A model generated the notes under the pieces. It saw only the letters and a list, made by a program, of their open reading frames with translations. It did not search any database and was not told the DNA's origin. Shown here one piece after another: positions 1 through 64,000 of a DNA stretch of 64,000 nt. How positions within the stretch are numbered: the first letter of the stretch is position 1; every line of letters begins with the position of its first letter. Position numbers and translations under genes: made by a program. The stretch comes from Chitinophaga lutea (lineage in GTDB: Bacteria > Bacteroidota > Bacteroidia > Chitinophagales > Chitinophagaceae), in contig NZ_RPDH01000001.1 of the NCBI RefSeq assembly GCF_003813775.1, forward strand, positions 1,736,001-1,800,000, written 5' to 3'.

Positions 1-190
1 GAAACAGACGGATATTTCCTTTGAAATTCTTCAACGATCTTTCCGCCCCGGTAAAAAACCTATAATAAACCCGGCGTTACCGCCCCATGCGGCATACCTG
101 CTTGCGCGGCTATCCCACAAAGTTCCGGGTTTTCGGGGAGATGCCTGCGGCAGGGTGAAATGGAACCGGCAAGCCCACCCCGGCCAGGGC

Positions 191-232
191 GAAAAATGTG
201 CATGAGTGCAGAAAAAATGTGCATGAGTGCAG
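191..232. repeat. Two-copy 21-bp tandem repeat
   Basis: Two adjacent copies of a 21-base unit (191-211 and 212-232) differ only in the first base. The core of each is AAAAATGTGCATGAGTGCAG. The copies lie in the gene-free left end. No coding function is supported. Confidence 0.8.
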
Positions 233-343
233 AATCCGGGCAAAAATCGCCCCGGGTTCGTCATGTTATCCCGAAGGCCCGCTCCCGGCCGGAAATTGTA
301 CGCGAATGGACAAAAATTTGATCTGAGTGGAGATTCTGAGGGC

Positions 344-449
344 AAAAGACGAAGCTACAACGAACCTACACTAGGGGAATAACGAACCTACGCCCCAAAG
401 GGAAGGTTCGTTGTAGGTTCGTTGTAGCTTCGTTGTAGGTTCGTCTTTT
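344..449. repeat. Nested inverted repeat built from 11-bp units
   Basis: The right side is four 11-bp units starting at 405, 416, 427 and 438, with consensus GGTTCGTTGTA (third unit GCTTCGTTGTA, fourth ending in CTTT). A perfect 22-bp inverted repeat pairs 349-370 with 412-433. The outer ends also pair (344-352 with 441-449), and an inner 9-bp stem pairs 381-389 with 404-412. Alternative hairpins are therefore possible on either strand. No protein-coding potential is evident. It might act as a terminator, a recombination site or a mobile repeat, but none of these is shown by the sequence. Confidence 0.75.
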
Positions 450-484
450 ATGGTGGCTGCCCCTACCCGGACCGTCCCGAAACG

Positions 485-527
485 GAAAATGGGGCGGCCG
501 GAAAAAGTCCCGACCCACCCCATTTTC
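485..527. other. Hairpin with long loop
   Basis: GAAAATGGGG (485-494) is perfectly complementary to CCCCATTTTC (518-527) across a 23-base GC-rich loop. It lies about 350 bases past the minus-strand gene ending at 876. There is no clean T-run, so calling it a terminator would be a guess. Confidence 0.4.
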
Positions 528-875
528 TCAAAAGGTGATCTATCTAGTTGAGAGTCATAACGTGGAATTGATAAAATGCGATACGAAAAATATGAAAGGC
601 CATCGCTGGCTGAAGTGCGTCAGTATTGGGTTTTCCCGGTTTTTAAATGCTTTTACTGATCGATTTAGAATTGGTCTCTCTGGCTACTGAAAATATACGG
701 AAATGTGCTAGTGTGTATATTCTACACAATCTTAATTAAAATTTTGTTAAAAAACAATTTTTGCCCCGTACTGGCTGAAAATATACTCCCACTCCGCCAC
801 ATGCTGGCATGGCGAAACATTATTCCGAAAGGGATTAAGCGGGAAATTAAATTTTAGCGGAAGGTTAAAATAATA

Positions 876-1580
876 TCAAAAACCCAGACTTTTCTTGTGC
901 TGCTTGTCGAATTTCTCCTGGTTGAACTTGTACAGTTTTGCGGGCCGGTGGCGCACTTCCTGCTCTTCTTCGTTGAGGTCTATCAGGTAGTCCATCGCAA
1001 AAAACTTCTTCCGGAAATTGCGCCGGTCGAGCTTCACATCGAGGATGGCCTCGTAGAGGTTCTGCAGTTCGCGTAAAGAGAATTTTTTCGGCAGCAGGTT
1101 GAACCCTACCGGCTGTTCGATCACCTTGTGCTGCAGCCGCTCCAGGCAGGTGCCGAGTATCTCCTTGTGGTCGAAGGCCATCTGCCGGATGTCTTTCACC
1201 GCGTGCCAGTGCAGCTCGTTGGAGTGGGTTTTCAATTCCACATGCTGGATGTTCACCAGCGAATAATAGGCGATGGTGATCACGCGGCCGGCGGGATGGC
1301 GGTTGATGCCGCCGAAGGCCTGCACCTGTTCCATATACACGCCGTCGAGGCCGGTACGCTCGCGGAGCACGCGGTAGGCGGCGGTTTCGATGTCTTCGTC
1401 GGGATGCATGATATCGCCGAGCAGCGACCATTTGCCTTTGAATTCTTTGAGATCGGATTCTATGAGCAGTACTTTCAGTTCGTTTTCATCAAAGCCGAAT
1501 ATCACACAGTCGACCGATATCGCTGCTTTAAAATAATCCTGGATCTCGATGAGATGGGTGTTAATGTTTTTGGTGTACAT
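876..1580 (-). CDS. NrtR/AraR-like transcriptional regulator with degenerate Nudix domain
   Basis: A 234-residue protein. Residues about 15-150 form a Nudix fold and about 155-230 look like the winged-helix DNA-binding domain typical of NrtR-type regulators. The Nudix signature is degraded: the helix reads RVLRERTGL where catalytic enzymes have REUxEExGU, so two key acidic positions are lost. This suggests ligand sensing rather than hydrolysis. In Bacteroidota, relatives control sugar or NAD-related genes; the effector and targets here are unknown. It follows the amidohydrolase gene by 33 bases on the same strand and may be co-transcribed with it. Confidence 0.8.
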   Translation of the reverse strand: MYTKNINTHLIEIQDYFKAAISVDCVIFGFDENELKVLLIESDLKEFKGKWSLLGDIMHPDEDIETAAYRVLRERTGLDGVYMEQVQAFGGINRHPAGRVITIAYYSLVNIQHVELKTHSNELHWHAVKDIRQMAFDHKEILGTCLERLQHKVIEQPVGFNLLPKKFSLRELQNLYEAILDVKLDRRNFRKKFFAMDYLIDLNEEEQEVRHRPAKLYKFNQEKFDKQHKKSLGF

Positions 1581-1613
1581 ATTACATAATCGTGGAACGT
1601 CAATAAATACGGA

Positions 1614-3251
1614 CTATTTTAATGAGTAGCGTGCCTTTCCGTAAATATAAGCAGCTAAAATTTGAATTGCGGGAATTTTCTCTTCGGGAACGGTCATCAG
1701 GTCGTCGCTGGTAATGACGAAGTCGGCGGTCTTCCCGGGCTCGAGGCTGCCTTTTTTATCTTCTTCAAAAGCGGCGCGGGCGGGCCAGATGGTCATGCCC
1801 CGCAGGGCGTCTTCGCGGCTCAGGGCGTTCTCCGGCTGGAAGCCGCCTTTGGGGTAACCGCTGGTGTCTTTCCGCGCAACGGCCGCATAAAAGGTATACA
1901 GGGGATTGATGTTCTCTACGGGGAAGTCGGTGCCGAGAGGTATCCAGCCGTTCTGGTCCAGCAGGCGGCGGAAGGCATAGGCGTATTTCACGCGCTGCGC
2001 GCCGAGGCGGTCGCCGGCCCAGTACATGTCCGACGTGGCATGGGTGGGCTGCACGGAGGGCACGATGTTGTTTTCACCGAAGCGGCCGAAGTCCGCCGAA
2101 TCGATCACCTGCGCATGTTCGATCCGCCAGCGTTTATCGTTTTCCCCTTTCAGTACGGACGCGTATATACGAAGTATTTCGCGGTTGGCGGAATCGCCGA
2201 TGGCATGTGTGCACATCTGGATGTCGGTGCCAGCCAGCAGGGCGGCCTGTTTCGCGAAATACGCGGGGTCTTTCAGCAGGAATCCTTTCCACCCTGGTTT
2301 GTCGGAATAATCGTGCAGCAGGCAGGCGCCGCGCGAACCGAGGGCGCCGTCGCCATAAAACTTGACGCTCCTTACCTGCAGCCGGCCGTTTTTATAAGGG
2401 CCGTTTTTCACCAGCCAGCTGATGTTTTCTTCGCTATCGCTCAGCATGATGTTCAGCCCCAGGTGCAGCTGGTCTTTTTGCAGCAGGCTGTCGAGCAGGC
2501 GCATCTCCGGGATGGAGAGGCCGCAATCGGTGAGGCTGGTAACGCCTGCCGCCAGCAAATCGGCTTCCGCTTTCCGCAGCGAGGCGATCAGCGCGGGCAA
2601 CTCCGGTGGCGGCACCTTGTCGCTCACCCTGCCGATGGCGTTATCGACCAGCAGGCCGGTCAGCCGGCCGTTTTTCGTTTCGAAAGTACCGCCGGCAAGG
2701 CTTTGCCCAGGCTGCACGCCCGCAGCGTCCAGCGCGGCCTGGTTGGCCATGGCGGCATGCCCGTCTATCCGCCGGAGCAATACGGGTGTGTTGGGGAAAA
2801 GGCTGTCTAGGCCGGCTTTATCGGGAAAGGATTTATTGTCCCAGTCGTTCTGGTCCCAGCCCCCACCCAGCACCCATCCGGAGGGGTTGGCGGCTGCAAA
2901 GGTTTTTGTTCTTTCCAGCACTTCGGCCCAGCTTTTCGTGCCCCGCAGGTCCACCGTGCGGAGTGATGCGGCGTATCCCGCAAAGTGTGCGTGCGCGTCG
3001 TTAAAGCCGGGGTACACGGCCTTCCCGCCGGCGTCTTGCTGGTCGGCGGCCTCATATCTTTCCAGGATAAATTCATTCGTGCCCACGGCCAGTATTTCCC
3101 CGTTGCGGATGGCCATGGCGGCGGCGACGGTATTGGCGGAATCCATGGTATAGATGCGGGCGTGGTGAACGATCAGGTCTGCTTTTTCCCGCCGGTCGCA
3201 GGCGGCCAGGAGCAGGAGCAACAAGGCGGGGAAGGAGTAGCGCGTCAGCAT
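1614..3251 (-). CDS. YtcJ-like amidohydrolase, predicted lipoprotein
   Basis: A 545-residue metal-dependent hydrolase of the amidohydrolase superfamily (YtcJ / amidohydrolase_3 group). An N-terminal hydrophobic segment ends in a lipobox (LLAAC, Cys about 18), predicting a lipid-anchored periplasmic enzyme. The metal-binding HxH motif is in FNDAHAHFAGY, and later conserved segments include THAIGDSA and IEHAQVID; the C-terminal EPGKTADFV block is typical. Relatives hydrolyse N-substituted amides or formamides; the substrate cannot be read from sequence. It is divergent from ligA, and the regulator gene follows 33 bases downstream. Confidence 0.85.
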   Translation of the reverse strand: MLTRYSFPALLLLLLAACDRREKADLIVHHARIYTMDSANTVAAAMAIRNGEILAVGTNEFILERYEAADQQDAGGKAVYPGFNDAHAHFAGYAASLRTVDLRGTKSWAEVLERTKTFAAANPSGWVLGGGWDQNDWDNKSFPDKAGLDSLFPNTPVLLRRIDGHAAMANQAALDAAGVQPGQSLAGGTFETKNGRLTGLLVDNAIGRVSDKVPPPELPALIASLRKAEADLLAAGVTSLTDCGLSIPEMRLLDSLLQKDQLHLGLNIMLSDSEENISWLVKNGPYKNGRLQVRSVKFYGDGALGSRGACLLHDYSDKPGWKGFLLKDPAYFAKQAALLAGTDIQMCTHAIGDSANREILRIYASVLKGENDKRWRIEHAQVIDSADFGRFGENNIVPSVQPTHATSDMYWAGDRLGAQRVKYAYAFRRLLDQNGWIPLGTDFPVENINPLYTFYAAVARKDTSGYPKGGFQPENALSREDALRGMTIWPARAAFEEDKKGSLEPGKTADFVITSDDLMTVPEEKIPAIQILAAYIYGKARYSLK

Positions 3252-3356
3252 AATCGTTAACTTTTTATCCCGGCCGGCGGAATGTGCGGCGGCCCGGAAT
3301 TAATTGCAGGGTAAAGTTTAAATTTACGCCAGAGTTTTTGACTTATCAAGTTCATC

Positions 3357-5459
3357 ATGTACACAAAAGAAACAGAAATAACCCTGGCGCGTTTGGGTAA
3401 AACCCTGCTGGCACAGGCCGCAAAACCGTCCAAAGAAGCTGCCGGCGACCTGGCGGATTCGCTGAAACAGGTGATCCGTTACAGCGACTGGCGTTACTAC
3501 ATCCAGGACGACCCCGTGCTCAGCGACCAGGAATACGACCAGCTGTTCGCCTGGCTCAAACAGCTGGAAAAAGACAACCCCGAGCTCGTATCGCCGGATT
3601 CCCCCACCCAGCGCATCGCGTCCGGGCTCACGAAGATTTTTCCCACGGTGCAGCACCTGGTGCCCATGCTGAGCCTCGAAAACTCTTATAATGCGGACGA
3701 CCTGGTGGACTGGGACCGCAAGGCCCGCGAGCTGGCGAAGCTGCCCGAAATAGAATACTGCATCGAGCCCAAGTTCGACGGCGCCAGCATCTCCCTCATC
3801 TATGAAAACGATGTGCTCACCCGCGGCGCTACCCGCGGAGACGGGGTGCAGGGCGACGAGATCACCGTCAACATCCGGCAGATACGCACCATCCCGCTGT
3901 CCGCCAACTTTTCCGCATACGGCATCCAGCAGATCGAACTGCGCGGTGAAGTGCTCATCAACAAAACCACTTTCGCCAAACTGAACGAACAGCGGGTATC
4001 CGAAAACCTTCCCCCGCTGGCCAATCCAAGGAATGCGGCCTCCGGTTCCCTGCGCATCGTAGACCCGAATGAAGTGGCCAAACGCGGACTGGAAGCTTTT
4101 TTATACAACATGAGCTACCACACCATGCAGAACGGCGCAACGGAGCCCGATGCGCTGCAAACGCACAGCAATACCCTGCAGATGTTGTGGGACCTGGGTT
4201 TCAGGAGCCCCAACAAAGAAAAGAAAGTGGTGCGCGGCATACAGGCGGTGATCGATTACTGTATGGAATTCGAGGCGAAGCGCGACGATCTCCCGTATGA
4301 GATCGACGGCATGGTGATCAAAGTGAACGACTACGCCCTGCAGGATAAGATGGGGATGACCACCCACCATCCCCGCTGGGCCATGGCCTATAAATTCAAG
4401 GCCCGCCAGGCTACCAGCAAACTCCGTAACGTGGAGTTCCAGGTGGGCAGAACGGGCTCCATCACCCCCGTGGCGAAGATCGATCCCGTGCCCATCGGCG
4501 GCGTGATGGTCGGTTCCATTTCGCTGTTCAATGAAGATGTGATCAAAGAAAAGGATCTCAAGATCGGCGATACCGTGCTGGTGGAAAGAGCCGGCGACGT
4601 GATCCCCTACATCGTCAAATCCATGGCCGACATCCGCGACGGAGCCGAGCGCGACATCGTGTTCCCCACGGAATGCCCCGTGTGTAAAGACAAGCTGGTG
4701 CGCCCCGAAGGAGAAAGTGTATGGCGCTGCGTGAACATCAACTGCGAAGCGCAGGTGGTGGAAAGGATGATCCACTTCGTGAGCAAAGACGCCATGGACA
4801 TCCGCAGCCTCGGCGAAAGCAACGTGCGCAAGTTTTATACGATGGGCCTGCTGAAAGATGTGCCCGGCATTTATACCCTCGACTTCGACGCCCTCTCCAA
4901 ACTGGAAGGCTTCGGCGCCAAGTCGATCACCAACCTCCGCACCGCCATCGACGCCAGCCGCAGCCAGCCGCTGCACCGCCTCATTTTCGGGCTGGGCATC
5001 CGGTACGTGGGCGAAACCACGGCCAAAACGCTGGCCAACGCGGTGGATCACCTGCTCGACCTCAGCCGCTTCACCGAAGAAGAGCTGCTGGCGCTGGAAG
5101 ACATCGGCCCGAAAGTAGCAGGTTCCGTGCGGCAGTTCTTCCTTAATGAAGACAACCTGCATATGCTGAAAAGGCTGGAAGAACTGGGCCTCAACCTCAA
5201 CAGCACCAAAGGCGCTTTATCCGCCGAAGGCACCCTCAGCGGGCAAACCTTCCTGTTCACCGGCACGCTCAACAAACTGAAGCGCAGCGAGGCCGAAGAA
5301 ATGGTGGAACAGCATGGCGGTAAAATACTGAGTGGCGTGAGCAGCAAACTGAACTACCTCATCGTAGGCGAAGACGCAGGCAGCAAACTCGAAAAAGCGA
5401 AAAAGATCAATACCATCAAGATCCTTTCGGAAGATGAATTCATAAACATGGTGCAATGA
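3357..5459 (+). CDS. ligA: NAD-dependent DNA ligase
   Basis: LigA seals nicks in duplex DNA using NAD+ during replication and repair. The 700-residue length is normal for the family. The adenylation domain has the nucleotidyl lysine in EPKFDG (Lys139). The zinc finger has four cysteines (CPVC and, about 20 residues on, CVNINC, around 440-465). Helix-hairpin-helix repeats follow and a C-terminal BRCT domain occupies about 625-700. No strong ribosome-binding site precedes the ATG, as is usual in this phylum. The stop codon overlaps the tadA start (ATGA), so the two are likely translated together. Confidence 0.97.
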   Translation: MYTKETEITLARLGKTLLAQAAKPSKEAAGDLADSLKQVIRYSDWRYYIQDDPVLSDQEYDQLFAWLKQLEKDNPELVSPDSPTQRIASGLTKIFPTVQHLVPMLSLENSYNADDLVDWDRKARELAKLPEIEYCIEPKFDGASISLIYENDVLTRGATRGDGVQGDEITVNIRQIRTIPLSANFSAYGIQQIELRGEVLINKTTFAKLNEQRVSENLPPLANPRNAASGSLRIVDPNEVAKRGLEAFLYNMSYHTMQNGATEPDALQTHSNTLQMLWDLGFRSPNKEKKVVRGIQAVIDYCMEFEAKRDDLPYEIDGMVIKVNDYALQDKMGMTTHHPRWAMAYKFKARQATSKLRNVEFQVGRTGSITPVAKIDPVPIGGVMVGSISLFNEDVIKEKDLKIGDTVLVERAGDVIPYIVKSMADIRDGAERDIVFPTECPVCKDKLVRPEGESVWRCVNINCEAQVVERMIHFVSKDAMDIRSLGESNVRKFYTMGLLKDVPGIYTLDFDALSKLEGFGAKSITNLRTAIDASRSQPLHRLIFGLGIRYVGETTAKTLANAVDHLLDLSRFTEEELLALEDIGPKVAGSVRQFFLNEDNLHMLKRLEELGLNLNSTKGALSAEGTLSGQTFLFTGTLNKLKRSEAEEMVEQHGGKILSGVSSKLNYLIVGEDAGSKLEKAKKINTIKILSEDEFINMVQ

Positions 5460-5896
5460 CCGATGAGCATTTTATGCAGCAGGCGCTGGGCGAGGCCCGC
5501 AAGGCATTAGACAAGGGCGAAGTGCCCATCGGGGCGGTAGTGGTGCAGAACGGGCTGATCATCGGCCGCGGCCACAACCAGGTGGAAATGCTCACCGACT
5601 GTACCGCGCATGCGGAAATGATCGCGCTTACCGCGGCGTTCAACTACATGGGCGCCAAGTACCTTCCGGACGCTACGTTGTACGTAACGCTGGAGCCCTG
5701 CGTGATGTGCGCCGGCGCCCTGTACTGGAGCAAGATCGGGCGCATCGTGTATGCGGCGGCGGATGAAAAGAACGGCTACCGCCGCGTAACGGGCGATAAA
5801 ACGCCCTTCCATCCGAAAACCAAAGTGGAAAGCGGGATACGCGGGGAAGAGAGCCTGCAGCTGGTGAAGGCTTTTTTCGCGGCAAGAAGAAAGTAA
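5456..5896 (+). CDS. tadA: tRNA-specific adenosine deaminase
   Basis: A 146-residue zinc deaminase of the TadA type, which converts adenosine 34 to inosine in the tRNA-Arg anticodon. The zinc and catalytic motifs are His52-Ala-Glu54 and Pro81-Cys82-Val-Met-Cys85. Length and motif spacing fit TadA well, although annotated Bacteroidota relatives are often called simply nucleoside deaminase, and a guanine deaminase cannot be fully excluded. It begins 4 bases inside the ligA stop (ATGA overlap). A perfect palindrome follows 62 bases after the stop. Confidence 0.9.
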   Translation: MTDEHFMQQALGEARKALDKGEVPIGAVVVQNGLIIGRGHNQVEMLTDCTAHAEMIALTAAFNYMGAKYLPDATLYVTLEPCVMCAGALYWSKIGRIVYAAADEKNGYRRVTGDKTPFHPKTKVESGIRGEESLQLVKAFFAARRK

Positions 5897-5958
5897 TGTT
5901 TCGGCGCCACTGCAAAACGGTCACCAGCCATCATTCCAGCATATGACCATTCAAAATA

Positions 5959-5992
5959 ACAAAGCCTGAAGACGATCGTCTTCAGGCTTTGT
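5959..5992. terminator. 34-bp perfect palindrome, bidirectional terminator
   Basis: Positions 5959-5975 and 5976-5992 are exact reverse complements (ACAAAGCCTGAAGACGA and its complement). The palindrome lies between the convergent tadA and SPFH genes, so it probably ends both transcripts. The ends carry AAA/TTT tracts but no long U-run. Confidence 0.75.
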
Positions 5993-6011
5993 GCATCATA
6001 CCGTCATGCAG

Positions 6012-6947
6012 TTATTTTTCTTTCTTCACATCCATCAGCTGGTTGAGGCTCATGAGCTGTTTCATGCTTTTTTCCATGCCTTCGGACGAGCCGTCGAGGA
6101 AGATCACGTTGCCTTTCGAGTTTTCGGAGAAGTGTTTGATGCCTTCCACCCACATGGAGAAAAGTATCACGGAGGTATCGAGGTTGGCCTGCTGCATTTC
6201 TTTGGCGGCCATGGTCATACCCTTTGCCACTTCTTCGCGGAAGAGGGCCACGCCCTGGCCGCGCAGCTGGGCTGCCTGGCGTTCGGCCTCTGCGGCGATT
6301 TTGATGGCGTTACCATCCGCTTCGGCCGCTTTGGTTTTGGTAATGAGCAATGCCTGGCCTTCGTTTTCGGCAGCCGCCTTCAGGTTGTTGGAGGCCACTA
6401 CCTGGGCCATCGACCGCATGATGGCATCGTCGAAAGTGATATCGTTCAGCTGGAGGTCCTGCAGGTGAAAACCCCATTGCTCCAGTGTCAGGTCGATCTG
6501 TTCCTTTACGTGCTCGGTAATGTCTTTCCGGAGGGCCAGCACTTCCGCCTGCCTTTTGGTGGCCACAAAACCGCGGATGGAGCCTTCGATGGTGCGTATC
6601 AGCGCCTGCATGAAGCTGCGCTCGTCCATGAATTTGAACGCCACGTTTTTGATGGTCTCTTCCTGCTGGTTCAGCACGGAATACAACAGCATCGCTTTAA
6701 AATACACATTCGCCTGGTCGATGGTGATGGCCTGGAACTCCAGCTCCACGGAGCGGTTCTGGATGGAAATGCGTTTGAATACTTTTTCGATGAGGGGTAT
6801 CTTGAAGTTAAGGCCGGGGAACAAAATGCGGTTGTACTTGCCGAAAATAGTCGTAACCCCGATAGTGCCCTGCTGCACGGTAACGAAAGAAGACAGGAGG
6901 ATAAGGCCCGCAATGCCCAACACGATATACCATACGTAATTATCCAT
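6012..6947 (-). CDS. SPFH/band-7 domain membrane protein
   Basis: A 311-residue protein with an N-terminal membrane segment (about 5-25) followed by an SPFH/band-7 (prohibitin-like) domain (about 25-190). The following Ala/Glu/Lys-rich region, with an AEADGNAIKIAAEAERQAAQ-type repeat, is predicted coiled coil. SPFH proteins form large membrane-bound oligomers that organise membrane microdomains and often influence proteases; the particular role here is not clear. No NfeD-type partner, often found next to stomatin-like genes, is adjacent. A TAnnTTTG-like element lies about 30 bases upstream. Confidence 0.85.
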   Translation of the reverse strand: MDNYVWYIVLGIAGLILLSSFVTVQQGTIGVTTIFGKYNRILFPGLNFKIPLIEKVFKRISIQNRSVELEFQAITIDQANVYFKAMLLYSVLNQQEETIKNVAFKFMDERSFMQALIRTIEGSIRGFVATKRQAEVLALRKDITEHVKEQIDLTLEQWGFHLQDLQLNDITFDDAIMRSMAQVVASNNLKAAAENEGQALLITKTKAAEADGNAIKIAAEAERQAAQLRGQGVALFREEVAKGMTMAAKEMQQANLDTSVILFSMWVEGIKHFSENSKGNVIFLDGSSEGMEKSMKQLMSLNQLMDVKKEK

Positions 6948-6976
6948 AGTGTAAGTGGATTTTAAGGATTTGATAC

Positions 6977-6984
6977 CAAATGTA
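6977..6984 (-). promoter_or_regulatory. Possible -7 element for the SPFH gene
   Basis: On the minus strand this reads TACATTTG, an exact match to the Bacteroidota -7 consensus TAnnTTTG, 29 bases before the start codon. No good -33 TTG is found at the usual distance, so support is partial. Confidence 0.35.
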
Positions 6985-7135
6985 GTTAAAATCCCTCACT
7001 ACGGCGGCAGGGGTTCCCAAACGCGCGGATGTAAAGACCGGATTGCATGGCGGATGGGGAAAAATAACAAACAATGAATGAACGGCTCGTGCGCGGGTTA
7101 ACACGAAACAGTGCATGAAAGAATAAACAGTTTAG

Positions 7136-7345
7136 CTATATCTTTTGGCATTTCCGGAAGTAGATGAATACGTCGTCCAATTCAATTTGTTTTAATTGAT
7201 AGGCCAACCGGGTTTTAAGATCATCTGTCTCTTCCTTGATTTTTTTGTACTGGTCTTTTAATGTCTGATACCTGCGAACTATTTCTTCGGGTGTAGCGGA
7301 CTGATCTAATGCCAGGATATCATACGCCTTGTCTTCGGTTATCAT
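7136..7345 (-). CDS. Small protein resembling a J-domain without HPD
   Basis: A 69-residue protein. Residues 7-33 (AYDILALDQSATPEEI, then RRYQTLK) resemble helices I and II of a DnaJ J-domain, but the HPD tripeptide needed to activate Hsp70 is missing; the region continues as charged helix (KKIKEETDDLK). An AGAGGTAA purine stretch lies about 10 bases before the ATG, unusual in this genome, and supports translation. The gene sits alone between the SPFH and PAS-LuxR genes on the same strand. The assignment rests on weak similarity; it could be an unrelated helical protein. Confidence 0.5.
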   Translation of the reverse strand: MITEDKAYDILALDQSATPEEIVRRYQTLKDQYKKIKEETDDLKTRLAYQLKQIELDDVFIYFRKCQKI

Positions 7346-7547
7346 AGTGATAAGTATTACCTCTAAAAACTATCCAAATGAACTCCGTTCTAATTCAGGC
7401 TACTAAATTAGTGGAGTTTGGGACGCCGGAAAATACCCAAGCTTGGGTATTTTTCACCCAAACCTTCGATCACACGTGCGTTGTAGCGGATTTACAGATT
7501 AAAAATGTAAATATGTAAACTGATTATCAACTGTCCGGCAGCGGGAG

Positions 7548-8249
7548 TTATTGCATGCCGATTTGTTTGGCCAGGGCAACGAGTTCAGGGGTATTCCTGA
7601 CCTTTAATTTCAGCCGTATGTTTTTGCGGTGTGTTTCAATGGTATAGCGGCTCAGGTTTAATTTTTCCGCAATTTCCTTATTGTTATGCCCACGCGCGGC
7701 GAGCGTAAAAATGTCCATTTCGCGGGCGGTGAGCTTGTTGAGCACGTCTTCGTTGCGGCGGCGCAGCACCTCGCGGAGGGCTTCGCTGATCTGGTTGCCG
7801 GTGTCGATGGCATTGGTAAAATCGAGGAATACGCAGATCACGTCTATCACGTTACCCTGCTTATCGAAAGTAAAGGGGATGCCCAGGCCCACCACCCAGA
7901 ACCAGTCCGGGCTGTTACGCCTGCGCACGCGCAGCACGCCGCCGTACATGGATTTCTTTTCCTGGAAGGATTGTTGGGAGATCGCCAGAATGCTGGTATC
8001 GTCCGGGTGAAGTATCTGCCTGAAAAACTCTGTGCCGAGTGAGAGTATCTCTTCCTCCGAGTACCCTAATGTGTCTGTAAGCCGCCTGTTACACCAGTTA
8101 ACAGCTTTCCTGGAGTTGTTGGACGTATAAAGCATTGCCGGTACCTGGTCTATAATGGCTTCCAATCTTTCGAGCCGGCTCCGCAATTGTGCATTCTCCG
8201 ATATCAGCGCATCCTGAGAATCGCGGTTTTCTGTGCCCATGTCCTGCAT
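7548..8249 (-). CDS. PAS domain LuxR-type transcriptional regulator
   Basis: A 233-residue regulator. Residues about 5-30 look like a short coiled coil, about 30-150 a PAS sensor domain (NRRLTDTLGYSEEEI and the FRQILHPDD segment are typical), and about 165-230 a LuxR/GerE helix-turn-helix (LTAREMDIFTLAARGHNNKEI, then SRYTIETHRKNI). It lacks a receiver domain, so PAS ligand or redox state is the probable input. It is divergent from the superoxide dismutase gene, with 249 bases between that contain a 16-bp palindrome; regulation of that gene is a reasonable guess only. Confidence 0.87.
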   Translation of the reverse strand: MQDMGTENRDSQDALISENAQLRSRLERLEAIIDQVPAMLYTSNNSRKAVNWCNRRLTDTLGYSEEEILSLGTEFFRQILHPDDTSILAISQQSFQEKKSMYGGVLRVRRRNSPDWFWVVGLGIPFTFDKQGNVIDVICVFLDFTNAIDTGNQISEALREVLRRRNEDVLNKLTAREMDIFTLAARGHNNKEIAEKLNLSRYTIETHRKNIRLKLKVRNTPELVALAKQIGMQ

Positions 8250-8379
8250 ATTTATGTTTTAAACAAACAATAGTGAAAACTAACGATGAATACTATACGA
8301 ATATAATTAAATGTGAAACAACCGTCATAACACCTTTATGTAAATATAAAAGAAAAAGCCATATATCCAAACGTTATTA

Positions 8380-8395
8380 ACACCTGTACAGGTGT
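8380..8395. promoter_or_regulatory. 16-bp perfect palindrome, candidate operator
   Basis: ACACCTGTACAGGTGT is a perfect dyad ending 23 bases before the -33 element of the superoxide dismutase promoter. A 9-bp direct repeat ACAACCGTC flanks it (8318-8326 and 8399-8407). Position and symmetry suggest a regulator site for the dismutase or the divergent PAS-LuxR gene; the binding protein is not known. Confidence 0.5.
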
Positions 8396-8418
8396 ATAAC
8401 AACCGTCCGGAGAAAGGG

Positions 8419-8450
8419 TTTGACAATTACGGCATTAGGCTGTAAATTTG
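8419..8450 (+). promoter_or_regulatory. Bacteroidota-type promoter of superoxide dismutase
   Basis: TTTG (8419-8422), a 20-base spacer and TAAATTTG (8443-8450) match the -33/-7 consensus of the Bacteroidota primary sigma factor exactly. The start codon is 48 bases further on, giving an untranslated leader of roughly 40 bases. Confidence 0.75.
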
Positions 8451-8498
8451 ATCCTCTTTACTAACTAACAGAATTTTATAACCCATAAAAATTGAATT

Positions 8499-9095
8499 AT
8501 GGCATTTACACTTCCTGCTTTGCCGTACGCTCACGATGCGCTGGAGCCGCATTTCGACAAGCTTACGATGGAAATCCATCACGGCAAGCACCACCAGGCT
8601 TATGTAGACAACCTGAACAAGGCTATAGCCGGTACCGAGCATGAGAACAAAACACTGGAAGAACTGGTGGCCAAGGCAGGCGCCATCAGCCCGGCTGTAA
8701 GAAATAACGGCGGTGGCCACTGGAACCACAGCTTTTTCTGGCTGAGCCTGGCCCCCAACGCGGGCGGCGCTCCGAGCGGCAAACTGGCCGATGCCATCAA
8801 CAGCACCTTCGGTTCTTTCGATGCGTTCAAAGAAAAATTCAACGCCGCCGGCGTTTCCCGCTTCGGTTCAGGCTGGGCCTGGCTGATCGTGAAGGACGGC
8901 AAGCTGGAAATCACTTCTACCCCCAACCAGGACAATCCCCTGATGGACGTGGCCGAATCAAAAGGCACGCCGCTGCTGGGTGTTGACGTGTGGGAACACG
9001 CCTATTACCTGAAGTACCAGAACCGCAGGGCCGAGTACCTGGCTGCGTTCTGGAACGTGGTAAACTGGGATGCGGTGAGCAAACGCTTCGCATAA
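8499..9095 (+). CDS. sodA: Superoxide dismutase, Fe/Mn family
   Basis: A 198-residue Fe/Mn dismutase that converts superoxide to hydrogen peroxide and oxygen in the cytoplasm. Metal ligands are His27, His77 (in [11 protein letters not shown]), Asp163 and His167 ([10 protein letters not shown]). The glycine-rich segment before the second ligand and Gln144 in the TPNQDNPL segment are features of manganese-type or cambialistic enzymes rather than strict iron enzymes, so the metal is inferred, not certain. No signal peptide. It has its own promoter and is followed by a strong hairpin terminator, so it is monocistronic. Confidence 0.93.
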
Positions 9096-9115
9096 GCACA
9101 GCTTATTACTAAAAC

Positions 9116-9152
9116 AAAGAGGGTGTATCAGTTGATGATACACCCTCTTTTT
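9116..9152. terminator. Bidirectional terminator after superoxide dismutase
   Basis: A 15-bp stem (AAAGAGGGTGTATCA and its complement) with a 5-base loop is followed by Ts on the plus strand and preceded by As, so it can act on both strands. It lies between the convergent dismutase and DUF1080 genes. Confidence 0.85.
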
Positions 9153-9167
9153 ATCGGGAAAAGCCGC

Positions 9168-9950
9168 TTATTTCAGCTCCCTGATCTTCATGTTTTTGAA
9201 CCACACTTCGCTGCCATGGTCCTGCAGGCAGATGTGGCCTTTCTTCGCCACGCCGTACCCTTTGTAGTCTTTCCACTTGCCGGTGGTTTTGTTCTTCTGC
9301 CACTCGTCTGTCCACATTTCGGTATCCACCACTTTTTCGCCGTTGAGCCAGTGTTCCAGTTTCCCCTTGTTCAGCACAATGCGGGTATGGTTCCACTCGC
9401 CGACAGGCTTCGCAGCCAGCTTGGCCGGCGGGTTCATGGCGTAGTTAGCGCCTGATTTCTGCCAGTCTTCCAGCTTCTCGGGGAAATTCTCATCATCGAT
9501 CAGCTGGTACTCGGGGCCGCTCATGTAAGGGGCCTCGAACTCTTCCGTTACCAGGTAGAGGATGCCGCTGTTACCCTGCGGGGCGATTTTCCAGTCGGCT
9601 TCCAGTTCGAAGTTCTCATACTGGTTGTTGGTGATCAGGTCGCCGCGCATGTCGCTTTTGTCTGTAGTACTGCCGGTGCAGTGCAACAGGCCGTTCTGCG
9701 CGCCCCAGGTGTTGGACTGTTTGCCTTTGTAAACGCGCCAGCCGTCGAGGCTGGTGCCGTTGAACAGCAGGCTCCAGCCTTCTGCTTTTTCGGCATCGGA
9801 GAGCACGTTGGCAGGCGCTTCGGCGGTAGCCATGTTTTCGCTGCCGGCCGTCACGGAATCCTGTTTGGCTTCTTCTTTCGGCTGCGCGGTGTTGCACGAG
9901 GCCACCGCCAGGGCGGCTGCGCAAAACGCAGGAATCACAAGTCTTTTCAT
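9168..9950 (-). CDS. DUF1080 (3-keto-disaccharide hydrolase-like) lipoprotein
   Basis: A 260-residue predicted lipoprotein: signal peptide ending in the lipobox AVASC (Cys19), then a linker and a DUF1080 domain (about 55-258) of the concanavalin/laminin-G-like fold. Segments such as GWSLLFNGTSLDGW, GNSGILYLV and WNHTRIVLNKGKLEHWLNG are typical. Members of this family (PF06439) have been shown to cleave 3-keto glycosides made by Gfo/Idh/MocA-type 3-dehydrogenases. The gene lies 13 bases after such an oxidoreductase gene on the same strand, which supports a joint role in periplasmic oxidative glycoside cleavage. Substrate unknown. Confidence 0.87.
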   Translation of the reverse strand: MKRLVIPAFCAAALAVASCNTAQPKEEAKQDSVTAGSENMATAEAPANVLSDAEKAEGWSLLFNGTSLDGWRVYKGKQSNTWGAQNGLLHCTGSTTDKSDMRGDLITNNQYENFELEADWKIAPQGNSGILYLVTEEFEAPYMSGPEYQLIDDENFPEKLEDWQKSGANYAMNPPAKLAAKPVGEWNHTRIVLNKGKLEHWLNGEKVVDTEMWTDEWQKNKTTGKWKDYKGYGVAKKGHICLQDHGSEVWFKNMKIRELK

Positions 9951-9963
9951 GCTGTCAGTTATT

Positions 9964-11352
9964 TTATTTGTTAACGGTTTTCAGATTCTTCGGGTCCCAG
10001 TACATGATTTTGTTCTGGAAGTAGCTGTCGTTGCAAAGCAGCGCGGGCGCGGCGGCGCGGAAGCCGAACAGGGCGTCTTCACTCACCTTGCCTTTGGTGC
10101 GCATGGCGTTGAACAGGTTGTAGAAGTGATCGAAGTGCGCGCCTTTGTACCCTTCTTCCGCAACGTATTCCATTTTATCGGGAGGCAACATGTCTTTGCG
10201 GTCGTATACGTACTGGCGGCCGGTGTCTTTCTGGGTTTTGGTCTGCAGCAGCGGATCGTCAGATGCGGCGTAGGCCTTGTTGCGGTAGAGGGTCACCTTG
10301 TCCCACTCTACGGTCATGGAGCCTTCGCTGCCCACCATGCGCAGGTAGTTGGTGCCGCCGGTGCCGTCCACGAAGTTCACGCGGAGCGAGAGGTTGAAAG
10401 CGGGATGGATCTCCGTTTCGGGATAATCGAACATGCCCAGCATCACGTCCGGCACTTCACGGCCGTCTTTCCAGTAACGGAGGCCGCCGGTAGCCATGAT
10501 CTTGTTGGGGCCGATGGAGCCGGTTACCAGGTGCAGGCTTGAAAACAGGTGCACGAACAGGTCGCCGGAAACGCCGGTGCCGTAATCTTTATAGTTCCTC
10601 CAGCGGAAGAAACGCAGGGGATCAAATGCTCTTTTGTTGTTGTTGGCGAGGAACGCGTCCCAGCCTACGGTAGCGGGCGATGCATCTTCGGGGATGGGGT
10701 ACTGCCATGCACCGAAGGGCGACATACGGGCCCAGAAACCTTCGGCATAGTTGAGTTTGCCGATGGCGCCGTCTTTCAGCAGCTGTCGGGCTTTTTCGTT
10801 ACCCAGCGAGCTTACGCCCTGGCTGCCCACTTCGTACACCACGCCTTTGTTTTTGTTCTGCGCTTCCACCACGGCATGGCCTTCGGCTACGTCGTGCACC
10901 ATCGGTTTTTCGCAGTACACGCTTTTGCCTTTGTTCATGGCCGCTACGGAGATATCCTTGTGCCAGCTGTCGGGTGTGGCGATGATCACCGCATCCACAT
11001 CTTTTCTTTCGAGTATTTCTTTATAGTCGCGGGTGGTGTAAATATCGTTGCCCCATTTTTTCTTCGCGTCGGCGAGGCGGCCGTCGTACAGGTCGCAGGC
11101 GGCGATCAGTTTCACGCCGGGCACCTGGATGGCCGTATTGGCATCGGCTGTGCCCATGCCGCCGGCGCCGATCAGGGCCACCTGTATCTGGTCGTTGGCG
11201 CTGAAGCGGTTTTTATCGCGGGCCAGCTGCTCGAGGTTTCTTTTGCGGTCGGCCGCGGTGATGATGTTGGGGACGAGCGAGGCACCCACCACACCTTTCG
11301 CCAGTTTTGTGATAAAGCCCCGGCGGGAGTTTCCGTTGGAATGTTCTGTCAT
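9964..11352 (-). CDS. Tat-exported Gfo/Idh/MocA family oxidoreductase
   Basis: A 462-residue NAD(P)-dependent sugar oxidoreductase. The N terminus carries a Tat signal (Arg10-Arg11-Gly-Phe followed by a hydrophobic stretch), so it is probably folded with cofactor before export. The Rossmann motif is GAGGMGTADA (about 57-66), and the family CEKPMVHDVAEG motif provides the catalytic lysine region. The C-terminal domain (about 190-450) is the substrate-binding part. Together with the adjacent DUF1080 gene it probably oxidises the 3-hydroxyl of a glycoside; this is inferred from family and context. Confidence 0.88.
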   Translation of the reverse strand: MTEHSNGNSRRGFITKLAKGVVGASLVPNIITAADRKRNLEQLARDKNRFSANDQIQVALIGAGGMGTADANTAIQVPGVKLIAACDLYDGRLADAKKKWGNDIYTTRDYKEILERKDVDAVIIATPDSWHKDISVAAMNKGKSVYCEKPMVHDVAEGHAVVEAQNKNKGVVYEVGSQGVSSLGNEKARQLLKDGAIGKLNYAEGFWARMSPFGAWQYPIPEDASPATVGWDAFLANNNKRAFDPLRFFRWRNYKDYGTGVSGDLFVHLFSSLHLVTGSIGPNKIMATGGLRYWKDGREVPDVMLGMFDYPETEIHPAFNLSLRVNFVDGTGGTNYLRMVGSEGSMTVEWDKVTLYRNKAYAASDDPLLQTKTQKDTGRQYVYDRKDMLPPDKMEYVAEEGYKGAHFDHFYNLFNAMRTKGKVSEDALFGFRAAAPALLCNDSYFQNKIMYWDPKNLKTVNK

Positions 11353-11423
11353 GCTATTTTTCCTTTTTATAGTTAGTTGACGTATTGACGCGGTTCGGTG
11401 GAAAGTGTTAATATAAAAACAAT

Positions 11424-12218
11424 TTACCGCAAACGCAAAACGGCATTCACGGGCAGGTGGTCGGAAGCGTAGGTTTCCGGTATCACGGCATGTTTCAGCA
11501 CCTCGAACCTGCCGGGCGTAAAGGCCACGAAATCGATGCAGCGGCGCGGATTCTCAACGGGAATAGTGGGCGCGCAGTCGCCGCAGGTGCGGGTAAACTG
11601 GCGGTCCAGCGCATCGATCACGGGCGTGCCGTTGGGCGCATTCAGGTCGCCGGCCAGTATCACCGGGTACCGCTGTTCTTTCAGGATGTCCATGATCTCT
11701 TTGATCTGCACGAGGCGGTTGGAGTCGCTGCGCTGCGCATCGAGGTGGGTGCAGGCCATCAGTATCCGTTTATTGTTCGGCAGCTGCAGCAGCGCCGTGG
11801 CCAGCACACGCGGTTCGCCGTTAGTGCCGGGCAGCGTGGTGAGCGGGTAGCGTTTGGTTTCCAGGATGGGATATTTCGAAAGAATGGCCACCCCGTATTC
11901 ACCGCCGCCATAGTCGATGCCTTTGGCGAAAAAGTACTGCATCCCGAATTGTTTGGCGAGCGCTTCGGCCTGGTGCAGTTCCTTCCCGGAACGGTCCGTA
12001 TGCACATCCACTTCCTGCAGGGCCACGATGGCGGGCGCCGTGCCGGCAATCACTTTCGCGATGGCGGGTATGTCTATCCTGTCTTTCACGGAGGGAGGAT
12101 TGGCGTGGTGGATATTGTAGCACAATATGTTCACCTGGTCTGCCTGCGCGGTTGCCTGGCGGGAAGCGGTACAGCCTGCCGACATTACGGCCAGTAAGAG
12201 TAGTAACCTGTTTTTCAT
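11424..12218 (-). CDS. Endonuclease/exonuclease/phosphatase family lipoprotein
   Basis: About 264 residues from the chosen start, which gives a clean lipoprotein signal (MKNRLLLLL, lipobox MSAGC); an upstream in-frame ATG at 12254 would add 12 residues and spoil the signal peptide. Metal and catalytic motifs of the EEP fold are present: CYNIHH, ALQEVD, AGDLNAPNGT and the C-terminal ASDHLPVNA. Family members cleave phosphodiesters of nucleic acids, sphingolipids or inositol phosphates; the substrate here is unknown. It lies 71 bases upstream of the Gfo/Idh/MocA gene on the same strand and may be co-transcribed. Confidence 0.82.
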   Translation of the reverse strand: MKNRLLLLLAVMSAGCTASRQATAQADQVNILCYNIHHANPPSVKDRIDIPAIAKVIAGTAPAIVALQEVDVHTDRSGKELHQAEALAKQFGMQYFFAKGIDYGGGEYGVAILSKYPILETKRYPLTTLPGTNGEPRVLATALLQLPNNKRILMACTHLDAQRSDSNRLVQIKEIMDILKEQRYPVILAGDLNAPNGTPVIDALDRQFTRTCGDCAPTIPVENPRRCIDFVAFTPGRFEVLKHAVIPETYASDHLPVNAVLRLR

Positions 12219-12257
12219 GGTGTGAATTGATGAGATGAAACCATAAAAAAACAAAAA

Positions 12258-12294
12258 ACAATTTAACCATGCAATGCATGCATGGTTAAATTGT
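12258..12294 (-). terminator. Strong terminator of the rpmH-rnpA-yidD-protease operon
   Basis: A perfect 15-bp stem (12258-12272 with 12280-12294) encloses a 7-base loop. On the minus strand it is followed by a long T-rich run at 12242-12257. It lies 24 bases past the S41 protease stop codon. Confidence 0.88.
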
Positions 12295-12317
12295 AATGAT
12301 ATGCGGGGAGGATGTCG

Positions 12318-13976
12318 TTATTTTTTGCGGAGCAGTTCCTGGTAGCGGGCGGGATTGCCGAGCAGGGCAACGGCCTGGTCTACGTCCTTATCCCAGCTGA
12401 GGCCCTTTTCGATGCGGCCCTGCTGCGGATAATAGCGGTTCATGATCTCTTCTTCGAGCAGGTGTTTGATCTCGGTTTTGTTGCGCAGCAAATCCTGTTT
12501 TTTATCGTGCTTCATTTTCTGCTGCAGCGCTTCGAATTCTTTGGCGAGGCCCCCGTAATACTTTTCGCGTTCGGCGGTGGTGCGGAAACTTTCGAGGGCT
12601 TCTTCGCTGCGGGTTTTATAGCTGTAATCGCGGCCATCGAGGAATTTCACGAAATCGTCGAATTCGGCTTCCGTCAAACTGAAGCTGGAAGCGGGTTTTG
12701 CCTGCTGGTGGCTGTAATAGTACTGGGTGGCGTAGTCGAAGATATACTGTTTGCGCAGCAGGGTGATGGCCACCTGGCTGAGCACCATGTTGTCCACTTT
12801 GGCGTCCGGCTCAATACCGCCGCCGTCTTTCACAGGGCGGCCGGCGGCCGTTACGAACGAGCGGCGCAGGGAATCTGGCACATAGTCGGCTTCTCCTTCC
12901 TCGTTGCGGGAAGAGTAGTCGATGGCCTGGATGCAGCGGCCGCTGGGCGTGTAATAGCGCGCGGTGGTCACTTTGAGTTTGGCGTTATAGGGCAGCGGGC
13001 GCGTGGTTTGCACGAGGCCCTTGCCGTAGGAGCGCTGGCCTACCACGAGGCCGCGGTCGAGGTCCTGTACCGCACCGGCCACGATTTCGGCGGCGGAGGC
13101 GGAAGAACGGCTGGTGAGCACCACCAGCGGAATAGCCAGGTCGATGGCCGGCTGGGCGGTTTTATACTCGCGGTCCCAGCTTTTCACCTTGCCTTTGGTG
13201 GATACGATGAGTTTGTTTTTGTCGATGAAGATGTTGGAGAGGGTCACCGCTTCTTCCAGCAAACCGCCCGGGTTGCCGCGCAGGTCGAGGATAACACCTT
13301 TGAGGCCCGGGTTTTCCTTTTTCAGTTTGAGGAAAGCATCCTGTACCAGTATGCCGCTGCTTTCGGTGAACTGGGTCATTTTGATATAGCCGATCTCGTT
13401 GCGCACCACGCCGGCGAAACTCACGGGTTTCACGTTGATGTCTTCACGAACGATCTTATACGGTGTTTCTTTCTGGGTGATGGGGTGGCGGAGCACGATA
13501 TTGAGCACCGTGCCGGCGTTGCCTTTCAGGAAGCGGCTTACTTCTTCCTGTTCCATGTTTTTGGCGCTTTTGCCGTCGAGCGACACGATGATGTCGCCGG
13601 CTTTAACGCCCGCGCGGGCCATGGGGCTGCCTTCGTACACATCGGTGATGGTGGTCCATTCCCCTTCGGTATAGATGGAGGTGCCTACGCCGCCGTATTT
13701 ACCGGTGGCCATGAAGCGCAGTTCGTCGAGCTCCTCTTCGGGCACGAAGTCCGTGTAAGGATCCGTTTCCTCGAGCATGGCTTCGATGCCTTTGTGCATG
13801 AGTTTTTCGGGCGGCAGGTCTTCCACGTAGTAGGTATTCAGTTCGCGGTAGAAGGCCGCGAAGATGTCGAGGTTTTTGGCAATCAGGAAGTATTTATCGC
13901 TGTTGCGGAATGCGGCAAAGACCAGGCAGAGGCCGAGCAGCGAGAACAGGATGATTTTCTTTTTTGAAATCCGCAT
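12318..13976 (-). CDS. S41 family carboxy-terminal processing peptidase
   Basis: A 552-residue CtpA-type serine protease. The start at 13976 gives an N-terminal signal anchor (about 6-22); a frame extending to 14051 would overlap yidD and is less likely. A PDZ domain (about 85-175, including GGVGTSIYTEG and SPMARAGVKAGD) precedes the peptidase core, where LTSRSSASAAEIVAG holds the nucleophilic serine and GQRSYGKGLVQ the general-base lysine. It acts in the periplasm on unstructured C termini. It is the last gene of the rpmH-rnpA-yidD unit and is followed by a strong terminator. Confidence 0.92.
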   Translation of the reverse strand: MRISKKKIILFSLLGLCLVFAAFRNSDKYFLIAKNLDIFAAFYRELNTYYVEDLPPEKLMHKGIEAMLEETDPYTDFVPEEELDELRFMATGKYGGVGTSIYTEGEWTTITDVYEGSPMARAGVKAGDIIVSLDGKSAKNMEQEEVSRFLKGNAGTVLNIVLRHPITQKETPYKIVREDINVKPVSFAGVVRNEIGYIKMTQFTESSGILVQDAFLKLKKENPGLKGVILDLRGNPGGLLEEAVTLSNIFIDKNKLIVSTKGKVKSWDREYKTAQPAIDLAIPLVVLTSRSSASAAEIVAGAVQDLDRGLVVGQRSYGKGLVQTTRPLPYNAKLKVTTARYYTPSGRCIQAIDYSSRNEEGEADYVPDSLRRSFVTAAGRPVKDGGGIEPDAKVDNMVLSQVAITLLRKQYIFDYATQYYYSHQQAKPASSFSLTEAEFDDFVKFLDGRDYSYKTRSEEALESFRTTAEREKYYGGLAKEFEALQQKMKHDKKQDLLRNKTEIKHLLEEEIMNRYYPQQGRIEKGLSWDKDVDQAVALLGNPARYQELLRKK

Positions 13977-14008
13977 GCTGTAACGTTTGTAAGATGATTG
14001 AAGCCCGG

Positions 14009-14314
14009 TTAAGGTACCGGGTCGTAACCGTGGCCGCCCCATGGGTTGCACCGGAGGATACGCCGGGTGGTCAGCCAGAAGCCTTTAAAGATACCGTGCT
14101 TTTTGAATGCTTCCAATCCATATTGTGAGCAGGTAGGTGTATATCTGCAGCGGGAACCGAGCAGAGGGCTCAGGCACCACTGGTAAATCTTGATAAGGAT
14201 AATGAAAGGGATGCTGAGTATTTGCAGCAGTTTCAGCTGCGGGCTGTTCTTCTTTATTTGTTCCGTGGGAACTTCCTGTTTCATTGGATTTCCGGTAGAT
14301 GAATCTCTGTTCAT
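14009..14314 (-). CDS. yidD: Membrane protein insertion efficiency factor YidD
   Basis: A 101-residue YidD protein, a small membrane-associated factor that helps YidC insert inner-membrane proteins. The core (about 30-101) shows the family cysteines and motifs [20 protein letters not shown] and the end [17 protein letters not shown]. The first 20-25 residues are an extra hydrophilic extension. The start overlaps the rnpA stop by 4 bases (14311-14314), the classic coupling in rpmH-rnpA-yidD operons; an internal Met11 is an alternative start. Confidence 0.93.
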
Positions 14315-14673
14315 TGCACACTATCCGCCGGCCACTTGTTTAATTCTTTTACCAGCTTCTCTAAAATTACCGAAAATTTATGGCGCAGCGTGGGGAAATC
14401 GGCGATTTTTTTATCGGTATAGATAAAAAAAACGGCCATTTGGGTGGATTGGGCCTGCAATGCGTCGTACAGGGCCTGTTTTTCGAGGCGGTAACATTCT
14501 CGCCCGAGGCGTTTGATGCGGTTACGGTCTACGGCATTGGGGAACCGGCGTGACGATACGCTGAAGCCGGCCTGAACAGGGTATTTCTCCGTGGTGAGCC
14601 TGGCCGGCATAAAAATCACCCGGTAAGGGAAAACAGAAAACGCTTTTCCGTCCCGAAAAAGCGTTTCAATCAT
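14311..14673 (-). CDS. rnpA: Ribonuclease P protein component (true start probably upstream)
   Basis: RnpA is the protein subunit of RNase P, which matures tRNA 5 prime ends. From the ATG at 14673 it has 120 residues with the RNA-binding signature [17 protein letters not shown]. The frame stays open upstream and encodes TYSFNKEEKLKSRK, which matches the usual N terminus of the family, but no ATG, GTG or TTG lies in that stretch. Translation may therefore start at a rare ATA (14719-14721) or ATT (14725-14727) just after the rpmH stop. Otherwise the protein lacks about 16 conserved residues. It overlaps yidD by 4 bases. Confidence 0.93.
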
Positions 14674-14743
14674 TTTCCTGCTTTTTAACTTCTCTTCCTT
14701 GTTAAAAGAATAAGTTTTTATGGCAATATGAGTTTATGACGGA

Positions 14744-14899
14744 TTATTTCAGCTTGCGCTCGTCAGATACAGTCAGTTTTTTTCTGCCTTTAGCCCTGCG
14801 GGATGCCAATACTTTACGGCCGTTGGCAGTTTCCATTCTCTTTCTGAAACCGTGTACGCTCTTTCTGCGTCTGTTATGCGGTTGAAAAGTACGTTTCAT
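14744..14899 (-). CDS. rpmH: 50S ribosomal protein L34
   Basis: A 51-residue protein starting [20 protein letters not shown] and continuing with the [20 protein letters not shown] block, unmistakable L34 of the large ribosomal subunit. It is first in the rpmH-rnpA-yidD operon, and the stop codon lies 16-22 bases before the possible rnpA starts. A leader of about 140 bases separates it from a well-matched promoter. Confidence 0.97.
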
Positions 14900-15044
14900 C
14901 TTTAAAATTTGTTTTTGCAGTTGTCAGATGGAACCTCGCACGCTCGGTTTCATCTTGTTTTTTGTTTTTCCTTGTACTTAAAACTTAATACCCATCCCGT
15001 TTTCCGGTGGGCGGACTGTGATCAGCCCCGTTTAAAACGGAAGG

Positions 15045-15074
15045 CAAAGGTAGGGTAAAATATTTAAAATCAAA
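15045..15074 (-). promoter_or_regulatory. Promoter of the rpmH operon
   Basis: On the minus strand: TTTG (15074-15071), an 18-base spacer and TACCTTTG (15052-15045), an exact fit to the Bacteroidota -33/-7 consensus. Confidence 0.78.
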
Positions 15075-15440
15075 AGAGAGAGGGGAAATAAAAAAGGAAA
15101 AAGTCGGCTCAACCGCCAATTTATTGATAATTAACCGGTTACGAATCATACTGTGACCATATCCGGCTGGCCCATTTCCCCGGCAGCCGCTGTGGGGGGC
15201 CGTCTAACGCGGATCTTCCGTTTGCGGCAGCGTCCGTGTATCGGTTCCTCCGGTTTGCCTTACCATTCCCCGTTCCTCACAGCTATCCTTTTCTGTTTCC
15301 GGCAATCCGTTGCCTCTCCTTACTCCGGTTGCCGCTTGCTAAGCCCGTAAGCGGCCAAATCAGGGTGTATTCAGGTGGTTTGCCGTTGTTAAGAGCGCCT
15401 GTGCGTCTTCTCCCATCCCATTTCCCACCTTATCACCCAT

Positions 15441-15475
15441 AAAAAACCGGGAAACCATCTGCATGGTTTCCCGGT
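15441..15475 (-). terminator. Terminator of the bamA-skp operon
   Basis: A perfect 13-bp stem (ACCGGGAAACCAT, 15446-15458, with 15463-15475) encloses a 4-base loop and is followed on the minus strand by six Ts (15446-15441). It lies about 20 bases beyond the second skp stop codon. Confidence 0.9.
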
Positions 15476-15495
15476 CAAATTCGTATTACTATCGC

Positions 15496-16041
15496 TTATT
15501 TAGCGGGTGCGGGCGCTGCTGTGGCAGGCACACCCAGTTTGGTCTTAACGGCAGACAGGATGTCGTCGCCTGCGGGAGAAACCAGCAGGGAGCCCTGAGA
15601 GCTGTCCAGTACATAAGCGTACCCTTTTTCTTTCGCTACGTCTTCGATGCCTTTGCGGGCTTTATCGTATACGGGTTTCAGCAGTTCGTTCTGTTTCTGG
15701 CCGATTTTTTCCTGGGCCAGCTGCTGGAAGTCCTGGATACGTTTCTGCGCTTCCTGGATTTCTTTGGCTTTTACTTCCTTCATGGTTTCACTCATGTTGG
15801 GCGTTTTGGCCAGTTCGTCGTCGAAAGCCTTCATTTTCCTGTTATATTCGTCGATCAGTGATTTGCTCTCTTTTTCCAGTGATTGTGCAAATGTTTCTAT
15901 TTCTGTCTGCGCTTTTTTGGTTTCCGGCATGGCCTCGATCAGAGCCTGAGCATTGATATGCGCGATTTTGGACTGTGCGGTGGCCTTCACACTGCATAAA
16001 CCGGTGAATGCAACAAATGCAATAATTACATACTTCTTCAT
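15496..16041 (-). CDS. OmpH/Skp family periplasmic chaperone (second copy)
   Basis: A 181-residue OmpH/Skp protein. A signal peptide (about 1-22, ending KATAQ) exports it to the periplasm, where Skp trimers hold unfolded outer-membrane proteins for the Bam complex. Residues about 30-130 are a long charged coiled coil (the Skp tentacles), followed by the DSSQGSLLVSPAGDD segment of the C-terminal body and an Ala/Pro-rich tail. It is last in the uppS-bamA-skp-skp operon, 59 bases after its paralogue and directly before a terminator. Confidence 0.9.
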   Translation of the reverse strand: MKKYVIIAFVAFTGLCSVKATAQSKIAHINAQALIEAMPETKKAQTEIETFAQSLEKESKSLIDEYNRKMKAFDDELAKTPNMSETMKEVKAKEIQEAQKRIQDFQQLAQEKIGQKQNELLKPVYDKARKGIEDVAKEKGYAYVLDSSQGSLLVSPAGDDILSAVKTKLGVPATAAPAPAK

Positions 16042-16100
16042 GATGATGTTGTCTTGTGTTTAAAAGAAATTAAAAAAGTTATAGGTAAAGAAATGACTCG

Positions 16101-16616
16101 TTATTTTTTAACGCCCAGGGATTTTAATATTTCTTCGCTCTTGTCCAGTTTAGGATCCGAAAAAATCACGGTCACACCGCCCGACTTGTCCAGCACAAAG
16201 TCGTACATCCGGCTGGCGGCCAGCTTCTGCACGGCATTGTAAATTTTATCCTGAATGGGTTTTACCAGTTCCTCTCTTTTCTTGAACAGATCGCCTTCGT
16301 ATCCGAAACGTTTCTTCTGCAGCTCCTTGGCGTCTTTTTCCCTTGCGATGATCTCATCTTCCCGCTTGCGCTTCAGGTCGTCGGTGAGCATCACCTGCTC
16401 GGCCTGGTAAGATTTATACATCTTGTCTACTTCCTGGAACTTGGCGTCAATTTCTTTCTGCCACTGCTCTGCGATGGCATCGAGTTTTTTCTGCGAATCC
16501 TTGTAATCGGGGATGCTTTCGAGAATGTATTTGGTGTCGATCACACAATACTTCTGTGCCAGCGCTCCCATAACGGAGCCTATTACTAAAAACGCAGTGA
16601 CGAAAAATCTTTTCAT
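16101..16616 (-). CDS. OmpH/Skp family periplasmic chaperone (first copy)
   Basis: A 171-residue Skp-like chaperone. The start at 16616 was chosen because it begins a clear signal peptide (MKRFFVTAFLVIGSVMGALAQ without the preceding basic extension); an ATG at 16670 would add 18 residues. The body begins KYCVIDTKYILESIPDY, a typical Skp strand-helix, then coiled coil (about 45-130) and LDKSGGVTVIFSDPKLDKS. It follows bamA by 69 bases and pairs with the second copy downstream, the usual arrangement in Bacteroidota. Confidence 0.9.
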   Translation of the reverse strand: MKRFFVTAFLVIGSVMGALAQKYCVIDTKYILESIPDYKDSQKKLDAIAEQWQKEIDAKFQEVDKMYKSYQAEQVMLTDDLKRKREDEIIAREKDAKELQKKRFGYEGDLFKKREELVKPIQDKIYNAVQKLAASRMYDFVLDKSGGVTVIFSDPKLDKSEEILKSLGVKK

Positions 16617-16685
16617 GTGAATAAGGTTTGTTGGGTTATACTGCCGCCTCCGTTTCAGGAGGTTTCGCAATATATAATAAATATT

Positions 16686-19430
16686 TTATTCCGGTTCAAA
16701 GCCCAGCATGAAGGTAAATTTAGCGGCATCCTTCATTCCTGCGCCCGGCCTTAACCTATCCAATCCTATGCCATAGTCGAAACCGAGCAGGCCGAACATC
16801 GGCAGGTAGAAGCGCGCACCCACGCCCACAGAGCGGCGGAGACGGAACGGATCGTATTCTTTGAAGTCGCGGTAACCGTTGGCGGCTTCCAGGAATATCA
16901 GGCCGAAGATGGTGGAGCTCGGGTTGAGGCTGAACGGATAACGCAGTTCCATCACGTATTTATTAAACATGGTGAAACCTGAGTAACCTGCCGGCACACC
17001 GCCGCCATCCGGGTTCAGTTTCGGATTGGAGGTATAATATACCGGGTAACCGCGCTGGGAAATGATGTCCCTGTCGTACACGGCGAAGTTGCTCAAACCG
17101 TCGCCACCCAGCTCGAAGCGGCCGAAGGGCGAAAGCGTTGTGCGGTTGTTGTAGCGGCCGAGGTAACCGAATTTGGCGGCCACTTTCAGCACCAGCGATT
17201 TATTGTCGGTACCGCGGGGGCGGCTCAGCGGCACATACCACTCGGCGCTCATACGGTACTTCTGGTATTCGATGAATTTGAACTGTTCTGCAATGGGCTC
17301 TGCTTTATAGTCCTTGTCGCGGTTAAACGCAGAGTACGGCGGCGTAAACTGGCCATACACCATGAAGCTGGAACCACTGCGCGGGAAGATCTGCTGATCC
17401 ACGGAAGAACGCGCCAGCGTGATACGGAAGCTCAGGTTATTGGAAGTACCGGTTTCAAAACCGGGCATGCCGAAGTAGTTGTAGTCCCACAGTTTATAAC
17501 GCTGGTACTGGATGGAGTACATGAGCGAGAACCAGTCGTCGGGCCAGCGGAGCTGTTTGCCGAGAGAAATGGATCCACCCATTACTTTCAGGTAGGCGTT
17601 TTCGTTTTCCACCGTCTGGCCGTAATATTTGGCCATGGCGTACGGGCTCTGGTGGCTGCTGTAGAAGCTTACGGAGAAGGGGTTCCGTTTTTTACCACCC
17701 AGCCAGGGCTCTGTGAAAGAGAAGTTGTAAGAACGGTATGCTTTACCATTGGACGATACCCTCACGCTCAGCTTCTGGCCGTCGCCGCTGGGCAAGGGAT
17801 CCCAGGTTTCTTTTTTGAAGATGTTACGCAGGGAAAAGTTGTTGAAGGTTACGCCGAGGGTACCGGTAAGACCGATGTAACCGCCCCAGCCCGCAGACAG
17901 CTCCAGCTGGTCGTTGGCCCTTTCTTCCACTTTGTAGTCGATGTCCACGGTACCTTCCTGTACGTTAGGCACGGGGTTGATACCGATGGTTTCGGGGTTG
18001 AAGAACCCGAGCTGTGAAATTTCACGCTGTGAGCGCATCAGGTTCTGGCGGCTGAATTTCTCGCCGGGCAGGGTGCGCAGTTCACGGCGGATAACGTGCT
18101 CGTTGGTTTTTTCGTTACCGGCGATGCGTATATCCTTGATCGTAGCCTGCGGACCTTCCTGGATGCGGATCTCGTAATCGATGGTGTCTCCACGGATACC
18201 GATTTCCACCGGGTCTACCTGGAAGAACAGGTAACCATCGTCCATGTAAAGGCTGCCGATGTCGCCGCCTTCAGGACCGGGAGGGTTGCCCAGGCGTTTG
18301 CCCAGCAGTTCCAGGTTGTACACGTCGCCTTTTTTGATGCCGAGGCCGCGTGACAGGATGGTATCGTTGTATACGGTATTACCTCTCCAGGTAATGTTAC
18401 CGAAATAATATTTTTTACCTTCTTCGAGCTTGATTTCCACGTTGAGGTTGCCTTTGGCGGAGTTGTACGTGGTATCTTTCACGATCTGCGCGTCGCGGAA
18501 ACCTTTCGAGTTATATACAGCGATGAGTTTTTCCTTGTCTTCGGTGTATTTAATGTCGTTGAACTTGGCAGAGGAAAAGAGGTGGAAGCGGAAGTAGGGG
18601 TCGATTTTCTGCAGGGTGCGGGTGGCGGAGAGGAAACCCATTTCTTTCCAGTAATCGTCTGAAGTAGCCATGCTGTCAGTCCAGGCGTTGGCCATTTCAG
18701 GATAGAGGGTGAAGCGGGAAACTTCCTTGGTGCCCTTCATTTTTTTCTTGAGCGCGTTATCGGACACGTTGTAGTTGCCAACGATGTTGATATCGTTCAC
18801 TTTTACCTTGTTGCCTTTATCTACCCAGAATATCACGGAAGCGGAGTTGATGGCCGGCGGCGGGTCTTTCCTTTCTTCCATGCGTACGGTCACGTTGCGG
18901 AATCCTTTTTCGGCGTAGAACTTGCGCACCACGGCGAGGGTGTTTTGCTGGAGGGCTTCAGTCACCACGCTGCCTTTGCGGAGGGCGGCTTTGGTGGTCA
19001 GTTCGTCCGCATCGGATTTTTTAACCCCTTTGAAAACGAAGGAAGACATACGGGGTTTCTCCACGAGGGCGATTTCCAGCCATATTTTGTTGCCTTCTAT
19101 TTTAGTGATGTAGATAGCGATGTTGGAAAACAGGCGTTGTCCCCACAGGCCCTGGATGGCTTTGGCGAAGTGGTCGCCGGGCATCACTACCTTGTCGCCT
19201 ACGGCGAGGCCTGAGAGGGAGAGCAGTAATGATTTATCAAGGAATTCTGTACCGGTTACGGCAATATCGGCGATTTCAAATTGCTGCGGGTTGCCCAGGG
19301 AAAAAGGGCTGATATCCGCCGGCATGGTGACCGGTACGGGAACAGTATCCCTTTGTTGGGCACGCGCAGATACGCCCGCGCTGCAACATAAAACTACGGC
19401 CAGGAGGCTTTTAGGAAACGATTTCTTCAT
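16686..19430 (-). CDS. bamA: Outer membrane protein assembly factor BamA
   Basis: A 914-residue Omp85 protein that folds beta-barrel proteins into the outer membrane. The signal peptide (about 1-24, ending ARAQ) is followed by several POTRA domains (about 50-480; for example QFEIADIAVTGTEFLDKSLL and KDIRIAGNEKTNEHVIRREL) and a C-terminal barrel (about 490-914). Length is at the long end of the family, as in other Bacteroidota. Its start lies 20 bases inside the upstream uppS gene. The gene for the LPS partner LptD is not nearby; skp genes follow. Confidence 0.96.
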   Translation of the reverse strand: MKKSFPKSLLAVVLCCSAGVSARAQQRDTVPVPVTMPADISPFSLGNPQQFEIADIAVTGTEFLDKSLLLSLSGLAVGDKVVMPGDHFAKAIQGLWGQRLFSNIAIYITKIEGNKIWLEIALVEKPRMSSFVFKGVKKSDADELTTKAALRKGSVVTEALQQNTLAVVRKFYAEKGFRNVTVRMEERKDPPPAINSASVIFWVDKGNKVKVNDINIVGNYNVSDNALKKKMKGTKEVSRFTLYPEMANAWTDSMATSDDYWKEMGFLSATRTLQKIDPYFRFHLFSSAKFNDIKYTEDKEKLIAVYNSKGFRDAQIVKDTTYNSAKGNLNVEIKLEEGKKYYFGNITWRGNTVYNDTILSRGLGIKKGDVYNLELLGKRLGNPPGPEGGDIGSLYMDDGYLFFQVDPVEIGIRGDTIDYEIRIQEGPQATIKDIRIAGNEKTNEHVIRRELRTLPGEKFSRQNLMRSQREISQLGFFNPETIGINPVPNVQEGTVDIDYKVEERANDQLELSAGWGGYIGLTGTLGVTFNNFSLRNIFKKETWDPLPSGDGQKLSVRVSSNGKAYRSYNFSFTEPWLGGKKRNPFSVSFYSSHQSPYAMAKYYGQTVENENAYLKVMGGSISLGKQLRWPDDWFSLMYSIQYQRYKLWDYNYFGMPGFETGTSNNLSFRITLARSSVDQQIFPRSGSSFMVYGQFTPPYSAFNRDKDYKAEPIAEQFKFIEYQKYRMSAEWYVPLSRPRGTDNKSLVLKVAAKFGYLGRYNNRTTLSPFGRFELGGDGLSNFAVYDRDIISQRGYPVYYTSNPKLNPDGGGVPAGYSGFTMFNKYVMELRYPFSLNPSSTIFGLIFLEAANGYRDFKEYDPFRLRRSVGVGARFYLPMFGLLGFDYGIGLDRLRPGAGMKDAAKFTFMLGFEPE

Positions 19431-20172
19431 TCTGCTGTATTTGTTCGCTTGTTTTGCCGAATCGACGTTCTCTGGTTTGATAATTTAAGATGGCTTCGTA
19501 CAGATTTTCCTTGCGGAAGTCAGGCCAGCGTGTATTGGTGAAATACAGTTCTGCGTAGGCCAGCTGGTACAATAAGAAATTGCTTATACGGTGTTCGCCG
19601 CTGGTCCGTATCATGAGTTCAGGATCGGGCAGTTTGGCGGTGCATAGGTATTTTTCCCACATTTCGGGCGTCAGCTCGTCGGGATTGATTTTGCCTGCCT
19701 TGGCATCCCTGGCGATGTTGCGGGCGGCCTGCAGAATTTCCCAGCGTGCGCTGTAGCTCAGTGCCATCACGAGGTTGAGCCCGGTGTTTGGCGCGGTGAT
19801 ATCCATGGCTTCCTGCAATTCCTGTTGGCAATGCGCGGGCAGCATGGTCATGTCCCCTATCACGTGGAGACGTATATTATTTTTATTCAGTGTTTCCACC
19901 TCCTTGCGGATGGTGGTCACGAGCAACTCCATGATGCCGTTCACCTCATATACGGGCCTGTCCCAGTTCTCTGTAGAAAAGGCGTACAGTGTCAGGTATT
20001 CGATGCCCAGTTCGGCACAGCCCTCCACGATATCACGCACACTTTCCACTCCCTGATGATGACCGTAAAGGCGGTCCTGCCCCCGTTCTTTGGCCCACCG
20101 GCCATTACCGTCCATAATAATGGCAATATGGCGGGGCAGTCGTTGCAGGTCTAATTGATCCTTCAAACTCAT
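19411..20172 (-). CDS. uppS: Isoprenyl transferase (undecaprenyl diphosphate synthase)
   Basis: A 253-residue cis-prenyltransferase that adds isopentenyl units to farnesyl diphosphate to make the undecaprenyl carrier used for peptidoglycan and O-polysaccharide. Catalytic Asp21 lies in IAIIMDGNGRWAKERG, and YLTLYAFSTENWDRP, LNLVMALSYSAR and the C-terminal DPELMIRTSGEHRISNFLL are family signatures. It appears to be first in its transcript, with a TAnnTTTG-like element upstream, and overlaps bamA by 20 bases. Its position links carrier lipid supply to outer-membrane assembly. Confidence 0.96.
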   Translation of the reverse strand: MSLKDQLDLQRLPRHIAIIMDGNGRWAKERGQDRLYGHHQGVESVRDIVEGCAELGIEYLTLYAFSTENWDRPVYEVNGIMELLVTTIRKEVETLNKNNIRLHVIGDMTMLPAHCQQELQEAMDITAPNTGLNLVMALSYSARWEILQAARNIARDAKAGKINPDELTPEMWEKYLCTAKLPDPELMIRTSGEHRISNFLLYQLAYAELYFTNTRWPDFRKENLYEAILNYQTRERRFGKTSEQIQQNEEIVS

Positions 20173-20213
20173 GACTATTCAGGTCGTGTTAAAACAGAAT
20201 TACTAAAAGTGTG

Positions 20214-20221
20214 CAAAGATA
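20214..20221 (-). promoter_or_regulatory. Possible -7 element upstream of uppS
   Basis: On the minus strand this reads TATCTTTG, an exact -7 match. The nearest TTTG upstream (20251-20248) lies 26 bases away, longer than the normal 17-23, so the promoter is only plausible. Confidence 0.45.
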
Positions 20222-20313
20222 CAAAAATAACTTTATGCCCTTTCCGGCAAAGGGGACGGGGTGGTTTTAACGTAGTTTTAACGGGAAACACGGCTGGGAG
20301 CGCATTTTAGGGC

Positions 20314-21177
20314 TTAAAACTTACAGCGGTAAGAGGTGAAGAGGATGCCAAGGGTGACCTCGATGGTGGCAAACTGGTCTTTATCCCGGCTGTTGCCGCG
20401 CTGCCGTCCCATTTCCCCGATGGGCGCCCCGGTAACCCCGCTTCTGTCCTGCAAAATGGCGGCGATGGTGCTGCTGCCGTCGGGCTTGGTGGCGAAGGCG
20501 TCTATTCCGGCATAGGTGGTGCTGACGTCGTCGAGATAGTCGGTTTGGGTGAATCTGAACAGGCATTCCACGCCGAGGTTGAGGCGGCGGTTGAGGCTGT
20601 ATTTAACGCCGCCGCCGATCAGGTAGGCGTATGAGTACAGCTGGTAGGGCTTCCGGTCGGGGAAGCGGCTGGTTCCCTGCCCTTCGGTACGGAGGGGCTG
20701 CAGGAAATATTTCCTATTTTGATAATATGCGTAGGGATTGAAGTGGAAAAACGATGCGCCCAGGGTGAGGTACGGCGAAAACCGGTAGGCGTCGCTGCCC
20801 GGCTCGAAGCGGAAGAAGTTGAAGTCCCCCTGAACCGCCAGCTCATACAGTTCGGTGTTAAAACTCAGGTTGCGGCGTTTCTGGAAGCTGTTGGCGTTGT
20901 ACACATCGGAATAACCCAGCTGCATAAAGCGGAAATGCGCCCTGGCGCCCACATAGCCGTTGAAATATTTGCGGTAATAGATGCCCACGGTGGGTTTGGT
21001 GGCCTGCAGGCCCATATGGGTGTTGAGGTCGCCGAAGTAATGGGCTCCGCCGGCCGTGAAACCCAGCTCGCCGACGTAACTTTCCTCGTTCTGGGCCGAA
21101 ACTTTGTTAAATGGCAAAACCGCCAGCCAGAGTGAGGCCGTCAGCAAAACCTTCCAATGAATACGCGTATACAGCAT
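20314..21177 (-). CDS. DUF6089 outer-membrane beta-barrel protein
   Basis: A 287-residue predicted outer-membrane protein: signal peptide (about 1-28, ending KVSAQ) then alternating strands with many aromatic residues (GGAHYFGDLNTHMG, GIYYRKYFNGYVG, NLGVECLFRF), ending in an even-spaced strand with terminal Phe, usual for beta-barrels. Matches DUF6089, a family conserved in Bacteroidota in this same nadK-uppS-bamA neighbourhood. The role is unknown; association with the Bam system is inferred from position only. Confidence 0.8.
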   Translation of the reverse strand: MLYTRIHWKVLLTASLWLAVLPFNKVSAQNEESYVGELGFTAGGAHYFGDLNTHMGLQATKPTVGIYYRKYFNGYVGARAHFRFMQLGYSDVYNANSFQKRRNLSFNTELYELAVQGDFNFFRFEPGSDAYRFSPYLTLGASFFHFNPYAYYQNRKYFLQPLRTEGQGTSRFPDRKPYQLYSYAYLIGGGVKYSLNRRLNLGVECLFRFTQTDYLDDVSTTYAGIDAFATKPDGSSTIAAILQDRSGVTGAPIGEMGRQRGNSRDKDQFATIEVTLGILFTSYRCKF

Positions 21178-21368
21178 AAGGTACCAGTAAAAACGTAAAA
21201 TAAGCCTTTTTCATCTGTCGGCCCCTGAATTTTCAAAGGCCGGGCACCGCTTCGTATTCACAACAGCTTGTGGGAGAATCGTTTATCGTGCGCACTTCCT
21301 TCCGTCAATACCCGCTTTCAACGCCTCGCATGCGGTATAAACGTTTCGCATGGCCCGCTTCGTATAAC

Positions 21369-22259
21369 TTATTTTCTTCCTGCATTACGGGTATCGATGC
21401 CCCAAAGCAGTTTGTTTCGCAGGGTGTGCAGGAAATTGCCTTCGTTAAGCCGCAGCAGGTTGATGGAAAAGTCTTCTTTTTTGACGGCCAGCTGCACCCG
21501 GTTGTCGATCACTTCCATCCGGGAATCGAGGGTACAGATGAACTGGTCGCTGCGGCCTTCCACTTCGAATGAAATCACATGATCGTCTGGCACCACGATG
21601 GGCCGTACATTCAGGTTGTGCGGGGCAACGGGGGTGATCACGAAACTGCCGGCCTCGGGAAATACGATGGGCCCGCCGCAGCTCAGGGAATATCCCGTGG
21701 AACCGGTGGGTGTGGCCACAATCAGCCCGTCGGCCCAATAGGTATTGAGGAATTCCCCGTTCAGGTAGGTATGGATCTTCACCATCGCGGAGGTGTCCTT
21801 TTTGTGGATGGTAAATTCATTGAGGGCATAGGGCACCTCCCCGAACAGCGGGGAACTGGCATCGAGATGGATGAGCGTCCGCCGGTCTACCACGTAACTG
21901 CGGCTTACCAGGGAATTGACCACTTCGTGGATCTCTTCGCGCCCGATGCTGGCCAGAAAGCCCAGGCGGCCGAAGTTGACCCCCATCACGGGAATATTTT
22001 TGTCGCGGATATACGTAACGGTATCGAGCAGGGTACCGTCTCCACCCAGGCTCACCAGGAACTCGATGCGGCCGTCGAGGTCGGCTGCTTTGGAAAAAGT
22101 ATCGGTATCGGCGGGGAATTGTACATGCGGCCGGAGCTCTTTAAAAAAGGGCTCGTACACCACGGGGGTAATTTCCTGACGGCTCAGTTCATCCAGCAAT
22201 AGTCTTATATCCTCCAGATCTTCCTTGACAAAACCGCGGCTGTAAAGGGCTACATGCAT
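21369..22259 (-). CDS. nadK: NAD kinase
   Basis: A 296-residue NAD kinase that phosphorylates NAD to NADP in the cytoplasm. The diagnostic GGDGT motif is at residues 72-76, followed by NFGRLGFLAS and the NE/D-type TPTGSTGYSLSCGGPIV segment for nucleotide binding. Length is standard. The start codon lies directly against the stop codon of the upstream small Omp85 gene (22260), so translation is probably coupled. About 190 bases separate it from DUF6089 downstream. Confidence 0.95.
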   Translation of the reverse strand: MHVALYSRGFVKEDLEDIRLLLDELSRQEITPVVYEPFFKELRPHVQFPADTDTFSKAADLDGRIEFLVSLGGDGTLLDTVTYIRDKNIPVMGVNFGRLGFLASIGREEIHEVVNSLVSRSYVVDRRTLIHLDASSPLFGEVPYALNEFTIHKKDTSAMVKIHTYLNGEFLNTYWADGLIVATPTGSTGYSLSCGGPIVFPEAGSFVITPVAPHNLNVRPIVVPDDHVISFEVEGRSDQFICTLDSRMEVIDNRVQLAVKKEDFSINLLRLNEGNFLHTLRNKLLWGIDTRNAGRK

Positions 22260-23735
22260 TTACATATCCAGTTTAGCGTGTAAAAATAGTCCTTTTTCTC
22301 CCAATTGGTTGATGCTATATTCAAAGCGGATACAGGTATCGTAGAAAGAAACCACGTCGAGCCCCACACCGGTGGTGTACAACATGCGGTTGTTGAGCAT
22401 GCCGTTACGCACACGGCGGGCATAGCCGTAACCCATGTCGCCGTACGCTTTTGCCAGTACGCGGATGGGCAGGTTGCTGAATTTTTTGGGTACGATGGGA
22501 AGGTGCACCTTGAAGTTCAGGAGCTCGCGGCGCAGGGTGGATTTAAAGATAAAATAACTCGTAGCGTCCACCACGTAGTATTCCAGCCCGCGGAGATAGT
22601 CGTCTCCGTATCCCATGGCCCGCATGCCGATGTAGGGCTGTTTGTCGGAGAATTTGGCCTGCCCCAGCACGCTGAGGGCGCCGTAGGTTTTGCGGGCCAG
22701 CTCCCAGTATTTCGCGCCTTTGACGCGGAATTTAAAATATTCCAGCCCGCTGAGCGGCCCGAATCCCGTACGCGTGGCCTCGGCGTAGAGCGACTGCCCT
22801 ACCAGCGGATATTGCCAGCTATCGGCCTTGATGTAATTGAGGCGATACGACAATTCGAGGTAGCCCATTTCCGTGCGCCCGCCGCCGAGGTAATCGGGGT
22901 TTTTGAGGGCTACAGAATCGTTCACGGACTCGTGGTAATAATTCAGGGCCACCTGGTGGCGGGTGGAAATGGCCTTCCGGTAAGTGTAGTTCAGGCCCAG
23001 TGCGAACTGGCGCCGTAAAAAATCATCCTGCCGGAAAAACTGCTGCTTGTTGAAATCGGATATGTAATTGATCTCCCGGTTACGGCTGTAGGACACCACA
23101 AATCCCAGGCCCTGCCTGAGCTTGCGGTCGATGTACGGCAGGTTGTAGCCGAGCAGGAACTTCTGCGTGTAGCCCACCGTCACATCCGCATAGATATCGT
23201 CGTTACGGCCGGTAAGGTTGTCCTGGAACGCCTTGACGCCGATATTGACGCGGTTCAGGCTGCGTTTCTGCTCCACCCACCACTGGTTGAAGTTACGGTC
23301 GGCCAGTTTGAAGATGGGGAATGCGAAGAGGTACCATCTTTCCCATACTTCATATACAAAATCGGCCTGCTGTCCTTCCCAGTTTTTTACGTTGGCAGAC
23401 ACGTTGAGGAACAACGAGGTATTGAGCAGCTGCTTGCGGCCCGCTTCGAGCGTTTCGGCCAGCGTGCGGAGATATACCGTATCGCCCGGTTTGATGGGTA
23501 ATTCGCGGAGGATGATGGACGTGCGTGTTTTTTTGTTGCCGCTGACGGCGACGTTGCGTACGATCACATAACCCGAATCCTGTACTACGGCCAGCGGCTG
23601 AGCGGAGGGAGTGACGGTCGTGTCCGGCACCTGCGCGGCTGTGGGCATGGCGATGCCCAGCAACAGTGCCCATACGGCCCAGCAGAAAAAGCATCCGTAC
23701 CGCCGGGTACGTATATAAAAGAATACAGTGCGCAT
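22260..23735 (-). CDS. Small BamA/TamA-like Omp85 outer-membrane protein
   Basis: A 491-residue Omp85-type protein with a signal peptide (about 1-34), a single POTRA domain (about 55-130; VIVRNVAVSGNKKTRTSIIL and LEAGRKQLLNTSLFLNVSA) and a barrel (about 150-491). The YLRGLEYY segment resembles the RGF/Y motif of loop 6 in Omp85 barrels. It is much shorter than BamA (914 residues) encoded downstream. It lies between a CBS-domain gene and nadK with zero-base spacing to nadK. It may insert or export a specific partner; no function is known. Confidence 0.8.
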   Translation of the reverse strand: MRTVFFYIRTRRYGCFFCWAVWALLLGIAMPTAAQVPDTTVTPSAQPLAVVQDSGYVIVRNVAVSGNKKTRTSIILRELPIKPGDTVYLRTLAETLEAGRKQLLNTSLFLNVSANVKNWEGQQADFVYEVWERWYLFAFPIFKLADRNFNQWWVEQKRSLNRVNIGVKAFQDNLTGRNDDIYADVTVGYTQKFLLGYNLPYIDRKLRQGLGFVVSYSRNREINYISDFNKQQFFRQDDFLRRQFALGLNYTYRKAISTRHQVALNYYHESVNDSVALKNPDYLGGGRTEMGYLELSYRLNYIKADSWQYPLVGQSLYAEATRTGFGPLSGLEYFKFRVKGAKYWELARKTYGALSVLGQAKFSDKQPYIGMRAMGYGDDYLRGLEYYVVDATSYFIFKSTLRRELLNFKVHLPIVPKKFSNLPIRVLAKAYGDMGYGYARRVRNGMLNNRMLYTTGVGLDVVSFYDTCIRFEYSINQLGEKGLFLHAKLDM

Positions 23736-23779
23736 GCAGGATTGTAGGTTCTGCTTTAAAAATAAGGCTTTTACGGCAA

Positions 23780-24442
23780 CTACATGCTGATGTAGTTCAT
23801 CAGCAGGTCGTAGTTCTTTTTCAGCAGATCTTCTTCCAGCTCTTCACTGAACATGTATTTGATGGTGTAATTAAACCGCTCGAAGGTGGCCACGAGGCCC
23901 TGGAGCTCCTGCCGGTTGGTTTTGAGGAGCACTTCGAGTTTGGCGGAGTTCGGGTTGGTGATGGTATTGACGCTGAGCAAGGTGACTTCGTTGCTTTCGG
24001 CGATGCGGGCGATCTCGCTGAGGCTGTAATCGCGCGGTTCCACTTCGAGCACCAGCAGGCCGCCCGGTTCCTTGACGCCGTTGTACTGGGCGAGGATGGC
24101 CAGCAGGTTGTCCTTCGTGATCATGCCGAGGTAATCGTTCTCGCGCGATACCACGGGCAGGGCCGACAGTTTCTGGTCGTAAAATAATTTGAGCGCTTCG
24201 TAAAAGTGGGCGCCTTCGGTAATGGCGGGTTTAAAAGCGTTTCCGTTCAGCGTTTCCAGTAAAAGGTCCGGATCTTCCCAATCCAGCACCTGGTCTTCCT
24301 CCACAAGCCCCAGGTACTTATTATCCACTACCATCGGCAATTGCGTCAAATGAAATTCATTCATCAGTCGTAATGCTTTTGCACCGGTATCCATGGGATG
24401 AAGCACCGGCACCACGGTAGAAATGAGTTCCTGTGCCAACAT
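23780..24442 (-). CDS. CBS domain-containing protein
   Basis: A 220-residue protein with two CBS motifs (about 1-55 and 60-125; PMVVDNKYLGLVEEDQVLDW and LPVVSRENDYLGMITKDNLL) and a C-terminal ACT-like regulatory region (about 135-210). The start at 24442 begins at the first CBS strand; the frame stays open to 24658, but the extra 72 residues look non-coding (Arg/His-rich). CBS pairs usually bind adenosyl nucleotides as regulatory modules. It is first in the run leading to nadK, a common neighbour in this phylum, though the target is unknown. Confidence 0.85.
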   Translation of the reverse strand: MLAQELISTVVPVLHPMDTGAKALRLMNEFHLTQLPMVVDNKYLGLVEEDQVLDWEDPDLLLETLNGNAFKPAITEGAHFYEALKLFYDQKLSALPVVSRENDYLGMITKDNLLAILAQYNGVKEPGGLLVLEVEPRDYSLSEIARIAESNEVTLLSVNTITNPNSAKLEVLLKTNRQELQGLVATFERFNYTIKYMFSEELEEDLLKKNYDLLMNYISM

Positions 24443-24552
24443 AATAGATCGTGTTTCTCCTACAATAATAACAAAGAATATTCCAATACCGCGAAACTGC
24501 AGGTAAAAATTACAGAATCGCGGAGCAATGGCAATGCAGTATGGATGAGCGG

Positions 24553-25338
24553 TTATACGGCTTTCGGCTTCACCGCCCCGGCGTTGAGCCTTTTCATGAA
24601 GTCGTGCATGATGACGTTGAATTCGTCGGGCACTTCCATCATGGGAGCGTGGCCGCATTTATCGATAAAATGCAGTTCCGAGTTGGGGATGAGCTTGTGA
24701 AACTCTTCCCCTACCATGGGCGGCGTTACGGTATCGTTATTCCCCCAGATGAGGAGGGTGGGTGTTTGTATGGTTTTCAGCTCGTCGCCCAGGTTATGAC
24801 GGATGGCGGATTTGGCCAGGGTGATGATTTTGATCACTTTCAGCCGGTTGCTGGTGATCTCGAACACTTCGTCTACCAGTTCTTTCGTAGCCATTGCCGG
24901 ATCAAAGAAGGTGAGTTCGGTTTTTTTGCGGATATATTCATAGTCGCCTCGTTTGGGATAGGTTTCACCCATCCCGTTTTCGAACAGGCCGGAGCTGCCG
25001 GTGAGGATGAGCGATTTTACGTTTTCCGGGTGTTTGAGGATATACACCAGTGCCACGTGCCCTCCCAGGGAGTTGCCCATGAGGTGAAAATTGGTATAAC
25101 CGCGGGTTTCGATGAATTTGTGAACGTATTTGGCCAGGCCGCCTACGGAGGTTTCCAGGATATTCAGGTCAAACAAGGGCAACATCGGGATGACAACCTT
25201 ATTGTATTGTTTGAAGTACTCCAGGAGGCCGCTGAAATTACTGAGGGCACCGAAAAGGCCATGCAGCAAAATCACCGGTTCCCCTTCTCCTTCTTCGATG
25301 TATTTAAATTTGCCCTGTGTTTTGATTTCGTAATTCAT
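24553..25338 (-). CDS. Alpha/beta-fold hydrolase
   Basis: A 261-residue cytoplasmic alpha/beta hydrolase. The oxyanion-hole HG is in VILLHGLFGALSN, the nucleophile is Ser90 in GNSLGG, the acid is probably Asp in IWGNNDTVTP (about 204) and the base His in KCGHAPMMEVP (about 231). A cap domain occupies about 125-190. Similar proteins are esterases or C-C bond hydrolases; the substrate is not evident. It is downstream of cvpA by 71 bases on the same strand. Confidence 0.87.
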   Translation of the reverse strand: MNYEIKTQGKFKYIEEGEGEPVILLHGLFGALSNFSGLLEYFKQYNKVVIPMLPLFDLNILETSVGGLAKYVHKFIETRGYTNFHLMGNSLGGHVALVYILKHPENVKSLILTGSSGLFENGMGETYPKRGDYEYIRKKTELTFFDPAMATKELVDEVFEITSNRLKVIKIITLAKSAIRHNLGDELKTIQTPTLLIWGNNDTVTPPMVGEEFHKLIPNSELHFIDKCGHAPMMEVPDEFNVIMHDFMKRLNAGAVKPKAV

Positions 25339-25409
25339 TACCTAAGCTTGAAGTCAATTTTGCGCTAAAATAATTCTTTTTCTTAATTCAAATAATTTCT
25401 AAAACGGCG

Positions 25410-25949
25410 CTATTGAACCGGCATTTCGCGGGCTGCATTTTCGAAGAAAGCTTCCAGTTCGGCAAAAACGTCCCTGAAAACCGGCAAAATGCGTCCCATT
25501 TGTTCCATTACCTTCGGGCCCAGGTGCTCGATATAGGGATATACGACGCTCTGGAGCTTCACTTCGGGACTAAGCCAGTACAACTGGTTGGCCAGCCAGA
25601 GCAGTACGCTGTACCCCACCATGAACACGGCGGTATAGAGCAGGATGCCGCCCAGCCTGTTAACCCATCCCAGCATGCTCCACTGCACCACTTTTTCGAT
25701 GGCGGCGGCGCCAAGGCGAACCAGTATCACCACCGCCAGGAATATCACGATAAAACAGATCACCGGCCACCAGCGCCCCTGCATGCCCGACTGGGCGAGG
25801 TATGCAGCCAGTACGGCCGACAATTTGAGCGCCGCGGCCATCCCCAATACAAATGCCACCAGGGAGAACACGGCCACGATCAGGCCGCGCGTAAAACCCC
25901 GGTAAACGGCAAATGCCAGTATAATGGCAAAAATAATGTCGATGGCCAA
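25410..25949 (-). CDS. CvpA family membrane protein
   Basis: A 179-residue CvpA-type inner-membrane protein with four predicted membrane segments (about 1-22, 27-50, 62-85 and 100-122) and a C-terminal amphipathic tail. The RGFTRGLIVAVFSLVAFVLG segment is typical. CvpA homologues are linked to envelope stress, colicin V production and biofilm, without a known molecular activity. It lies 12 bases after yqeY and is probably in the gldC-yqeY-cvpA transcript. Confidence 0.88.
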   Translation of the reverse strand: MAIDIIFAIILAFAVYRGFTRGLIVAVFSLVAFVLGMAAALKLSAVLAAYLAQSGMQGRWWPVICFIVIFLAVVILVRLGAAAIEKVVQWSMLGWVNRLGGILLYTAVFMVGYSVLLWLANQLYWLSPEVKLQSVVYPYIEHLGPKVMEQMGRILPVFRDVFAELEAFFENAAREMPVQ

Positions 25950-25961
25950 GGCCGCAACGCG

Positions 25962-26414
25962 TTATTTGGTCAGTAATTCTTTTACCATCGCGGAAATCGC
26001 CTTCCCGTCGGCCTTGCCGGCCAGCTGTTTGGTGGCTGCCCCCATCACTTTACCCATATCTGCGGGAGAAGCAGCGCCCACCGAAGCGATGATAGCCGTC
26101 AGTTCCGCGCGCAGGGCGGCCTCGTCCATTTGCTGGGGGAGGTACCGCTCAATCACGGCCAGTTCTTCTTCTTCTTTCTTCGCCAGGTCGGCCCGGTTCT
26201 GCTGGGTGAAAATTTCAAGGGAATCTTTCCGTTGTTTCGCCAGTTTCTGCAGCAGCTTCAGCTCGTCGGCCTCCGTCAGTTCGCCAGTGCTGCCTTCGGA
26301 AGTTTTGGCCAGCAATATTGCTGCCTTGATGGCGCGGAGCGCACGCAATTCAGCTTCTGCCTTCGCCAGCATGGCGGTTTTGATGGCGCCGTTGATGTTT
26401 TGTTCTAATGACAT
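25962..26414 (-). CDS. GatB/YqeY domain-containing protein
   Basis: A 150-residue YqeY-like protein resembling the tail of the GatB amidotransferase. Typical segments are MSLEQNINGAIKTAMLAK, LRAIKAAIL, IERYLPQQMDEAALRAEL and ASPADMGKVMGAATKQLAGK. The start at 26414 fits the family N terminus; extending to 26471 would overlap gldC by 56 bases. It is presumed to bind tRNA or act near glutaminyl-tRNA formation, but its function is unproven. One base separates it from the gldC stop. Confidence 0.9.
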   Translation of the reverse strand: MSLEQNINGAIKTAMLAKAEAELRALRAIKAAILLAKTSEGSTGELTEADELKLLQKLAKQRKDSLEIFTQQNRADLAKKEEEELAVIERYLPQQMDEAALRAELTAIIASVGAASPADMGKVMGAATKQLAGKADGKAISAMVKELLTK

Positions 26415-26415
26415 A

Positions 26416-26763
26416 TTACGGGTTCTCCTTTTTGAGTTTTTCTTCGAATTTTTTGTAAAAATCTGCGGCAAAAGCCCGCAGGTCGTTCGCCTGATCGGCC
26501 CAGGGCGTGGCGCGCTGGTAGGTGTCGGCCATGGTCATCATGGTCTGGTAAAAGAAATCGGCCATTTCGTCCACCATCATTTCTTTCGTCCACAGGTCGA
26601 TGCGCAGCGCGGTTTTGTCTGCCCCGTCCCAGAAAGCCACCATCATGGCCTTGGCTTTATTCATTTTATCCTGCGTGCTGTCTGTAGCCGTCCATTCGAT
26701 CGATTCAGGCACTCTTTGTTCGTCGAGCCCCACCTGGATCTGTATGGTAGATTTCTTTGTCAT
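26416..26763 (-). CDS. gldC: Gliding motility protein GldC
   Basis: A 115-residue protein matching GldC: MTKKSTIQIQVGLDEQRVPE, WTATDSTQ, KAMMVAFWDGADKTALRIDL and a C-terminal lysine-rich helix. GldC contributes to efficient gliding in Flavobacterium; it is not one of the core type IX secretion components, and its mechanism is unknown. The usual neighbour gldB is absent here. It probably leads the gldC-yqeY-cvpA transcript, with a TATTTTTG -7-like element at 26797-26790. Confidence 0.9.
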   Translation of the reverse strand: MTKKSTIQIQVGLDEQRVPESIEWTATDSTQDKMNKAKAMMVAFWDGADKTALRIDLWTKEMMVDEMADFFYQTMMTMADTYQRATPWADQANDLRAFAADFYKKFEEKLKKENP

Positions 26764-26816
26764 ACTTTTTTATAAATGATTTGAGAGGGCAAAAATAAGC
26801 TTTTGTGCGGGCATGT

Positions 26817-27884
26817 TCAGATAATGCTGCCACCGAGGGCCTTTGCGGCTTCTTCCCAGCCCGGCACCCGGGTGATATGGGCGAGTAACCGGCCCCGGAG
26901 CAGTTCGTCTTTGTACAACGCGCCCATCTTCTCGGAAAGGTCGGTAATATCGGCCGGGAGGGCGTTAAGCGCGGCGTCTCCGCCGGCTTCGGGCGCGGCG
27001 CCGGCATACAGCGCCACTACCGGTACGTCGCACCGCTGTGCCGCATACACGGGTACAGCGAGACCATCGGCCCCGGCGGTATGCACCAGGGCATAAGAGG
27101 CGGCCACCAGCCGGGCCAGCGTTTCATCGTCGGGCTCCTGCACCCATATCACGTCGTCGCGGAACTTATAGGAGTGCAGCGCTTCGGCGATGTCTTCCCC
27201 GGCATCGGTCATCTGCCCGGCCAGCACGAGCTTTACGCTCGACAGCAGCCGCTTCTTCAGCATGGAAAAAGCTTTCAGAAGCGGAATGATGTTATTGGAA
27301 GGGTCGATGCTGCCCAGCGCAATGAAGTACTCCATGCCGCTGGCAAACTCGCGTTTGATGTCTTCCCTTTCTTCCCAGTTGACGGGTTTGAACACGTCCG
27401 CCACACCGGGCTGCAGTTGCAGGGTGCGCCCGTCGAGCCCGCCGAACCGCTGGTTGAGCTGCTCGCGCATGAACGCGGAAAACAACGCGATACCGGTGTA
27501 CCGGCGGATGTTTTTGGAAGCGGATACGGTATCGAGCACCGCGGCATCCCGGGTCAGCAGCAGGTGGGCGGGCATGCCTTCCGGCACGGGCAGCACATCG
27601 TCGATGCACAGTATTTTGTCTGCCCTGAGTTTTTTCAGCTGACGCGGCCACTGCATTTCCCGCCAGAGGTAACGCCCGAGCTTTCCGCCTGCCAGCGGCT
27701 TCAGTTCCACTATCCGTGCGTTGGCAGGCAAAGGGCGCTGCGGCGGCAGGGGGCGGTTATTGATCAGCACGAACTCCACATCGGGGTGCAGCCGGCACAG
27801 GTTGTATAATATTTCGGTCCGCACATTCCCGGTGTCTGCAAGTCTGTCTTGCAGCAGGGGTACGGCATTGATGGCTATTCTCAT
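26817..27884 (-). CDS. Glycosyltransferase, GT4-like
   Basis: A 355-residue GT-B glycosyltransferase. The N-terminal half begins MRIAINAVPLLQ, and the C-terminal nucleotide-sugar domain has FIALGSIDPSNNIIPLLKAF, KLVLAGQ and the region VWVQEPDDETLARLVAASYALVHTA-like, here with a degenerate donor-binding E-x7-E motif (no clear EGFGLP). No signal peptide. It might act on envelope glycans, but donor and acceptor are not identifiable. A TAGGTTTG -7 match lies at 27916-27909, directly upstream. Confidence 0.78.
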   Translation of the reverse strand: MRIAINAVPLLQDRLADTGNVRTEILYNLCRLHPDVEFVLINNRPLPPQRPLPANARIVELKPLAGGKLGRYLWREMQWPRQLKKLRADKILCIDDVLPVPEGMPAHLLLTRDAAVLDTVSASKNIRRYTGIALFSAFMREQLNQRFGGLDGRTLQLQPGVADVFKPVNWEEREDIKREFASGMEYFIALGSIDPSNNIIPLLKAFSMLKKRLLSSVKLVLAGQMTDAGEDIAEALHSYKFRDDVIWVQEPDDETLARLVAASYALVHTAGADGLAVPVYAAQRCDVPVVALYAGAAPEAGGDAALNALPADITDLSEKMGALYKDELLRGRLLAHITRVPGWEEAAKALGGSII

Positions 27885-27936
27885 GTTCAGATCCGGTTCG
27901 AAAGATCACAAACCTATGGAAAATATGGAAAAGAAA

Positions 27937-27968
27937 GGCCTGTTCTCCGCGGTGGCAGGAAACAGGCC
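27937..27968 (-). terminator. Possible terminator after the small lipoprotein gene
   Basis: GGCCTGTT (27937-27944) is complementary to AACAGGCC (27961-27968) with a 16-base loop. On the minus strand it is followed by TTTCTTTTC. It lies about 20 bases past the stop of the lipoprotein gene. Confidence 0.5.
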
Positions 27969-27988
27969 GGTCATATTTTTCATGCCGT

Positions 27989-28426
27989 TCAGGGCGCTTT
28001 GTTCAGCACGCCGAAGCGGAATTGTTTGCTATTGGAAGGTTTGGTTTTGGACGTAACGGTCACCACGATGCTGGCCACTTTCAGGCTGGGCAGGTTGATG
28101 AGCGTCACAGTCGTTTCGGGCGTGGTGCTGACGAACGCCGGGTTCTGTGGGATGGGCTGCCCCGCGGGGTCCAGTGCGGTAACGGTGATGGTCACCCCGG
28201 ACGGCGGCGCCGGCGTGGAGGTGATTTTCACCTTGATAGCCAGTGTGGCGCCCTGTGCGGCGTTCCGGTCTTCATTCAGGTAAATATCGGGTATCGTGGC
28301 CACCAGTTCAGCTTCCTGGGCGGGGGGATCGACGGGATCGGGCACGTCTTTCTTTTTCTTTTTACAGCCCGCAGCCACCAGCAGGCAGGCAGCGAAGAAA
28401 ACCAGCAAATATTGTTTACAGGGCAT
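27989..28426 (-). CDS. Hypothetical lipoprotein with Ig-like region
   Basis: A 145-residue predicted lipoprotein: signal peptide ending in the lipobox LVAAGC (Cys21), then a run of five lysines and a Pro-rich linker (about 27-38), followed by a beta-rich, Thr/Val-rich domain (TLAIKVKITSTPAPPSGVTI, TVTSKTK) that looks Ig-like or cadherin-like. No enzymatic motif. It was not assigned to a known family; surface or periplasmic attachment is inferred from the lipobox. Confidence 0.7.
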   Translation of the reverse strand: MPCKQYLLVFFAACLLVAAGCKKKKKDVPDPVDPPAQEAELVATIPDIYLNEDRNAAQGATLAIKVKITSTPAPPSGVTITVTALDPAGQPIPQNPAFVSTTPETTVTLINLPSLKVASIVVTVTSKTKPSNSKQFRFGVLNKAP

Positions 28427-28486
28427 AGACGATATGGTTCAGTATCCCGAAATTATAACAAATAACGCTTCTATTCAAATTATTTC

Positions 28487-29629
28487 TTATATGCGGCCCT
28501 TCACGTCCATCGCGTCTCTCAGGCCGTTCCCCAACAGGTTGAACGCCAGTACCAGGAGCATGATGGCGAAGCCGGGCGCGAGTGCCAGCAGGGGATTGTG
28601 GGTGATGATGAAGTTGTAGTTTTCTTTGATCATCAGCCCCCACGACGGCTGCGGGGGCTGTACGCCCACGCCGAGGAAGCTGAGGCCGGCCTCCACCACG
28701 ATGGCGGTGGCGAAATTGCCGGCGGCCACGACCATAACGGGGCCGAGGATGTTGGGCAAAATGTGACGGGAGATGGTGCGCACATGGCCGTACCCGAGCG
28801 CCCTGGTGGCTTCCACGAATTGCAGCTCGCGCAGGCCCAGCACCTGGCCGCGGATAATACGGGCCACGCTCACCCACATGGTGAGGCCAACGGCCACGAA
28901 CACCTGCCAGAAACCTTTGCCGAGCGCCAGCGTGATGGCGAAAACCAGCAGCAGCGTGGGCACGCTCCAGATCACGTTGATGAGCCACATCACCGCATCG
29001 TCCGTTACGCCCCGGAAGTAGCCGGCCACGGCGCCGAGGAAAATACCGATGGTGAGGGAAATGATCACGGCGATGCTGCCTACGCTGAGACTTACGCGCG
29101 TGCCAACGAGCAGGCGGCTGAGAATGTCGCGGCCGAATTTGTCTGTGCCCAGCCAGTAACGGCGCGTTTGCAGATGTTCTTCGCGCACGGTTTGCTGCGC
29201 GGCGGGCAGGTCGGTGATAACGCTGTCTTTTCCGTACAGCACCTGCGCCAGTGCGTAACTTTGGGTCAGCGTGGTGGCTTCATCCACGTATTGCTCCACG
29301 CGGATCGAGTCGCCGGCGAAGGCCCAGCCTTTCAGCGGAATGACGGTGACGGCGGCTTCCTGCCCGTACACGAGGCGGTGAAACCAGCTGCGCCGCGGAG
29401 GTTCCTGCGCCTTCCGCAACGCCAGCATGTCGATTTTGAAACCGGGTTTCTGCCCGCTGATTTCGAGCACCATGCCGTTGGCGTAAGGCGTATGATCCGG
29501 GGCGATGAAGTAGGCAAAGATGCCGGCCAGCAGGGCCAGCGCAATCACCACCAAACCGGCCATAGCACCTTTGTTACGCCGTAAGCGCTTCCATGCCTGC
29601 TGTTGAAAAGATGATGCGGAACTGCTCAT
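28487..29629 (-). CDS. ABC transporter permease, DppC/OppC type
   Basis: A 380-residue permease of the dipeptide/oligopeptide/nickel group. After an N-terminal membrane helix (about 22-42) comes a periplasmic insertion of about 130 residues, then YWLGTDKFGRDILSRLLVGTRVSL and the permease core with five helices and the EAA-loop region REAL-like (LRELQFVEATRALGYGHVRTI). No partner permease, ATPase or binding protein is adjacent, so the rest of the transporter must be encoded elsewhere. The large insertion is longer than in Escherichia coli DppC. Confidence 0.88.
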   Translation of the reverse strand: MSSSASSFQQQAWKRLRRNKGAMAGLVVIALALLAGIFAYFIAPDHTPYANGMVLEISGQKPGFKIDMLALRKAQEPPRRSWFHRLVYGQEAAVTVIPLKGWAFAGDSIRVEQYVDEATTLTQSYALAQVLYGKDSVITDLPAAQQTVREEHLQTRRYWLGTDKFGRDILSRLLVGTRVSLSVGSIAVIISLTIGIFLGAVAGYFRGVTDDAVMWLINVIWSVPTLLLVFAITLALGKGFWQVFVAVGLTMWVSVARIIRGQVLGLRELQFVEATRALGYGHVRTISRHILPNILGPVMVVAAGNFATAIVVEAGLSFLGVGVQPPQPSWGLMIKENYNFIITHNPLLALAPGFAIMLLVLAFNLLGNGLRDAMDVKGRI

Positions 29630-29846
29630 GAGGCCTACAAGTTAAAGCAATCGGGCGAATTTTCCCTGCGCGGAGGTTCATTTATCCGTGTCCGTTAGCA
29701 ACCTTTCATATCACACGAATCTCAACGCTGCAGCGAAAATGCAGTATTTCTATGAATGCAAAATAGCGTAATTTATAGCGAGAGACACAGTAACGCTTAA
29801 GGACAAGATTGTAACCATTATATATTAACCATTAAACACACAGTTT

Positions 29847-30839
29847 ATGCTATCCCTTCAACTCCCGCAGATCTACTGCCCGTTCCCTTCTATGCTCAAT
29901 CCCTTCGCCAAAGAAGCTGAAAAACACACCGCCGACTGGGTAAGCCGCTTTGAGTTGGTTAAATCTGAAAAAGCCTGGGAGCGTTTCCGCCGGGCTAAAT
30001 TCGCCATGCTGTCCGCCAGGGCCTTCCCCACGGCAGGCCGGTTCGAGCTTTGCATCGCAGCGGAATTCAACACCTGGTTGTTTTTGCTCGACGACAAAAA
30101 CGACGAATCGATGTTCGGAAAGCTGGATTACCTCCAAATGGTGCATTCGTTCGTGACCATGATCCTGCAGAACAACGTGGTGGTGGCGCCCGACGAAGGC
30201 ATGCCGCTGGCCAACAGTTTCGCCGATCTGTGGAAACGCATGAAACGCATCGGCAGCGCCGCCTGGCAAAAACGTTTCGTCAAAAGCATGACGGACTACC
30301 TCGACGCGTGCCTTTGGGAAGTGGAAAACCGCATCCAGCACAAAGCACCGGCCGTAGCGGACTACATCGAGAAACGCCCTTACACGGGCGCCCTCTTTGC
30401 AGACATTGAGCTCATCGAAGTACTGGAAAGCATCTATCTGCCGGACGAAGTACGCACCCACGAAACCGTGGTGCAGCTGTCGCTCGCCTGCAACAACGTG
30501 GTATGCTGGGCCAACGACCTGTTTTCGTTTGACAAGGAACGCCGCCAGGGCGACGTGCACAACCTGGTAGTGGTTTTAAAAGAAGAAAGGGGGCTGACGC
30601 TGGAAGCCGCCATCAACGAGGCCGCCCGCATGCACGATGCGGAAGTGCGGCGCTTTATTTCCCTCAGCGAATCGCTGCCCGCCTTCGGCGAAGAAACGAA
30701 CGACGAGCTGCAGCGCTACATTACCGTTCTGAAAGCATGGATGAGAGCAAATCTTGACTGGAGCTTCGGCGACACCGCACGTTACCGGATGAACATCACT
30801 GAAACTGCCAGCGGTAACTGGGCGATTTCACGCCTGTAA
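29847..30839 (+). CDS. Class I terpene synthase
   Basis: A 330-residue single-domain terpene cyclase. The metal-binding motif is LLDDKNDE (Asp82-Asp83-x-x-Asp86), the NSE triad is NDLFSFDKE (Asn223, Ser227, Glu231), the pyrophosphate sensor is probably Arg177 (EKRPYTGA) and an Arg-Tyr pair (312-313) lies near the C terminus. All parts needed for ionising a prenyl diphosphate are present, so it should be active; the product (sesqui- or diterpene) cannot be deduced. It stands alone, with no prenyl synthase, P450 or methyltransferase adjacent. It is divergent from the ABC permease. Confidence 0.9.
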   Translation: MLSLQLPQIYCPFPSMLNPFAKEAEKHTADWVSRFELVKSEKAWERFRRAKFAMLSARAFPTAGRFELCIAAEFNTWLFLLDDKNDESMFGKLDYLQMVHSFVTMILQNNVVVAPDEGMPLANSFADLWKRMKRIGSAAWQKRFVKSMTDYLDACLWEVENRIQHKAPAVADYIEKRPYTGALFADIELIEVLESIYLPDEVRTHETVVQLSLACNNVVCWANDLFSFDKERRQGDVHNLVVVLKEERGLTLEAAINEAARMHDAEVRRFISLSESLPAFGEETNDELQRYITVLKAWMRANLDWSFGDTARYRMNITETASGNWAISRL

Positions 30840-30860
30840 AGAAACCGGCCGGAAGGGGCG

Positions 30861-32006
30861 CTATTTTACCTGGCGTCCCTTCCATTCATACGATCCAAAC
30901 TTGCCCAACCATCCCGCCGCTACTACGTAGACGATGTGGAACGGTTGTCCCGGTACGAACCAGGCCAGCAGGTTCAGCTTATTGAAGAAGGCCGCCACGG
31001 GGGCCAGGAAAAAGAGCTCGAGCACAACTTTGTATACCAGGATGCCCAGCAGCCAGGGCCAGAGCAGCGGGTTGAAGATCGCCACCAGCGCCAGCAGCAC
31101 GAGAATCACGTTCCAGATGTACACGAGCACCAGTACACGGGTGATCCTTTTGTCTTCATACTTGTCCGCCTTGGACGACCAGCGGATGCGCTGCTGCATG
31201 AAGCCCGACACCGTATCTACCGGCAGCGTGCGCACGATGGCGTCGCGGCTTTTCAGGTACATCACCCCGTCCGGGTAAGCGTGATAGATTTTATACATGA
31301 GCAGCATATCGTCGCCGGAAGCAATCATATCGATGCCCGTAAAACCGCCTACTTCTTCGAAGGCCGTTTTTTCGTAGGCGAGGTTGGCGCCGTTGCACAT
31401 GGTGCCCGTTTGCAGGTAGGCCACCGAGCCGGTGATGCCCTGCATGGTCATAAAGTCGAGCGACTGCAGCTTCTTGAAAAAGTCATCCTCGTGATGATAG
31501 GCTACCGGCGCGGCGATGAAGCGGGGATGATATGTTTCGTAAAACTTGACGATGGTTTCCAGCCATTTGGGGCCCATCACACAATCTGCGTCCGTTGTTA
31601 CGATGAGGTGGCCGGAAGCCTGGCTGATGGCCAGTTCGATGGCTTTTTTCTTGTACGAATTGAGCCGTTGCGTTTTGCTGATGTGATCGCTCATGCGGAT
31701 GAGGCGCACGTTGCTGGCCGGGAAATATTTCACGAAGTCCGGCGTACCGTCGTCAGAAAAATCATCCACCACGATCACTTCAAAAAGGTTGGCCGGGTAG
31801 CTCTGCTGTTGCAGGGCTTCGAGCAGGGGCGGCAGGTTCTTTTCCTCATCGCGGGCGGGGATAATGACAGAAACTTTGGTGCTGAAGGTATAAGCATGGG
31901 CAGCGGGGTTGAATGTTTTCAGCCGTCTCCAGCCGTAGCTGTAAGACAGCATCAATATCCCGTATAAAAAAGCGAGTCCTAAAGTGATGATCAATAAAGC
32001 ATTCAT
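30861..32006 (-). CDS. Membrane glycosyltransferase family 2
   Basis: A 381-residue GT-A enzyme with one N-terminal and about three C-terminal membrane segments (about 1-22 and 285-370). Catalytic motifs are VSVIIPARDEEKN, VVDDFSDDGT, TTDADC and QQRIRW, the last being the QxxRW motif of processive or lipid-linked synthases. It is probably an inner-membrane synthase transferring a sugar to a lipid or growing glycan. It starts 7 bases after an alpha/beta hydrolase gene, so these two may act together. Confidence 0.88.
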   Translation of the reverse strand: MNALLIITLGLAFLYGILMLSYSYGWRRLKTFNPAAHAYTFSTKVSVIIPARDEEKNLPPLLEALQQQSYPANLFEVIVVDDFSDDGTPDFVKYFPASNVRLIRMSDHISKTQRLNSYKKKAIELAISQASGHLIVTTDADCVMGPKWLETIVKFYETYHPRFIAAPVAYHHEDDFFKKLQSLDFMTMQGITGSVAYLQTGTMCNGANLAYEKTAFEEVGGFTGIDMIASGDDMLLMYKIYHAYPDGVMYLKSRDAIVRTLPVDTVSGFMQQRIRWSSKADKYEDKRITRVLVLVYIWNVILVLLALVAIFNPLLWPWLLGILVYKVVLELFFLAPVAAFFNKLNLLAWFVPGQPFHIVYVVAAGWLGKFGSYEWKGRQVK

Positions 32007-32013
32007 GCGCTTA

Positions 32014-32817
32014 CTAGCTCCTGATGTTTTTTCTGATGATAAATCCTAATTCTTCCGATAATAATTGATGCCCTTTCTCCAGTACCAGTATTTTGCAGGG
32101 GAACGAACCGTCTGCAAACCGTTCTCCGATCACGGGAGGAATCACCCGGTCGTACCTGCCGAACGCCAGTACCGTATCGATCCCATACTGTGCCATCAGC
32201 TTTTTGCAGTGTTTCACCCGGGGCATCATCCTTCGCATGATGGTCCATACGTTGTAGACGAGCAGCCGTTTTTCCGGCTTATCCATTCTGTGGTAAGCGA
32301 ATTTGTACACACTTTCATTCAGGAACCCCCAACGCCGCCATAAGGTAAGCAACCGGAAAAACACAGCCGGGTGGTGGGTATTGTACGAAAAGATCCGGTT
32401 CCCCAATCTGGTTTGGGTAGCGAACATATGCCAGGGGTTGTTCTTGAGACCGTCCGGCGCAACCAGTACGAGGTGCTTTACCCGCGAAGCCAGCTGTTCA
32501 ATGATACACAAAGCCAGTCTTCCTCCCATACTATAACCCATAAGGGAGAAAGTTTGTTTGCCGAATTTTTCCAATATTTTTTCCGTCAGCGCCGTCAGGT
32601 CTGTTTTCTCCAGCGGCCGGTTTTCCCTCCAGACGGTGTTTCCGTGAAAGGGCATATCTAACGCAACGATAGTGAATATATTGCCCAAACCCGCCTCCAT
32701 ACAACGAAAGTGCGATGCCCGCTCACCGAAACCGTGGAAGCAGATCAGCAATTCCTCCCCCGATCCGGTAACGCTCCCGGAAAACTCGCTTTGCTGGTAT
32801 GAGAGTAAAAATTCCAT
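32014..32817 (-). CDS. Alpha/beta-fold hydrolase
   Basis: A 267-residue alpha/beta hydrolase. ICFHGFGERASHF provides the oxyanion hole, Ser96 in GYSMGG is the nucleophile, and LAFGRYDRVIPP and the C-terminal EKGHQLLSEE hold the probable Asp and His. No signal peptide is seen. It is translated just before the GT2 gene (7 bases apart), suggesting lipid or glycolipid processing, which is only an inference. Confidence 0.85.
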   Translation of the reverse strand: MEFLLSYQQSEFSGSVTGSGEELLICFHGFGERASHFRCMEAGLGNIFTIVALDMPFHGNTVWRENRPLEKTDLTALTEKILEKFGKQTFSLMGYSMGGRLALCIIEQLASRVKHLVLVAPDGLKNNPWHMFATQTRLGNRIFSYNTHHPAVFFRLLTLWRRWGFLNESVYKFAYHRMDKPEKRLLVYNVWTIMRRMMPRVKHCKKLMAQYGIDTVLAFGRYDRVIPPVIGERFADGSFPCKILVLEKGHQLLSEELGFIIRKNIRS

Positions 32818-32905
32818 ATCTGTCCCTCAACGGGGGAACAATTTTAAACAACTTTTGCCAATTGCTATAATCTCGGTAAATTACGAGTAGACTAAAATAC
32901 GCAAG

Positions 32906-34702
32906 ATGGAAACCGCAGTAAACAGCAAAGCTGCCCTCAAAGGTGCAGAGTTCCTCGTGAAAGAGAGTTCGCCTGCCGACATTTTTATCCCGGAAGATTT
33001 TTCGGAAGAGCAGGCTATGATCCGTGAAATGGCCGAACAATTTGTTGCCAAAGAAGTAACGCCCGTGCTGGAGCGGCTCGATAAGCTGGAGGAGGGCCTG
33101 ATGCCTTCCCTGCTGGAGAAGGCCGGCGAACAGGGCCTGCTGGGTGCTGCTTTTCCGGAAGCGTACGGCGGTCTCGGCAAAGACTTTATCACCGCCACCC
33201 TCATCAATGAAGCGCTCGGCGCAGGGCATTCCTTTTCCGTGGCCATGGCCGCGCATACCGGCATCGGCTCGCTGCCCATCCTTTATTTCGGTACCGACGC
33301 ACAGAAGGAAAAATATATTCCCAAACTGGCCACCGGCGAAATGAAAGGCGCTTACGCCCTTACGGAGCCCAACTCCGGCTCCGACGCCCTGAGCGCCAAA
33401 ACCACCGCCAGGCTCACGGAAGACGGGAAACACTACCTGCTCAACGGGCAGAAAATATGGATCACCAACTCCGGCTTCGCCGACGTGTTCACCGTTTTCG
33501 CGAAAATAGACGGCGATAAATTCACCGCCTTCATCGTCGATAAAGGCACGCCGGGCTTTACGCTGGGCGTGGAAGAACATAAAATGGGCATCAAAGGCTC
33601 CTCCACCCGCCAGATCTATTTCCAGGACGCGAAGGTGCCCGTGGAAAATGTACTGGGAGAAATCGGCAAAGGTCACCTTATTGCGTTCAACATCCTCAAC
33701 ATCGGCCGCCTGAAACTCTGCGCCGCGGCGCAGGGCGGCGCCAAAGGCAGCCTGGACATCACCATCCAGTACGCCAATACCCGCGAACAGTTCAAACAGC
33801 CCATCGCCAAATTCGGCGCCATCCAGCATAAACTGGCGGAAATGGCTATCCGCATCTGGGTATGCGAATCCGCCCTTTACCGCACCGCGCAGCTGATCGA
33901 CCAGAAAGAACATGAGCTGCTGGCGGAAGGCAAATCCTTCGGCGAAGCCTCCCTCGGCGCCGCGGAAGAATACGCCGTGGAATGCGCCATGCTGAAAGTA
34001 AACGGTTCCGAAGTGCTGGATTATGTAGTGGATGAAGGCGTGCAGATACATGGCGGCAACGGGTTCAGCGACGAATACGTGATTTCGAAAGCCTACCGCG
34101 ATTCCCGCATCAACCGCATCTTCGAAGGCACCAACGAAATCAACCGCCTGCTGACGCTCGACATGACGCTCAAGCGCGCCATGAAGGGCCGCCTCGACCT
34201 GATGACGCCGGCCACCAACGTAATGAAGGAACTGATGAGCATTCCCGACTTCGGCAGCGACGATGAAGATGCTTTCGCCAAGGAAAAGAAACTCGTCGCC
34301 AATATGAAAAAGGCCATCCTCATGGCTGCCGGCGGCGCCGTACAGAAACTGATGATGAAGCTCGACACCGAGCAGGAAATACTGATGAACATCGCAGACA
34401 TGGCCATCGAAACCTTCGTGTGCGAAAGCGCCCTGCTGCGCCTCATCAAACTCACGGAACAAAAAGGGGCCGATGCCGTATCGCTGCAGGCGGATATGGT
34501 GCGCACCTATCTCAACGACGCGGCCGACCGCGTCAACAAATCCGGCAAAGACGCCATCAACGGCTTCGCGGAAGGCGACGAACAGCGCATGATGCTGCTG
34601 GGGCTGAAACGTTTCACCAAAACGGAGCCTTTCAACAGCAAGGAAGCACGCCGTCGCATCGCAGCCAAACTGATCGCGGACAACCGGTATACGTTTTCGT
34701 GA
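32906..34702 (+). CDS. Acyl-CoA dehydrogenase with C-terminal extension
   Basis: A 598-residue FAD enzyme that introduces the alpha-beta double bond in acyl-CoA during fatty acid beta-oxidation. Family segments are YALTEPNSGSDAL, IWITNSGFADVF, GIKGSSTRQIYF and the catalytic loop INRIFEGTNEINRL. About 190 extra C-terminal residues make it long, like VLCAD/ACAD9-type enzymes rather than short-chain ones. The stretch upstream has TTG, 19 bases and TAAATTAC, a partial promoter match. A strong terminator follows 114 bases past the stop. Confidence 0.93.
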   Translation: METAVNSKAALKGAEFLVKESSPADIFIPEDFSEEQAMIREMAEQFVAKEVTPVLERLDKLEEGLMPSLLEKAGEQGLLGAAFPEAYGGLGKDFITATLINEALGAGHSFSVAMAAHTGIGSLPILYFGTDAQKEKYIPKLATGEMKGAYALTEPNSGSDALSAKTTARLTEDGKHYLLNGQKIWITNSGFADVFTVFAKIDGDKFTAFIVDKGTPGFTLGVEEHKMGIKGSSTRQIYFQDAKVPVENVLGEIGKGHLIAFNILNIGRLKLCAAAQGGAKGSLDITIQYANTREQFKQPIAKFGAIQHKLAEMAIRIWVCESALYRTAQLIDQKEHELLAEGKSFGEASLGAAEEYAVECAMLKVNGSEVLDYVVDEGVQIHGGNGFSDEYVISKAYRDSRINRIFEGTNEINRLLTLDMTLKRAMKGRLDLMTPATNVMKELMSIPDFGSDDEDAFAKEKKLVANMKKAILMAAGGAVQKLMMKLDTEQEILMNIADMAIETFVCESALLRLIKLTEQKGADAVSLQADMVRTYLNDAADRVNKSGKDAINGFAEGDEQRMMLLGLKRFTKTEPFNSKEARRRIAAKLIADNRYTFS

Positions 34703-34816
34703 TAAGCGGCATGGCTGCGCAAAACACATCGGACAATTTGTTCAAATGATGAACGGGCATTGCGATTAGCTGCAAATTGCGATCTTTACAACCGAAAGTT
34801 ATACGATATAACTGCA

Positions 34817-34846
34817 GGGAACAGGGCTTACCCTGTTCCCTCTTTT
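34817..34846 (+). terminator. Terminator after acyl-CoA dehydrogenase
   Basis: GGGAACAGGG (34817-34826) pairs with CCCTGTTCCC (34831-34840) across a 4-base loop and is followed by TCTTTTTT. It lies 22 bases before the next gene, so that gene needs its own start signal or readthrough. Confidence 0.88.
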
Positions 34847-34868
34847 TTAGGATTAATACAGAGCGTCT

Positions 34869-36629
34869 ATGATGAAAAGGACAGGAGGAAGCCTGCTGCT
34901 GGCGGCTGCACTCGCATTGCAGGTACATGCGCAGGACAAGAGTTTTTTACGCCTTACCCAACCCGGCAAACAGAACAACCCTGTTACCGCCACCCGCCAG
35001 TTCCTGGTGGGCAGCACCTGCACCAGCTGCAGGGTGTTTGTGAACGACGAGCCGCAGAAGGTTTACCCTACCGGCGCATTTGCGATAGAAGTGGAGCTCG
35101 AGGAAGGCGATAACGAATTCGAGATCAAATCCGTCGGGCCTGGCGGCGATTCCAGTGTCAGGATCGTTTCTTTCTCCTATAACGTTCCGCAAGCCCCGAA
35201 ACCCATCAACACGTTCAACATCGGTTACATACAGACGTTCCCCGAAGGCAACCTCATCGTAGCCCCGGGCGATCTCATCAAGATACGCGTGAAAGCCATC
35301 CCCGGCGCAACGGTCACGGTAGGGAGCAGCTTTCCCTTAGCCGAACTGCCCGTAAGCGGCAGCCAGACCATGCCCGGCATTTACCAGGGCACTTACACGG
35401 TGCAATGCAACGATCCGCTGATCAACGGCCGGCCGCTGCCGGTGACGCTGAGCGACGGCAGCCAGCAGGTGCAGCGCAACACCGTTCACAGTTTCACCCT
35501 GCGCGACCCGCAGCAGCAACCGCAGGTAGCCGTGACCACCGGCGATGCGCCCTTCCTGAAATTCGGCCTTGGCGATGACCGCCTCGGCGGCACCAAAGCC
35601 GGTTACCTCGACCCGGGCGTATATCTCCACCTTACCGGCAAAGTAGGCTCCGACTACCGGGTGAAACTGGCGAAGAATTTCACGGCCTACATCCCGCAGG
35701 AAATGGTAAAACTGCTACCCCCAGGCGCGTTCCCGCCCTCGTCTCTTACAGGCTCCTGGCGGGTTTGGGGCGACGAGAAGTTTGACTACGTGACGGTCGG
35801 CCTCACACAGAAACTGCCCTACCGCTCCACCCAGCAAACCGAACCGTCGAAGATCATTATCGACATATACGGCGCCACCGCCAACACCAACTGGATCTCC
35901 CAGCTGGAAAATACCCGCGAGATCAAAAACGTGTACTACGACCAGGTGGAAGACGACATCCTCCGGGTCACCATCGAGCTGAAACACCCCCAGCACTGGG
36001 GCCACCAGGTGTACTACAACGGCAACACCCTTACCATTAAAGTCAAACGGCCACCCACCAAACCCGGCCTCGGCAATCTCACCATTGCCGTAGATGCCGG
36101 CCATGGCGGCAGCAATGCCGGCGCCCGCGGGCCTACCGGCGTGTATGAAAAAGAAATGTGCCTGGCCGTTGCCATCGCACTGCAGCAGGCCCTCCGCGCC
36201 GAAGGCGCACAGGTGCTGATGACGCGGGTGAACGATTCATATGTCGACAATAACTACCGCATCCTTTCTTACCGTGACAAAGACCCCGACCTGCTGGTGA
36301 GCATCCACCTCAATTCCGCCTTCGACCCCATCCGTGTCAAAGGCACCAGCACGTACTATAAACACATCGGCTTCCGGCCGCTGAGCCAGTATATCTATAA
36401 ACATATGCTGGAACTGGGGCTGAGTGAATTCGGCAACGTCGGCAACTTCAACTTTGCGCTGAACAGTCCTACAGAATACCCGAACGTACTGGTGGAAACC
36501 CTGTTTCTCAGCAATCCTGAAGACGAAATGAAAATCCTCGACGCAGGGTTCCGGAAAAACATGGCCGATAAAATCGTGTTGGGGATTAAGGATTTTGTAG
36601 CGGCATCTTACGCGAAACCGGGGGAATGA
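34869..36629 (+). CDS. N-acetylmuramoyl-L-alanine amidase
   Basis: A 586-residue exported Amidase_3 protein that cuts the amide between MurNAc and the peptide in peptidoglycan during cell separation. Signal peptide about 1-22 (ending VHAQ); an ATG one codon later is an equal start. Residues about 30-390 are beta-rich and probably include AMIN-like domains for septal targeting. The zinc ligands lie in VDAGHGG (about 409-415), in the KEMCLAV glutamate and in SIHLNS; the catalytic Glu is in VETLFLSNPED. It is much longer than E. coli AmiA-C because of the N-terminal part. Confidence 0.92.
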   Translation: MMKRTGGSLLLAAALALQVHAQDKSFLRLTQPGKQNNPVTATRQFLVGSTCTSCRVFVNDEPQKVYPTGAFAIEVELEEGDNEFEIKSVGPGGDSSVRIVSFSYNVPQAPKPINTFNIGYIQTFPEGNLIVAPGDLIKIRVKAIPGATVTVGSSFPLAELPVSGSQTMPGIYQGTYTVQCNDPLINGRPLPVTLSDGSQQVQRNTVHSFTLRDPQQQPQVAVTTGDAPFLKFGLGDDRLGGTKAGYLDPGVYLHLTGKVGSDYRVKLAKNFTAYIPQEMVKLLPPGAFPPSSLTGSWRVWGDEKFDYVTVGLTQKLPYRSTQQTEPSKIIIDIYGATANTNWISQLENTREIKNVYYDQVEDDILRVTIELKHPQHWGHQVYYNGNTLTIKVKRPPTKPGLGNLTIAVDAGHGGSNAGARGPTGVYEKEMCLAVAIALQQALRAEGAQVLMTRVNDSYVDNNYRILSYRDKDPDLLVSIHLNSAFDPIRVKGTSTYYKHIGFRPLSQYIYKHMLELGLSEFGNVGNFNFALNSPTEYPNVLVETLFLSNPEDEMKILDAGFRKNMADKIVLGIKDFVAASYAKPGE

Positions 36630-37092
36630 CCGGTATTGCATAAACAGCTTAAAAGAAATGGCTCCCGCAGAGGGAGCCATGTAAAATAACCGTGACAGTA
36701 AAACCGTTTACGGCATTTCCATATCCAGAACGACTCTTTAATAATATTTTGAAGGTCTTTTAAACGTTGTGGTGGTTCATGTCTTTTGCTGGGGTCGGCC
36801 GGGGATTGCCCCGCCATCTGGCAGTGCTGTAAAATTGTAAATTCCTGACAACCCGCGCAATACTCATTAATGGGTATTTTTCTTTCTTCCCCCTGCCCTA
36901 ACAATATCCTACCATATTAGTAGATTAATGTCTATCTTTGCCAGCGCAATCAGCAGTTGTTTTATTCGTATCTTTAACGCTAAACGTTGATAAATACGCA
37001 ATTATGAAGCATTTCTGCCACCGGCCCGCCGTTGTAATTGGGATGAACTGCTGAATTCGTAACTTTGAACTCAAACCATCTATATAAATATA
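36630..37092. other. Intergenic region before the oxidoreductase beta subunit gene
   Basis: A 9-bp hairpin lies at 36658-36680 (ATGGCTCCC with GGGAGCCAT); its T-rich side is on the minus strand, so it is only a weak terminator for the amidase gene. A TATCTTTG match is at 36933-36940 with no -33 partner. A good promoter is at 37038-37067. No gene is supported; the open frame at 36608-36904 on the minus strand runs over the hairpin and has no protein signature. Confidence 0.55.
37038..37067 (+). promoter_or_regulatory. Promoter of the 2-oxoacid oxidoreductase beta gene
   Basis: TTG (37038-37040), a 19-base spacer and TAACTTTG (37060-37067) fit the Bacteroidota consensus. The start codon is at 37093, giving a short leader of about 20 bases. 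Confidence 0.7.
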
Positions 37093-38130
37093 ATGTCAAC
37101 TACCACTATCCCTCCGCAGCCACTCACGGCCAAGGACTTTGCAACGGACCAGGAAGTACGCTGGTGCCCGGGTTGCGGGGATTACTCCATATTAAAACAG
37201 GTTCAGACGATTATGCCGGGGTTAGGTATCCCCCGTGAAAATATTGTGATTGTATCGGGTATCGGCTGTTCATCGCGGTTTCCGTATTACATGAACACCT
37301 ACGGCATGCACTCGATCCACGGCCGCGCCACGGCCATCGCTTCCGGCCTGAAGGCGACCCGCCCCGAGCTGAGCGTATGGATCGTGACGGGCGACGGCGA
37401 CGGGCTGTCGATCGGCGGTAACCATACCATCCACCTGCTGCGCCGTAACTTCGACGTGAACCTGATGCTGTTCAACAACCAGATTTACGGCCTCACCAAA
37501 GGGCAGTATTCCCCCACTTCGGAGGAAAACAAAGTGACCAAAAGCACGCCCTTCGGCAGCATCGACCATCCGTTCAACCCGATGGCCCTGGCCATGGGGG
37601 CAGACGCCACCTTCCTGGCGCGCAGTATGGACCGTGATCCCAAGCACCTGCAGGAAATGCTGAAAAGAAGCCATGCCCACAAAGGCGCTTCTTTCCTCGA
37701 AATATACCAGAACTGTAACATCTTCAACGATGGCGCATTTGAGGTATTCACCGAAAAAGCCAGCAAACCGGAAGAAGCCATTTTCGTAGAGCACGGCCAG
37801 CCCCTCATTTTCGGGGCCCAGAAAAATAAAGGCGTCCGCCTGGACGGGCACCGCCCCGTGGTGGTGGACCTTAACGAAGGCCAGTTCAGCGCATCCGACC
37901 TCTGGATTCACGATGAACAGGATTTCGGCAAGGCCCAGATACTCACCCGGATGTTCGACGATCCGCGCATCGCCGGCCACCTGCCCCGCCCGTTCGGGGT
38001 GTTCTACCAGATTTTCAGGCCCACTTATGAAGAGATCATGAGCGCCCAGCTGCAGGAAGCTACCGCCAAACGCGGCCCCGGCAACCTGGATAAACTGCTG
38101 GCAGGGAATGAAACCTGGACCATTTCGTAA
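37093..38130 (+). CDS. 2-oxoacid:ferredoxin oxidoreductase, beta subunit
   Basis: A 345-residue thiamine-diphosphate subunit of a 2-oxoacid (probably 2-oxoglutarate) ferredoxin oxidoreductase. Family motifs are VRWCPGCGDYSILKQVQ (iron-sulfur cluster cysteines), SGIGCSSRFPYYMNTYGMHS and the TPP-binding GDGDGLSIGGNHTIHLLRRN. The alpha subunit, which is needed for activity and usually encoded directly upstream, is not in the neighbourhood. The gene has its own promoter and a terminator immediately downstream, so it is monocistronic. Confidence 0.92.
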   Translation: MSTTTIPPQPLTAKDFATDQEVRWCPGCGDYSILKQVQTIMPGLGIPRENIVIVSGIGCSSRFPYYMNTYGMHSIHGRATAIASGLKATRPELSVWIVTGDGDGLSIGGNHTIHLLRRNFDVNLMLFNNQIYGLTKGQYSPTSEENKVTKSTPFGSIDHPFNPMALAMGADATFLARSMDRDPKHLQEMLKRSHAHKGASFLEIYQNCNIFNDGAFEVFTEKASKPEEAIFVEHGQPLIFGAQKNKGVRLDGHRPVVVDLNEGQFSASDLWIHDEQDFGKAQILTRMFDDPRIAGHLPRPFGVFYQIFRPTYEEIMSAQLQEATAKRGPGNLDKLLAGNETWTIS

Positions 38131-38146
38131 ACAACTTCACTGTATA

Positions 38147-38179
38147 AAAAAAGCCCATCGCGTCAACGATGGGCTTTTT
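38147..38179. terminator. Bidirectional terminator
   Basis: A 13-bp stem (AAAAAGCCCATCG with CGATGGGCTTTTT) with a 6-base loop lies between the convergent oxidoreductase and LysE genes. T-runs are present on both strands. Confidence 0.88.
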
Positions 38180-38314
38180 CTTTTGTATCATGAAAGCCTG
38201 GTAATTCGAATCGCCGGAGCGAAAGCGTCAAACAGCTGTTTTTCTCCCCAAAGCGCCCAGTTGGGATGGCCTTTTTTCAGGCCTGGAGAGCAGGGTGCCC
38301 ATCCGGACGCCCCT

Positions 38315-38953
38315 TTAATGCGAAAACGTGCCGTCGCCGAAAAACACCTGGTACAGCAGGGCCAGCCCGAAAATAATCATACACACACCGGCGATGCGGT
38401 TCAGCCATTCCACGTTGGTGAGGGTCAGTTTGTGACGGATTTTATCGGAGACGAATACCTTCAGGATGTCGGCCGCCAGTACGAACAGCAGGCACACGCT
38501 GTACATGGTTACCCGGTAGGAAACGGCGGTGGGCGCATAAGCCACACACACACCCAGCCAGAAAAGGATCACGCCGGGGTTGAGAGTGTTCATCAGGTAG
38601 CCGCCCAGCCATATTTTGGCGTAATCGCGGGTGCTGAACATCTCAGGGGGCTCGTCGCCGGAGGTAATCCTGACCTTTTTGAAGAACAGGCCATACACGC
38701 CCATCGCGATCAGAAGGATGCCGCCGCCGATACCGATGGCGGTGGTGTAGTTCCCCAGGTAACCCACGAAGGAAGAGGCCAGGTTGCCGAGTAATACGAA
38801 CATGATATCACTGAACGAAACGCCCAGCGCAAAACTGATACCTGCCCGGAAACCGTTGCTGATGCTATATTTGATGATAGCGAAAATAACGGGGCCTACA
38901 GATACCGACAAAAACACTCCTAAACCCAGTCCGGCGATGATGGCGGCAATCAT
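38315..38953 (-). CDS. LysE/RhtB family amino acid exporter
   Basis: A 212-residue inner-membrane protein with about six hydrophobic segments and the family opening GVFLSVSVGPVIFAIIKYSI, then SFALGVSFSDIMFVLL and GGYLMNTLNPGVILFWLGV. The family exports basic or small neutral amino acids. Which one cannot be told. It lies 15 bases downstream of the GH3 gene on the same strand; since GH3 enzymes attach amino acids to acids, a link is conceivable but untested. Confidence 0.87.
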   Translation of the reverse strand: MIAAIIAGLGLGVFLSVSVGPVIFAIIKYSISNGFRAGISFALGVSFSDIMFVLLGNLASSFVGYLGNYTTAIGIGGGILLIAMGVYGLFFKKVRITSGDEPPEMFSTRDYAKIWLGGYLMNTLNPGVILFWLGVCVAYAPTAVSYRVTMYSVCLLFVLAADILKVFVSDKIRHKLTLTNVEWLNRIAGVCMIIFGLALLYQVFFGDGTFSH

Positions 38954-38968
38954 GTGATCAATTACTTG

Positions 38969-40510
38969 TTATGCTTTCACACCTACTTTCGTGGCTACGA
39001 ATTGTTCCCAGTCTTTCAGCTTCTCGCCCTTCAGCACGCGGGGGAACTTGTTCATGGCCCCTTCTTTTCCTTTGCAACGCAGGTAATCGATGAAAACCTG
39101 GTTAGGTAATATCTCTACAAAAATTTCTTTCAGTGCAGAGGTACGCTCCACAGCGTAGTCGTCGTTCACCTCGCTGAGGGTCTGATCGATGATGGCCCGT
39201 ACCTTGTCGGCATCCACGTTGAGCGCCTCGGTACCGATATACCAACGGTGGGCAAACAGGTTTTCGTACCCGAAGCCGGCCACGGTAAATTCCCGGATGG
39301 TGATGCCCAGCTTCTTCTGCACCATATCGATGGCCTTGTTCATATTGTCGACGCTCATATGCTCGCCGGCAAGGCTGAGAAACTGTTTGGTACGGCCCAC
39401 GATGGTGATTTCGTGCTCCTTCACGGAGGTGAACTTCACCACGTCGCCGATGAGATAACGCCAGGCGCCGGCACAGGTGGAGAGCATCACGGCATATTCC
39501 ACATCCTCCACCACTTCGTGGATCATGTAGGATTTCGGGTTGGGTTTCACCTCCCCGTCCGCGTCGAAGTTTTCTTCGTTAAACGGAATGAACTCATAAA
39601 ATATGCCGGCGTTCAGCACCAGTTTGATGCCTTTCACGCCCGGCCGGGCCTGGAAGCCGAAGGACCCTTCGGAGGCCATGTAGGTTTCAATGAAAGTGAT
39701 GGGTTTGCCCAGCAGTTTCTGGAAACTTTCGCGGTAAGGCTCAAAGCTCACCCCGCCATGAATGTAAATGGCCAGGTTGGGCCATATCTCATGGATATGC
39801 TTTACATTATGGTACTTGATAATTTCTTCGAGCACGATCTGTACCCAGGCGGGCACGCCGCATACGGTGCCCACGTCCCACTGGGGGGCCTTGCGTACGA
39901 TCAGCTTGATGCGCTGTTCCCAGTTGGGCTTGCGGGAGATGTTGCCGCCCGGTTTATAGAAGCGGCGGAACCATTTCGGGATATTTTTGGCCTGGATGCC
40001 GCTCATGTCGCCTTCGTAGTAGTCCCCTTTCTCGAACAGGGAGGTGGTGCCCCCCAGCATGAGGATGCCTTTTTCAAAGGATTTGGGGGGAACGTTGAAG
40101 TTCGCCATGGAGTACAGCTGTTTAACCCCTACTTTTTTCACGGTTTTCAGCATGTCGCGGGTAACAGGGATGTGTTTGCTGGCTGATTCGGAGGTGCCGG
40201 AGCTGAGGGCGAAGTACTTCACCTTCTCGGGCCAGCTCACATTGGGCACTCCTTCCAGGCACTTGTACCACCACTCTTTGTGCATTTTATTGTAGTTATG
40301 CACGGGTACCTTCTGCCGGAACTGGCTCACCCAGTTGGGGCTGTTCAACATCTTCTCATACTCATAATGTTCACCAAACTGCGTATGCTTCGCTTTTTCC
40401 ATGAGCCGGCGCAATACCTGCAACTGGTATTGGCGTGGCGTCCCTAACTTAAACGTGAACTGTTTTCGGATGCGAAGGGATCTGGAAATCAGGTTACCAA
40501 TGATGGCCAT
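38969..40510 (-). CDS. GH3 family acyl-adenylating enzyme
   Basis: A 513-residue protein of the GH3 (auxin-responsive) branch of the acyl-adenylate superfamily. Motifs include KYFALSSGTSESASKHIPVT (phosphate-binding P-loop), IFYEFIPF, YRYLIGDVVKF-like AWRYLIGDVVKFTS and VGRTKQFLSLAGEHMS. Plant GH3 enzymes join amino acids to jasmonate or auxin, and a few bacterial ones form acyl-amides. The acid and amine used here are unknown. An exact TATTTTTG -7 match (40543-40536) precedes the start, divergent from the inositol monophosphatase promoter. Confidence 0.9.
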   Translation of the reverse strand: MAIIGNLISRSLRIRKQFTFKLGTPRQYQLQVLRRLMEKAKHTQFGEHYEYEKMLNSPNWVSQFRQKVPVHNYNKMHKEWWYKCLEGVPNVSWPEKVKYFALSSGTSESASKHIPVTRDMLKTVKKVGVKQLYSMANFNVPPKSFEKGILMLGGTTSLFEKGDYYEGDMSGIQAKNIPKWFRRFYKPGGNISRKPNWEQRIKLIVRKAPQWDVGTVCGVPAWVQIVLEEIIKYHNVKHIHEIWPNLAIYIHGGVSFEPYRESFQKLLGKPITFIETYMASEGSFGFQARPGVKGIKLVLNAGIFYEFIPFNEENFDADGEVKPNPKSYMIHEVVEDVEYAVMLSTCAGAWRYLIGDVVKFTSVKEHEITIVGRTKQFLSLAGEHMSVDNMNKAIDMVQKKLGITIREFTVAGFGYENLFAHRWYIGTEALNVDADKVRAIIDQTLSEVNDDYAVERTSALKEIFVEILPNQVFIDYLRCKGKEGAMNKFPRVLKGEKLKDWEQFVATKVGVKA

Positions 40511-40559
40511 TAATTGCGTTTCTGGTTTTAAAAAGCAAAAATAGTTAATTCGTTTGGAA

Positions 40560-40592
40560 TTGGGGGGAAGTTGGCTAAGCTTCGTACCTTTG
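40560..40592 (+). promoter_or_regulatory. Promoter giving a leaderless or near-leaderless transcript
   Basis: TTG (40560-40562), a 22-base spacer and TACCTTTG (40585-40592) match the Bacteroidota consensus. The start codon at 40597 is only 4 bases past the -7 element, so transcription probably begins at or beside the ATG. Confidence 0.65.
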
Positions 40593-40596
40593 CGCC

Positions 40597-41367
40597 ATGT
40601 TGAAAACTACCTTACTCAAAGCTACGCAAGCCGGTGCAAAGGTTTTACAGGAATATTTTAACGGTACTTTCACAGTTTCCCATAAATCTACGGTAAACGA
40701 CCTGGTTACGGAGGCCGATAAAGCCGCGGAAACTGCCATTATCAATGTTATCCGGGAAGATTACCCTGACCACCAGATCCTCAGCGAAGAAGCCGGGGAA
40801 ATAAAAATGGACTCTTCGATCAAATGGATCATCGACCCGATCGACGGGACGGTGAATTTCGCCCATGGCGTTCCCCTCTGCTGCGTGAGCATCGGGGTGG
40901 AGCAGGATGGAGAAATGATACTCGGCGCGGTATACAACCCGCTGATGAACGAGCTGTTCTTTGCTCAGAAGGGCTTCGGCGCCACGCTGAACGACCGCCG
41001 CATCAGCGTTTCCTCCAAAACCAATGTTTCCAACGCCTTTATGGTGACCGGTTTCCCTTACCTCTGGGAAGAGGAGCAGCCGAACCATGCCCTGGTGACC
41101 CTGGAGCGCTTCCTGAAGCAGGGCCTGCCGGTACGCCGCCTGGGCTCAGCCGCTATCGACCTTTGCTGGGTGGCCTGCGGGCGTTTCGACGCCTTCTGGG
41201 AACACCACCTCAACGCCTGGGACTCCGCCGCAGGGTACCTCATCGTACAGGAAGCCGGCGGTAAGGTGACGGACTTCAAAGGCAACACCTATTCCCCCTA
41301 CCAGAAACAAATACTGGCCACCAACGGCCACCTGCATAACGACCTGCTGAAAGAGATCAACAGATAA
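40597..41367 (+). CDS. Inositol monophosphatase family protein
   Basis: A 256-residue magnesium-dependent phosphatase of the inositol monophosphatase/SuhB group. The metal-site motifs are SEEAGE (about 66-71), DPIDGTVNFAHG (about 86-97) and WDSAAGYLIVQEAGG. The family dephosphorylates inositol phosphates, related sugar phosphates or 3'-phosphoadenosine 5'-phosphate, so substrate identity stays open. It is followed by thiL after 6 bases and is probably co-transcribed from the promoter directly upstream. Confidence 0.92.
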   Translation: MLKTTLLKATQAGAKVLQEYFNGTFTVSHKSTVNDLVTEADKAAETAIINVIREDYPDHQILSEEAGEIKMDSSIKWIIDPIDGTVNFAHGVPLCCVSIGVEQDGEMILGAVYNPLMNELFFAQKGFGATLNDRRISVSSKTNVSNAFMVTGFPYLWEEEQPNHALVTLERFLKQGLPVRRLGSAAIDLCWVACGRFDAFWEHHLNAWDSAAGYLIVQEAGGKVTDFKGNTYSPYQKQILATNGHLHNDLLKEINR

Positions 41368-41373
41368 CGACAT

Positions 41374-42402
41374 ATGGAAGAAAGAACTGAAATAAACGAC
41401 CTGGGAGAGTTCGGGCTGATCGACTACCTCACCCGGAACATTGAAATATACAACGCCAGCACCATCCTGGGTGTGGGCGACGATGCCGCCGTAATCGACC
41501 ACTTCGGCAAACAGACGGTGATTTCTACCGACATGCTGGTGGAAGGCATTCACTTCGACCTGATGTATACTCCCCTGAAACACCTGGGCTACAAATCGGT
41601 GATCGTGAACCTGTCGGACATCTACGCCATGAATGCCACGCCCACTCACATCACCATGAGCCTGGCCTTCTCCAACCGTTTTTCACTGGAAGCGCTCAAC
41701 GAATTTTACGAAGGCGTGTACGCGGCCTGCGAAAAATATAAGATAGACCTCATCGGGGGCGATACCTCCACCTCCCAAAAAGGCTTCGTGATCAGCGTAA
41801 CCGCCATCGGCGAGGTAGCGCCCGATAAATTCGTGAAACGCTCCACCGCGCAGAAAGGCGACCTGCTCTGCGTGTCCGGCGACCTGGGCGCGGCCTTCCT
41901 CGGCCTTACCCTGCTGGAAAGGGAAAAGAAAATATTCCTGGAAAACCCGCAGGTACAGCCGGACCTGGAGAACCAGACCTACGTGATCGGCCGGCAGCTG
42001 AAACCCGAAGCCCGCCACGATATCATCTCTTTCCTGGCGGCGAAGGAAATCACGCCCACCTCCATGATGGACGTCAGTGACGGCCTCAGCTCCGAAATAC
42101 TGCACATCTGCCAGCAAAGCAAATTAGGCTGTGTGCTGTATGAAGAAAAGATTCCCGTGGCCGACGACAGCCGCCAGCTGGCCATGCAACTCGGCCTCGA
42201 CCCCACGGCCTGTGCTTTGAGCGGCGGGGAAGACTATGAGCTGATCTTCACCATGAAGCAGGAAGACTACGATAAAATAACACTCAATGAAGAAATTGCC
42301 GTGATCGGCTATATGACCGAACCGGAAGCTGGTTCCCATATCATCACCCGCAGCGGCAACAAACATACCATCACTGCGCAGGGCTGGAACGCTTTTAAGT
42401 AA
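41374..42402 (+). CDS. thiL: Thiamine-monophosphate kinase
   Basis: A 342-residue ThiL, the last step of thiamine diphosphate synthesis (phosphorylates thiamine monophosphate). Signatures are FGLIDYLT, LGVGDDAAVIDHF (magnesium/ATP site), STDMLVEGIHFDL, GGDTSTSQKG and MMDVSDGLSSEI. Length is normal. The TAA stop lies 3 bases from the stop of the convergent DUF4838 gene, leaving no room for a terminator between them. Confidence 0.96.
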   Translation: MEERTEINDLGEFGLIDYLTRNIEIYNASTILGVGDDAAVIDHFGKQTVISTDMLVEGIHFDLMYTPLKHLGYKSVIVNLSDIYAMNATPTHITMSLAFSNRFSLEALNEFYEGVYAACEKYKIDLIGGDTSTSQKGFVISVTAIGEVAPDKFVKRSTAQKGDLLCVSGDLGAAFLGLTLLEREKKIFLENPQVQPDLENQTYVIGRQLKPEARHDIISFLAAKEITPTSMMDVSDGLSSEILHICQQSKLGCVLYEEKIPVADDSRQLAMQLGLDPTACALSGGEDYELIFTMKQEDYDKITLNEEIAVIGYMTEPEAGSHIITRSGNKHTITAQGWNAFK

Positions 42403-42405
42403 GCG

Positions 42406-44619
42406 CTATTCCACCCACACCTCATCACAGGCGATCATCGCTTTTTTATGAGCACGGAAGCGCCACTCCGGTAACTGCGGCCAGTTATCCGCCGTCAGTT
42501 TCAGGTACCGGGCGCTTCCGCCGCCTTTGTGATCAAAACGGTATTGCAGCCGCTGCACCGTATAATCCTCCTCCGGCATTACATTATTCACCACACCGAG
42601 CGAGCGGTAATTTTTGCCGTCGTCAGACACCCATACCTGCATCTTTGACGGCCGGAATATCCAGTGCCGCGCATCTTCCAGGAAAGTCAGCGAAACGTTC
42701 GTAAATGCAACGGGCTTTCCCAGATCCACCACAGCCGATAAAGGCTCTCCATAAAAACAGAGCCAGTTATAACTGAAATCCGTATAGCCGGGATTGCCGT
42801 CTGTCAAGGTCTGCGGCCCTTTCGCGGGATATTCGGGCGCCGGTGCCGACTGAAGGTGCACGGTGGCGCGCAGGGCTTTGTTGCTCCGCACGCCGTCTGC
42901 CAGTATTTTCTCCCATTCCTTTGCATACGCGTCCGGCGACGGGCCGCCTTCAGACAGTTCTTTCACGCCGGCTGCTTTACTGTTGGCGGTGAATCGGCGT
43001 ATCCTGTCCGCCAGTCCGGGCCTCACTATCCACCCGTTTCCCTGCCGTTCAAAAATGCCATGCTGTTCGATGCCGTAAAAACGGGCCTGCTGCAGGTACA
43101 CATATTCCTGCGTCAGGCGGATGCGCTCCACGCGTTCATGAAGCGTGGCGTTCCCTTCCACGGCAGCTTCCGCTTTGTCGAGCAGCTGGCTGTATTTGTC
43201 CATGTGCATGGGAGAGAGGAAAGTGTTGTATTCGTTGACGGGGTTGCCGTAAATGTCCAGCTTCGGTTGCAGCGCGGCGGCCTGATCCAGCAGCGCCAGG
43301 TATTCTATTATCGGACCGGCGGCACGGCCGTAGTAACCTGTCAGGAATTCCGATTTCAATTGCTCTACGTCTGCATCCGGGCTCCATAGCAGCCGGGCTG
43401 CGAGATGCCCTTTCAGTTCCGCGAGTTCGCTGTACGTATAGCCGCTGCCCTGTTCGAACACACCTGCCACCTGCTGTTTTTTCAGGAACTGCATGTTGGG
43501 CTGCAGCGTGGCGATATTCGGGAAGATGGTGAGATAGTTCGTGAACTGGGTGCAATAGTCCCAGATAAAAATGTTGGGGGTTTTAGCGTACCAGCCATTG
43601 AGGCGGCTGCGGAAAGCCGCTGCGGAGCTTTCACGGTCAAGTGGGCGGCTGCGGTATACTTCGATGTTGCTCAACATCACATACACATTCGGCGCGGGCC
43701 GTAAATGCAGGGTGGGTTGCGCAGAGTAAGTGTAGGCCAGCGTGGTGAATATCTTATCCGGAAAGCGTGCCGCCACTTTATTGACGAACTGCACCAGTGA
43801 GCCTTGCGGGCCGCCTTCGCGTTTATCCACAGCGGCACACCGGTCGCACTCGCAATAGCCCACGTCGTCGTTAGGGCTGATGGACCAGTATAATGCATCG
43901 GGCTGCTCCGTCATCCGCTGTTTCAAAGCGGCCACGGTGATATCGAAAACGGCCTCGTTACTCAGACACAACTGTGTGGCTTTGCGCGTACCGTTCACCA
44001 GCGAAAAATATTCAGGATGCTGTTTGAAATAAGTACCCGCCGGCACCAGTTTGTTGAAGGAATGTCCCCAGAGCCCCCAGAGGTCTTCGAACCGGTGAAG
44101 ACGGTGCCAGTCGAGGTACTCTGCATCCGTGCAGGCCGCCGGCATGTACACTTCGCGGTAGCGGAATGCCGGCGCCTCATTAACCCGAACATTCCCCGGC
44201 ACAACGACCGTGTTCTTCGAAGGCGTATAAGCGGGCCCGCCATCCCATTTGCGGCAGCCGAGCAATTGCTCAACGAAAGCGTAAGCACCGTAAAGGACGC
44301 CTTTTCCTGGCCCACCCGTGATGACCAGCGATGTTCCTTCCACGTTGATCCGGAAACGCTCCGGCTGCATATTTTTATCGTACGTAACGCGCAATGATTT
44401 TTCACCTGCCGCCGCTTCTTCTTTCACCGCCAGTTTTACGCCGGACACGGCTTCCACATACCGCATCAAAACAGCCGCCGCTTTTTTCCCGTGCGCACCT
44501 GCGTCAGGCGCGAGACTGATGTGGTAATCGCTGCGCCCGCCCGCTACCAGCGTGATGTCGCCGCAGTGGCCGGGAAACGATGCCGCAAGCAGGCAGCAGA
44601 TGGACAATAGCGGTTTCAT
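42406..44619 (-). CDS. DUF4838 protein, putative glycoside hydrolase
   Basis: A 737-residue exported protein: signal peptide about 1-19, an N-terminal glucuronidase-like domain (about 20-140; YGAYAFVEQLLGCRKW), a central TIM-barrel DUF4838 domain (about 140-460; ALYWSISPNDDVGYCECDRC, YVMLSNIEVYRSR, IFIWDYCTQFTNY) with conserved acidic residues, and a C-terminal discoidin-like part (about 590-737). This supports a carbohydrate-active enzyme acting in the periplasm or at the surface. It begins 3 bases after the TPR/beta-barrel gene, last in the five-gene operon, so its natural substrate may be the glycan made by the synthase. Confidence 0.8.
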   Translation of the reverse strand: MKPLLSICCLLAASFPGHCGDITLVAGGRSDYHISLAPDAGAHGKKAAAVLMRYVEAVSGVKLAVKEEAAAGEKSLRVTYDKNMQPERFRINVEGTSLVITGGPGKGVLYGAYAFVEQLLGCRKWDGGPAYTPSKNTVVVPGNVRVNEAPAFRYREVYMPAACTDAEYLDWHRLHRFEDLWGLWGHSFNKLVPAGTYFKQHPEYFSLVNGTRKATQLCLSNEAVFDITVAALKQRMTEQPDALYWSISPNDDVGYCECDRCAAVDKREGGPQGSLVQFVNKVAARFPDKIFTTLAYTYSAQPTLHLRPAPNVYVMLSNIEVYRSRPLDRESSAAAFRSRLNGWYAKTPNIFIWDYCTQFTNYLTIFPNIATLQPNMQFLKKQQVAGVFEQGSGYTYSELAELKGHLAARLLWSPDADVEQLKSEFLTGYYGRAAGPIIEYLALLDQAAALQPKLDIYGNPVNEYNTFLSPMHMDKYSQLLDKAEAAVEGNATLHERVERIRLTQEYVYLQQARFYGIEQHGIFERQGNGWIVRPGLADRIRRFTANSKAAGVKELSEGGPSPDAYAKEWEKILADGVRSNKALRATVHLQSAPAPEYPAKGPQTLTDGNPGYTDFSYNWLCFYGEPLSAVVDLGKPVAFTNVSLTFLEDARHWIFRPSKMQVWVSDDGKNYRSLGVVNNVMPEEDYTVQRLQYRFDHKGGGSARYLKLTADNWPQLPEWRFRAHKKAMIACDEVWVE

Positions 44620-44622
44620 GAT

Positions 44623-47184
44623 TTAAAATTTGCGCAGCAGCGTCAGGTAAATATCGAATTGATTGTAATGCCGGTCGTTGGTGAGGCGCTGGTACGTCCA
44701 GTTGCCGAACACGCCCATGGTGGTGCGGTAAGCAAATGTTTTCTGGAACCCGATGCCCGCGCCTCCCGCCAGGAATGTGGCCTGCTGGTTGAACTGGTAG
44801 TTGCGGCTCCTGTCGTCGGGCGTGTTGCCGAGCGACAAGGTAAGGGCGATGAAGTCCTGCTGTTCGTTCATGTAAAACCTGTTCGTCAGTACATATGCAT
44901 GATACCAGTTGCCGTCTTCCGTGATCACATATCCCCTCAGATTGGCCCAGTACGCGCCCCATGTTTTGGCGGCAGACCATACGGCGGCGTAGTTCGACGC
45001 GCTGTCGGTTTTCAGGTAACGCGCACCCAGCTCTGCTTCCCATTCGCGGCCCAGATTATGGAACAACGAATAACCCGCTCTGAATTTCGGGAACACGTCG
45101 CTCGGCGACCAGCCGAGAATACCGTAAGAATAGTACTTTTTATTGTGGGTATAATACGTTTCGGCCTCCAGCTGCACACCGCTGCCGGCCGCGCGGTCCG
45201 CATAACTCACCCGGCCGCCGATACTGCCCTTTTCATGAAAACGAAGGTATTGCAAAGCCGTGACATTGGCGGGCCGGCTACCGTTATCGTAGATACTTTG
45301 CAGGTGAATGATGCCCGCCTGGTTGCGGTAGGTTTTACCGCGCAGGCGGTTGTAATAATCGCGCAGGTATTTGTCTCCGGGCCGCGCTTCGAGTTGCATC
45401 GCTACCGTTGCGGCAGCGGCTTTATAATTCTGCTGCGCTTCGAGGGCGGCTGCTTTTTTCATGAGCAGCGTTTCATGTGCGGGCTGTAATTGCAGTCCCC
45501 TGTCGGCATAAGCTATCGCGCTGTCGTATTGATGTAAAGCGAGGAAACTATTGACGATCTGCTGTACCAGCAATGTATCGCCGGGCTGATAAGCGTACGC
45601 CTTACGGTAGGCAATCAGCGCACTGTCCCACGCCTGCGCCTGCTGCAGTTGGCGGCCATGGGCGGCCAGCTGTTCGGCATACATCTGTTGCAGTTCGTGG
45701 TTGCCTGGTGCGGCTTTCAGCAGTTCCCCCGAAATCGCGTACGCTTCCGGCAGGCGGTTCGCCGCCTGCAGCAGCGCGGATTTTTTCATGCGAATATCGT
45801 CGTTGGGGCCCAACACCGCCAGGGCACTGTCGCACAGCGCAATGGCGTTTGTTACGTTGCCGGTGCTGTTTTCGAGGTTGATGAGACTGGTCCATGCTTC
45901 CGGATTGGCTGGCGCGTAGCGCAGTGATGTTTCGAGCAGCGGTTTCGCTTTATCCGGCGCATTGTTCCGCAGTTGTTGCCGCGCGGTGGCGAGCAGCTGT
46001 TCCGCATAAGCCTGTTGATAGCGTTGATGGGCAGGCGCCGATTGCAGCAGTTGCCTTGTGATCGCGGCCGCTTCTTCGTACCGCTGTCCCGCTTCGAGCA
46101 GGCCGGCCTTTTTGAACAGCAGCATCGTATCTGCCGGTGCGTATTGCAGCAGTGTATCGATCAGGGCGCCGGCCGCGGCGTAATCGCCCGCACGGTCGTA
46201 TGCCGCCGCGCGTTGCAGCTGGATGTCGCGGAAGGCCTGCAGGTTGCGGCTGTTCGCGTTTTTCTGTAAAAGCTGGCGGGCTGTAACGGCCGCTTCGTCG
46301 TACCGGTGCAACTCCTGCAGCAGACCGGTTTTCCGGCGAAGCAGGTCTTCGTCGCTGCCGAAACGCGAGAGCGCTTTGTTGAGCCAGCGGAGCGCCGGTT
46401 CGTATTGCTGCTGCTGGTGATAACTGTTGATGATGGCGAGGAAGGCATCTCTATTGCCCGGCGCTTCTGCCAGTATTTTCTCCGCCACCGCCCTTGTTTC
46501 GTGATGATTGTTTCTTTTGCGTGCGGCAACCAGTGCGGTTTCCAGCCGGTCGAGCACCACAAGTTTCGGGTCCGGCGGGGGCGCCGGTTTTTCTTCAGGC
46601 TGCAGGGCCGCGCGGGCCAGGCGTTCCTTTTCCTGTGCCGCCGCTTCCCGCATCGCGCGCACCTTCGCGTCGTTGCCGTAATGGCTGTTCAGTATCGTCA
46701 GCACCTCGTCTGCGGCGTTGGTTTGATGGAACTCCGTGAGCAGGCCGTGTTTTTTAAAGAGCAGTTCCTTGTTCAGCGGATCCTGTTCCAGCGCCATATC
46801 GATGTAACAGATGGCCTCTTTTCCGCGCCCGAGGCTGTTTTCAAGGTTAATGAGGTAAGCGAGCGCTTCCGTGTTGGGCGGCTGTTTTTTCAGCACCTCC
46901 AGCCATTCCAGCCTTGCCGCCGCGGGCTGGCGGGTGAGCAGGTACAGCCTTCCCAGCAGCAGTTTTACATCAGGGTATCCAGGCGACTGCTCCAGCGCCT
47001 TGCGGCATAAGGAGATCGCCTTTTCGTAATTGTGGTGTTCATTGGTTTCTTCCAGCGCCATCGTCAGCAGCTGATCGGACGACAGCAGCCCTTTCCGCTG
47101 CGCGGACACATCCGCGGCCGTCAGCATCAGCCCTAAACAAAAGACGTAGATCATTCTGTGGTTCATCGCACTACACGTTTTCAT
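44623..47184 (-). CDS. TPR protein with YaiO-like outer-membrane beta-barrel
   Basis: An 853-residue protein: signal peptide about 1-29, then many tetratricopeptide repeats (about 35-600; spaced blocks such as YEKAISLCRKALEQSPGYPD and YDSAIAYADRGLQLQPAH) and a C-terminal beta-barrel (about 610-853; HAYVLTNRFYMNEQQDF, ending in LTLLRKF) of the YaiO type. Periplasmic TPR plus barrel is the layout of exopolysaccharide exporters PgaA, BcsC and AlgK/E, making this the probable export pore. The GT2 stop is 2 bases upstream; Met7 is an alternative start. Confidence 0.83.
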   Translation of the reverse strand: MKTCSAMNHRMIYVFCLGLMLTAADVSAQRKGLLSSDQLLTMALEETNEHHNYEKAISLCRKALEQSPGYPDVKLLLGRLYLLTRQPAAARLEWLEVLKKQPPNTEALAYLINLENSLGRGKEAICYIDMALEQDPLNKELLFKKHGLLTEFHQTNAADEVLTILNSHYGNDAKVRAMREAAAQEKERLARAALQPEEKPAPPPDPKLVVLDRLETALVAARKRNNHHETRAVAEKILAEAPGNRDAFLAIINSYHQQQQYEPALRWLNKALSRFGSDEDLLRRKTGLLQELHRYDEAAVTARQLLQKNANSRNLQAFRDIQLQRAAAYDRAGDYAAAGALIDTLLQYAPADTMLLFKKAGLLEAGQRYEEAAAITRQLLQSAPAHQRYQQAYAEQLLATARQQLRNNAPDKAKPLLETSLRYAPANPEAWTSLINLENSTGNVTNAIALCDSALAVLGPNDDIRMKKSALLQAANRLPEAYAISGELLKAAPGNHELQQMYAEQLAAHGRQLQQAQAWDSALIAYRKAYAYQPGDTLLVQQIVNSFLALHQYDSAIAYADRGLQLQPAHETLLMKKAAALEAQQNYKAAAATVAMQLEARPGDKYLRDYYNRLRGKTYRNQAGIIHLQSIYDNGSRPANVTALQYLRFHEKGSIGGRVSYADRAAGSGVQLEAETYYTHNKKYYSYGILGWSPSDVFPKFRAGYSLFHNLGREWEAELGARYLKTDSASNYAAVWSAAKTWGAYWANLRGYVITEDGNWYHAYVLTNRFYMNEQQDFIALTLSLGNTPDDRSRNYQFNQQATFLAGGAGIGFQKTFAYRTTMGVFGNWTYQRLTNDRHYNQFDIYLTLLRKF

Positions 47185-47186
47185 GA

Positions 47187-48632
47187 TTATTTACACGCGG
47201 GTTTTACCTGTTGTTTGAATCCTTTTCGCTGCATGTTTCCCCAGCCGTGTTTTTTACCTGTGAGCTGGTAGAAATATCCTTTGATCGAAAAGAACAACAC
47301 CAGTGGATGATAGATCAGCGGTTCCAGGAAGGCCATCAGGCAAAGGCCCGCCACGTCTTTCCAGCTGCGGTAGTACTGGAAGGTGAATTGGTCCCACAGC
47401 ACCGCCAAAGACGATATCAGCACCGAGAAGGTGTAGATGAACAACAGCAGGATCACCGCAAAATCCCAGTTGATGATGTTAAAAACGATGATGTAGATAT
47501 AATACAGGATCCCGGTGAATTCAATCACCGGCGCCAGCAGTTCGAAGAGGAAATTGTACGGGAACACCACGAGCCCCAGCCTTTTGTATTTCGGGTTGAA
47601 GAGCACGTGCCGGTGTTTGCCGAATATTTGCATGAGGCCACGGGCCCAGCGCGTGCGCTGGCGGCCGAATACTTTCAGGGTCGACGGGCCTTCCGTCCAG
47701 CACAATGTTTCGGGAATATACCGCACCGCGTATTCCTGCTTTTGTTCGCACATGTATTTGCACATGCGTATCACCATGTCCATATCCTCGCCCATGGAAG
47801 CGGGATCATATCCGCCGGTTTTAATGAGGATTTCCTTGTCGAACAATCCCAGCCCGCCGGATACGTTCGGTACGGCGTTGATGAACGTCCAGCCCATTTT
47901 CCCGAGCACGAAAGAGCGCACGTATTCCATTTCCTGGAACCGCGGCAGCAGGTCTTCCGGCGGGTGTACGGCCGTGAGCATGCCGGCATCCGTTTCGCAG
48001 GAATTGGCCATGCGCAGCGGGGCGCCGGTGGCGATCACTCTTTTTTCTTCGTCCATAAACGGGCGTATCAGTTTCAGCAGGGTATCGCGGTTGAGGATAC
48101 AGTCCACGTCCGTATTGAGGATATAACCGAAAGCCGCAGCGTTGATGCCGGCGTTGGCCGCGTCCGCCTTGCTTTTACCGTTCTCTTTGTCGAGCACCAG
48201 CAATTTGGCGTAAGCGGGATTGGCGGATTTGAAGAAACGTTTCACCGGTTGCGAAAACAACTGCGGATGATAGGCATAGTCGATTTCCGAGAGGTCGAAC
48301 TCGCGGATAAGTTTTTCGAGCGTATCGTCGGTACTGCCGTCGTTAACGATGATCACCTCAAAGCGCGGATAGTTCAGGGCAAGCAGGGAACGTACGTTCG
48401 AGATGATGGTAACGCCTTCGTTATACGCGGGCGCCACTACGGAAATGCCCGGTGTAAGCGGAGACTCCACCAGGGTGATGGTTTCCCTGATCCTGTTTTT
48501 CCAGGCGTACCGCCGGATGGCGATCAGCGAGAGCGTTGAGAGTAAGGTATAAAATGCAAAGAGGCATACGCAGTAAAAGAACACCGAGTGCTCATAAAAT
48601 CTCACGATATGCTCCCAGATGGTATGCTGCAT
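47187..48632 (-). CDS. Processive GT2 glycosyltransferase (exopolysaccharide synthase-like)
   Basis: A 481-residue inner-membrane synthase. Membrane segments lie at about 14-38 and in the C-terminal third (about 350-460). Catalytic motifs are ISVVAPAYNEG, IVNDGSTDDT, NTDVDC, GEDMDM and GRQRTRWARGL, the QxxRW of processive synthases such as PgaC and hyaluronan or cellulose synthase. The start at 48632 was chosen because it overlaps the HEAT gene stop by ATGA; a frame extending to 48710 looks non-coding. It probably uses a UDP-sugar from the cytoplasm; the sugar is unknown. Confidence 0.88.
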   Translation of the reverse strand: MQHTIWEHIVRFYEHSVFFYCVCLFAFYTLLSTLSLIAIRRYAWKNRIRETITLVESPLTPGISVVAPAYNEGVTIISNVRSLLALNYPRFEVIIVNDGSTDDTLEKLIREFDLSEIDYAYHPQLFSQPVKRFFKSANPAYAKLLVLDKENGKSKADAANAGINAAAFGYILNTDVDCILNRDTLLKLIRPFMDEEKRVIATGAPLRMANSCETDAGMLTAVHPPEDLLPRFQEMEYVRSFVLGKMGWTFINAVPNVSGGLGLFDKEILIKTGGYDPASMGEDMDMVIRMCKYMCEQKQEYAVRYIPETLCWTEGPSTLKVFGRQRTRWARGLMQIFGKHRHVLFNPKYKRLGLVVFPYNFLFELLAPVIEFTGILYYIYIIVFNIINWDFAVILLLFIYTFSVLISSLAVLWDQFTFQYYRSWKDVAGLCLMAFLEPLIYHPLVLFFSIKGYFYQLTGKKHGWGNMQRKGFKQQVKPACK

Positions 48633-49777
48633 CAGAATTTGATTGAAGGGTTGAGACTGTGCTGGAGAATGACATGCTGCATGCCCACGCTTTCGGCCTG
48701 CAGGTCCCACAGCATGGGCTGCGCCAGTACATCGTGGTGGACGATTGAACGGGCGGCCTGCTTTTTCAGGTCGAAGTCCTGCGCGTGCAGAAATTCCTGT
48801 TTCAGGAATCCCAGTTGTTTGCCCGAGCCGATGCGGCCGAGGGCTTTTAGGATCTCACTTTTGCAGGACTGGGGCTGGGTGGGGTACATAGCCACCAGCG
48901 CTTCTTCCGTTTCTTCGGCCATCAGCTTGCCCAGGCTGTTGATGGCAAGGGCGCGCAATTGCACGTCGTCCGACGGCAACAGGCGGCTGATGGCCGGTAT
49001 TGCTTCGTATTGTTGAAAGTGCGCCGCCATTTTGAGAGAAAACGAGATAACAGTTGGATGGAAGGCCGGTTGGATCCATTGCGCGAAGGAAGGGGCGGGC
49101 AGGTCCTTCCGTTGTGAAATCACCCGGAACAGTTCAAACTGTTCCCAGGGCAGCAATGGTGTGTCGATATTTGAAAAGAAGTCGAGCGGATGCTGCGCGG
49201 AACATTTCGCCAGGTAACAGCGGGCCATTTCGCGTACATAGCGGTGGCTGCTGGTGGTCATGGGCAAAACGACGGCTTCGTCCACGATGATTTCCATATT
49301 GAACAATTCGCTGAGGGCTTCCACCACCAGCGGCGGATGGCCGCTCCGGAGCTTTTGCAGCGCTTGCTCGTGCAGCCCCAGCGCTTCGTACAGCTGGCGG
49401 AACGCGGCGGCAGACACGCCGGAGAAATTACGGCGGTAGTGCAGTATTTTCTGCACCACCAGCTTCCGGGCCCAGGCCCGGTGGAGGGGTAACTGCCGGA
49501 AAGCCGCTACCGGCAACTCCGGGGGCTCCGTTGCGAGAATGCACTGCATCATATATTCCAGTATCAGCGCATCTATCTGTACCGATACCGGTTTATTCCG
49601 GCGGTCCCTGTAATATTTCAAGCCCCTGGACAGCATCAGCCCCAGGTAAGCCAGCAGGGTGCCGGCAATGGCGATCAGAGAAACGATAATGGCAGACTGG
49701 ATGAAAAGCGGCAGATAGGCAAAATCTTCCCTTACCTCCAGCAACCAGGCTTGCACCCACTGAAAGATTGACACCAT
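48632..49777 (-). CDS. Membrane-anchored HEAT-repeat protein
   Basis: A 381-residue protein with one membrane segment near the N terminus (about 25-48) and a long helical region with HEAT-type repeats (about 65-370; SFSLKMAAHFQQYEAIPAIS and VQLRALAINSLGKLMAEE, KSEILKALGRIGSGKQLG). HEAT arrays are protein-binding scaffolds; the topology suggests the array faces the cytoplasm. It overlaps the synthase gene by 4 bases (ATGA) and so is probably a dedicated partner. No known domain gives an enzymatic role. Confidence 0.8.
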   Translation of the reverse strand: MVSIFQWVQAWLLEVREDFAYLPLFIQSAIIVSLIAIAGTLLAYLGLMLSRGLKYYRDRRNKPVSVQIDALILEYMMQCILATEPPELPVAAFRQLPLHRAWARKLVVQKILHYRRNFSGVSAAAFRQLYEALGLHEQALQKLRSGHPPLVVEALSELFNMEIIVDEAVVLPMTTSSHRYVREMARCYLAKCSAQHPLDFFSNIDTPLLPWEQFELFRVISQRKDLPAPSFAQWIQPAFHPTVISFSLKMAAHFQQYEAIPAISRLLPSDDVQLRALAINSLGKLMAEETEEALVAMYPTQPQSCKSEILKALGRIGSGKQLGFLKQEFLHAQDFDLKKQAARSIVHHDVLAQPMLWDLQAESVGMQHVILQHSLNPSIKF

Positions 49778-49795
49778 AAAAAGAAATAAGCAGAA

Positions 49796-50176
49796 TTATT
49801 GAATCCCCTGTTTTTTGAGTAGCAGCCTGTTCACCCGCGAAATCAGCTCGCTGGGCGTCACCGGCTTTTTCAGATAATCGTCCGCACCCAGGTTGAAGGC
49901 ATCCTGGATGGTTTTTTCATGCGCCACCGACGACACGACCATCACCGGGGTATTCCCCTGCAACTCGTTCATCTTCAGTCGGCTGATCAGTTCCATGCCG
50001 CTCGCAAATGGCAGCATCAGGTCGGTGATAATCAGGTCGAATTGTGTTTCCTGCAAAAATTTAAGCGCGTCTTTTCCGTTCTGCGCAATCGTAATCGTGT
50101 GCCCCTGCTTGCTCAACATTAATGTAAGCGCGCGGCACATGAGAACGTCATCCTCAATAACCAGTATTCTAGGCAT
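49796..50176 (-). CDS. Receiver-only response regulator
   Basis: A 126-residue CheY-like receiver domain with no output domain. The acidic pocket is Asp9-Asp10, the phosphoacceptor Asp52 (LIITDLMLP), the switch Ser82 and the conserved Lys104 (LKKP). As it lacks DNA-binding or enzymatic parts, it probably acts through protein contact, perhaps with the HEAT protein encoded 18 bases downstream. No sensor kinase is adjacent, so its partner kinase is encoded elsewhere. Confidence 0.92.
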   Translation of the reverse strand: MPRILVIEDDVLMCRALTLMLSKQGHTITIAQNGKDALKFLQETQFDLIITDLMLPFASGMELISRLKMNELQGNTPVMVVSSVAHEKTIQDAFNLGADDYLKKPVTPSELISRVNRLLLKKQGIQ

Positions 50177-50211
50177 ACTTAGTGGTTTAGGCTAATGAAA
50201 TGTTAATAGGT

Positions 50212-50240
50212 CAAATTTCTCTGCGTTCGTTCACTGCAAA
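50212..50240 (-). promoter_or_regulatory. Possible promoter of the five-gene operon
   Basis: On the minus strand: TTTG (50240-50237), a 17-base spacer and GAAATTTG (50219-50212), one mismatch from TAnnTTTG at a fixed base. The receiver gene starts 35 bases downstream. Confidence 0.4.
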
Positions 50241-50451
50241 ACAGAGCAGGATTTAAAAGGATGGTACAAAGAGGAGATATCAGCGTTCCCTGATACCCGG
50301 TTGCAGGATGTGGTTAAAATTATTGAGTAGAAAAGTACTTTCGGGCCAGCCTGTCCCCTAACTTACTAAATTCATGCCAAAATATTGCAGTGGCAGTCAT
50401 TATAACCGGAATGTATATGTGAAATTTTTATACATTGAAAGGTGTTGCAAC

Positions 50452-50497
50452 AAAAAAAGAAGCGGCCTTGCCACATTGATACTGGCAAGGCCGCTTC
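50452..50497 (-). terminator. Strong terminator after the ArnT-like gene
   Basis: A perfect 15-bp stem (50459-50473 with 50483-50497; GAAGCGGCCTTGCCA) with a 9-base loop is followed on the minus strand by seven Ts. It lies 23 bases past the stop of the ArnT-like gene. Confidence 0.92.
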
Positions 50498-50520
50498 CGT
50501 TCAATAATTTATCCGCTGTG

Positions 50521-52194
50521 CTATTCGGCTTTCAGTTTGATGAGCGGACTGTTGTGCGTGGGTTCCAGGCCGGCCGGTGCGGGCAATGTGATTTTCAGCA
50601 TATAATCGCCCTTTTCCACCGGTACCTTCACCGGTATCACCACGCTGTCTCGCTGCAGCGCTTCGGCCAGCGGAAGCGTTCCCCGAACGGTTTCATTGCC
50701 GCTTTTTCCGTTCCAGAGCATATACCCCACCGTAGGGGGCATATTGGCAGGCCCTATCTGCACCGGCGCATCATATCCGTTTTTCACACCCAGTTTCAGA
50801 AAAAGCGTATCACCACCCCGTCCGGTTAATCGGGTATGCACGGGCTCGAACTGGATGAGCTGGTAGGAGTAATACGGCGAATCGGTCCGGTAAAACAGGA
50901 GGCCCTGGGTACGTTGCAGGCTGTCGCCTTCGGGAATGTACGGCCGGTGGTTCGACACCAGCAGGATGTTTTTGCCCCAGAGCGATTCTTCGGTATGCCA
51001 GTAGTTGTACTGGCTCCTGCGGGCGAAAACACTGTTGATGCTATACGAAACGCCGCCGGCGTAGAACATGTATTTGGAAGGGGATTGGTAGCTGCTCACA
51101 AACACCACGGGCCTTCCGGCGGCTTGCTGCGCGAGCTCGGCCGTCCAGGTTTTGTTGTGATGTATTTCTGGGCGGATCTCCACGCCGGGCGCAAAGTCCC
51201 ACACCATGTACACCCGCACCACCAGCACCAACAATAACGATAGCCACCAGGTTTTTTGCAGCACCTTCGCGGAAAAACCCTGTCGTACAATACCCTGGTG
51301 CGCGAGCACCATCAACGGGGCGAATATCATCACGGTCCAGTTGGCTTCCACGCGGCCTTTGAAAGTGCTGAGCAGGAAAAAAGCCAGCACGCCCACGAGG
51401 CTGAATTTCAGCGCCCGCTCAAAACTGTTCTGCACCTGCGCGCGGAACGCATAATACAGCAGCAGCCAGCCCACCAGAGGACCGAAGAGCAATATCTGGC
51501 CGGCAATATAATCGAGCGAAAAACTGATGTCGTAGGCCGATGCATTGCGTTCCACCAGGTGATATTGCAGGGAAGGGAAGTTATGCGTGTACTGCCAGTA
51601 CAGGTGCGGGAAGAACAGCAGGGAGGTGACCACTACCGCCACATAAAAGCGGTACAGCCTCAGCAGGTGCAGGTTCGACAGCACCGTAAAAAACACCAGC
51701 AGCACGCCGTGGTATTTGCTGTAAAACATCAGCGCCATGCTGACCGCGAGCAACAGGGTATTTTTCCAGCTCTGCGACGCCAGGAAATTGCGGTAGAGAT
51801 AAAAATACAGCGTGGCGAAAAATATCAGTGGTATGTCGGGTACGGCCAGGATGCCGCCTACCTGCATAGCGCCCATGCCGGCGAGGATGAGATAAAAAAC
51901 GACGTTGTTTTTCCGGGGTATCAGCCGGTCTACGAGCAGCAGCGTCAGCACGTTGAGCACCACCATGCCCAGCCGCACACCCAGTTCGTTAGGAAAGAGG
52001 GCGTAACCGAGTTTGATGAGTATGGCGATCATCGGCGGATGGTCGAAGTACCCCCAGTCGAGGTGGCGGGAGTATACCCAGTAATACGCCTCATCGTCCA
52101 TCAGTTCGGTGAACGAGGCCTGTAAAACGGCCAGTAGGGCCCATAGGGCGATGACGCCGTATTTATACTGGTTTTTGGTCAAAAAGCGGATCAT
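50521..52194 (-). CDS. ArnT-like glycosyltransferase, GT39/83 family
   Basis: A 557-residue multi-pass membrane protein (about 10-12 helices over residues 10-345) with the acidic first-loop motif MDDEAYYW and HLDWGYFDHPPM of dolichyl/undecaprenyl-phosphate-sugar-using transferases. The C-terminal part (about 350-557) is periplasmic and beta-rich. The family moves sugars from lipid carriers to lipid A or proteins; the acceptor here is unknown. It lies 14 bases after the omega-amidase gene and ends at a strong terminator. Confidence 0.88.
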   Translation of the reverse strand: MIRFLTKNQYKYGVIALWALLAVLQASFTELMDDEAYYWVYSRHLDWGYFDHPPMIAILIKLGYALFPNELGVRLGMVVLNVLTLLLVDRLIPRKNNVVFYLILAGMGAMQVGGILAVPDIPLIFFATLYFYLYRNFLASQSWKNTLLLAVSMALMFYSKYHGVLLVFFTVLSNLHLLRLYRFYVAVVVTSLLFFPHLYWQYTHNFPSLQYHLVERNASAYDISFSLDYIAGQILLFGPLVGWLLLYYAFRAQVQNSFERALKFSLVGVLAFFLLSTFKGRVEANWTVMIFAPLMVLAHQGIVRQGFSAKVLQKTWWLSLLLVLVVRVYMVWDFAPGVEIRPEIHHNKTWTAELAQQAAGRPVVFVSSYQSPSKYMFYAGGVSYSINSVFARRSQYNYWHTEESLWGKNILLVSNHRPYIPEGDSLQRTQGLLFYRTDSPYYSYQLIQFEPVHTRLTGRGGDTLFLKLGVKNGYDAPVQIGPANMPPTVGYMLWNGKSGNETVRGTLPLAEALQRDSVVIPVKVPVEKGDYMLKITLPAPAGLEPTHNSPLIKLKAE

Positions 52195-52208
52195 GTCCGC
52201 GAAGATAA

Positions 52209-53000
52209 TTAAAGGATCATGAACTTATCCGCATCCTTCATGAAGGGGAATTTGGTGCGCAGTTCGTCGAGGTGGGCCCTGGAAAGGGTGTAGGTGAACA
52301 CATCCTCGTCGTGCGACTTGTGGTAGATGATTTCGCCCACGGGATCGATGAGGCTGGAATCGCCGCTGTGGTAAATCTCATTACCATCGTTGCCCACGCG
52401 GTTCACGCCGATCACGTAACACTGGTTTTCGATGGCGCGGGCCTGCAGCAGGGCTCTCCAGGGTGTGCTGCGGCGCTCGGGCCAGTTGGCCACGTTCACG
52501 AGCACATCGTAGGCGGGCGCGCCATTGTCCTGGATGGTATTGCGGGCCCACACGGGGAAACGGAGATCGTAACAGATATTGAGGCAGATCTTCCAGCCTT
52601 TCACCTGGGCGATCAGTCGTTTGTCGCCGGCGGCGTAATGATTGTCTTCCCCCGCAAATCCGAACCGGTGGCGTTTATTGTAGATACCGAACTGGCCGTT
52701 GGGCAACATCCAGATGAGGCGGTTGTAATAAGCGCCGTCTTCTTCGATGATCAGGCTGCCGGTGATGATCACATTCTTTTCCTTCGCTTTTTTCTTCATC
52801 CACTGTACGGCGCTCCCATCCATGGTTTCAGCGAGCTTTTCGGGCTGCATGCTGAATCCTGTGCTGAACATTTCAGGCAGGATGATCACTTCCGTTTTTT
52901 CCTTGATGGCATCGATTTTTGCGTCGAACATGGCCAGGTTGGCCGGAATGTTTTCCCAGTGCAGATTAGCTTGTATCAGCGTGACCGTTAAATCAGACAT
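52209..53000 (-). CDS. Nitrilase-superfamily omega-amidase (YafV-like)
   Basis: A 263-residue cytoplasmic C-N hydrolase. The catalytic triad is Glu43 (IILPEMFSTGF), Lys109 (YNKRHRF) and Cys143 (NICYDLRFPVW). The WARNT and ANWPERRSTPWRALLQARAIEN segments match YafV/Nit2 omega-amidases, which hydrolyse alpha-keto acid amides such as 2-oxoglutaramate to repair side products of glutamine transamination. An exact TAATTTTG -7 match (53036-53029) lies just upstream without a -33 partner. Confidence 0.9.
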   Translation of the reverse strand: MSDLTVTLIQANLHWENIPANLAMFDAKIDAIKEKTEVIILPEMFSTGFSMQPEKLAETMDGSAVQWMKKKAKEKNVIITGSLIIEEDGAYYNRLIWMLPNGQFGIYNKRHRFGFAGEDNHYAAGDKRLIAQVKGWKICLNICYDLRFPVWARNTIQDNGAPAYDVLVNVANWPERRSTPWRALLQARAIENQCYVIGVNRVGNDGNEIYHSGDSSLIDPVGEIIYHKSHDEDVFTYTLSRAHLDELRTKFPFMKDADKFMIL

Positions 53001-53074
53001 AAAAAGTTGGATTACTACAAAACGACCTCAAAATTACGGCACAGCCGCTTAGAAAGTTTTGAATTATTCTCCGT

Positions 53075-53533
53075 TTATTCTTCCTTTTTTGCGATTTGTT
53101 CAATGGCTTCCCGCGCCAGCTCCTGTTCATAGCCCCTTTGCAGGAGGAATTGCATGGTTTTGTATTGCCTTTTCAGGTACTGTTCCGCTTTTAACAGGCC
53201 GTATTTTTTTCCGGCGAGTGCCAGCAGGGTGCTCCAGTAGTCTTCGGCATCTATTTCCGATAGGCCTTTTTTGATGCAGTAGGGACTCACCTGCTTCTGT
53301 TTCAGCATCATGGTGATCTTTTTCCGTCCCCATTGCTGCATCCGGAACTTGCTGCCGGCGTAGGCCCTGGCGAAACGTTCCTCATTGAGGAAGTTTTCTT
53401 CTACCAGGTGGGCGATGGCTTCTTCAATGTCGTGGCCCCGGAGCCCGAGTTCATAACATTTCTCCCGCACCTCGCTGTGGCACCGTTCCTGGTAGGCGCA
53501 GTAGTGGCGGAGTTTGAGCAGATCGGCTTTCAC
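53075..53533 (-). CDS. recX: Regulatory protein RecX
   Basis: A 152-residue RecX-type all-helical protein that restrains RecA filament growth during recombination. Family segments are LRHYCAYQERCHSEVREKCY, HDIEEAIAHLVEENFLNEER and FLLQRGYEQELAREAIEQI, forming three repeats of three helices. Length is usual. It is 11 bases after the UvrD/PcrA helicase gene on the same strand, giving a small repair operon; recA itself is not in the window. Confidence 0.92.
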   Translation of the reverse strand: MKADLLKLRHYCAYQERCHSEVREKCYELGLRGHDIEEAIAHLVEENFLNEERFARAYAGSKFRMQQWGRKKITMMLKQKQVSPYCIKKGLSEIDAEDYWSTLLALAGKKYGLLKAEQYLKRQYKTMQFLLQRGYEQELAREAIEQIAKKEE

Positions 53534-53544
53534 GGCGGGAAATT

Positions 53545-55869
53545 TTACTTTCTCACAATCATGAGCTTGGCGTAGTTGAGCATGATTTTCTTTTCGCCCC
53601 CTCCCTGCGGGAACATCACCGTGGCGATGCGGTTGTTGGGAGCGCCCTCGAGGTTGAGGATCTTGCCGAACCCGAATTTCTGGTGCTCCACGTCCATACC
53701 GGGCTCCATGGTGGCCGGGTCGTCAGCCGCGAAACCGGCGGAGGGAACGTGGCTGCTCACCGGGCCTGCAGTGGGTTTGGGCGCCGTTCTGGCCGTAGGG
53801 TTGGCCGCGGGTGAAGGTGCCGCTTTCTTTTTATCGAACATGTTGCCCCACGAAGCACCACCGCCGCTGTTGAAACCACCGCTGTTACGGATGCCGCCGG
53901 CGTAGCTGCGGTCGATATACCGCTCCGGCATTTCTTCCAGGAAGCGGCTGGGCTCGTTCTGCTGCAGCTGCCCGAAACGGTAACGGCTGTTGGCGTATGT
54001 GAGGAACAGGCGGGCTTTTGCACGGGTAACGGCCACATAAAACAGGCGCCGCTCTTCTTCCAGCTCTTCGCGGGAGTTGATGGACATCCCGCTGGGGAAC
54101 AGGCTTTCTTCCAGGCCCACCGTGAACACCACGGGGAATTCCAGCCCCTTGGCAGCGTGGATGGTCATCAGTTTCACCACATCGCTGTTCTCGTCGTTGG
54201 TATTGTCCGCGTCCGTCAGCAGGGTGATCTGCTGGAGGTAAACGCCGAGGTTTTTATTATCGAGCAGCTCACCGTCTTCCGTGGGAGTTTCGGTAAATTC
54301 CTTGATGGAGTTCAATAATTCCTGTACGTTCTCGTACCGGGCGAGGCCTTCGGTGGTTTTATCGTTGAACAGCTCCTTCACGATATTGGTGGATTTGCCC
54401 ACCTGAACCGCTACTTCGTAAGCGTTGTGTTTGTCGAGCATCACGCGGAAACTCTGAATCATCGTCACAAAGTTCTCGAGAGCGTCGAGGGTGCCGCCTT
54501 TAAAACCAAATTCCTTGGCGTTTTCCAGCACCTGCCAGAAAGTGATGTTCTGGTCGTTGGCGTAAATCGACACCTTTTCGATGGTCGTTTTACCGATGCC
54601 GCGCACGGGGTAGTTGATGATACGTTTGATGGCCTCTTCGTCGCGCGAGTTCATGATCACGCGGAGGTAGGCGATGAAGTCCTTGATTTCCTTGCGCTGG
54701 TAGAACGACAGGCCGCCGAAGATGCGGTAGGGAATGGCCATGCGGCGCAGGCTTTCCTCGAAGGCGCGGCTCTGGGCGTTGGTACGGTACAGGATGCAGA
54801 AATCGCGGTTGCTGTAGTGATTGCGGAGTTTCTGCTCCGCGATCGTGTCCGCCACGAACTTGCCTTCTTCGTTGTCGGTATTGGTGCGGATGAGTTTGAT
54901 CTTATCGCCCTCCACATTGTCCGTCCACAGGTTCTTTTCGATCTGCCCCTTGTTTTTGGCGATCACTTCGTTGGCCACGTTCAGGATCGACTTGGTACTG
55001 CGGTAGTTCTGTTCGAGTTTCACCACTTTCACATCGTCATAGTCTTTTTCGAACTGGAGGATGTTCTGGATGGTAGCGCCGCGGAAGGAGTAGATGCTCT
55101 GCGCATCGTCGCCCACCACGCAGATGTTTTCGTGCACGGCGCCGAGCAGTTTCACGATCTCGTACTGCGCGGGGTTGGTATCCTGGTACTCATCGATCAT
55201 GATGTACTGGAACTTGTGCTGGTATTTGGCCAGCACTTCCGGGAAACCTTTCAGCAGCACGTACATCTTGAACAGCAGATCGTCGAAGTCCATCGCGCCG
55301 TTTTTAAAGCAGCGTTTGGCGTACATGTCGTAGATCTTGCCGGTCAGGGGGCGGCTGGCCCGCTGGTCTTCCTGCTGGATGTAATAATCGTGCTGGTATT
55401 CATCGGGGCCCATCAGGCTGTTTTTGGCCGCGGAAATGCGGTTGTACACCAGGTTGGGCTTGTAATGTTTATCGTCGAGGTTCAGTTCGTTGATGATGGT
55501 TTTCACCACGCTTTTGGCATCGTCTGCGTCGTAGATGGTGAAATCGCCGGGGTAGCCGAGCTTGGGCGCGTCGGCGCGCAGCAGGCGGGCGAAAACGGAG
55601 TGGAAGGTGCCGATGTAGAGGTTGCGGGCTTCGTTGCCGCCAAGGATTTTCTCCACACGTTCCTTCATCTCTTTGGCCGCCTTGTTGGTAAACGTCAGCG
55701 CCAGTATATTAAAAGCGTCCACCCCATTCCGCATCAGGTGGGCGATTCTGGTAGTCAGTACTTTAGTTTTGCCTGAACCCGCGCCCGCAATGATCATCAG
55801 GGGCCCTTTGAGGGAGGTTACAGCTTCGCGTTGCCGGTCGTTCAGATCGTCTAAATAGTTTGCCTTCAT
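53545..55869 (-). CDS. UvrD/PcrA/Rep family ATP-dependent DNA helicase
   Basis: A 774-residue superfamily 1 helicase, moving 3 prime to 5 prime on single-stranded DNA in repair and replication restart. The Q-motif DDLNDRQREAV, Walker A IAGAGSGKTKVLTTRI, Walker B MIDEYQDTNPAQYE and motif V LMTIHAAKGLEFPVVF are all present. A Pro/Ala/Gly-rich linker (about 670-715) leads to a C-terminal Tudor-like domain (VEHQKFGFGKIL). The start at 55869 fits the family; the upstream ATG adds 11 residues. PcrA is the closest name. Confidence 0.93.
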   Translation of the reverse strand: MKANYLDDLNDRQREAVTSLKGPLMIIAGAGSGKTKVLTTRIAHLMRNGVDAFNILALTFTNKAAKEMKERVEKILGGNEARNLYIGTFHSVFARLLRADAPKLGYPGDFTIYDADDAKSVVKTIINELNLDDKHYKPNLVYNRISAAKNSLMGPDEYQHDYYIQQEDQRASRPLTGKIYDMYAKRCFKNGAMDFDDLLFKMYVLLKGFPEVLAKYQHKFQYIMIDEYQDTNPAQYEIVKLLGAVHENICVVGDDAQSIYSFRGATIQNILQFEKDYDDVKVVKLEQNYRSTKSILNVANEVIAKNKGQIEKNLWTDNVEGDKIKLIRTNTDNEEGKFVADTIAEQKLRNHYSNRDFCILYRTNAQSRAFEESLRRMAIPYRIFGGLSFYQRKEIKDFIAYLRVIMNSRDEEAIKRIINYPVRGIGKTTIEKVSIYANDQNITFWQVLENAKEFGFKGGTLDALENFVTMIQSFRVMLDKHNAYEVAVQVGKSTNIVKELFNDKTTEGLARYENVQELLNSIKEFTETPTEDGELLDNKNLGVYLQQITLLTDADNTNDENSDVVKLMTIHAAKGLEFPVVFTVGLEESLFPSGMSINSREELEEERRLFYVAVTRAKARLFLTYANSRYRFGQLQQNEPSRFLEEMPERYIDRSYAGGIRNSGGFNSGGGASWGNMFDKKKAAPSPAANPTARTAPKPTAGPVSSHVPSAGFAADDPATMEPGMDVEHQKFGFGKILNLEGAPNNRIATVMFPQGGGEKKIMLNYAKLMIVRK

Positions 55870-55932
55870 CACTTGAAAAATTTGCAGGCTGTAAAAGTAC
55901 AACTTGAGGGTGGGATAGCGAAATAAGTGGAT

Positions 55933-55982
55933 AACTCATAAAAAAAGCCGCACCAGTACTGATGCGGCTTTTTTTATGAGTT
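55933..55982 (-). terminator. Terminator of the M28 peptidase gene
   Basis: A 20-bp stem (55933-55952 with 55963-55982) with a 10-base loop, GC-rich core GCCGCA and a T-run on both strands. It touches the M28 stop codon at 55981, and on the minus strand it ends just upstream of the helicase gene. Confidence 0.9.
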
Positions 55983-57498
55983 ATTTTTCATTTCTGTCCA
56001 CCTTCAGGCGGTCCGGCCGGTTGGCCACTTCCCAGGCCGTGTAAAACACCAGCTGGGCGCGTTTGGCCAGCATGGGATAGCTGATCTTGTCCGGTGTATC
56101 GTTGGCGCCGTGATAGTCGGCATGCACCCCGTTGAAATAAAAAATAATGGGAATGCGGTGCTGCGCGAACATATAGTGATCGGAGCGGTAATAAAAGCGG
56201 TTGGGATCGTTCGGGTCGTTGTACTTGTAGTCGAGGTCGAGCCCCACGAGGCGGTTGGCGGCTTCGCTGATGGGCCGGAGGTCGGAACTGAGTTTGTTAT
56301 CGCCGATGATATACACGTAATTGCTGTCTTTCTCATGCTCGGGGTCTATTCGCCCGATCATGTCGATGTTCAGGTCGGAAACGGTGTTGGCGAGCGGGTA
56401 GATGGGATGATCGGTGTAGTATTTCGAGCCGAGGAGGCCTTTTTCTTCCCCGCTTACCGTCATGAACACGATGCTGCGGCGCGGGCCTTTGCCGGCCTTT
56501 TTGGCCTTCATAAAGGCCTCTGCCATGGCAATTACGGCCACAGTACCGGAACCGTCGTCGTCGGCGCCGTTGTGCACTTCCCCGTTGATCACGCCGATGT
56601 GGTCGTAGTGTGCGGTCACAAATACATACTCGTCTTTTTTATCGGTACCGGGCAATATGCCCAGTACGTTGCTGGATTTGATCTCCGACTGCCCTTTCTG
56701 GTATGCCAAGCCGTCGATTTTCCCAGCCGCAGCGGGCACGGGGCCGCCGGCTTTCAGCCCTTCGGCGATGCTGCTGTATGGTTTGCCGAGAATGGCAGAC
56801 GCCAGTTCAGGGGAAATGAAGTATACGTTGGGAATAAATTCCATGGTACTCATCATATCACCGAAATACAGGCCCGTTCTGCGCAGGCGGCTGCCGGCGC
56901 GACTGATGCCGGGTAAATTGGAATTAACCATGAACACTGCCCTGGCGCCTTTGTTGGCGGCGGCGCGCAGCCTGTCTTTCTGTTCGCCGGCACCCAGGCG
57001 GGCTTCGGCCAGCAGCACGATCTTGTCGTTGGCGTCGATGCCTTTGTAACTGTCTGCCGTGTCGGTCACGGTGCCGTAGCCGGCAAATACCACCCCGGTT
57101 TGGGCGAGCTCCTGGTTTTTATTATCGCGGAGGCTGTTGTAAAAATCTTTTCCGAACTCGAACGTTTTGCCGGATACGGTGATGGTCGCATTGGTCAGCG
57201 TGTCCATATACAGTACGAACGGCTGTTCCCATTCCCCGTTGCCCGCGCCGGGCTGCAGGCCCACGCGTTTGAACTGTTCGGTGATATACTTCGCGGCCTT
57301 GTACTGGCCCGCGGTGCCGGTTTCGCGGCCCTGCATATCGTCGGCGGCAATGATGTAGAGGTGTTTTTTCAGCCCGGCTGCCGTAATGCTTTTGGCATAG
57401 GGCGTGGCGGCCACGGGCGCCTTGCGTGTGTCCGCCATCTGGGCACAGGCGGCTGTGCCGGTGGCCAGCAGGCAGGCCATAAGGGTTAGTTTTTTCAT
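55981..57498 (-). CDS. M28 family zinc metallopeptidase
   Basis: A 505-residue exported aminopeptidase-like enzyme. The start at 57498 gives a signal peptide (MKKLTLMACLLATGTAACAQ); a first ATG at 57507 adds three residues. A PA domain (about 120-270) interrupts the sequence before the catalytic core: VTAHYDHIGV (His), NGADDDGSGT (Asp), SGEEKGLLGSKYY (Glu), NIDMIGRID and GVHADYHGANDT. It is predicted to be a periplasmic or surface aminopeptidase; substrate unknown. It has a terminator directly after the stop and stands as a single gene. Confidence 0.9.
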   Translation of the reverse strand: MKKLTLMACLLATGTAACAQMADTRKAPVAATPYAKSITAAGLKKHLYIIAADDMQGRETGTAGQYKAAKYITEQFKRVGLQPGAGNGEWEQPFVLYMDTLTNATITVSGKTFEFGKDFYNSLRDNKNQELAQTGVVFAGYGTVTDTADSYKGIDANDKIVLLAEARLGAGEQKDRLRAAANKGARAVFMVNSNLPGISRAGSRLRRTGLYFGDMMSTMEFIPNVYFISPELASAILGKPYSSIAEGLKAGGPVPAAAGKIDGLAYQKGQSEIKSSNVLGILPGTDKKDEYVFVTAHYDHIGVINGEVHNGADDDGSGTVAVIAMAEAFMKAKKAGKGPRRSIVFMTVSGEEKGLLGSKYYTDHPIYPLANTVSDLNIDMIGRIDPEHEKDSNYVYIIGDNKLSSDLRPISEAANRLVGLDLDYKYNDPNDPNRFYYRSDHYMFAQHRIPIIFYFNGVHADYHGANDTPDKISYPMLAKRAQLVFYTAWEVANRPDRLKVDRNEK

Positions 57499-57566
57499 GT
57501 AAAACATTTATGCCGGTAAATTTAAAGAATTAAGCGTGCCCTCGTGCAGCGTACCGCGGAAACAAC

Positions 57567-57594
57567 AAAAAAGGCAGCGTGAAGCTGCCTTTTT
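57567..57594. terminator. Terminator after rpiB
   Basis: GGCAGC (57573-57578) pairs with GCTGCC (57584-57589) across 5 bases. Flanking A and T runs (57567-57572 and 57590-57594) make it usable on both strands; rpiB ends 25 bases before it on the minus strand. Confidence 0.8.
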
Positions 57595-57618
57595 GAATAT
57601 CGGAACCTGCGTACGGTA

Positions 57619-58077
57619 TTAGCTGCAGGCGATTTTGCTGACCCTGTTCATATGACGGCCGCCTTCAAACGGCGTTTCGCCGAAAATATCGACCATTTCC
57701 TTGGCCGTGCCGGTATCTACAAACCGCGCGGGAATGCAGATCACGTTGGCGTTATTGTGGCTGCGGGCCAGGCGGGCGAGCTCGTCGCCCCAGCAGATGG
57801 CGGCGCGGATGCCCTGGTGTTTGTTGGCCGTGATGGCTACGCCGTTGGCGCTGCCGCAGATGAGGATGCCGTAGGCAAAGTCGCCGGATTCCACGGCGTC
57901 GGCCACGGGATGGGCAAAGTCGGGGTAATCTACCGAATCAACGGAATGTGTGCCGAAGTCTTTCACCTGCACACCCTTTCCTTCCAGGTAAGAGATCACC
58001 TCTTCTTTGTAGTCAAACCCCGCATGATCCGAACCGATCGCTACCGGCAATGCAAGATTAAAAGTCGTTTGTTCCAT
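57619..58077 (-). CDS. rpiB: Ribose-5-phosphate isomerase B
   Basis: A 152-residue RpiB (LacA/RpiB family) that interconverts ribose 5-phosphate and ribulose 5-phosphate. Motifs are IGSDHAGFDYKEEV, active-site Cys74 (ILICGSANGVAITANK) and His107 (RLARSHNNANVICIP). Length is standard. It follows tatC by 39 bases and is probably in a tatC-rpiB transcript that ends at the hairpin downstream. Confidence 0.95.
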   Translation of the reverse strand: MEQTTFNLALPVAIGSDHAGFDYKEEVISYLEGKGVQVKDFGTHSVDSVDYPDFAHPVADAVESGDFAYGILICGSANGVAITANKHQGIRAAICWGDELARLARSHNNANVICIPARFVDTGTAKEMVDIFGETPFEGGRHMNRVSKIACS

Positions 58078-58116
58078 ACCCTACAGTTTTGTATTGGTTA
58101 AATGATGCGGTACCTA

Positions 58117-58962
58117 TCAGGACCATTCTTCTGCTTCTTCTTTTTCTTTCTCGCGGTACACTTTCGCAGAAATGAAGATACTGATCTCGTACAGCAGGTA
58201 TAAAGGTACGAAAACCAGCAATTGATCTAACACGTCTGGCGGGGTAATAACCGCCGCCAGTATGAGTATCACCACAATGGCATGCCGGCGGTAGTTGCGC
58301 ATGAACATGGGGGTGAGCAGGCCCAGTTTGGTGAGGAAATACACGAGAATCGGCATTTCGAAGAGCACGCCCATCCCGAGGATGATCTGGCTCATCAGCC
58401 CGAAATAATCGTCGATGAAAAATTCGTTCTTGATCACGTCAGACACGGTGTAGCTGGCCAGGAAGTTGATCATGAACGGGGCGATGAGGAAATAGCTGAA
58501 AGCGATGCCCAGCAGGAACTGCAGGCTCACCCAGAAAATAACGCCCTTTGAGCCTTTCGCTTCATTTTCTTTCAGCGCGGGCTTTACAAAGCGCCAGAAT
58601 TCATAGATGATGTACGGGAACGCTCCTATAATGCCGAGAATGAACGCCATTTTGAACTGCAACATGATCTGCCCGGCCATTTTATAGTTCTGGAATTTAA
58701 TATCGGGCGGCACGATGCAGAGTTTATCGCCCAGGCCAACGAAATGACTGAACTGGCATAACCAGCGGTAGGTGGGGAAATCCGGGCGGGTGGGCCCGAA
58801 GATCACGTTGGTCAGAATCCAGTTGGTGAACACAAACCCGAGAATACTGATGGCAACAATTGCAAAAGCCGATCTTACGAGGTGCCAGCGTAATTCTTCC
58901 AGGTGGTCAAAAAACGACATCTCTGCCTTGTCCTCATTACTCGAGAATAACTTCTTTAACAT
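58117..58962 (-). CDS. tatC: Twin-arginine translocase subunit TatC
   Basis: A 281-residue six-helix inner-membrane protein, the signal-recognition subunit of Tat export. Family marks are the cytoplasmic HLEELRWHLVRS (Glu22-Glu23) and the C-terminal ITPPDVLDQLLVFVPLYLLYEISI. tatA/B are not in the window. The Tat-signal oxidoreductase (9964-11352) is a likely client. A TATATTTG -7 match (58991-58984) lies 22 bases upstream without a clear -33 box. Confidence 0.95.
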   Translation of the reverse strand: MLKKLFSSNEDKAEMSFFDHLEELRWHLVRSAFAIVAISILGFVFTNWILTNVIFGPTRPDFPTYRWLCQFSHFVGLGDKLCIVPPDIKFQNYKMAGQIMLQFKMAFILGIIGAFPYIIYEFWRFVKPALKENEAKGSKGVIFWVSLQFLLGIAFSYFLIAPFMINFLASYTVSDVIKNEFFIDDYFGLMSQIILGMGVLFEMPILVYFLTKLGLLTPMFMRNYRRHAIVVILILAAVITPPDVLDQLLVFVPLYLLYEISIFISAKVYREKEKEEAEEWS

Positions 58963-59590
58963 GCGATATATGAATCAGGAGCACAAATATAACATGTGCC
59001 CAGTGAATGGAAAATGTAAAAAACGGGTGTAAGGTAAAACAAAAAGAAGAGGAAGTGGAAGGATTTCGGGAGGATTTAAGGATTAGGGCAAAAAAAAGAG
59101 CCAGCCCGAGAAGAATCAAGAGCCGGCCTTTCATCCATTGTTTGTTAACCCCAAAAAAGTTGAATTCGAGAATGTCTTATTTCGCTACTGTTCAAGTAAT
59201 AACTTACTCTTTTAATGGCAAGCTATCAGATTTAAGTTACAACCGTTACAGCGCTTTTAAATTTCTAAAACAAAAATAGAAAGAAATATCGTATTATCAA
59301 TGTTACAACAAAGTTTTTTACAACCTTTTAACAAAAATCAAATTATTGTGTTACGTTACAGCTACACTGTTAATTCAATTCGTGTTAATTTACTACTACT
59401 CTGGTGAAAAACGATTTAGCAAGGCAATATTACGTTTTTCCATAATTCTTAACCGAAATTATTTTTAAATTATTGTATACCAGAGTATAATCTAAATTCC
59501 AGTCTATAAACGTCCTATCTCCGCTTTTATGATTCGGCCCGAAAAATATTTCCGGCACTTATTTCACAGCAATTTTCGCGCCGAAACCTC
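58963..59590. other. AT-rich intergenic region with GTTACA repeats
   Basis: No gene is supported. Two short open frames (58937-59134 minus and 59007-59279 plus) look non-coding. From about 59160 to 59520 the sequence is strongly AT-rich and holds several GTTACA/G copies (about 59237, 59246, 59301 and 59352-59362). A weak minus-strand hairpin followed by eight Ts lies at 59090-59127, and an imperfect inverted repeat (59533-59545 with 59573-59585, one mismatch) just past the CNNM gene may be its terminator. A small RNA is possible but unproven. Confidence 0.45.
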
Positions 59591-60859
59591 CTAATTCAGG
59601 ATTTTCATCTTCACCATCTCGATTCTCGTGTCTGTAACATTCAGAATGTCAAACTCATAATCATCGATGATGATCCGCTCCTTCAGCCGCGGGATGGTTT
59701 CGTAGTGGGAGATGATGTAACCGGAGAGCGTTTCGCTTTCGTCTTCCGGAAAATCGAAGCCGTATTGTTCGTTGAGATAGTCGAGCTCCAGCCTGCCGGA
59801 GAAGATGTATTCCTTTTCGGCGATCTGTTTTTCCACGAACTCTTCCACGTCATGCTCGTCTTTGATATCGCCGAAGATCTCTTCCAGCACGTCTTCGATG
59901 GTCACGATGCCGGCGGTTCCGCCGAACTCGTCCACGACCCAGGCGATGCTCCGGCGCTCCTTGTTGAATTTGCTCAGCAGGTCGATGGCGCTCATCGTTT
60001 CGGGCACGGCCAGGATGGGATGGATTACCGAGCGGATCTCCGCAGGGTTCTTGAACATGTCCAGCTGGTGCACATATCCTAAAATATTATCGATGTTGCC
60101 TTCGTAAATGATGATCTTGGAAAGTTTGGTGCTGATGAACTTCTGCCGCGCCTGTTCGATGGTACTGCTGATATCGAGGGCTTCGATTTCCTTGCGGGGA
60201 ATAAGGCAGCCGCGGATTTTCACGTGCACCAGGCTCAGGGCGTTTTCGAACAGCTCGGTATTGAGCTCCTGTGAATCGCCCAGGTGCTGCTGGCTCTGGC
60301 GGATGAAGTGCTCCACGTCCACCCGTGCGAAAGAACTTTTGTTCTCGATGATGCGCACGTTGAACAGGTATTTCAGCACCCACTCGGAAATGGACTCCAG
60401 CATGTTGCCCAGTACGTACAGTGGTTTGGACAATACGGAAATGGGCAGTGCGAAAAAGCCCAGCAGCGCTTCGGGCCTTGAGCGGAATATGCTGCGGGGG
60501 ATGAAGAACCCGAAAAAGAGAATGATCAGCGTGGCGGCGATGATCTCGATGAAAAGCGATACCACCACGTATTTGCCCATTTCGTTCTCGTTCCAGAACA
60601 GGGCCCAGAACGAATCGAGCCAGCCGGCCACCAGCATGCTGTAAATAACAATGGCGATGGTGAGCCCGATGAGGCTCGTGGCCAGGAAACGGGCAGGCTG
60701 TTCGTTAAAACCGGACAGGATTTTACCGGTTGCCCGGCCCTGCTTCTTTTTCAGCTCTATACTCAACCTGTTCACATTGGCAAAAGCAGTTTCCATGCCG
60801 GCAAAGAAGCCTGCAACAAGGATCACTATAACCAGTAAAACAATCGTATAAATATCCAT
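59591..60859 (-). CDS. CNNM/CorC (hemolysin-C-like) membrane transporter
   Basis: A 422-residue protein with an N-terminal DUF21/CNNM membrane domain (about 1-170), a CBS pair (about 205-330; FISTKLSKIIIYEGNIDNILG and ERRSIAWVVDEFGGTAGIVT) and a CorC_HlyC C-terminal domain (about 340-420). The family is linked to magnesium or cobalt efflux. It lacks the gldE-type first-helix motif, so gliding protein GldE was not chosen. It has its own promoter directly abutting the start codon. Confidence 0.9.
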   Translation of the reverse strand: MDIYTIVLLVIVILVAGFFAGMETAFANVNRLSIELKKKQGRATGKILSGFNEQPARFLATSLIGLTIAIVIYSMLVAGWLDSFWALFWNENEMGKYVVVSLFIEIIAATLIILFFGFFIPRSIFRSRPEALLGFFALPISVLSKPLYVLGNMLESISEWVLKYLFNVRIIENKSSFARVDVEHFIRQSQQHLGDSQELNTELFENALSLVHVKIRGCLIPRKEIEALDISSTIEQARQKFISTKLSKIIIYEGNIDNILGYVHQLDMFKNPAEIRSVIHPILAVPETMSAIDLLSKFNKERRSIAWVVDEFGGTAGIVTIEDVLEEIFGDIKDEHDVEEFVEKQIAEKEYIFSGRLELDYLNEQYGFDFPEDESETLSGYIISHYETIPRLKERIIIDDYEFDILNVTDTRIEMVKMKILN

Positions 60860-60864
60860 CCAAA

Positions 60865-60894
60865 CAAAGATATGAAATTAGGGGAAGCTGGCAA
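60865..60894 (-). promoter_or_regulatory. Promoter of the CNNM gene, near-leaderless
   Basis: On the minus strand: TTG (60894-60892), 19-base spacer, TATCTTTG (60872-60865). The start codon begins at 60859, 5 bases past the -7 element, so the mRNA is probably leaderless or nearly so. Confidence 0.68.
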
Positions 60895-60912
60895 CCCCAT
60901 CCAAAATAACAG

Positions 60913-61482
60913 TCAGCGGGCCAAAAAGTTCTCTACCAGGGCCTTTACCTCGCCGTACGCTTTGTCCAGCTCCTCATTCACCACAATATGGTCGAATTCC
61001 CGGGCAAACGACAGCTCGTAGCGGGCTTTTCCGAGCCTTTCCTCGAGGGAGGCCTGGGTTTCGGTGCCCCTTTCGCTCAGCCGTACCCGCAGCGCGTCTA
61101 GTGAGGGGGGCTGAATGAAGATGGTGAGCGCGGCGCCATGGTACTTTTCCCGGATGGAAAGAGCCCCTTTCACATCGATATCCACCATGGGGTATTGGTT
61201 GTTCTGCCAGATGCGTTCCAGTTCACTTTTGAGGGTGCCGTAGTATTTTCCGGCGTATACCATTTCGTATTCGGCGAATTCGTTGTTTTCGATGCGCCGC
61301 TGAAATTCTTCAGGGCTCAGGAAATAATAGTCTTTTCCGTCCGTTTCCCCCACCCGCGGGCTGCGGGTAGCGGCTGAAATGGAAAAGGCCAGTTCCGGCA
61401 TCTCGCGGAGCAGTTTTTTTACAATAGTTGTTTTGCCGGCTCCGGACGGTGCGGTGACGATGATGATTTTGTGTGCTGCCAT
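60913..61482 (-). CDS. gmk: Guanylate kinase
   Basis: A 189-residue guanylate kinase that makes GDP from GMP. Walker A is TAPSGAGKTTIVKK (residues about 10-23), followed by SISAATRSPRVGETDGKDYYF (GMP-binding, Arg and Tyr) and YAGKYYGT. Length is standard for bacteria. It begins 6 bases after murA on the same strand, last of the DUF4290-murA-gmk run. Confidence 0.96.
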   Translation of the reverse strand: MAAHKIIIVTAPSGAGKTTIVKKLLREMPELAFSISAATRSPRVGETDGKDYYFLSPEEFQRRIENNEFAEYEMVYAGKYYGTLKSELERIWQNNQYPMVDIDVKGALSIREKYHGAALTIFIQPPSLDALRVRLSERGTETQASLEERLGKARYELSFAREFDHIVVNEELDKAYGEVKALVENFLAR

Positions 61483-61488
61483 ATTCAG

Positions 61489-62799
61489 TTACACGCGCTT
61501 GATATCTGCTCCCAGGTTGCGCAGGCGCTCATCAATGTACTGATAGCCGCGGTCAATCTGGTCGATGTTATGGATGATGCTTTTGCCTTCTGCGCTCAGC
61601 GCGGCGATCAGCAGTGAAACGCCGGCACGGATGTCCGGGCTGCTCATGGTGATGCCCCTGAGCTTGTGCTGCCTGCCGAGGCCGATAACGGCGGCGCGGT
61701 GCGGGTCGCAGAGAATGATCTGCGCGCCCATGTCGATGAGCTTGTCCACAAAAAAGAGACGGCTCTCGAACATTTTCTGGTGCACGAGCACGCTTCCTTT
61801 GGCCTGTGTGGCCACTACCAGCACGATGCTCAGCAGGTCAGGCGTAAAGCCGGGCCAGGGATGGTCCGATATCGTTAAAATGGAACCGTCGATGAAGGTT
61901 TGAATTTCGTAGCTGTCCTGCTCGGGAATAAAAATATCATCGCCCCTGAATTCCATGCGGATGCCCAGCTGGCGGAATTTTTCGGGGATGATGCCGAGGT
62001 GCTGGATGCCGGCGTTTTTGATGGTGATCTCGCTCTGCGTCATGGCGGCCAGGCCGATAAATGAGCCGATCTCGATCATGTCGGGCAGCATGGCGTGCGT
62101 ACAGCCGCCGAGGCTGCTTACGCCTTCGATCACGAGCAGGTTGGAACCGATGCCGCTGATTTTTGCGCCCATGCTGGTGAGCATTTTGCAAAGCTGCTGC
62201 AGGTACGGTTCGCAGGCTGCGTTATAAATAGTGGTAGTGCCCTGGGCCAGTACGGCGGCCATCACGATGTTGGCGGTGCCGGTTACGGAAGGCTCGTCGA
62301 GCAGCATGTAAGTGCCTTTGAGCCCGCCGTTGGATTCGAGGCGGAAATAGTTATCGTCGGTATCGTATACGAAATTGGCGCCCAGTTTCTCGAAGCCGAT
62401 CACATGCGTGTCGAGGCGGCGGCGGCCGATTTTGTCGCCCCCGGGTTTGGGAATGTACGCTTTGCCGAAACGGGCCAGCAGCGGGCCGGCCATCATCACG
62501 GAACCGCGCAGGCGGCCTGATTTCTTTTTAAATTCGGGGCTTTCCAGGTAGGCGATATCGATATCGTCTGACTGAAACTCACAGCTGGCGCGACTGATGC
62601 GGTTTACTTTCACACCGATGTCGCCCATCAGCTCGATGAGCAGGTTTACATCCAGAATGTCCGGGATGTTGTTGATGGTCACTTTTCCGGGGGTCAGCAA
62701 TACTGCGCTGATGATCTGTAATGCTTCGTTCTTTGCTCCCTGCGGTATAATATCTCCTTTCAGACGGTTTCCGCCTCTTACTTCGAACACGCTGCTCAC
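61489..62799 (-). CDS. murA: UDP-N-acetylglucosamine 1-carboxyvinyltransferase
   Basis: A 436-residue MurA that transfers enolpyruvate to UDP-GlcNAc, the first committed step of peptidoglycan synthesis. Lys23 (QGAKNEAL) and RRLDTH are conserved. Where E. coli has Cys115 in PGGCTIGARPVD, this enzyme has Asp122 (PGGDKIGRRRLD). Asp at this place keeps activity but blocks fosfomycin alkylation, as known in Mycobacterium and Chlamydia, so natural fosfomycin resistance of this enzyme is expected. Its start overlaps the DUF4290 stop by 4 bases. Confidence 0.96.
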   Translation of the reverse strand: MSSVFEVRGGNRLKGDIIPQGAKNEALQIISAVLLTPGKVTINNIPDILDVNLLIELMGDIGVKVNRISRASCEFQSDDIDIAYLESPEFKKKSGRLRGSVMMAGPLLARFGKAYIPKPGGDKIGRRRLDTHVIGFEKLGANFVYDTDDNYFRLESNGGLKGTYMLLDEPSVTGTANIVMAAVLAQGTTTIYNAACEPYLQQLCKMLTSMGAKISGIGSNLLVIEGVSSLGGCTHAMLPDMIEIGSFIGLAAMTQSEITIKNAGIQHLGIIPEKFRQLGIRMEFRGDDIFIPEQDSYEIQTFIDGSILTISDHPWPGFTPDLLSIVLVVATQAKGSVLVHQKMFESRLFFVDKLIDMGAQIILCDPHRAAVIGLGRQHKLRGITMSSPDIRAGVSLLIAALSAEGKSIIHNIDQIDRGYQYIDERLRNLGADIKRV

Positions 62800-63506
62800 T
62801 TGTTCCTGTTTTTGTATTTGTGTTTATTTTTTCCTGCGTTGTTGTTGTTATCGTTCCTTTTGAACTTGTTCTGCTGGTACGTTTTGCGTTTGCCGCCGCC
62901 ACCGCCGCTGCCGCCGGTGTTACCGCTGCGGAACTGCTGTTCGCCGCCCTGCAGGCTGAAAGATGCCGGGGACGCGCCGCCGCCGGAACCGGGTGCATAT
63001 TGCAGCTGGCCTTCGGTGATGATGTTCAGTTCGGATTTGATGGCGTCGTCGTGCACGCTTTCTTTATGCCAGTTGCCGTAGGCGAGTTTCATGTAATTGC
63101 CGATCACCTGTGTAAACCCTTCTTTCATGTCGGGGTCCTTTTCCTTCAGCGCCTTGTCGATCACCATCTCCAGGTTTTTACCGAAGTGGCGGAAGCGCGG
63201 GTATTTTTTAGGATACGGTAAACGGTCGGGTTTGGTGCGCAGCGTTTCGCGGGTGGGGATGGGATACGGGGAATCCACGTCCAGCTTGAAGTCGGACACC
63301 AGAAAAAGGTGGTCCCACAGTTTATGCCGGAAATCTTCCACGTTGCGCAGGTGCGGCTGCAGGGTGCCCATCAGTTCGATAACGGCCATTACCTGCTGCT
63401 GCCGGTGCTCCCGGTCCTTGATCGTCAGAATATATTCGATCATCCGCTGGATATTCCTTCCATACTCACGCATGATCAAATGGTTACGTGCGGTATTATA
63501 TTCCAT
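62796..63506 (-). CDS. DUF4290 protein
   Basis: A 236-residue protein conserved in Bacteroidota. The N-terminal domain (about 1-165; MEYNTARNHLIMREYGRNIQ, then the LPYPKKYPRFRHFGKNLEMV block) is helical and DUF4290-like. The C-terminal 70 residues are low complexity, rich in Gly, Gln, Asn and Lys. It has no known activity. Its stop overlaps the murA start, so linked expression with peptidoglycan synthesis is likely. First gene of the DUF4290-murA-gmk run. Confidence 0.85.
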   Translation of the reverse strand: MEYNTARNHLIMREYGRNIQRMIEYILTIKDREHRQQQVMAVIELMGTLQPHLRNVEDFRHKLWDHLFLVSDFKLDVDSPYPIPTRETLRTKPDRLPYPKKYPRFRHFGKNLEMVIDKALKEKDPDMKEGFTQVIGNYMKLAYGNWHKESVHDDAIKSELNIITEGQLQYAPGSGGGASPASFSLQGGEQQFRSGNTGGSGGGGGKRKTYQQNKFKRNDNNNNAGKNKHKYKNRNK

Positions 63507-63732
63507 TGTAGTAATTTAAAAGTATTGTGCTTGATTACCAGCCATTCATACGCGAAGTAACGCTAGGTGCCTTGGTGCGGAACGGCTTCAGGTGAAGTCA
63601 ACTTCTGCAAACCTAATGAAAAATATTTATAAATGACGCCGGCTTCCGTTCAGGCGCCGATTCGTTACATTTACGGCAGGAAACGGGGCATGGCGGATTT
63701 CTGGCCGCACCCCGGCATAAACGAACGAACCG

Positions 63733-64000
63733 ATGAAACTTTCACTGACAGGAAAAACCGCCGTGGTATGCGGCGCATCGCAGGGCCTGGGCCTTGCCTC
63801 CGCCAGGGAACTGGCTTTGCTGGGAGCTTCCTGCATTCTGCTGGCCCGCAACGAAAAACTGCTCGAAACCGCCGTAGCCTCGCTGGATACCAGCCAGGGG
63901 CAGCAGCACAACTATTATGTGGCCGACTTTTCGGAGCCCGCCAAAGTGAAAGCCACCATCCAGGCGATCGTGGACGACCAGTTCGTGCACATCCTCGTCA
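63733..64000 (+). CDS. SDR family oxidoreductase (partial, cut by window end)
   Basis: The first 89 residues of a short-chain dehydrogenase/reductase: MKLSLTGKTAVVCGASQGLG carries the NAD(P)-binding GxxxGxG motif (residues 14-20), and LARNEKLLETAVASL and the DFSEP segment fit the Rossmann fold. Catalytic Ser-Tyr-Lys lie beyond the window. Substrate is unknown. A TACATTTA -7-like element lies at about 63666-63673. Confidence 0.85.
   Translation, partial: MKLSLTGKTAVVCGASQGLGLASARELALLGASCILLARNEKLLETAVASLDTSQGQQHNYYVADFSEPAKVKATIQAIVDDQFVHILV

Follow-up and report, generated by a model that had tools for sequence, protein, structure and literature searches.

A five-gene operon in Chitinophaga lutea

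Five consecutive minus-strand genes of Chitinophaga lutea raise the question of whether they encode an undescribed machine for the synthesis and export of an exopolysaccharide, and, if so, how such a machine would be controlled. The genes lie in the window, the 64,000-nucleotide stretch of DNA analysed as a whole, and are listed here in the order of transcription.

49796..50176, minus strand: single-domain response-regulator receiver, 126 aa (PF00072, 97.9 bits), without an output domain
48632..49777, minus strand: HEAT-repeat membrane protein, 381 aa (PF13646, 34.7 bits, cut-off 27.7)
47187..48632, minus strand: membrane GT2 glycosyltransferase, 481 aa from ATG (PF00535, PF13641, PF13632; QRTRW in the sequence)
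44623..47184, minus strand: TPR repeats with a C-terminal YaiO-type outer-membrane beta barrel, 853 aa (PF19413, TIGR04390, TPR families)
42406..44619, minus strand: DUF4838 protein with a C-terminal F5/8 type C module, 737 aa (PF16126, 317.5 bits)

Adjacent genes are spaced by 18, -1, 2 and 3 bases. The tight unit described in the original prediction was re-found in gene order, gaps and domains, apart from the letters of the -1 junction, which had been given as ATGA and actually read TGATG. A longer alternative ORF of the GT2 gene starts from a GTG at 48710. The promoter scan (5 sites versus 6.4 expected) was uninformative, and the terminator scan (17 versus 12.0 expected, sd 3.5) was not used. 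As had been predicted, Pfam found no PgaB-type deacetylase, PgaD, GGDEF or PilZ domain in the five proteins, and the whole C. lutea genome gave 0 GGDEF and 0 PilZ matches at E ≤ 0.001. The genome carries a second copy of the module; it contains 19 PF13646 matches, and the two of these that adjoin a GT2 gene stand beside the only two GT2 subfamily matches, a pairing that goes beyond chance. The gene order recurs in distant genomes.

Our preferred reading, which we rate as moderately probable, is a synthase-dependent exopolysaccharide machine in which the phosphorylated receiver gates the GT2 via the HEAT protein, the barrel exports the product and the DUF4838 protein remodels it. Working at the inner membrane, the GT2 would assemble the polymer with a nucleotide sugar as substrate, probably N-acetylhexosamine-based or derived from one; the product would cross the outer membrane through the TPR-YaiO barrel, and the DUF4838 protein, as a secreted glycosidase, would trim or remodel it. 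Anchored next to the GT2, the HEAT protein would fill the place held by PgaD or PilZ parts in c-di-GMP-controlled synthases, and the phosphorylated single-domain receiver would dock on the HEAT repeats and switch the synthase.

Conservation of the HEAT-GT2 core

In 82 of 83 assessable loci, among 88 found by GT2 similarity, the HEAT gene immediately precedes the GT2 gene or is fused with it. The first locus set took the best 80 of at least 436 confirmed relatives; 10 of the 15 plasmid records listed among 234 matching ones were examined, and 41 DUF4838 relatives were used from the 120 listed among 1297. The 83 loci come from 11 named bacterial phyla, Deinococcota and one haloarchaeon, and two further haloarchaea show the same arrangement. 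So do 41/41 further Bacteroidota loci, with two of the HEAT calls made from Pfam only and one of these under the cut-off; for this set, 296 genomes drawn from a larger group gave 79 GT2 matches, from which 39 places were chosen by hand, plus one added separately, and its genomes may overlap those of the first set. Because the HEAT profile was derived from and refined on the same loci, these counts are partly circular, and Pfam served as the independent check: PF13646 was matched at E ≤ 0.01 in 72 of 78 HEAT proteins, the window's included. The two HEAT-GT2 fusions (L082 and L089) each have a receiver-bearing gene directly before them. An N-terminal hydrophobic segment is present in 73/77 HEAT proteins, and the window's protein has one such segment, at residues 18-50. 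Taken from sequence, these features point to the HEAT protein as a putative gating partner of the GT2.

The co-occurrence of all five families elsewhere was confirmed, in the same order, in seven loci (L018, L020, L021, L022, L055, L104 and L122), six of which carry two GT2 genes. Among the sampled loci, DUF4838 neighbours are confined to one Bacteroidota clade in a FastTree tree of the GT2, and TPR/YaiO proteins accompany HEAT-GT2 in many outer-membrane organisms. A quick IQ-TREE tree of the GT2, computed without L085 (a duplicate of L013) and rows shorter than 380 residues, had very long outgroup branches, and its phylum order and depth were not used. The five genes as a conserved unit were rejected: the receiver, YaiO and DUF4838 genes come and go, whereas HEAT-GT2 stays. 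What is conserved in bacteria and haloarchaea is the HEAT-GT2 pair, usually accompanied by a receiver; the form with five genes represents a derived branch. The module is genuine and extends past Bacteroidota; the synteny proposed as a check is kept, as HEAT-GT2 order, across Bacteroidota and beyond. The prediction of a synthase-dependent polymer operon agrees with the GT2 motifs, the barrel gene and the synteny, but the five-gene set on which it was framed is not what is conserved. The claim of a new accessory set is likewise right in that the Pga and Bcs helper domains are missing, but the receiver and HEAT proteins are core partners rather than accessories.

The GT2 synthase and its product

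The window's GT2 is a membrane enzyme with hydrophobic segments at 17-41 and within 353-449, and it carries the processive-type motifs of synthase-dependent exopolysaccharide systems. D149, D176, D178, E283, D284, Q326, R327, R329 and W330 (positions refer to a translation of 482 residues, which has one extra residue at its start) are invariant among eight GT2 sequences, and Q[RNKHA]x[RH]W is present in 93/93 GT2 family ORFs. Its closest NCBIfam model is TIGR03937 PgaC_IcaA, which is the best model for all four family members scanned. These motifs and likenesses suggest that the GT2 is processive and makes an amino-sugar polymer. A grouping with lipid-linked, non-processive enzymes would have counted against the original prediction; the closest curated model is PgaC_IcaA, although the score is far under the cut-off (126.8 versus 422.3 bits).

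That score also bears on whether the locus could be a standard PNAG (Pga/Ica) system in which the helper genes have been exchanged. Such a system would account for the best-matching model, for a TPR-barrel exporter like that of PgaA, and for the resemblance of DUF4838 to hexosaminidase-type folds, given that PgaB carries a hydrolase domain according to E. coli annotation. However, E. coli PgaC reaches 125 bits on the family profile, against 416-722 for unsplit members (508-722 and 416-722 bits in the two sets scored), and neither deacetylase nor PgaD is present in the five genes. With the GT2 far below the PgaC cut-off and the helpers missing, we hold an ordinary PNAG operon to be improbable. 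We give a similarly small chance to a non-processive GT2 that adds single sugars onto lipid or protein, with the barrel and DUF4838 proteins engaged in surface glycoconjugate processing. Lipid-linked action is common among membrane GT2s, and PF00884 enzymes are fused to or stand beside the GT2 in some loci, an observation also counted in favour of the synthase-dependent machine; the non-processive reading is opposed by the Q[RNKHA]x[RH]W motif of all 93 family ORFs, by PgaC_IcaA as the best model for all four members scanned and by the TPR-barrel neighbours.

For the preferred synthase-dependent machine, a product made of hexosamine only was considered and set aside. It was favoured by the PgaC likeness and by a GlmS gene and a GlmU-like gene behind one archaeal GT2. 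Nucleotide-sugar dehydrogenases were present in 3 of 38 neighbours scanned (from 51 unlabelled ones), with L077 among those identified, and a neighbour in L121 is an epimerase/dehydratase-type gene; the product may therefore differ between lineages.

Barrel and DUF4838 proteins

The window's barrel protein exceeds both YaiO family cut-offs (PF19413, 138.9 versus 23.9 bits; TIGR04390, 80.6 versus 32 bits). The structure model of its last 294 residues (pLDDT 93.1) has 14 strands behind four helices, and domains and predicted model together give the TPR plus outer-membrane barrel arrangement of synthase-dependent systems. Hydrocarbon channels and general porins head the structural matches to the barrel model, with PgaA at rank 50, which counts against the machine proposed here. 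A YaiO Pfam match was found in 40 of 50 TPR-type neighbours, comprising the window's protein and 49 of 54 labelled ORFs (L012:7605-7958, L017, L019, L048 and L085 were left out); this count was made by Pfam, since an initial YaiO profile had begun to pick up TPR repeats, and a barrel-only profile was used for the further Bacteroidota loci. The TPR-YaiO protein is termed a candidate exporter. The DUF4838 model (pLDDT 92.5) resembles BT0459 and GH115 and GH84 enzymes, and over the catalytic part its predicted fold is like that of GH20/GH84/GH115-like glycosidases, making the protein a putative polymer-processing glycosidase; its residue D251 is invariant.

The receiver and the proposed control

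The window's receiver has the phospho-acceptor Asp, acid pair, S/T and Lys of single-domain response regulators. Among the stand-alone receivers of the loci, the window's included, D52 and K104 are each kept in 53/54, S/T at position 82 in 53/54 and D9 in 51/54. A same-strand receiver lies within 3.5 kb in 66/88 loci and 33/41 further Bacteroidota loci, and a stand-alone one (<190 aa) in 51/88 and 32/41, respectively. Counted on both strands and with kinases included, receiver matches numbered 101 in 583 kb near the loci versus 40 in 765 kb further out. Three haloarchaeal loci have a receiver adjoining HEAT-GT2 or YaiO-HEAT-GT2, with a small gene between in one. Kinase or Hpt genes occur within or next to the cluster in Haloarcula, Devosia and Mesorhizobium and at the second C. 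lutea copy. The kinase profile also matches receivers, and the long ORFs labelled as combined kinase and receiver are unproven kinases except in L098 (Pfam). The window's own receiver is an orphan.

These associations are consistent with a receiver that contacts the HEAT protein and controls the GT2 through it. Alternatively, the receiver may have a different target, and the role of the HEAT protein may be confined to assembling or scaffolding the GT2. No receiver was found within 3.5 kb in 22/88 loci, five of which are truncated by the end of a contig, and in 8/41 further loci, and receiver genes are common. In the DUF4838 clade, 11 of 12 Flavobacteriaceae/Bacteroidales rows are among these receiver-less loci, and the HEAT protein must function without a receiver there. 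Against this, receivers adjoin HEAT-GT2 across phyla and in the three haloarchaeal loci, and no recurring alternative target was seen among the examined loci. We regard a separate receiver target as unlikely, although less so than the two readings of the GT2 weighed above.

Another alternative is that the actual regulator is c-di-GMP, with the receiver contributing a minor input. An intact GGEEF motif is present in the receiver-GGDEF genes of L063 (Bacillota), L068 and L090, with Pfam support in L063 only, and a GGDEF domain lies 1.5-3 kb from the GT2 in 12 Bacteroidota genomes. However, the C. lutea genome gives no match at E ≤ 0.001 to the GGDEF and PilZ domains by which a c-di-GMP-controlled system is recognised, and GGDEF is absent from 47 of 70 Bacteroidota genomes carrying this GT2, on which ground c-di-GMP was rejected as a general input. 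We consider its role as the true regulator very improbable. The original prediction of a system without c-di-GMP parts accordingly stands for C. lutea and many of its relatives but not for the family, other lineages having GGDEF in or near the receiver gene.

Comparison with known systems

The PNAG system (pgaABCD / icaADBC) combines a GT2 membrane synthase, a TPR plus barrel exporter and a hydrolase in the operon, and the C. lutea operon resembles it in having a GT2 synthase, a TPR-barrel protein and a hydrolase-like gene. It differs in its GT2, which falls in a subfamily of its own (E. coli PgaC scores 125 bits with the family profile), and in having a receiver and a HEAT protein instead of a PgaB-type deacetylase and PgaD. 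The Bcs cellulose system likewise has a GT2 synthase, a TPR-barrel exporter and an operon glycosidase, to which the GT2, TPR-barrel and glycosidase-like genes of C. lutea correspond; BcsA (residues 251-700), however, scores 36 bits on the family profile, and the C. lutea operon has no PilZ domain or BcsB. The yaiO-yaiX-yaiP-yaiS stretch of E. coli shares a YaiO barrel near a GT2, but YaiP scores 60 bits on the family profile, and the stretch has annotated acyltransferase and deacetylase genes and no HEAT or receiver gene.

In the open-access literature searched, no paper was recognised as describing a receiver-HEAT-GT2 module and no published name was found for the operon, in line with its prediction as undescribed, although a paper that refers to the genes by locus tags could have escaped the search. 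According to PMC12802240, c-di-GMP is frequently involved when synthase-dependent exopolysaccharides are controlled post-translationally. We propose, with slightly less than an even chance of being right, that the module represents a cross-domain synthase class gated post-translationally by two-component phosphorelays via a dedicated HEAT subunit, a third switch beside c-di-GMP allostery and transcription that would explain instant switching of matrix production on and off without c-di-GMP signalling. If so, receiver-HEAT-GT2 would let GGDEF-less carriers pass a signal directly from a sensor kinase to the matrix polymer, and genes generically named 'HEAT repeat domain-containing' and 'glycosyltransferase' would unite as one machine.

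A precedent for such control comes from Myxococcus, where the EPS enzyme EpsZ is switched on by a single-domain receiver in its phosphorylated state, through a contact that the authors infer (PMC12802240). There, the receiver acts on the phosphoglycosyl transferase that initiates a Wzx/Wzy pathway, which is not a synthase-dependent system, and the available part of that paper does not mention a HEAT adaptor. What EpsW/EpsZ, as described there (PMC12802240), and the mechanism proposed here would have in common is a phosphorylated single-domain receiver that switches polysaccharide synthesis post-translationally.

Gene content of the operon

All five genes of the operon were confirmed on the sequence at the predicted places on the minus strand, with gaps of 18, -1, 2 and 3 bases. 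The originally described HEAT/GT2 overlap of one shared base stands, but the motif at the junction reads TGATG, not ATGA.

42406..50176, minus strand: five-gene operon
48632..49777, minus strand: HEAT-repeat membrane protein (HEAT)
47187..48632, minus strand: membrane glycosyltransferase (GT2)
50521-52194, minus strand: PMT_2-type membrane glycosyltransferase, 344 bases upstream of the operon

In Pfam, the five products were a receiver without an output domain, HEAT_2, GT2, TPR with YaiO, and DUF4838 with an F5/8 type C module.

HEAT is the constant neighbor of GT2

HEAT is the constant partner of GT2, sometimes fused to it, and an output-less receiver is the usual third partner. Set 1 comprised 88 loci, namely the best 80 of 436 GT2-profile relatives in named genomes plus plasmid loci (L085 duplicates L013); five end at a contig edge (L017, L033, L059, L070 and L096), and the remaining 83 were assessed. 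HEAT lay directly upstream of, or was fused to, GT2 in 82 of these 83 loci from the best of 436 relatives and the plasmids: it was the ORF directly upstream in 77, lay upstream though missed by the gene caller in L027, L066 and L088, and was fused in L082 and L089. The N-terminal part fused to GT2 in L094 was unmatched by the HEAT profile, and this locus was left out of the 82. The profile matched 82 of 4155 set 1 ORFs, exactly the HEATs so counted. Because it was trained on the same loci, Pfam was needed as an independent check, and HEAT_2 was found at E<=0.01 in 72 of 78 HEAT proteins (window included). An N-terminal hydrophobic segment was present in 73 of 77.

The 79 distinct genome loci of set 1 (best of 436) came, as judged by record title, from 13 named phyla, with one locus without a phylum and 43 from Bacteroidota; HEAT was shown in 11 phyla, leaving out the contig-edge Latescibacterota locus and L094 (Mycoplasmatota). 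GT2 was detected at E<=1e-100 in 70 of 296 Bacteroidota genomes, and in 23 of 79 of the draw from the window's family. Set 2 consisted of 40 places picked from those Bacteroidota matches and the second copy in the window's own genome (L098). By profile, HEAT was directly upstream of GT2 in 39 of 41, and the two other neighbors were HEAT by Pfam (L120, 36.7 bits; L142, 23.8 bits, below the 27.7 cut-off).

The GT2 subfamily

The nearest curated model to the window's GT2 was PgaC_IcaA, at 126.8 bits, far below its cut-off of 422.3. Unsplit members scored 508-722 bits on the GT2 family profile among set 1 ORFs and 416-722 in the 296 Bacteroidota genomes (some partial), and the second copy 605, whereas E. 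coli PgaC scored 125, YaiP 60 and a BcsA piece 36. The motif Q[RNKHA]x[RH]W was present in 93/93 family ORFs. Among solved chains compared by sequence profile, chondroitin synthase ranked top, followed by other GT2s, with cellulose synthase at 4e-10.

In L018-L022, L055 and L122, a pair of GT2 genes, both from this subfamily, lies in tandem between HEAT and the barrel; the window and L104 have a single gene. The tandem copies sit in different subclades of the GT2 tree, which may point to a polymer of two sugars or to two enzymes working as a catalytic pair. Both GT2 genes of L021, titled Beijerinckiaceae, adjoin those of Chitinophaga sp. YR627 in the tree, and this contig is probably mis-binned.

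DUF4838 marks one branch

In the set 1 tree, a 27-row clade (SH-aLRT 99) held 21 loci, 20 of them with DUF4838, including the window; the other, L019, ends before the DUF4838 position. When sets 1 and 2 were combined (FastTree), all DUF4838 loci (20 of set 1, including L021, plus L104, L118, L122 and L139) fell within a single 37-row clade (support 86); DUF4838 is lacking in four other assessable members of this clade (L028, L029, L032 and L138). It is therefore a trait of a single Bacteroidota branch, where it was either lost in some members or acquired later. In the 27-row clade, 11 of 12 Flavobacteriaceae/Bacteroidales rows had no receiver within 3.5 kb; it was present in the window, L018-L023 and L055.

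Receivers and signaling parts

A same-strand receiver lay within 3.5 kb of GT2 in 66 of 88 set 1 loci (stand-alone in 51) and 33 of 41 in set 2 (stand-alone in 32). Counting both strands and including kinases, 101 receiver matches fell in 583 kb near GT2 versus 40 in 765 kb further out. Among 54 stand-alone receivers (window included), the phospho-acceptor Asp and the Lys were each present in 53. Long ORFs with kinase or receiver matches (profile labels only) lay upstream of the receiver in L050-L053 and others. At the receiver's place, Bacillota locus L063 has an Hpt-receiver-GGDEF-receiver gene with an intact GGEEF motif. In Spirochaete L089, a metallo-beta-lactamase-like domain and a receiver were identified, and GGDEF matched weakly.

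GGDEF and PilZ gave no match in the whole genome of the window's organism. GGDEF was found in 23 of the 70 Bacteroidota carriers of GT2 and in none of the other 47, and lay 1.5-3 kb from GT2 in 12 of the 23. L098 (G000:C3:30000-49000) has the order PAS-kinase-receiver-Hpt protein, PF00884 enzyme, divergent TPR-YaiO gene, receiver-HEAT-GT2; cross-talk between this hybrid kinase, which ends in Hpt, and the window's orphan receiver is possible.

In Paenibacillaceae (L077, domain-scanned; probably also L091 and L095, judged by gene order and length), HEAT-GT2 is followed by a protein of the 270-aa class, in which the receiver forms the C-terminal part behind a further N-terminal portion, and then by a nucleotide-sugar dehydrogenase.

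Plasmids, haloarchaea and other neighbors

A plasmid protein search with GT2 alone as query matched 234 records, and 10 of 15 listed were examined. The Bacteroides locus was HEAT-GT2-TPR-DUF4838 without a receiver; Emticicia had receiver-HEAT-GT2, then YaiO and a PF00884 enzyme (its HEAT gene is annotated hypothetical and labeled by our own profile). Erythrobacter and Devosia carried receiver-TPR-HEAT-GT2, Mesorhizobium receivers-YaiO-HEAT-GT2 with an Hpt gene behind on the opposite strand, Paenibacillus HEAT-GT2 (own ORF calls), Deinococcus TPR-HEAT-GT2, and the archaeon Haloarcula receiver-HEAT-GT2-kinase. Two further haloarchaea carry receiver, HEAT and GT2 in this order. In one of them, Halosolutus, a small gene separates the receiver from HEAT, and GT2 is followed after 219 bases, on its own strand, by a GlmU-like nucleotidyltransferase (259 bits against a cut-off of 292) and GlmS.

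A PF00884 (sulfatase/LTA-synthase-like) domain was fused at the GT2 C-terminus in L050 (Pfam); L051-L053 have ORFs of equal length to this fusion. It lay beside GT2 in L010, L042 and the second copy, and in 3 of 38 scanned neighbors (L042 among those scanned). Large operon proteins were seen in Bacillota (L063:10392-13625, L014:2570-7883, L067:4865-6988, L068:10385-13654, L078:2606-7877, L090:10395-13607, L091:5498-7714 and L095:5445-7706), with 26-57% identity to the L063 protein in one multiple alignment; Pfam at E<=0.001 gave no match in the L063 protein or the two of L014.

Function and comparison with known systems

Because it combines a synthase, an exporter and glycosidase-like parts, the operon very probably makes and exports a secreted polysaccharide. 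The PgaC likeness, the GlmS/GlmU-like genes and a hexosaminidase-like fold favor an amino-sugar polymer, varying between lineages, a reading we hold with evenly balanced confidence; DUF4838 is, by a slight preference, a processing glycosidase. Control by the receiver probably runs through HEAT. Since a receiver of this output-less type can work only by touching another protein, and its constant neighbors are HEAT and GT2, gating from receiver to HEAT to GT2 would be the simplest mechanism.

In the open-access literature searched, where a description under locus tags could escape, we recognized no paper describing the module, and sources give its parts generic names only. A precedent is Myxococcus EpsW/EpsZ, in which a phosphorylated single-domain receiver is reported to activate an EPS enzyme (PMC12802240). 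The module is very probably a synthase-dependent polysaccharide system, set apart by its wide spread and apparent phosphorelay control.
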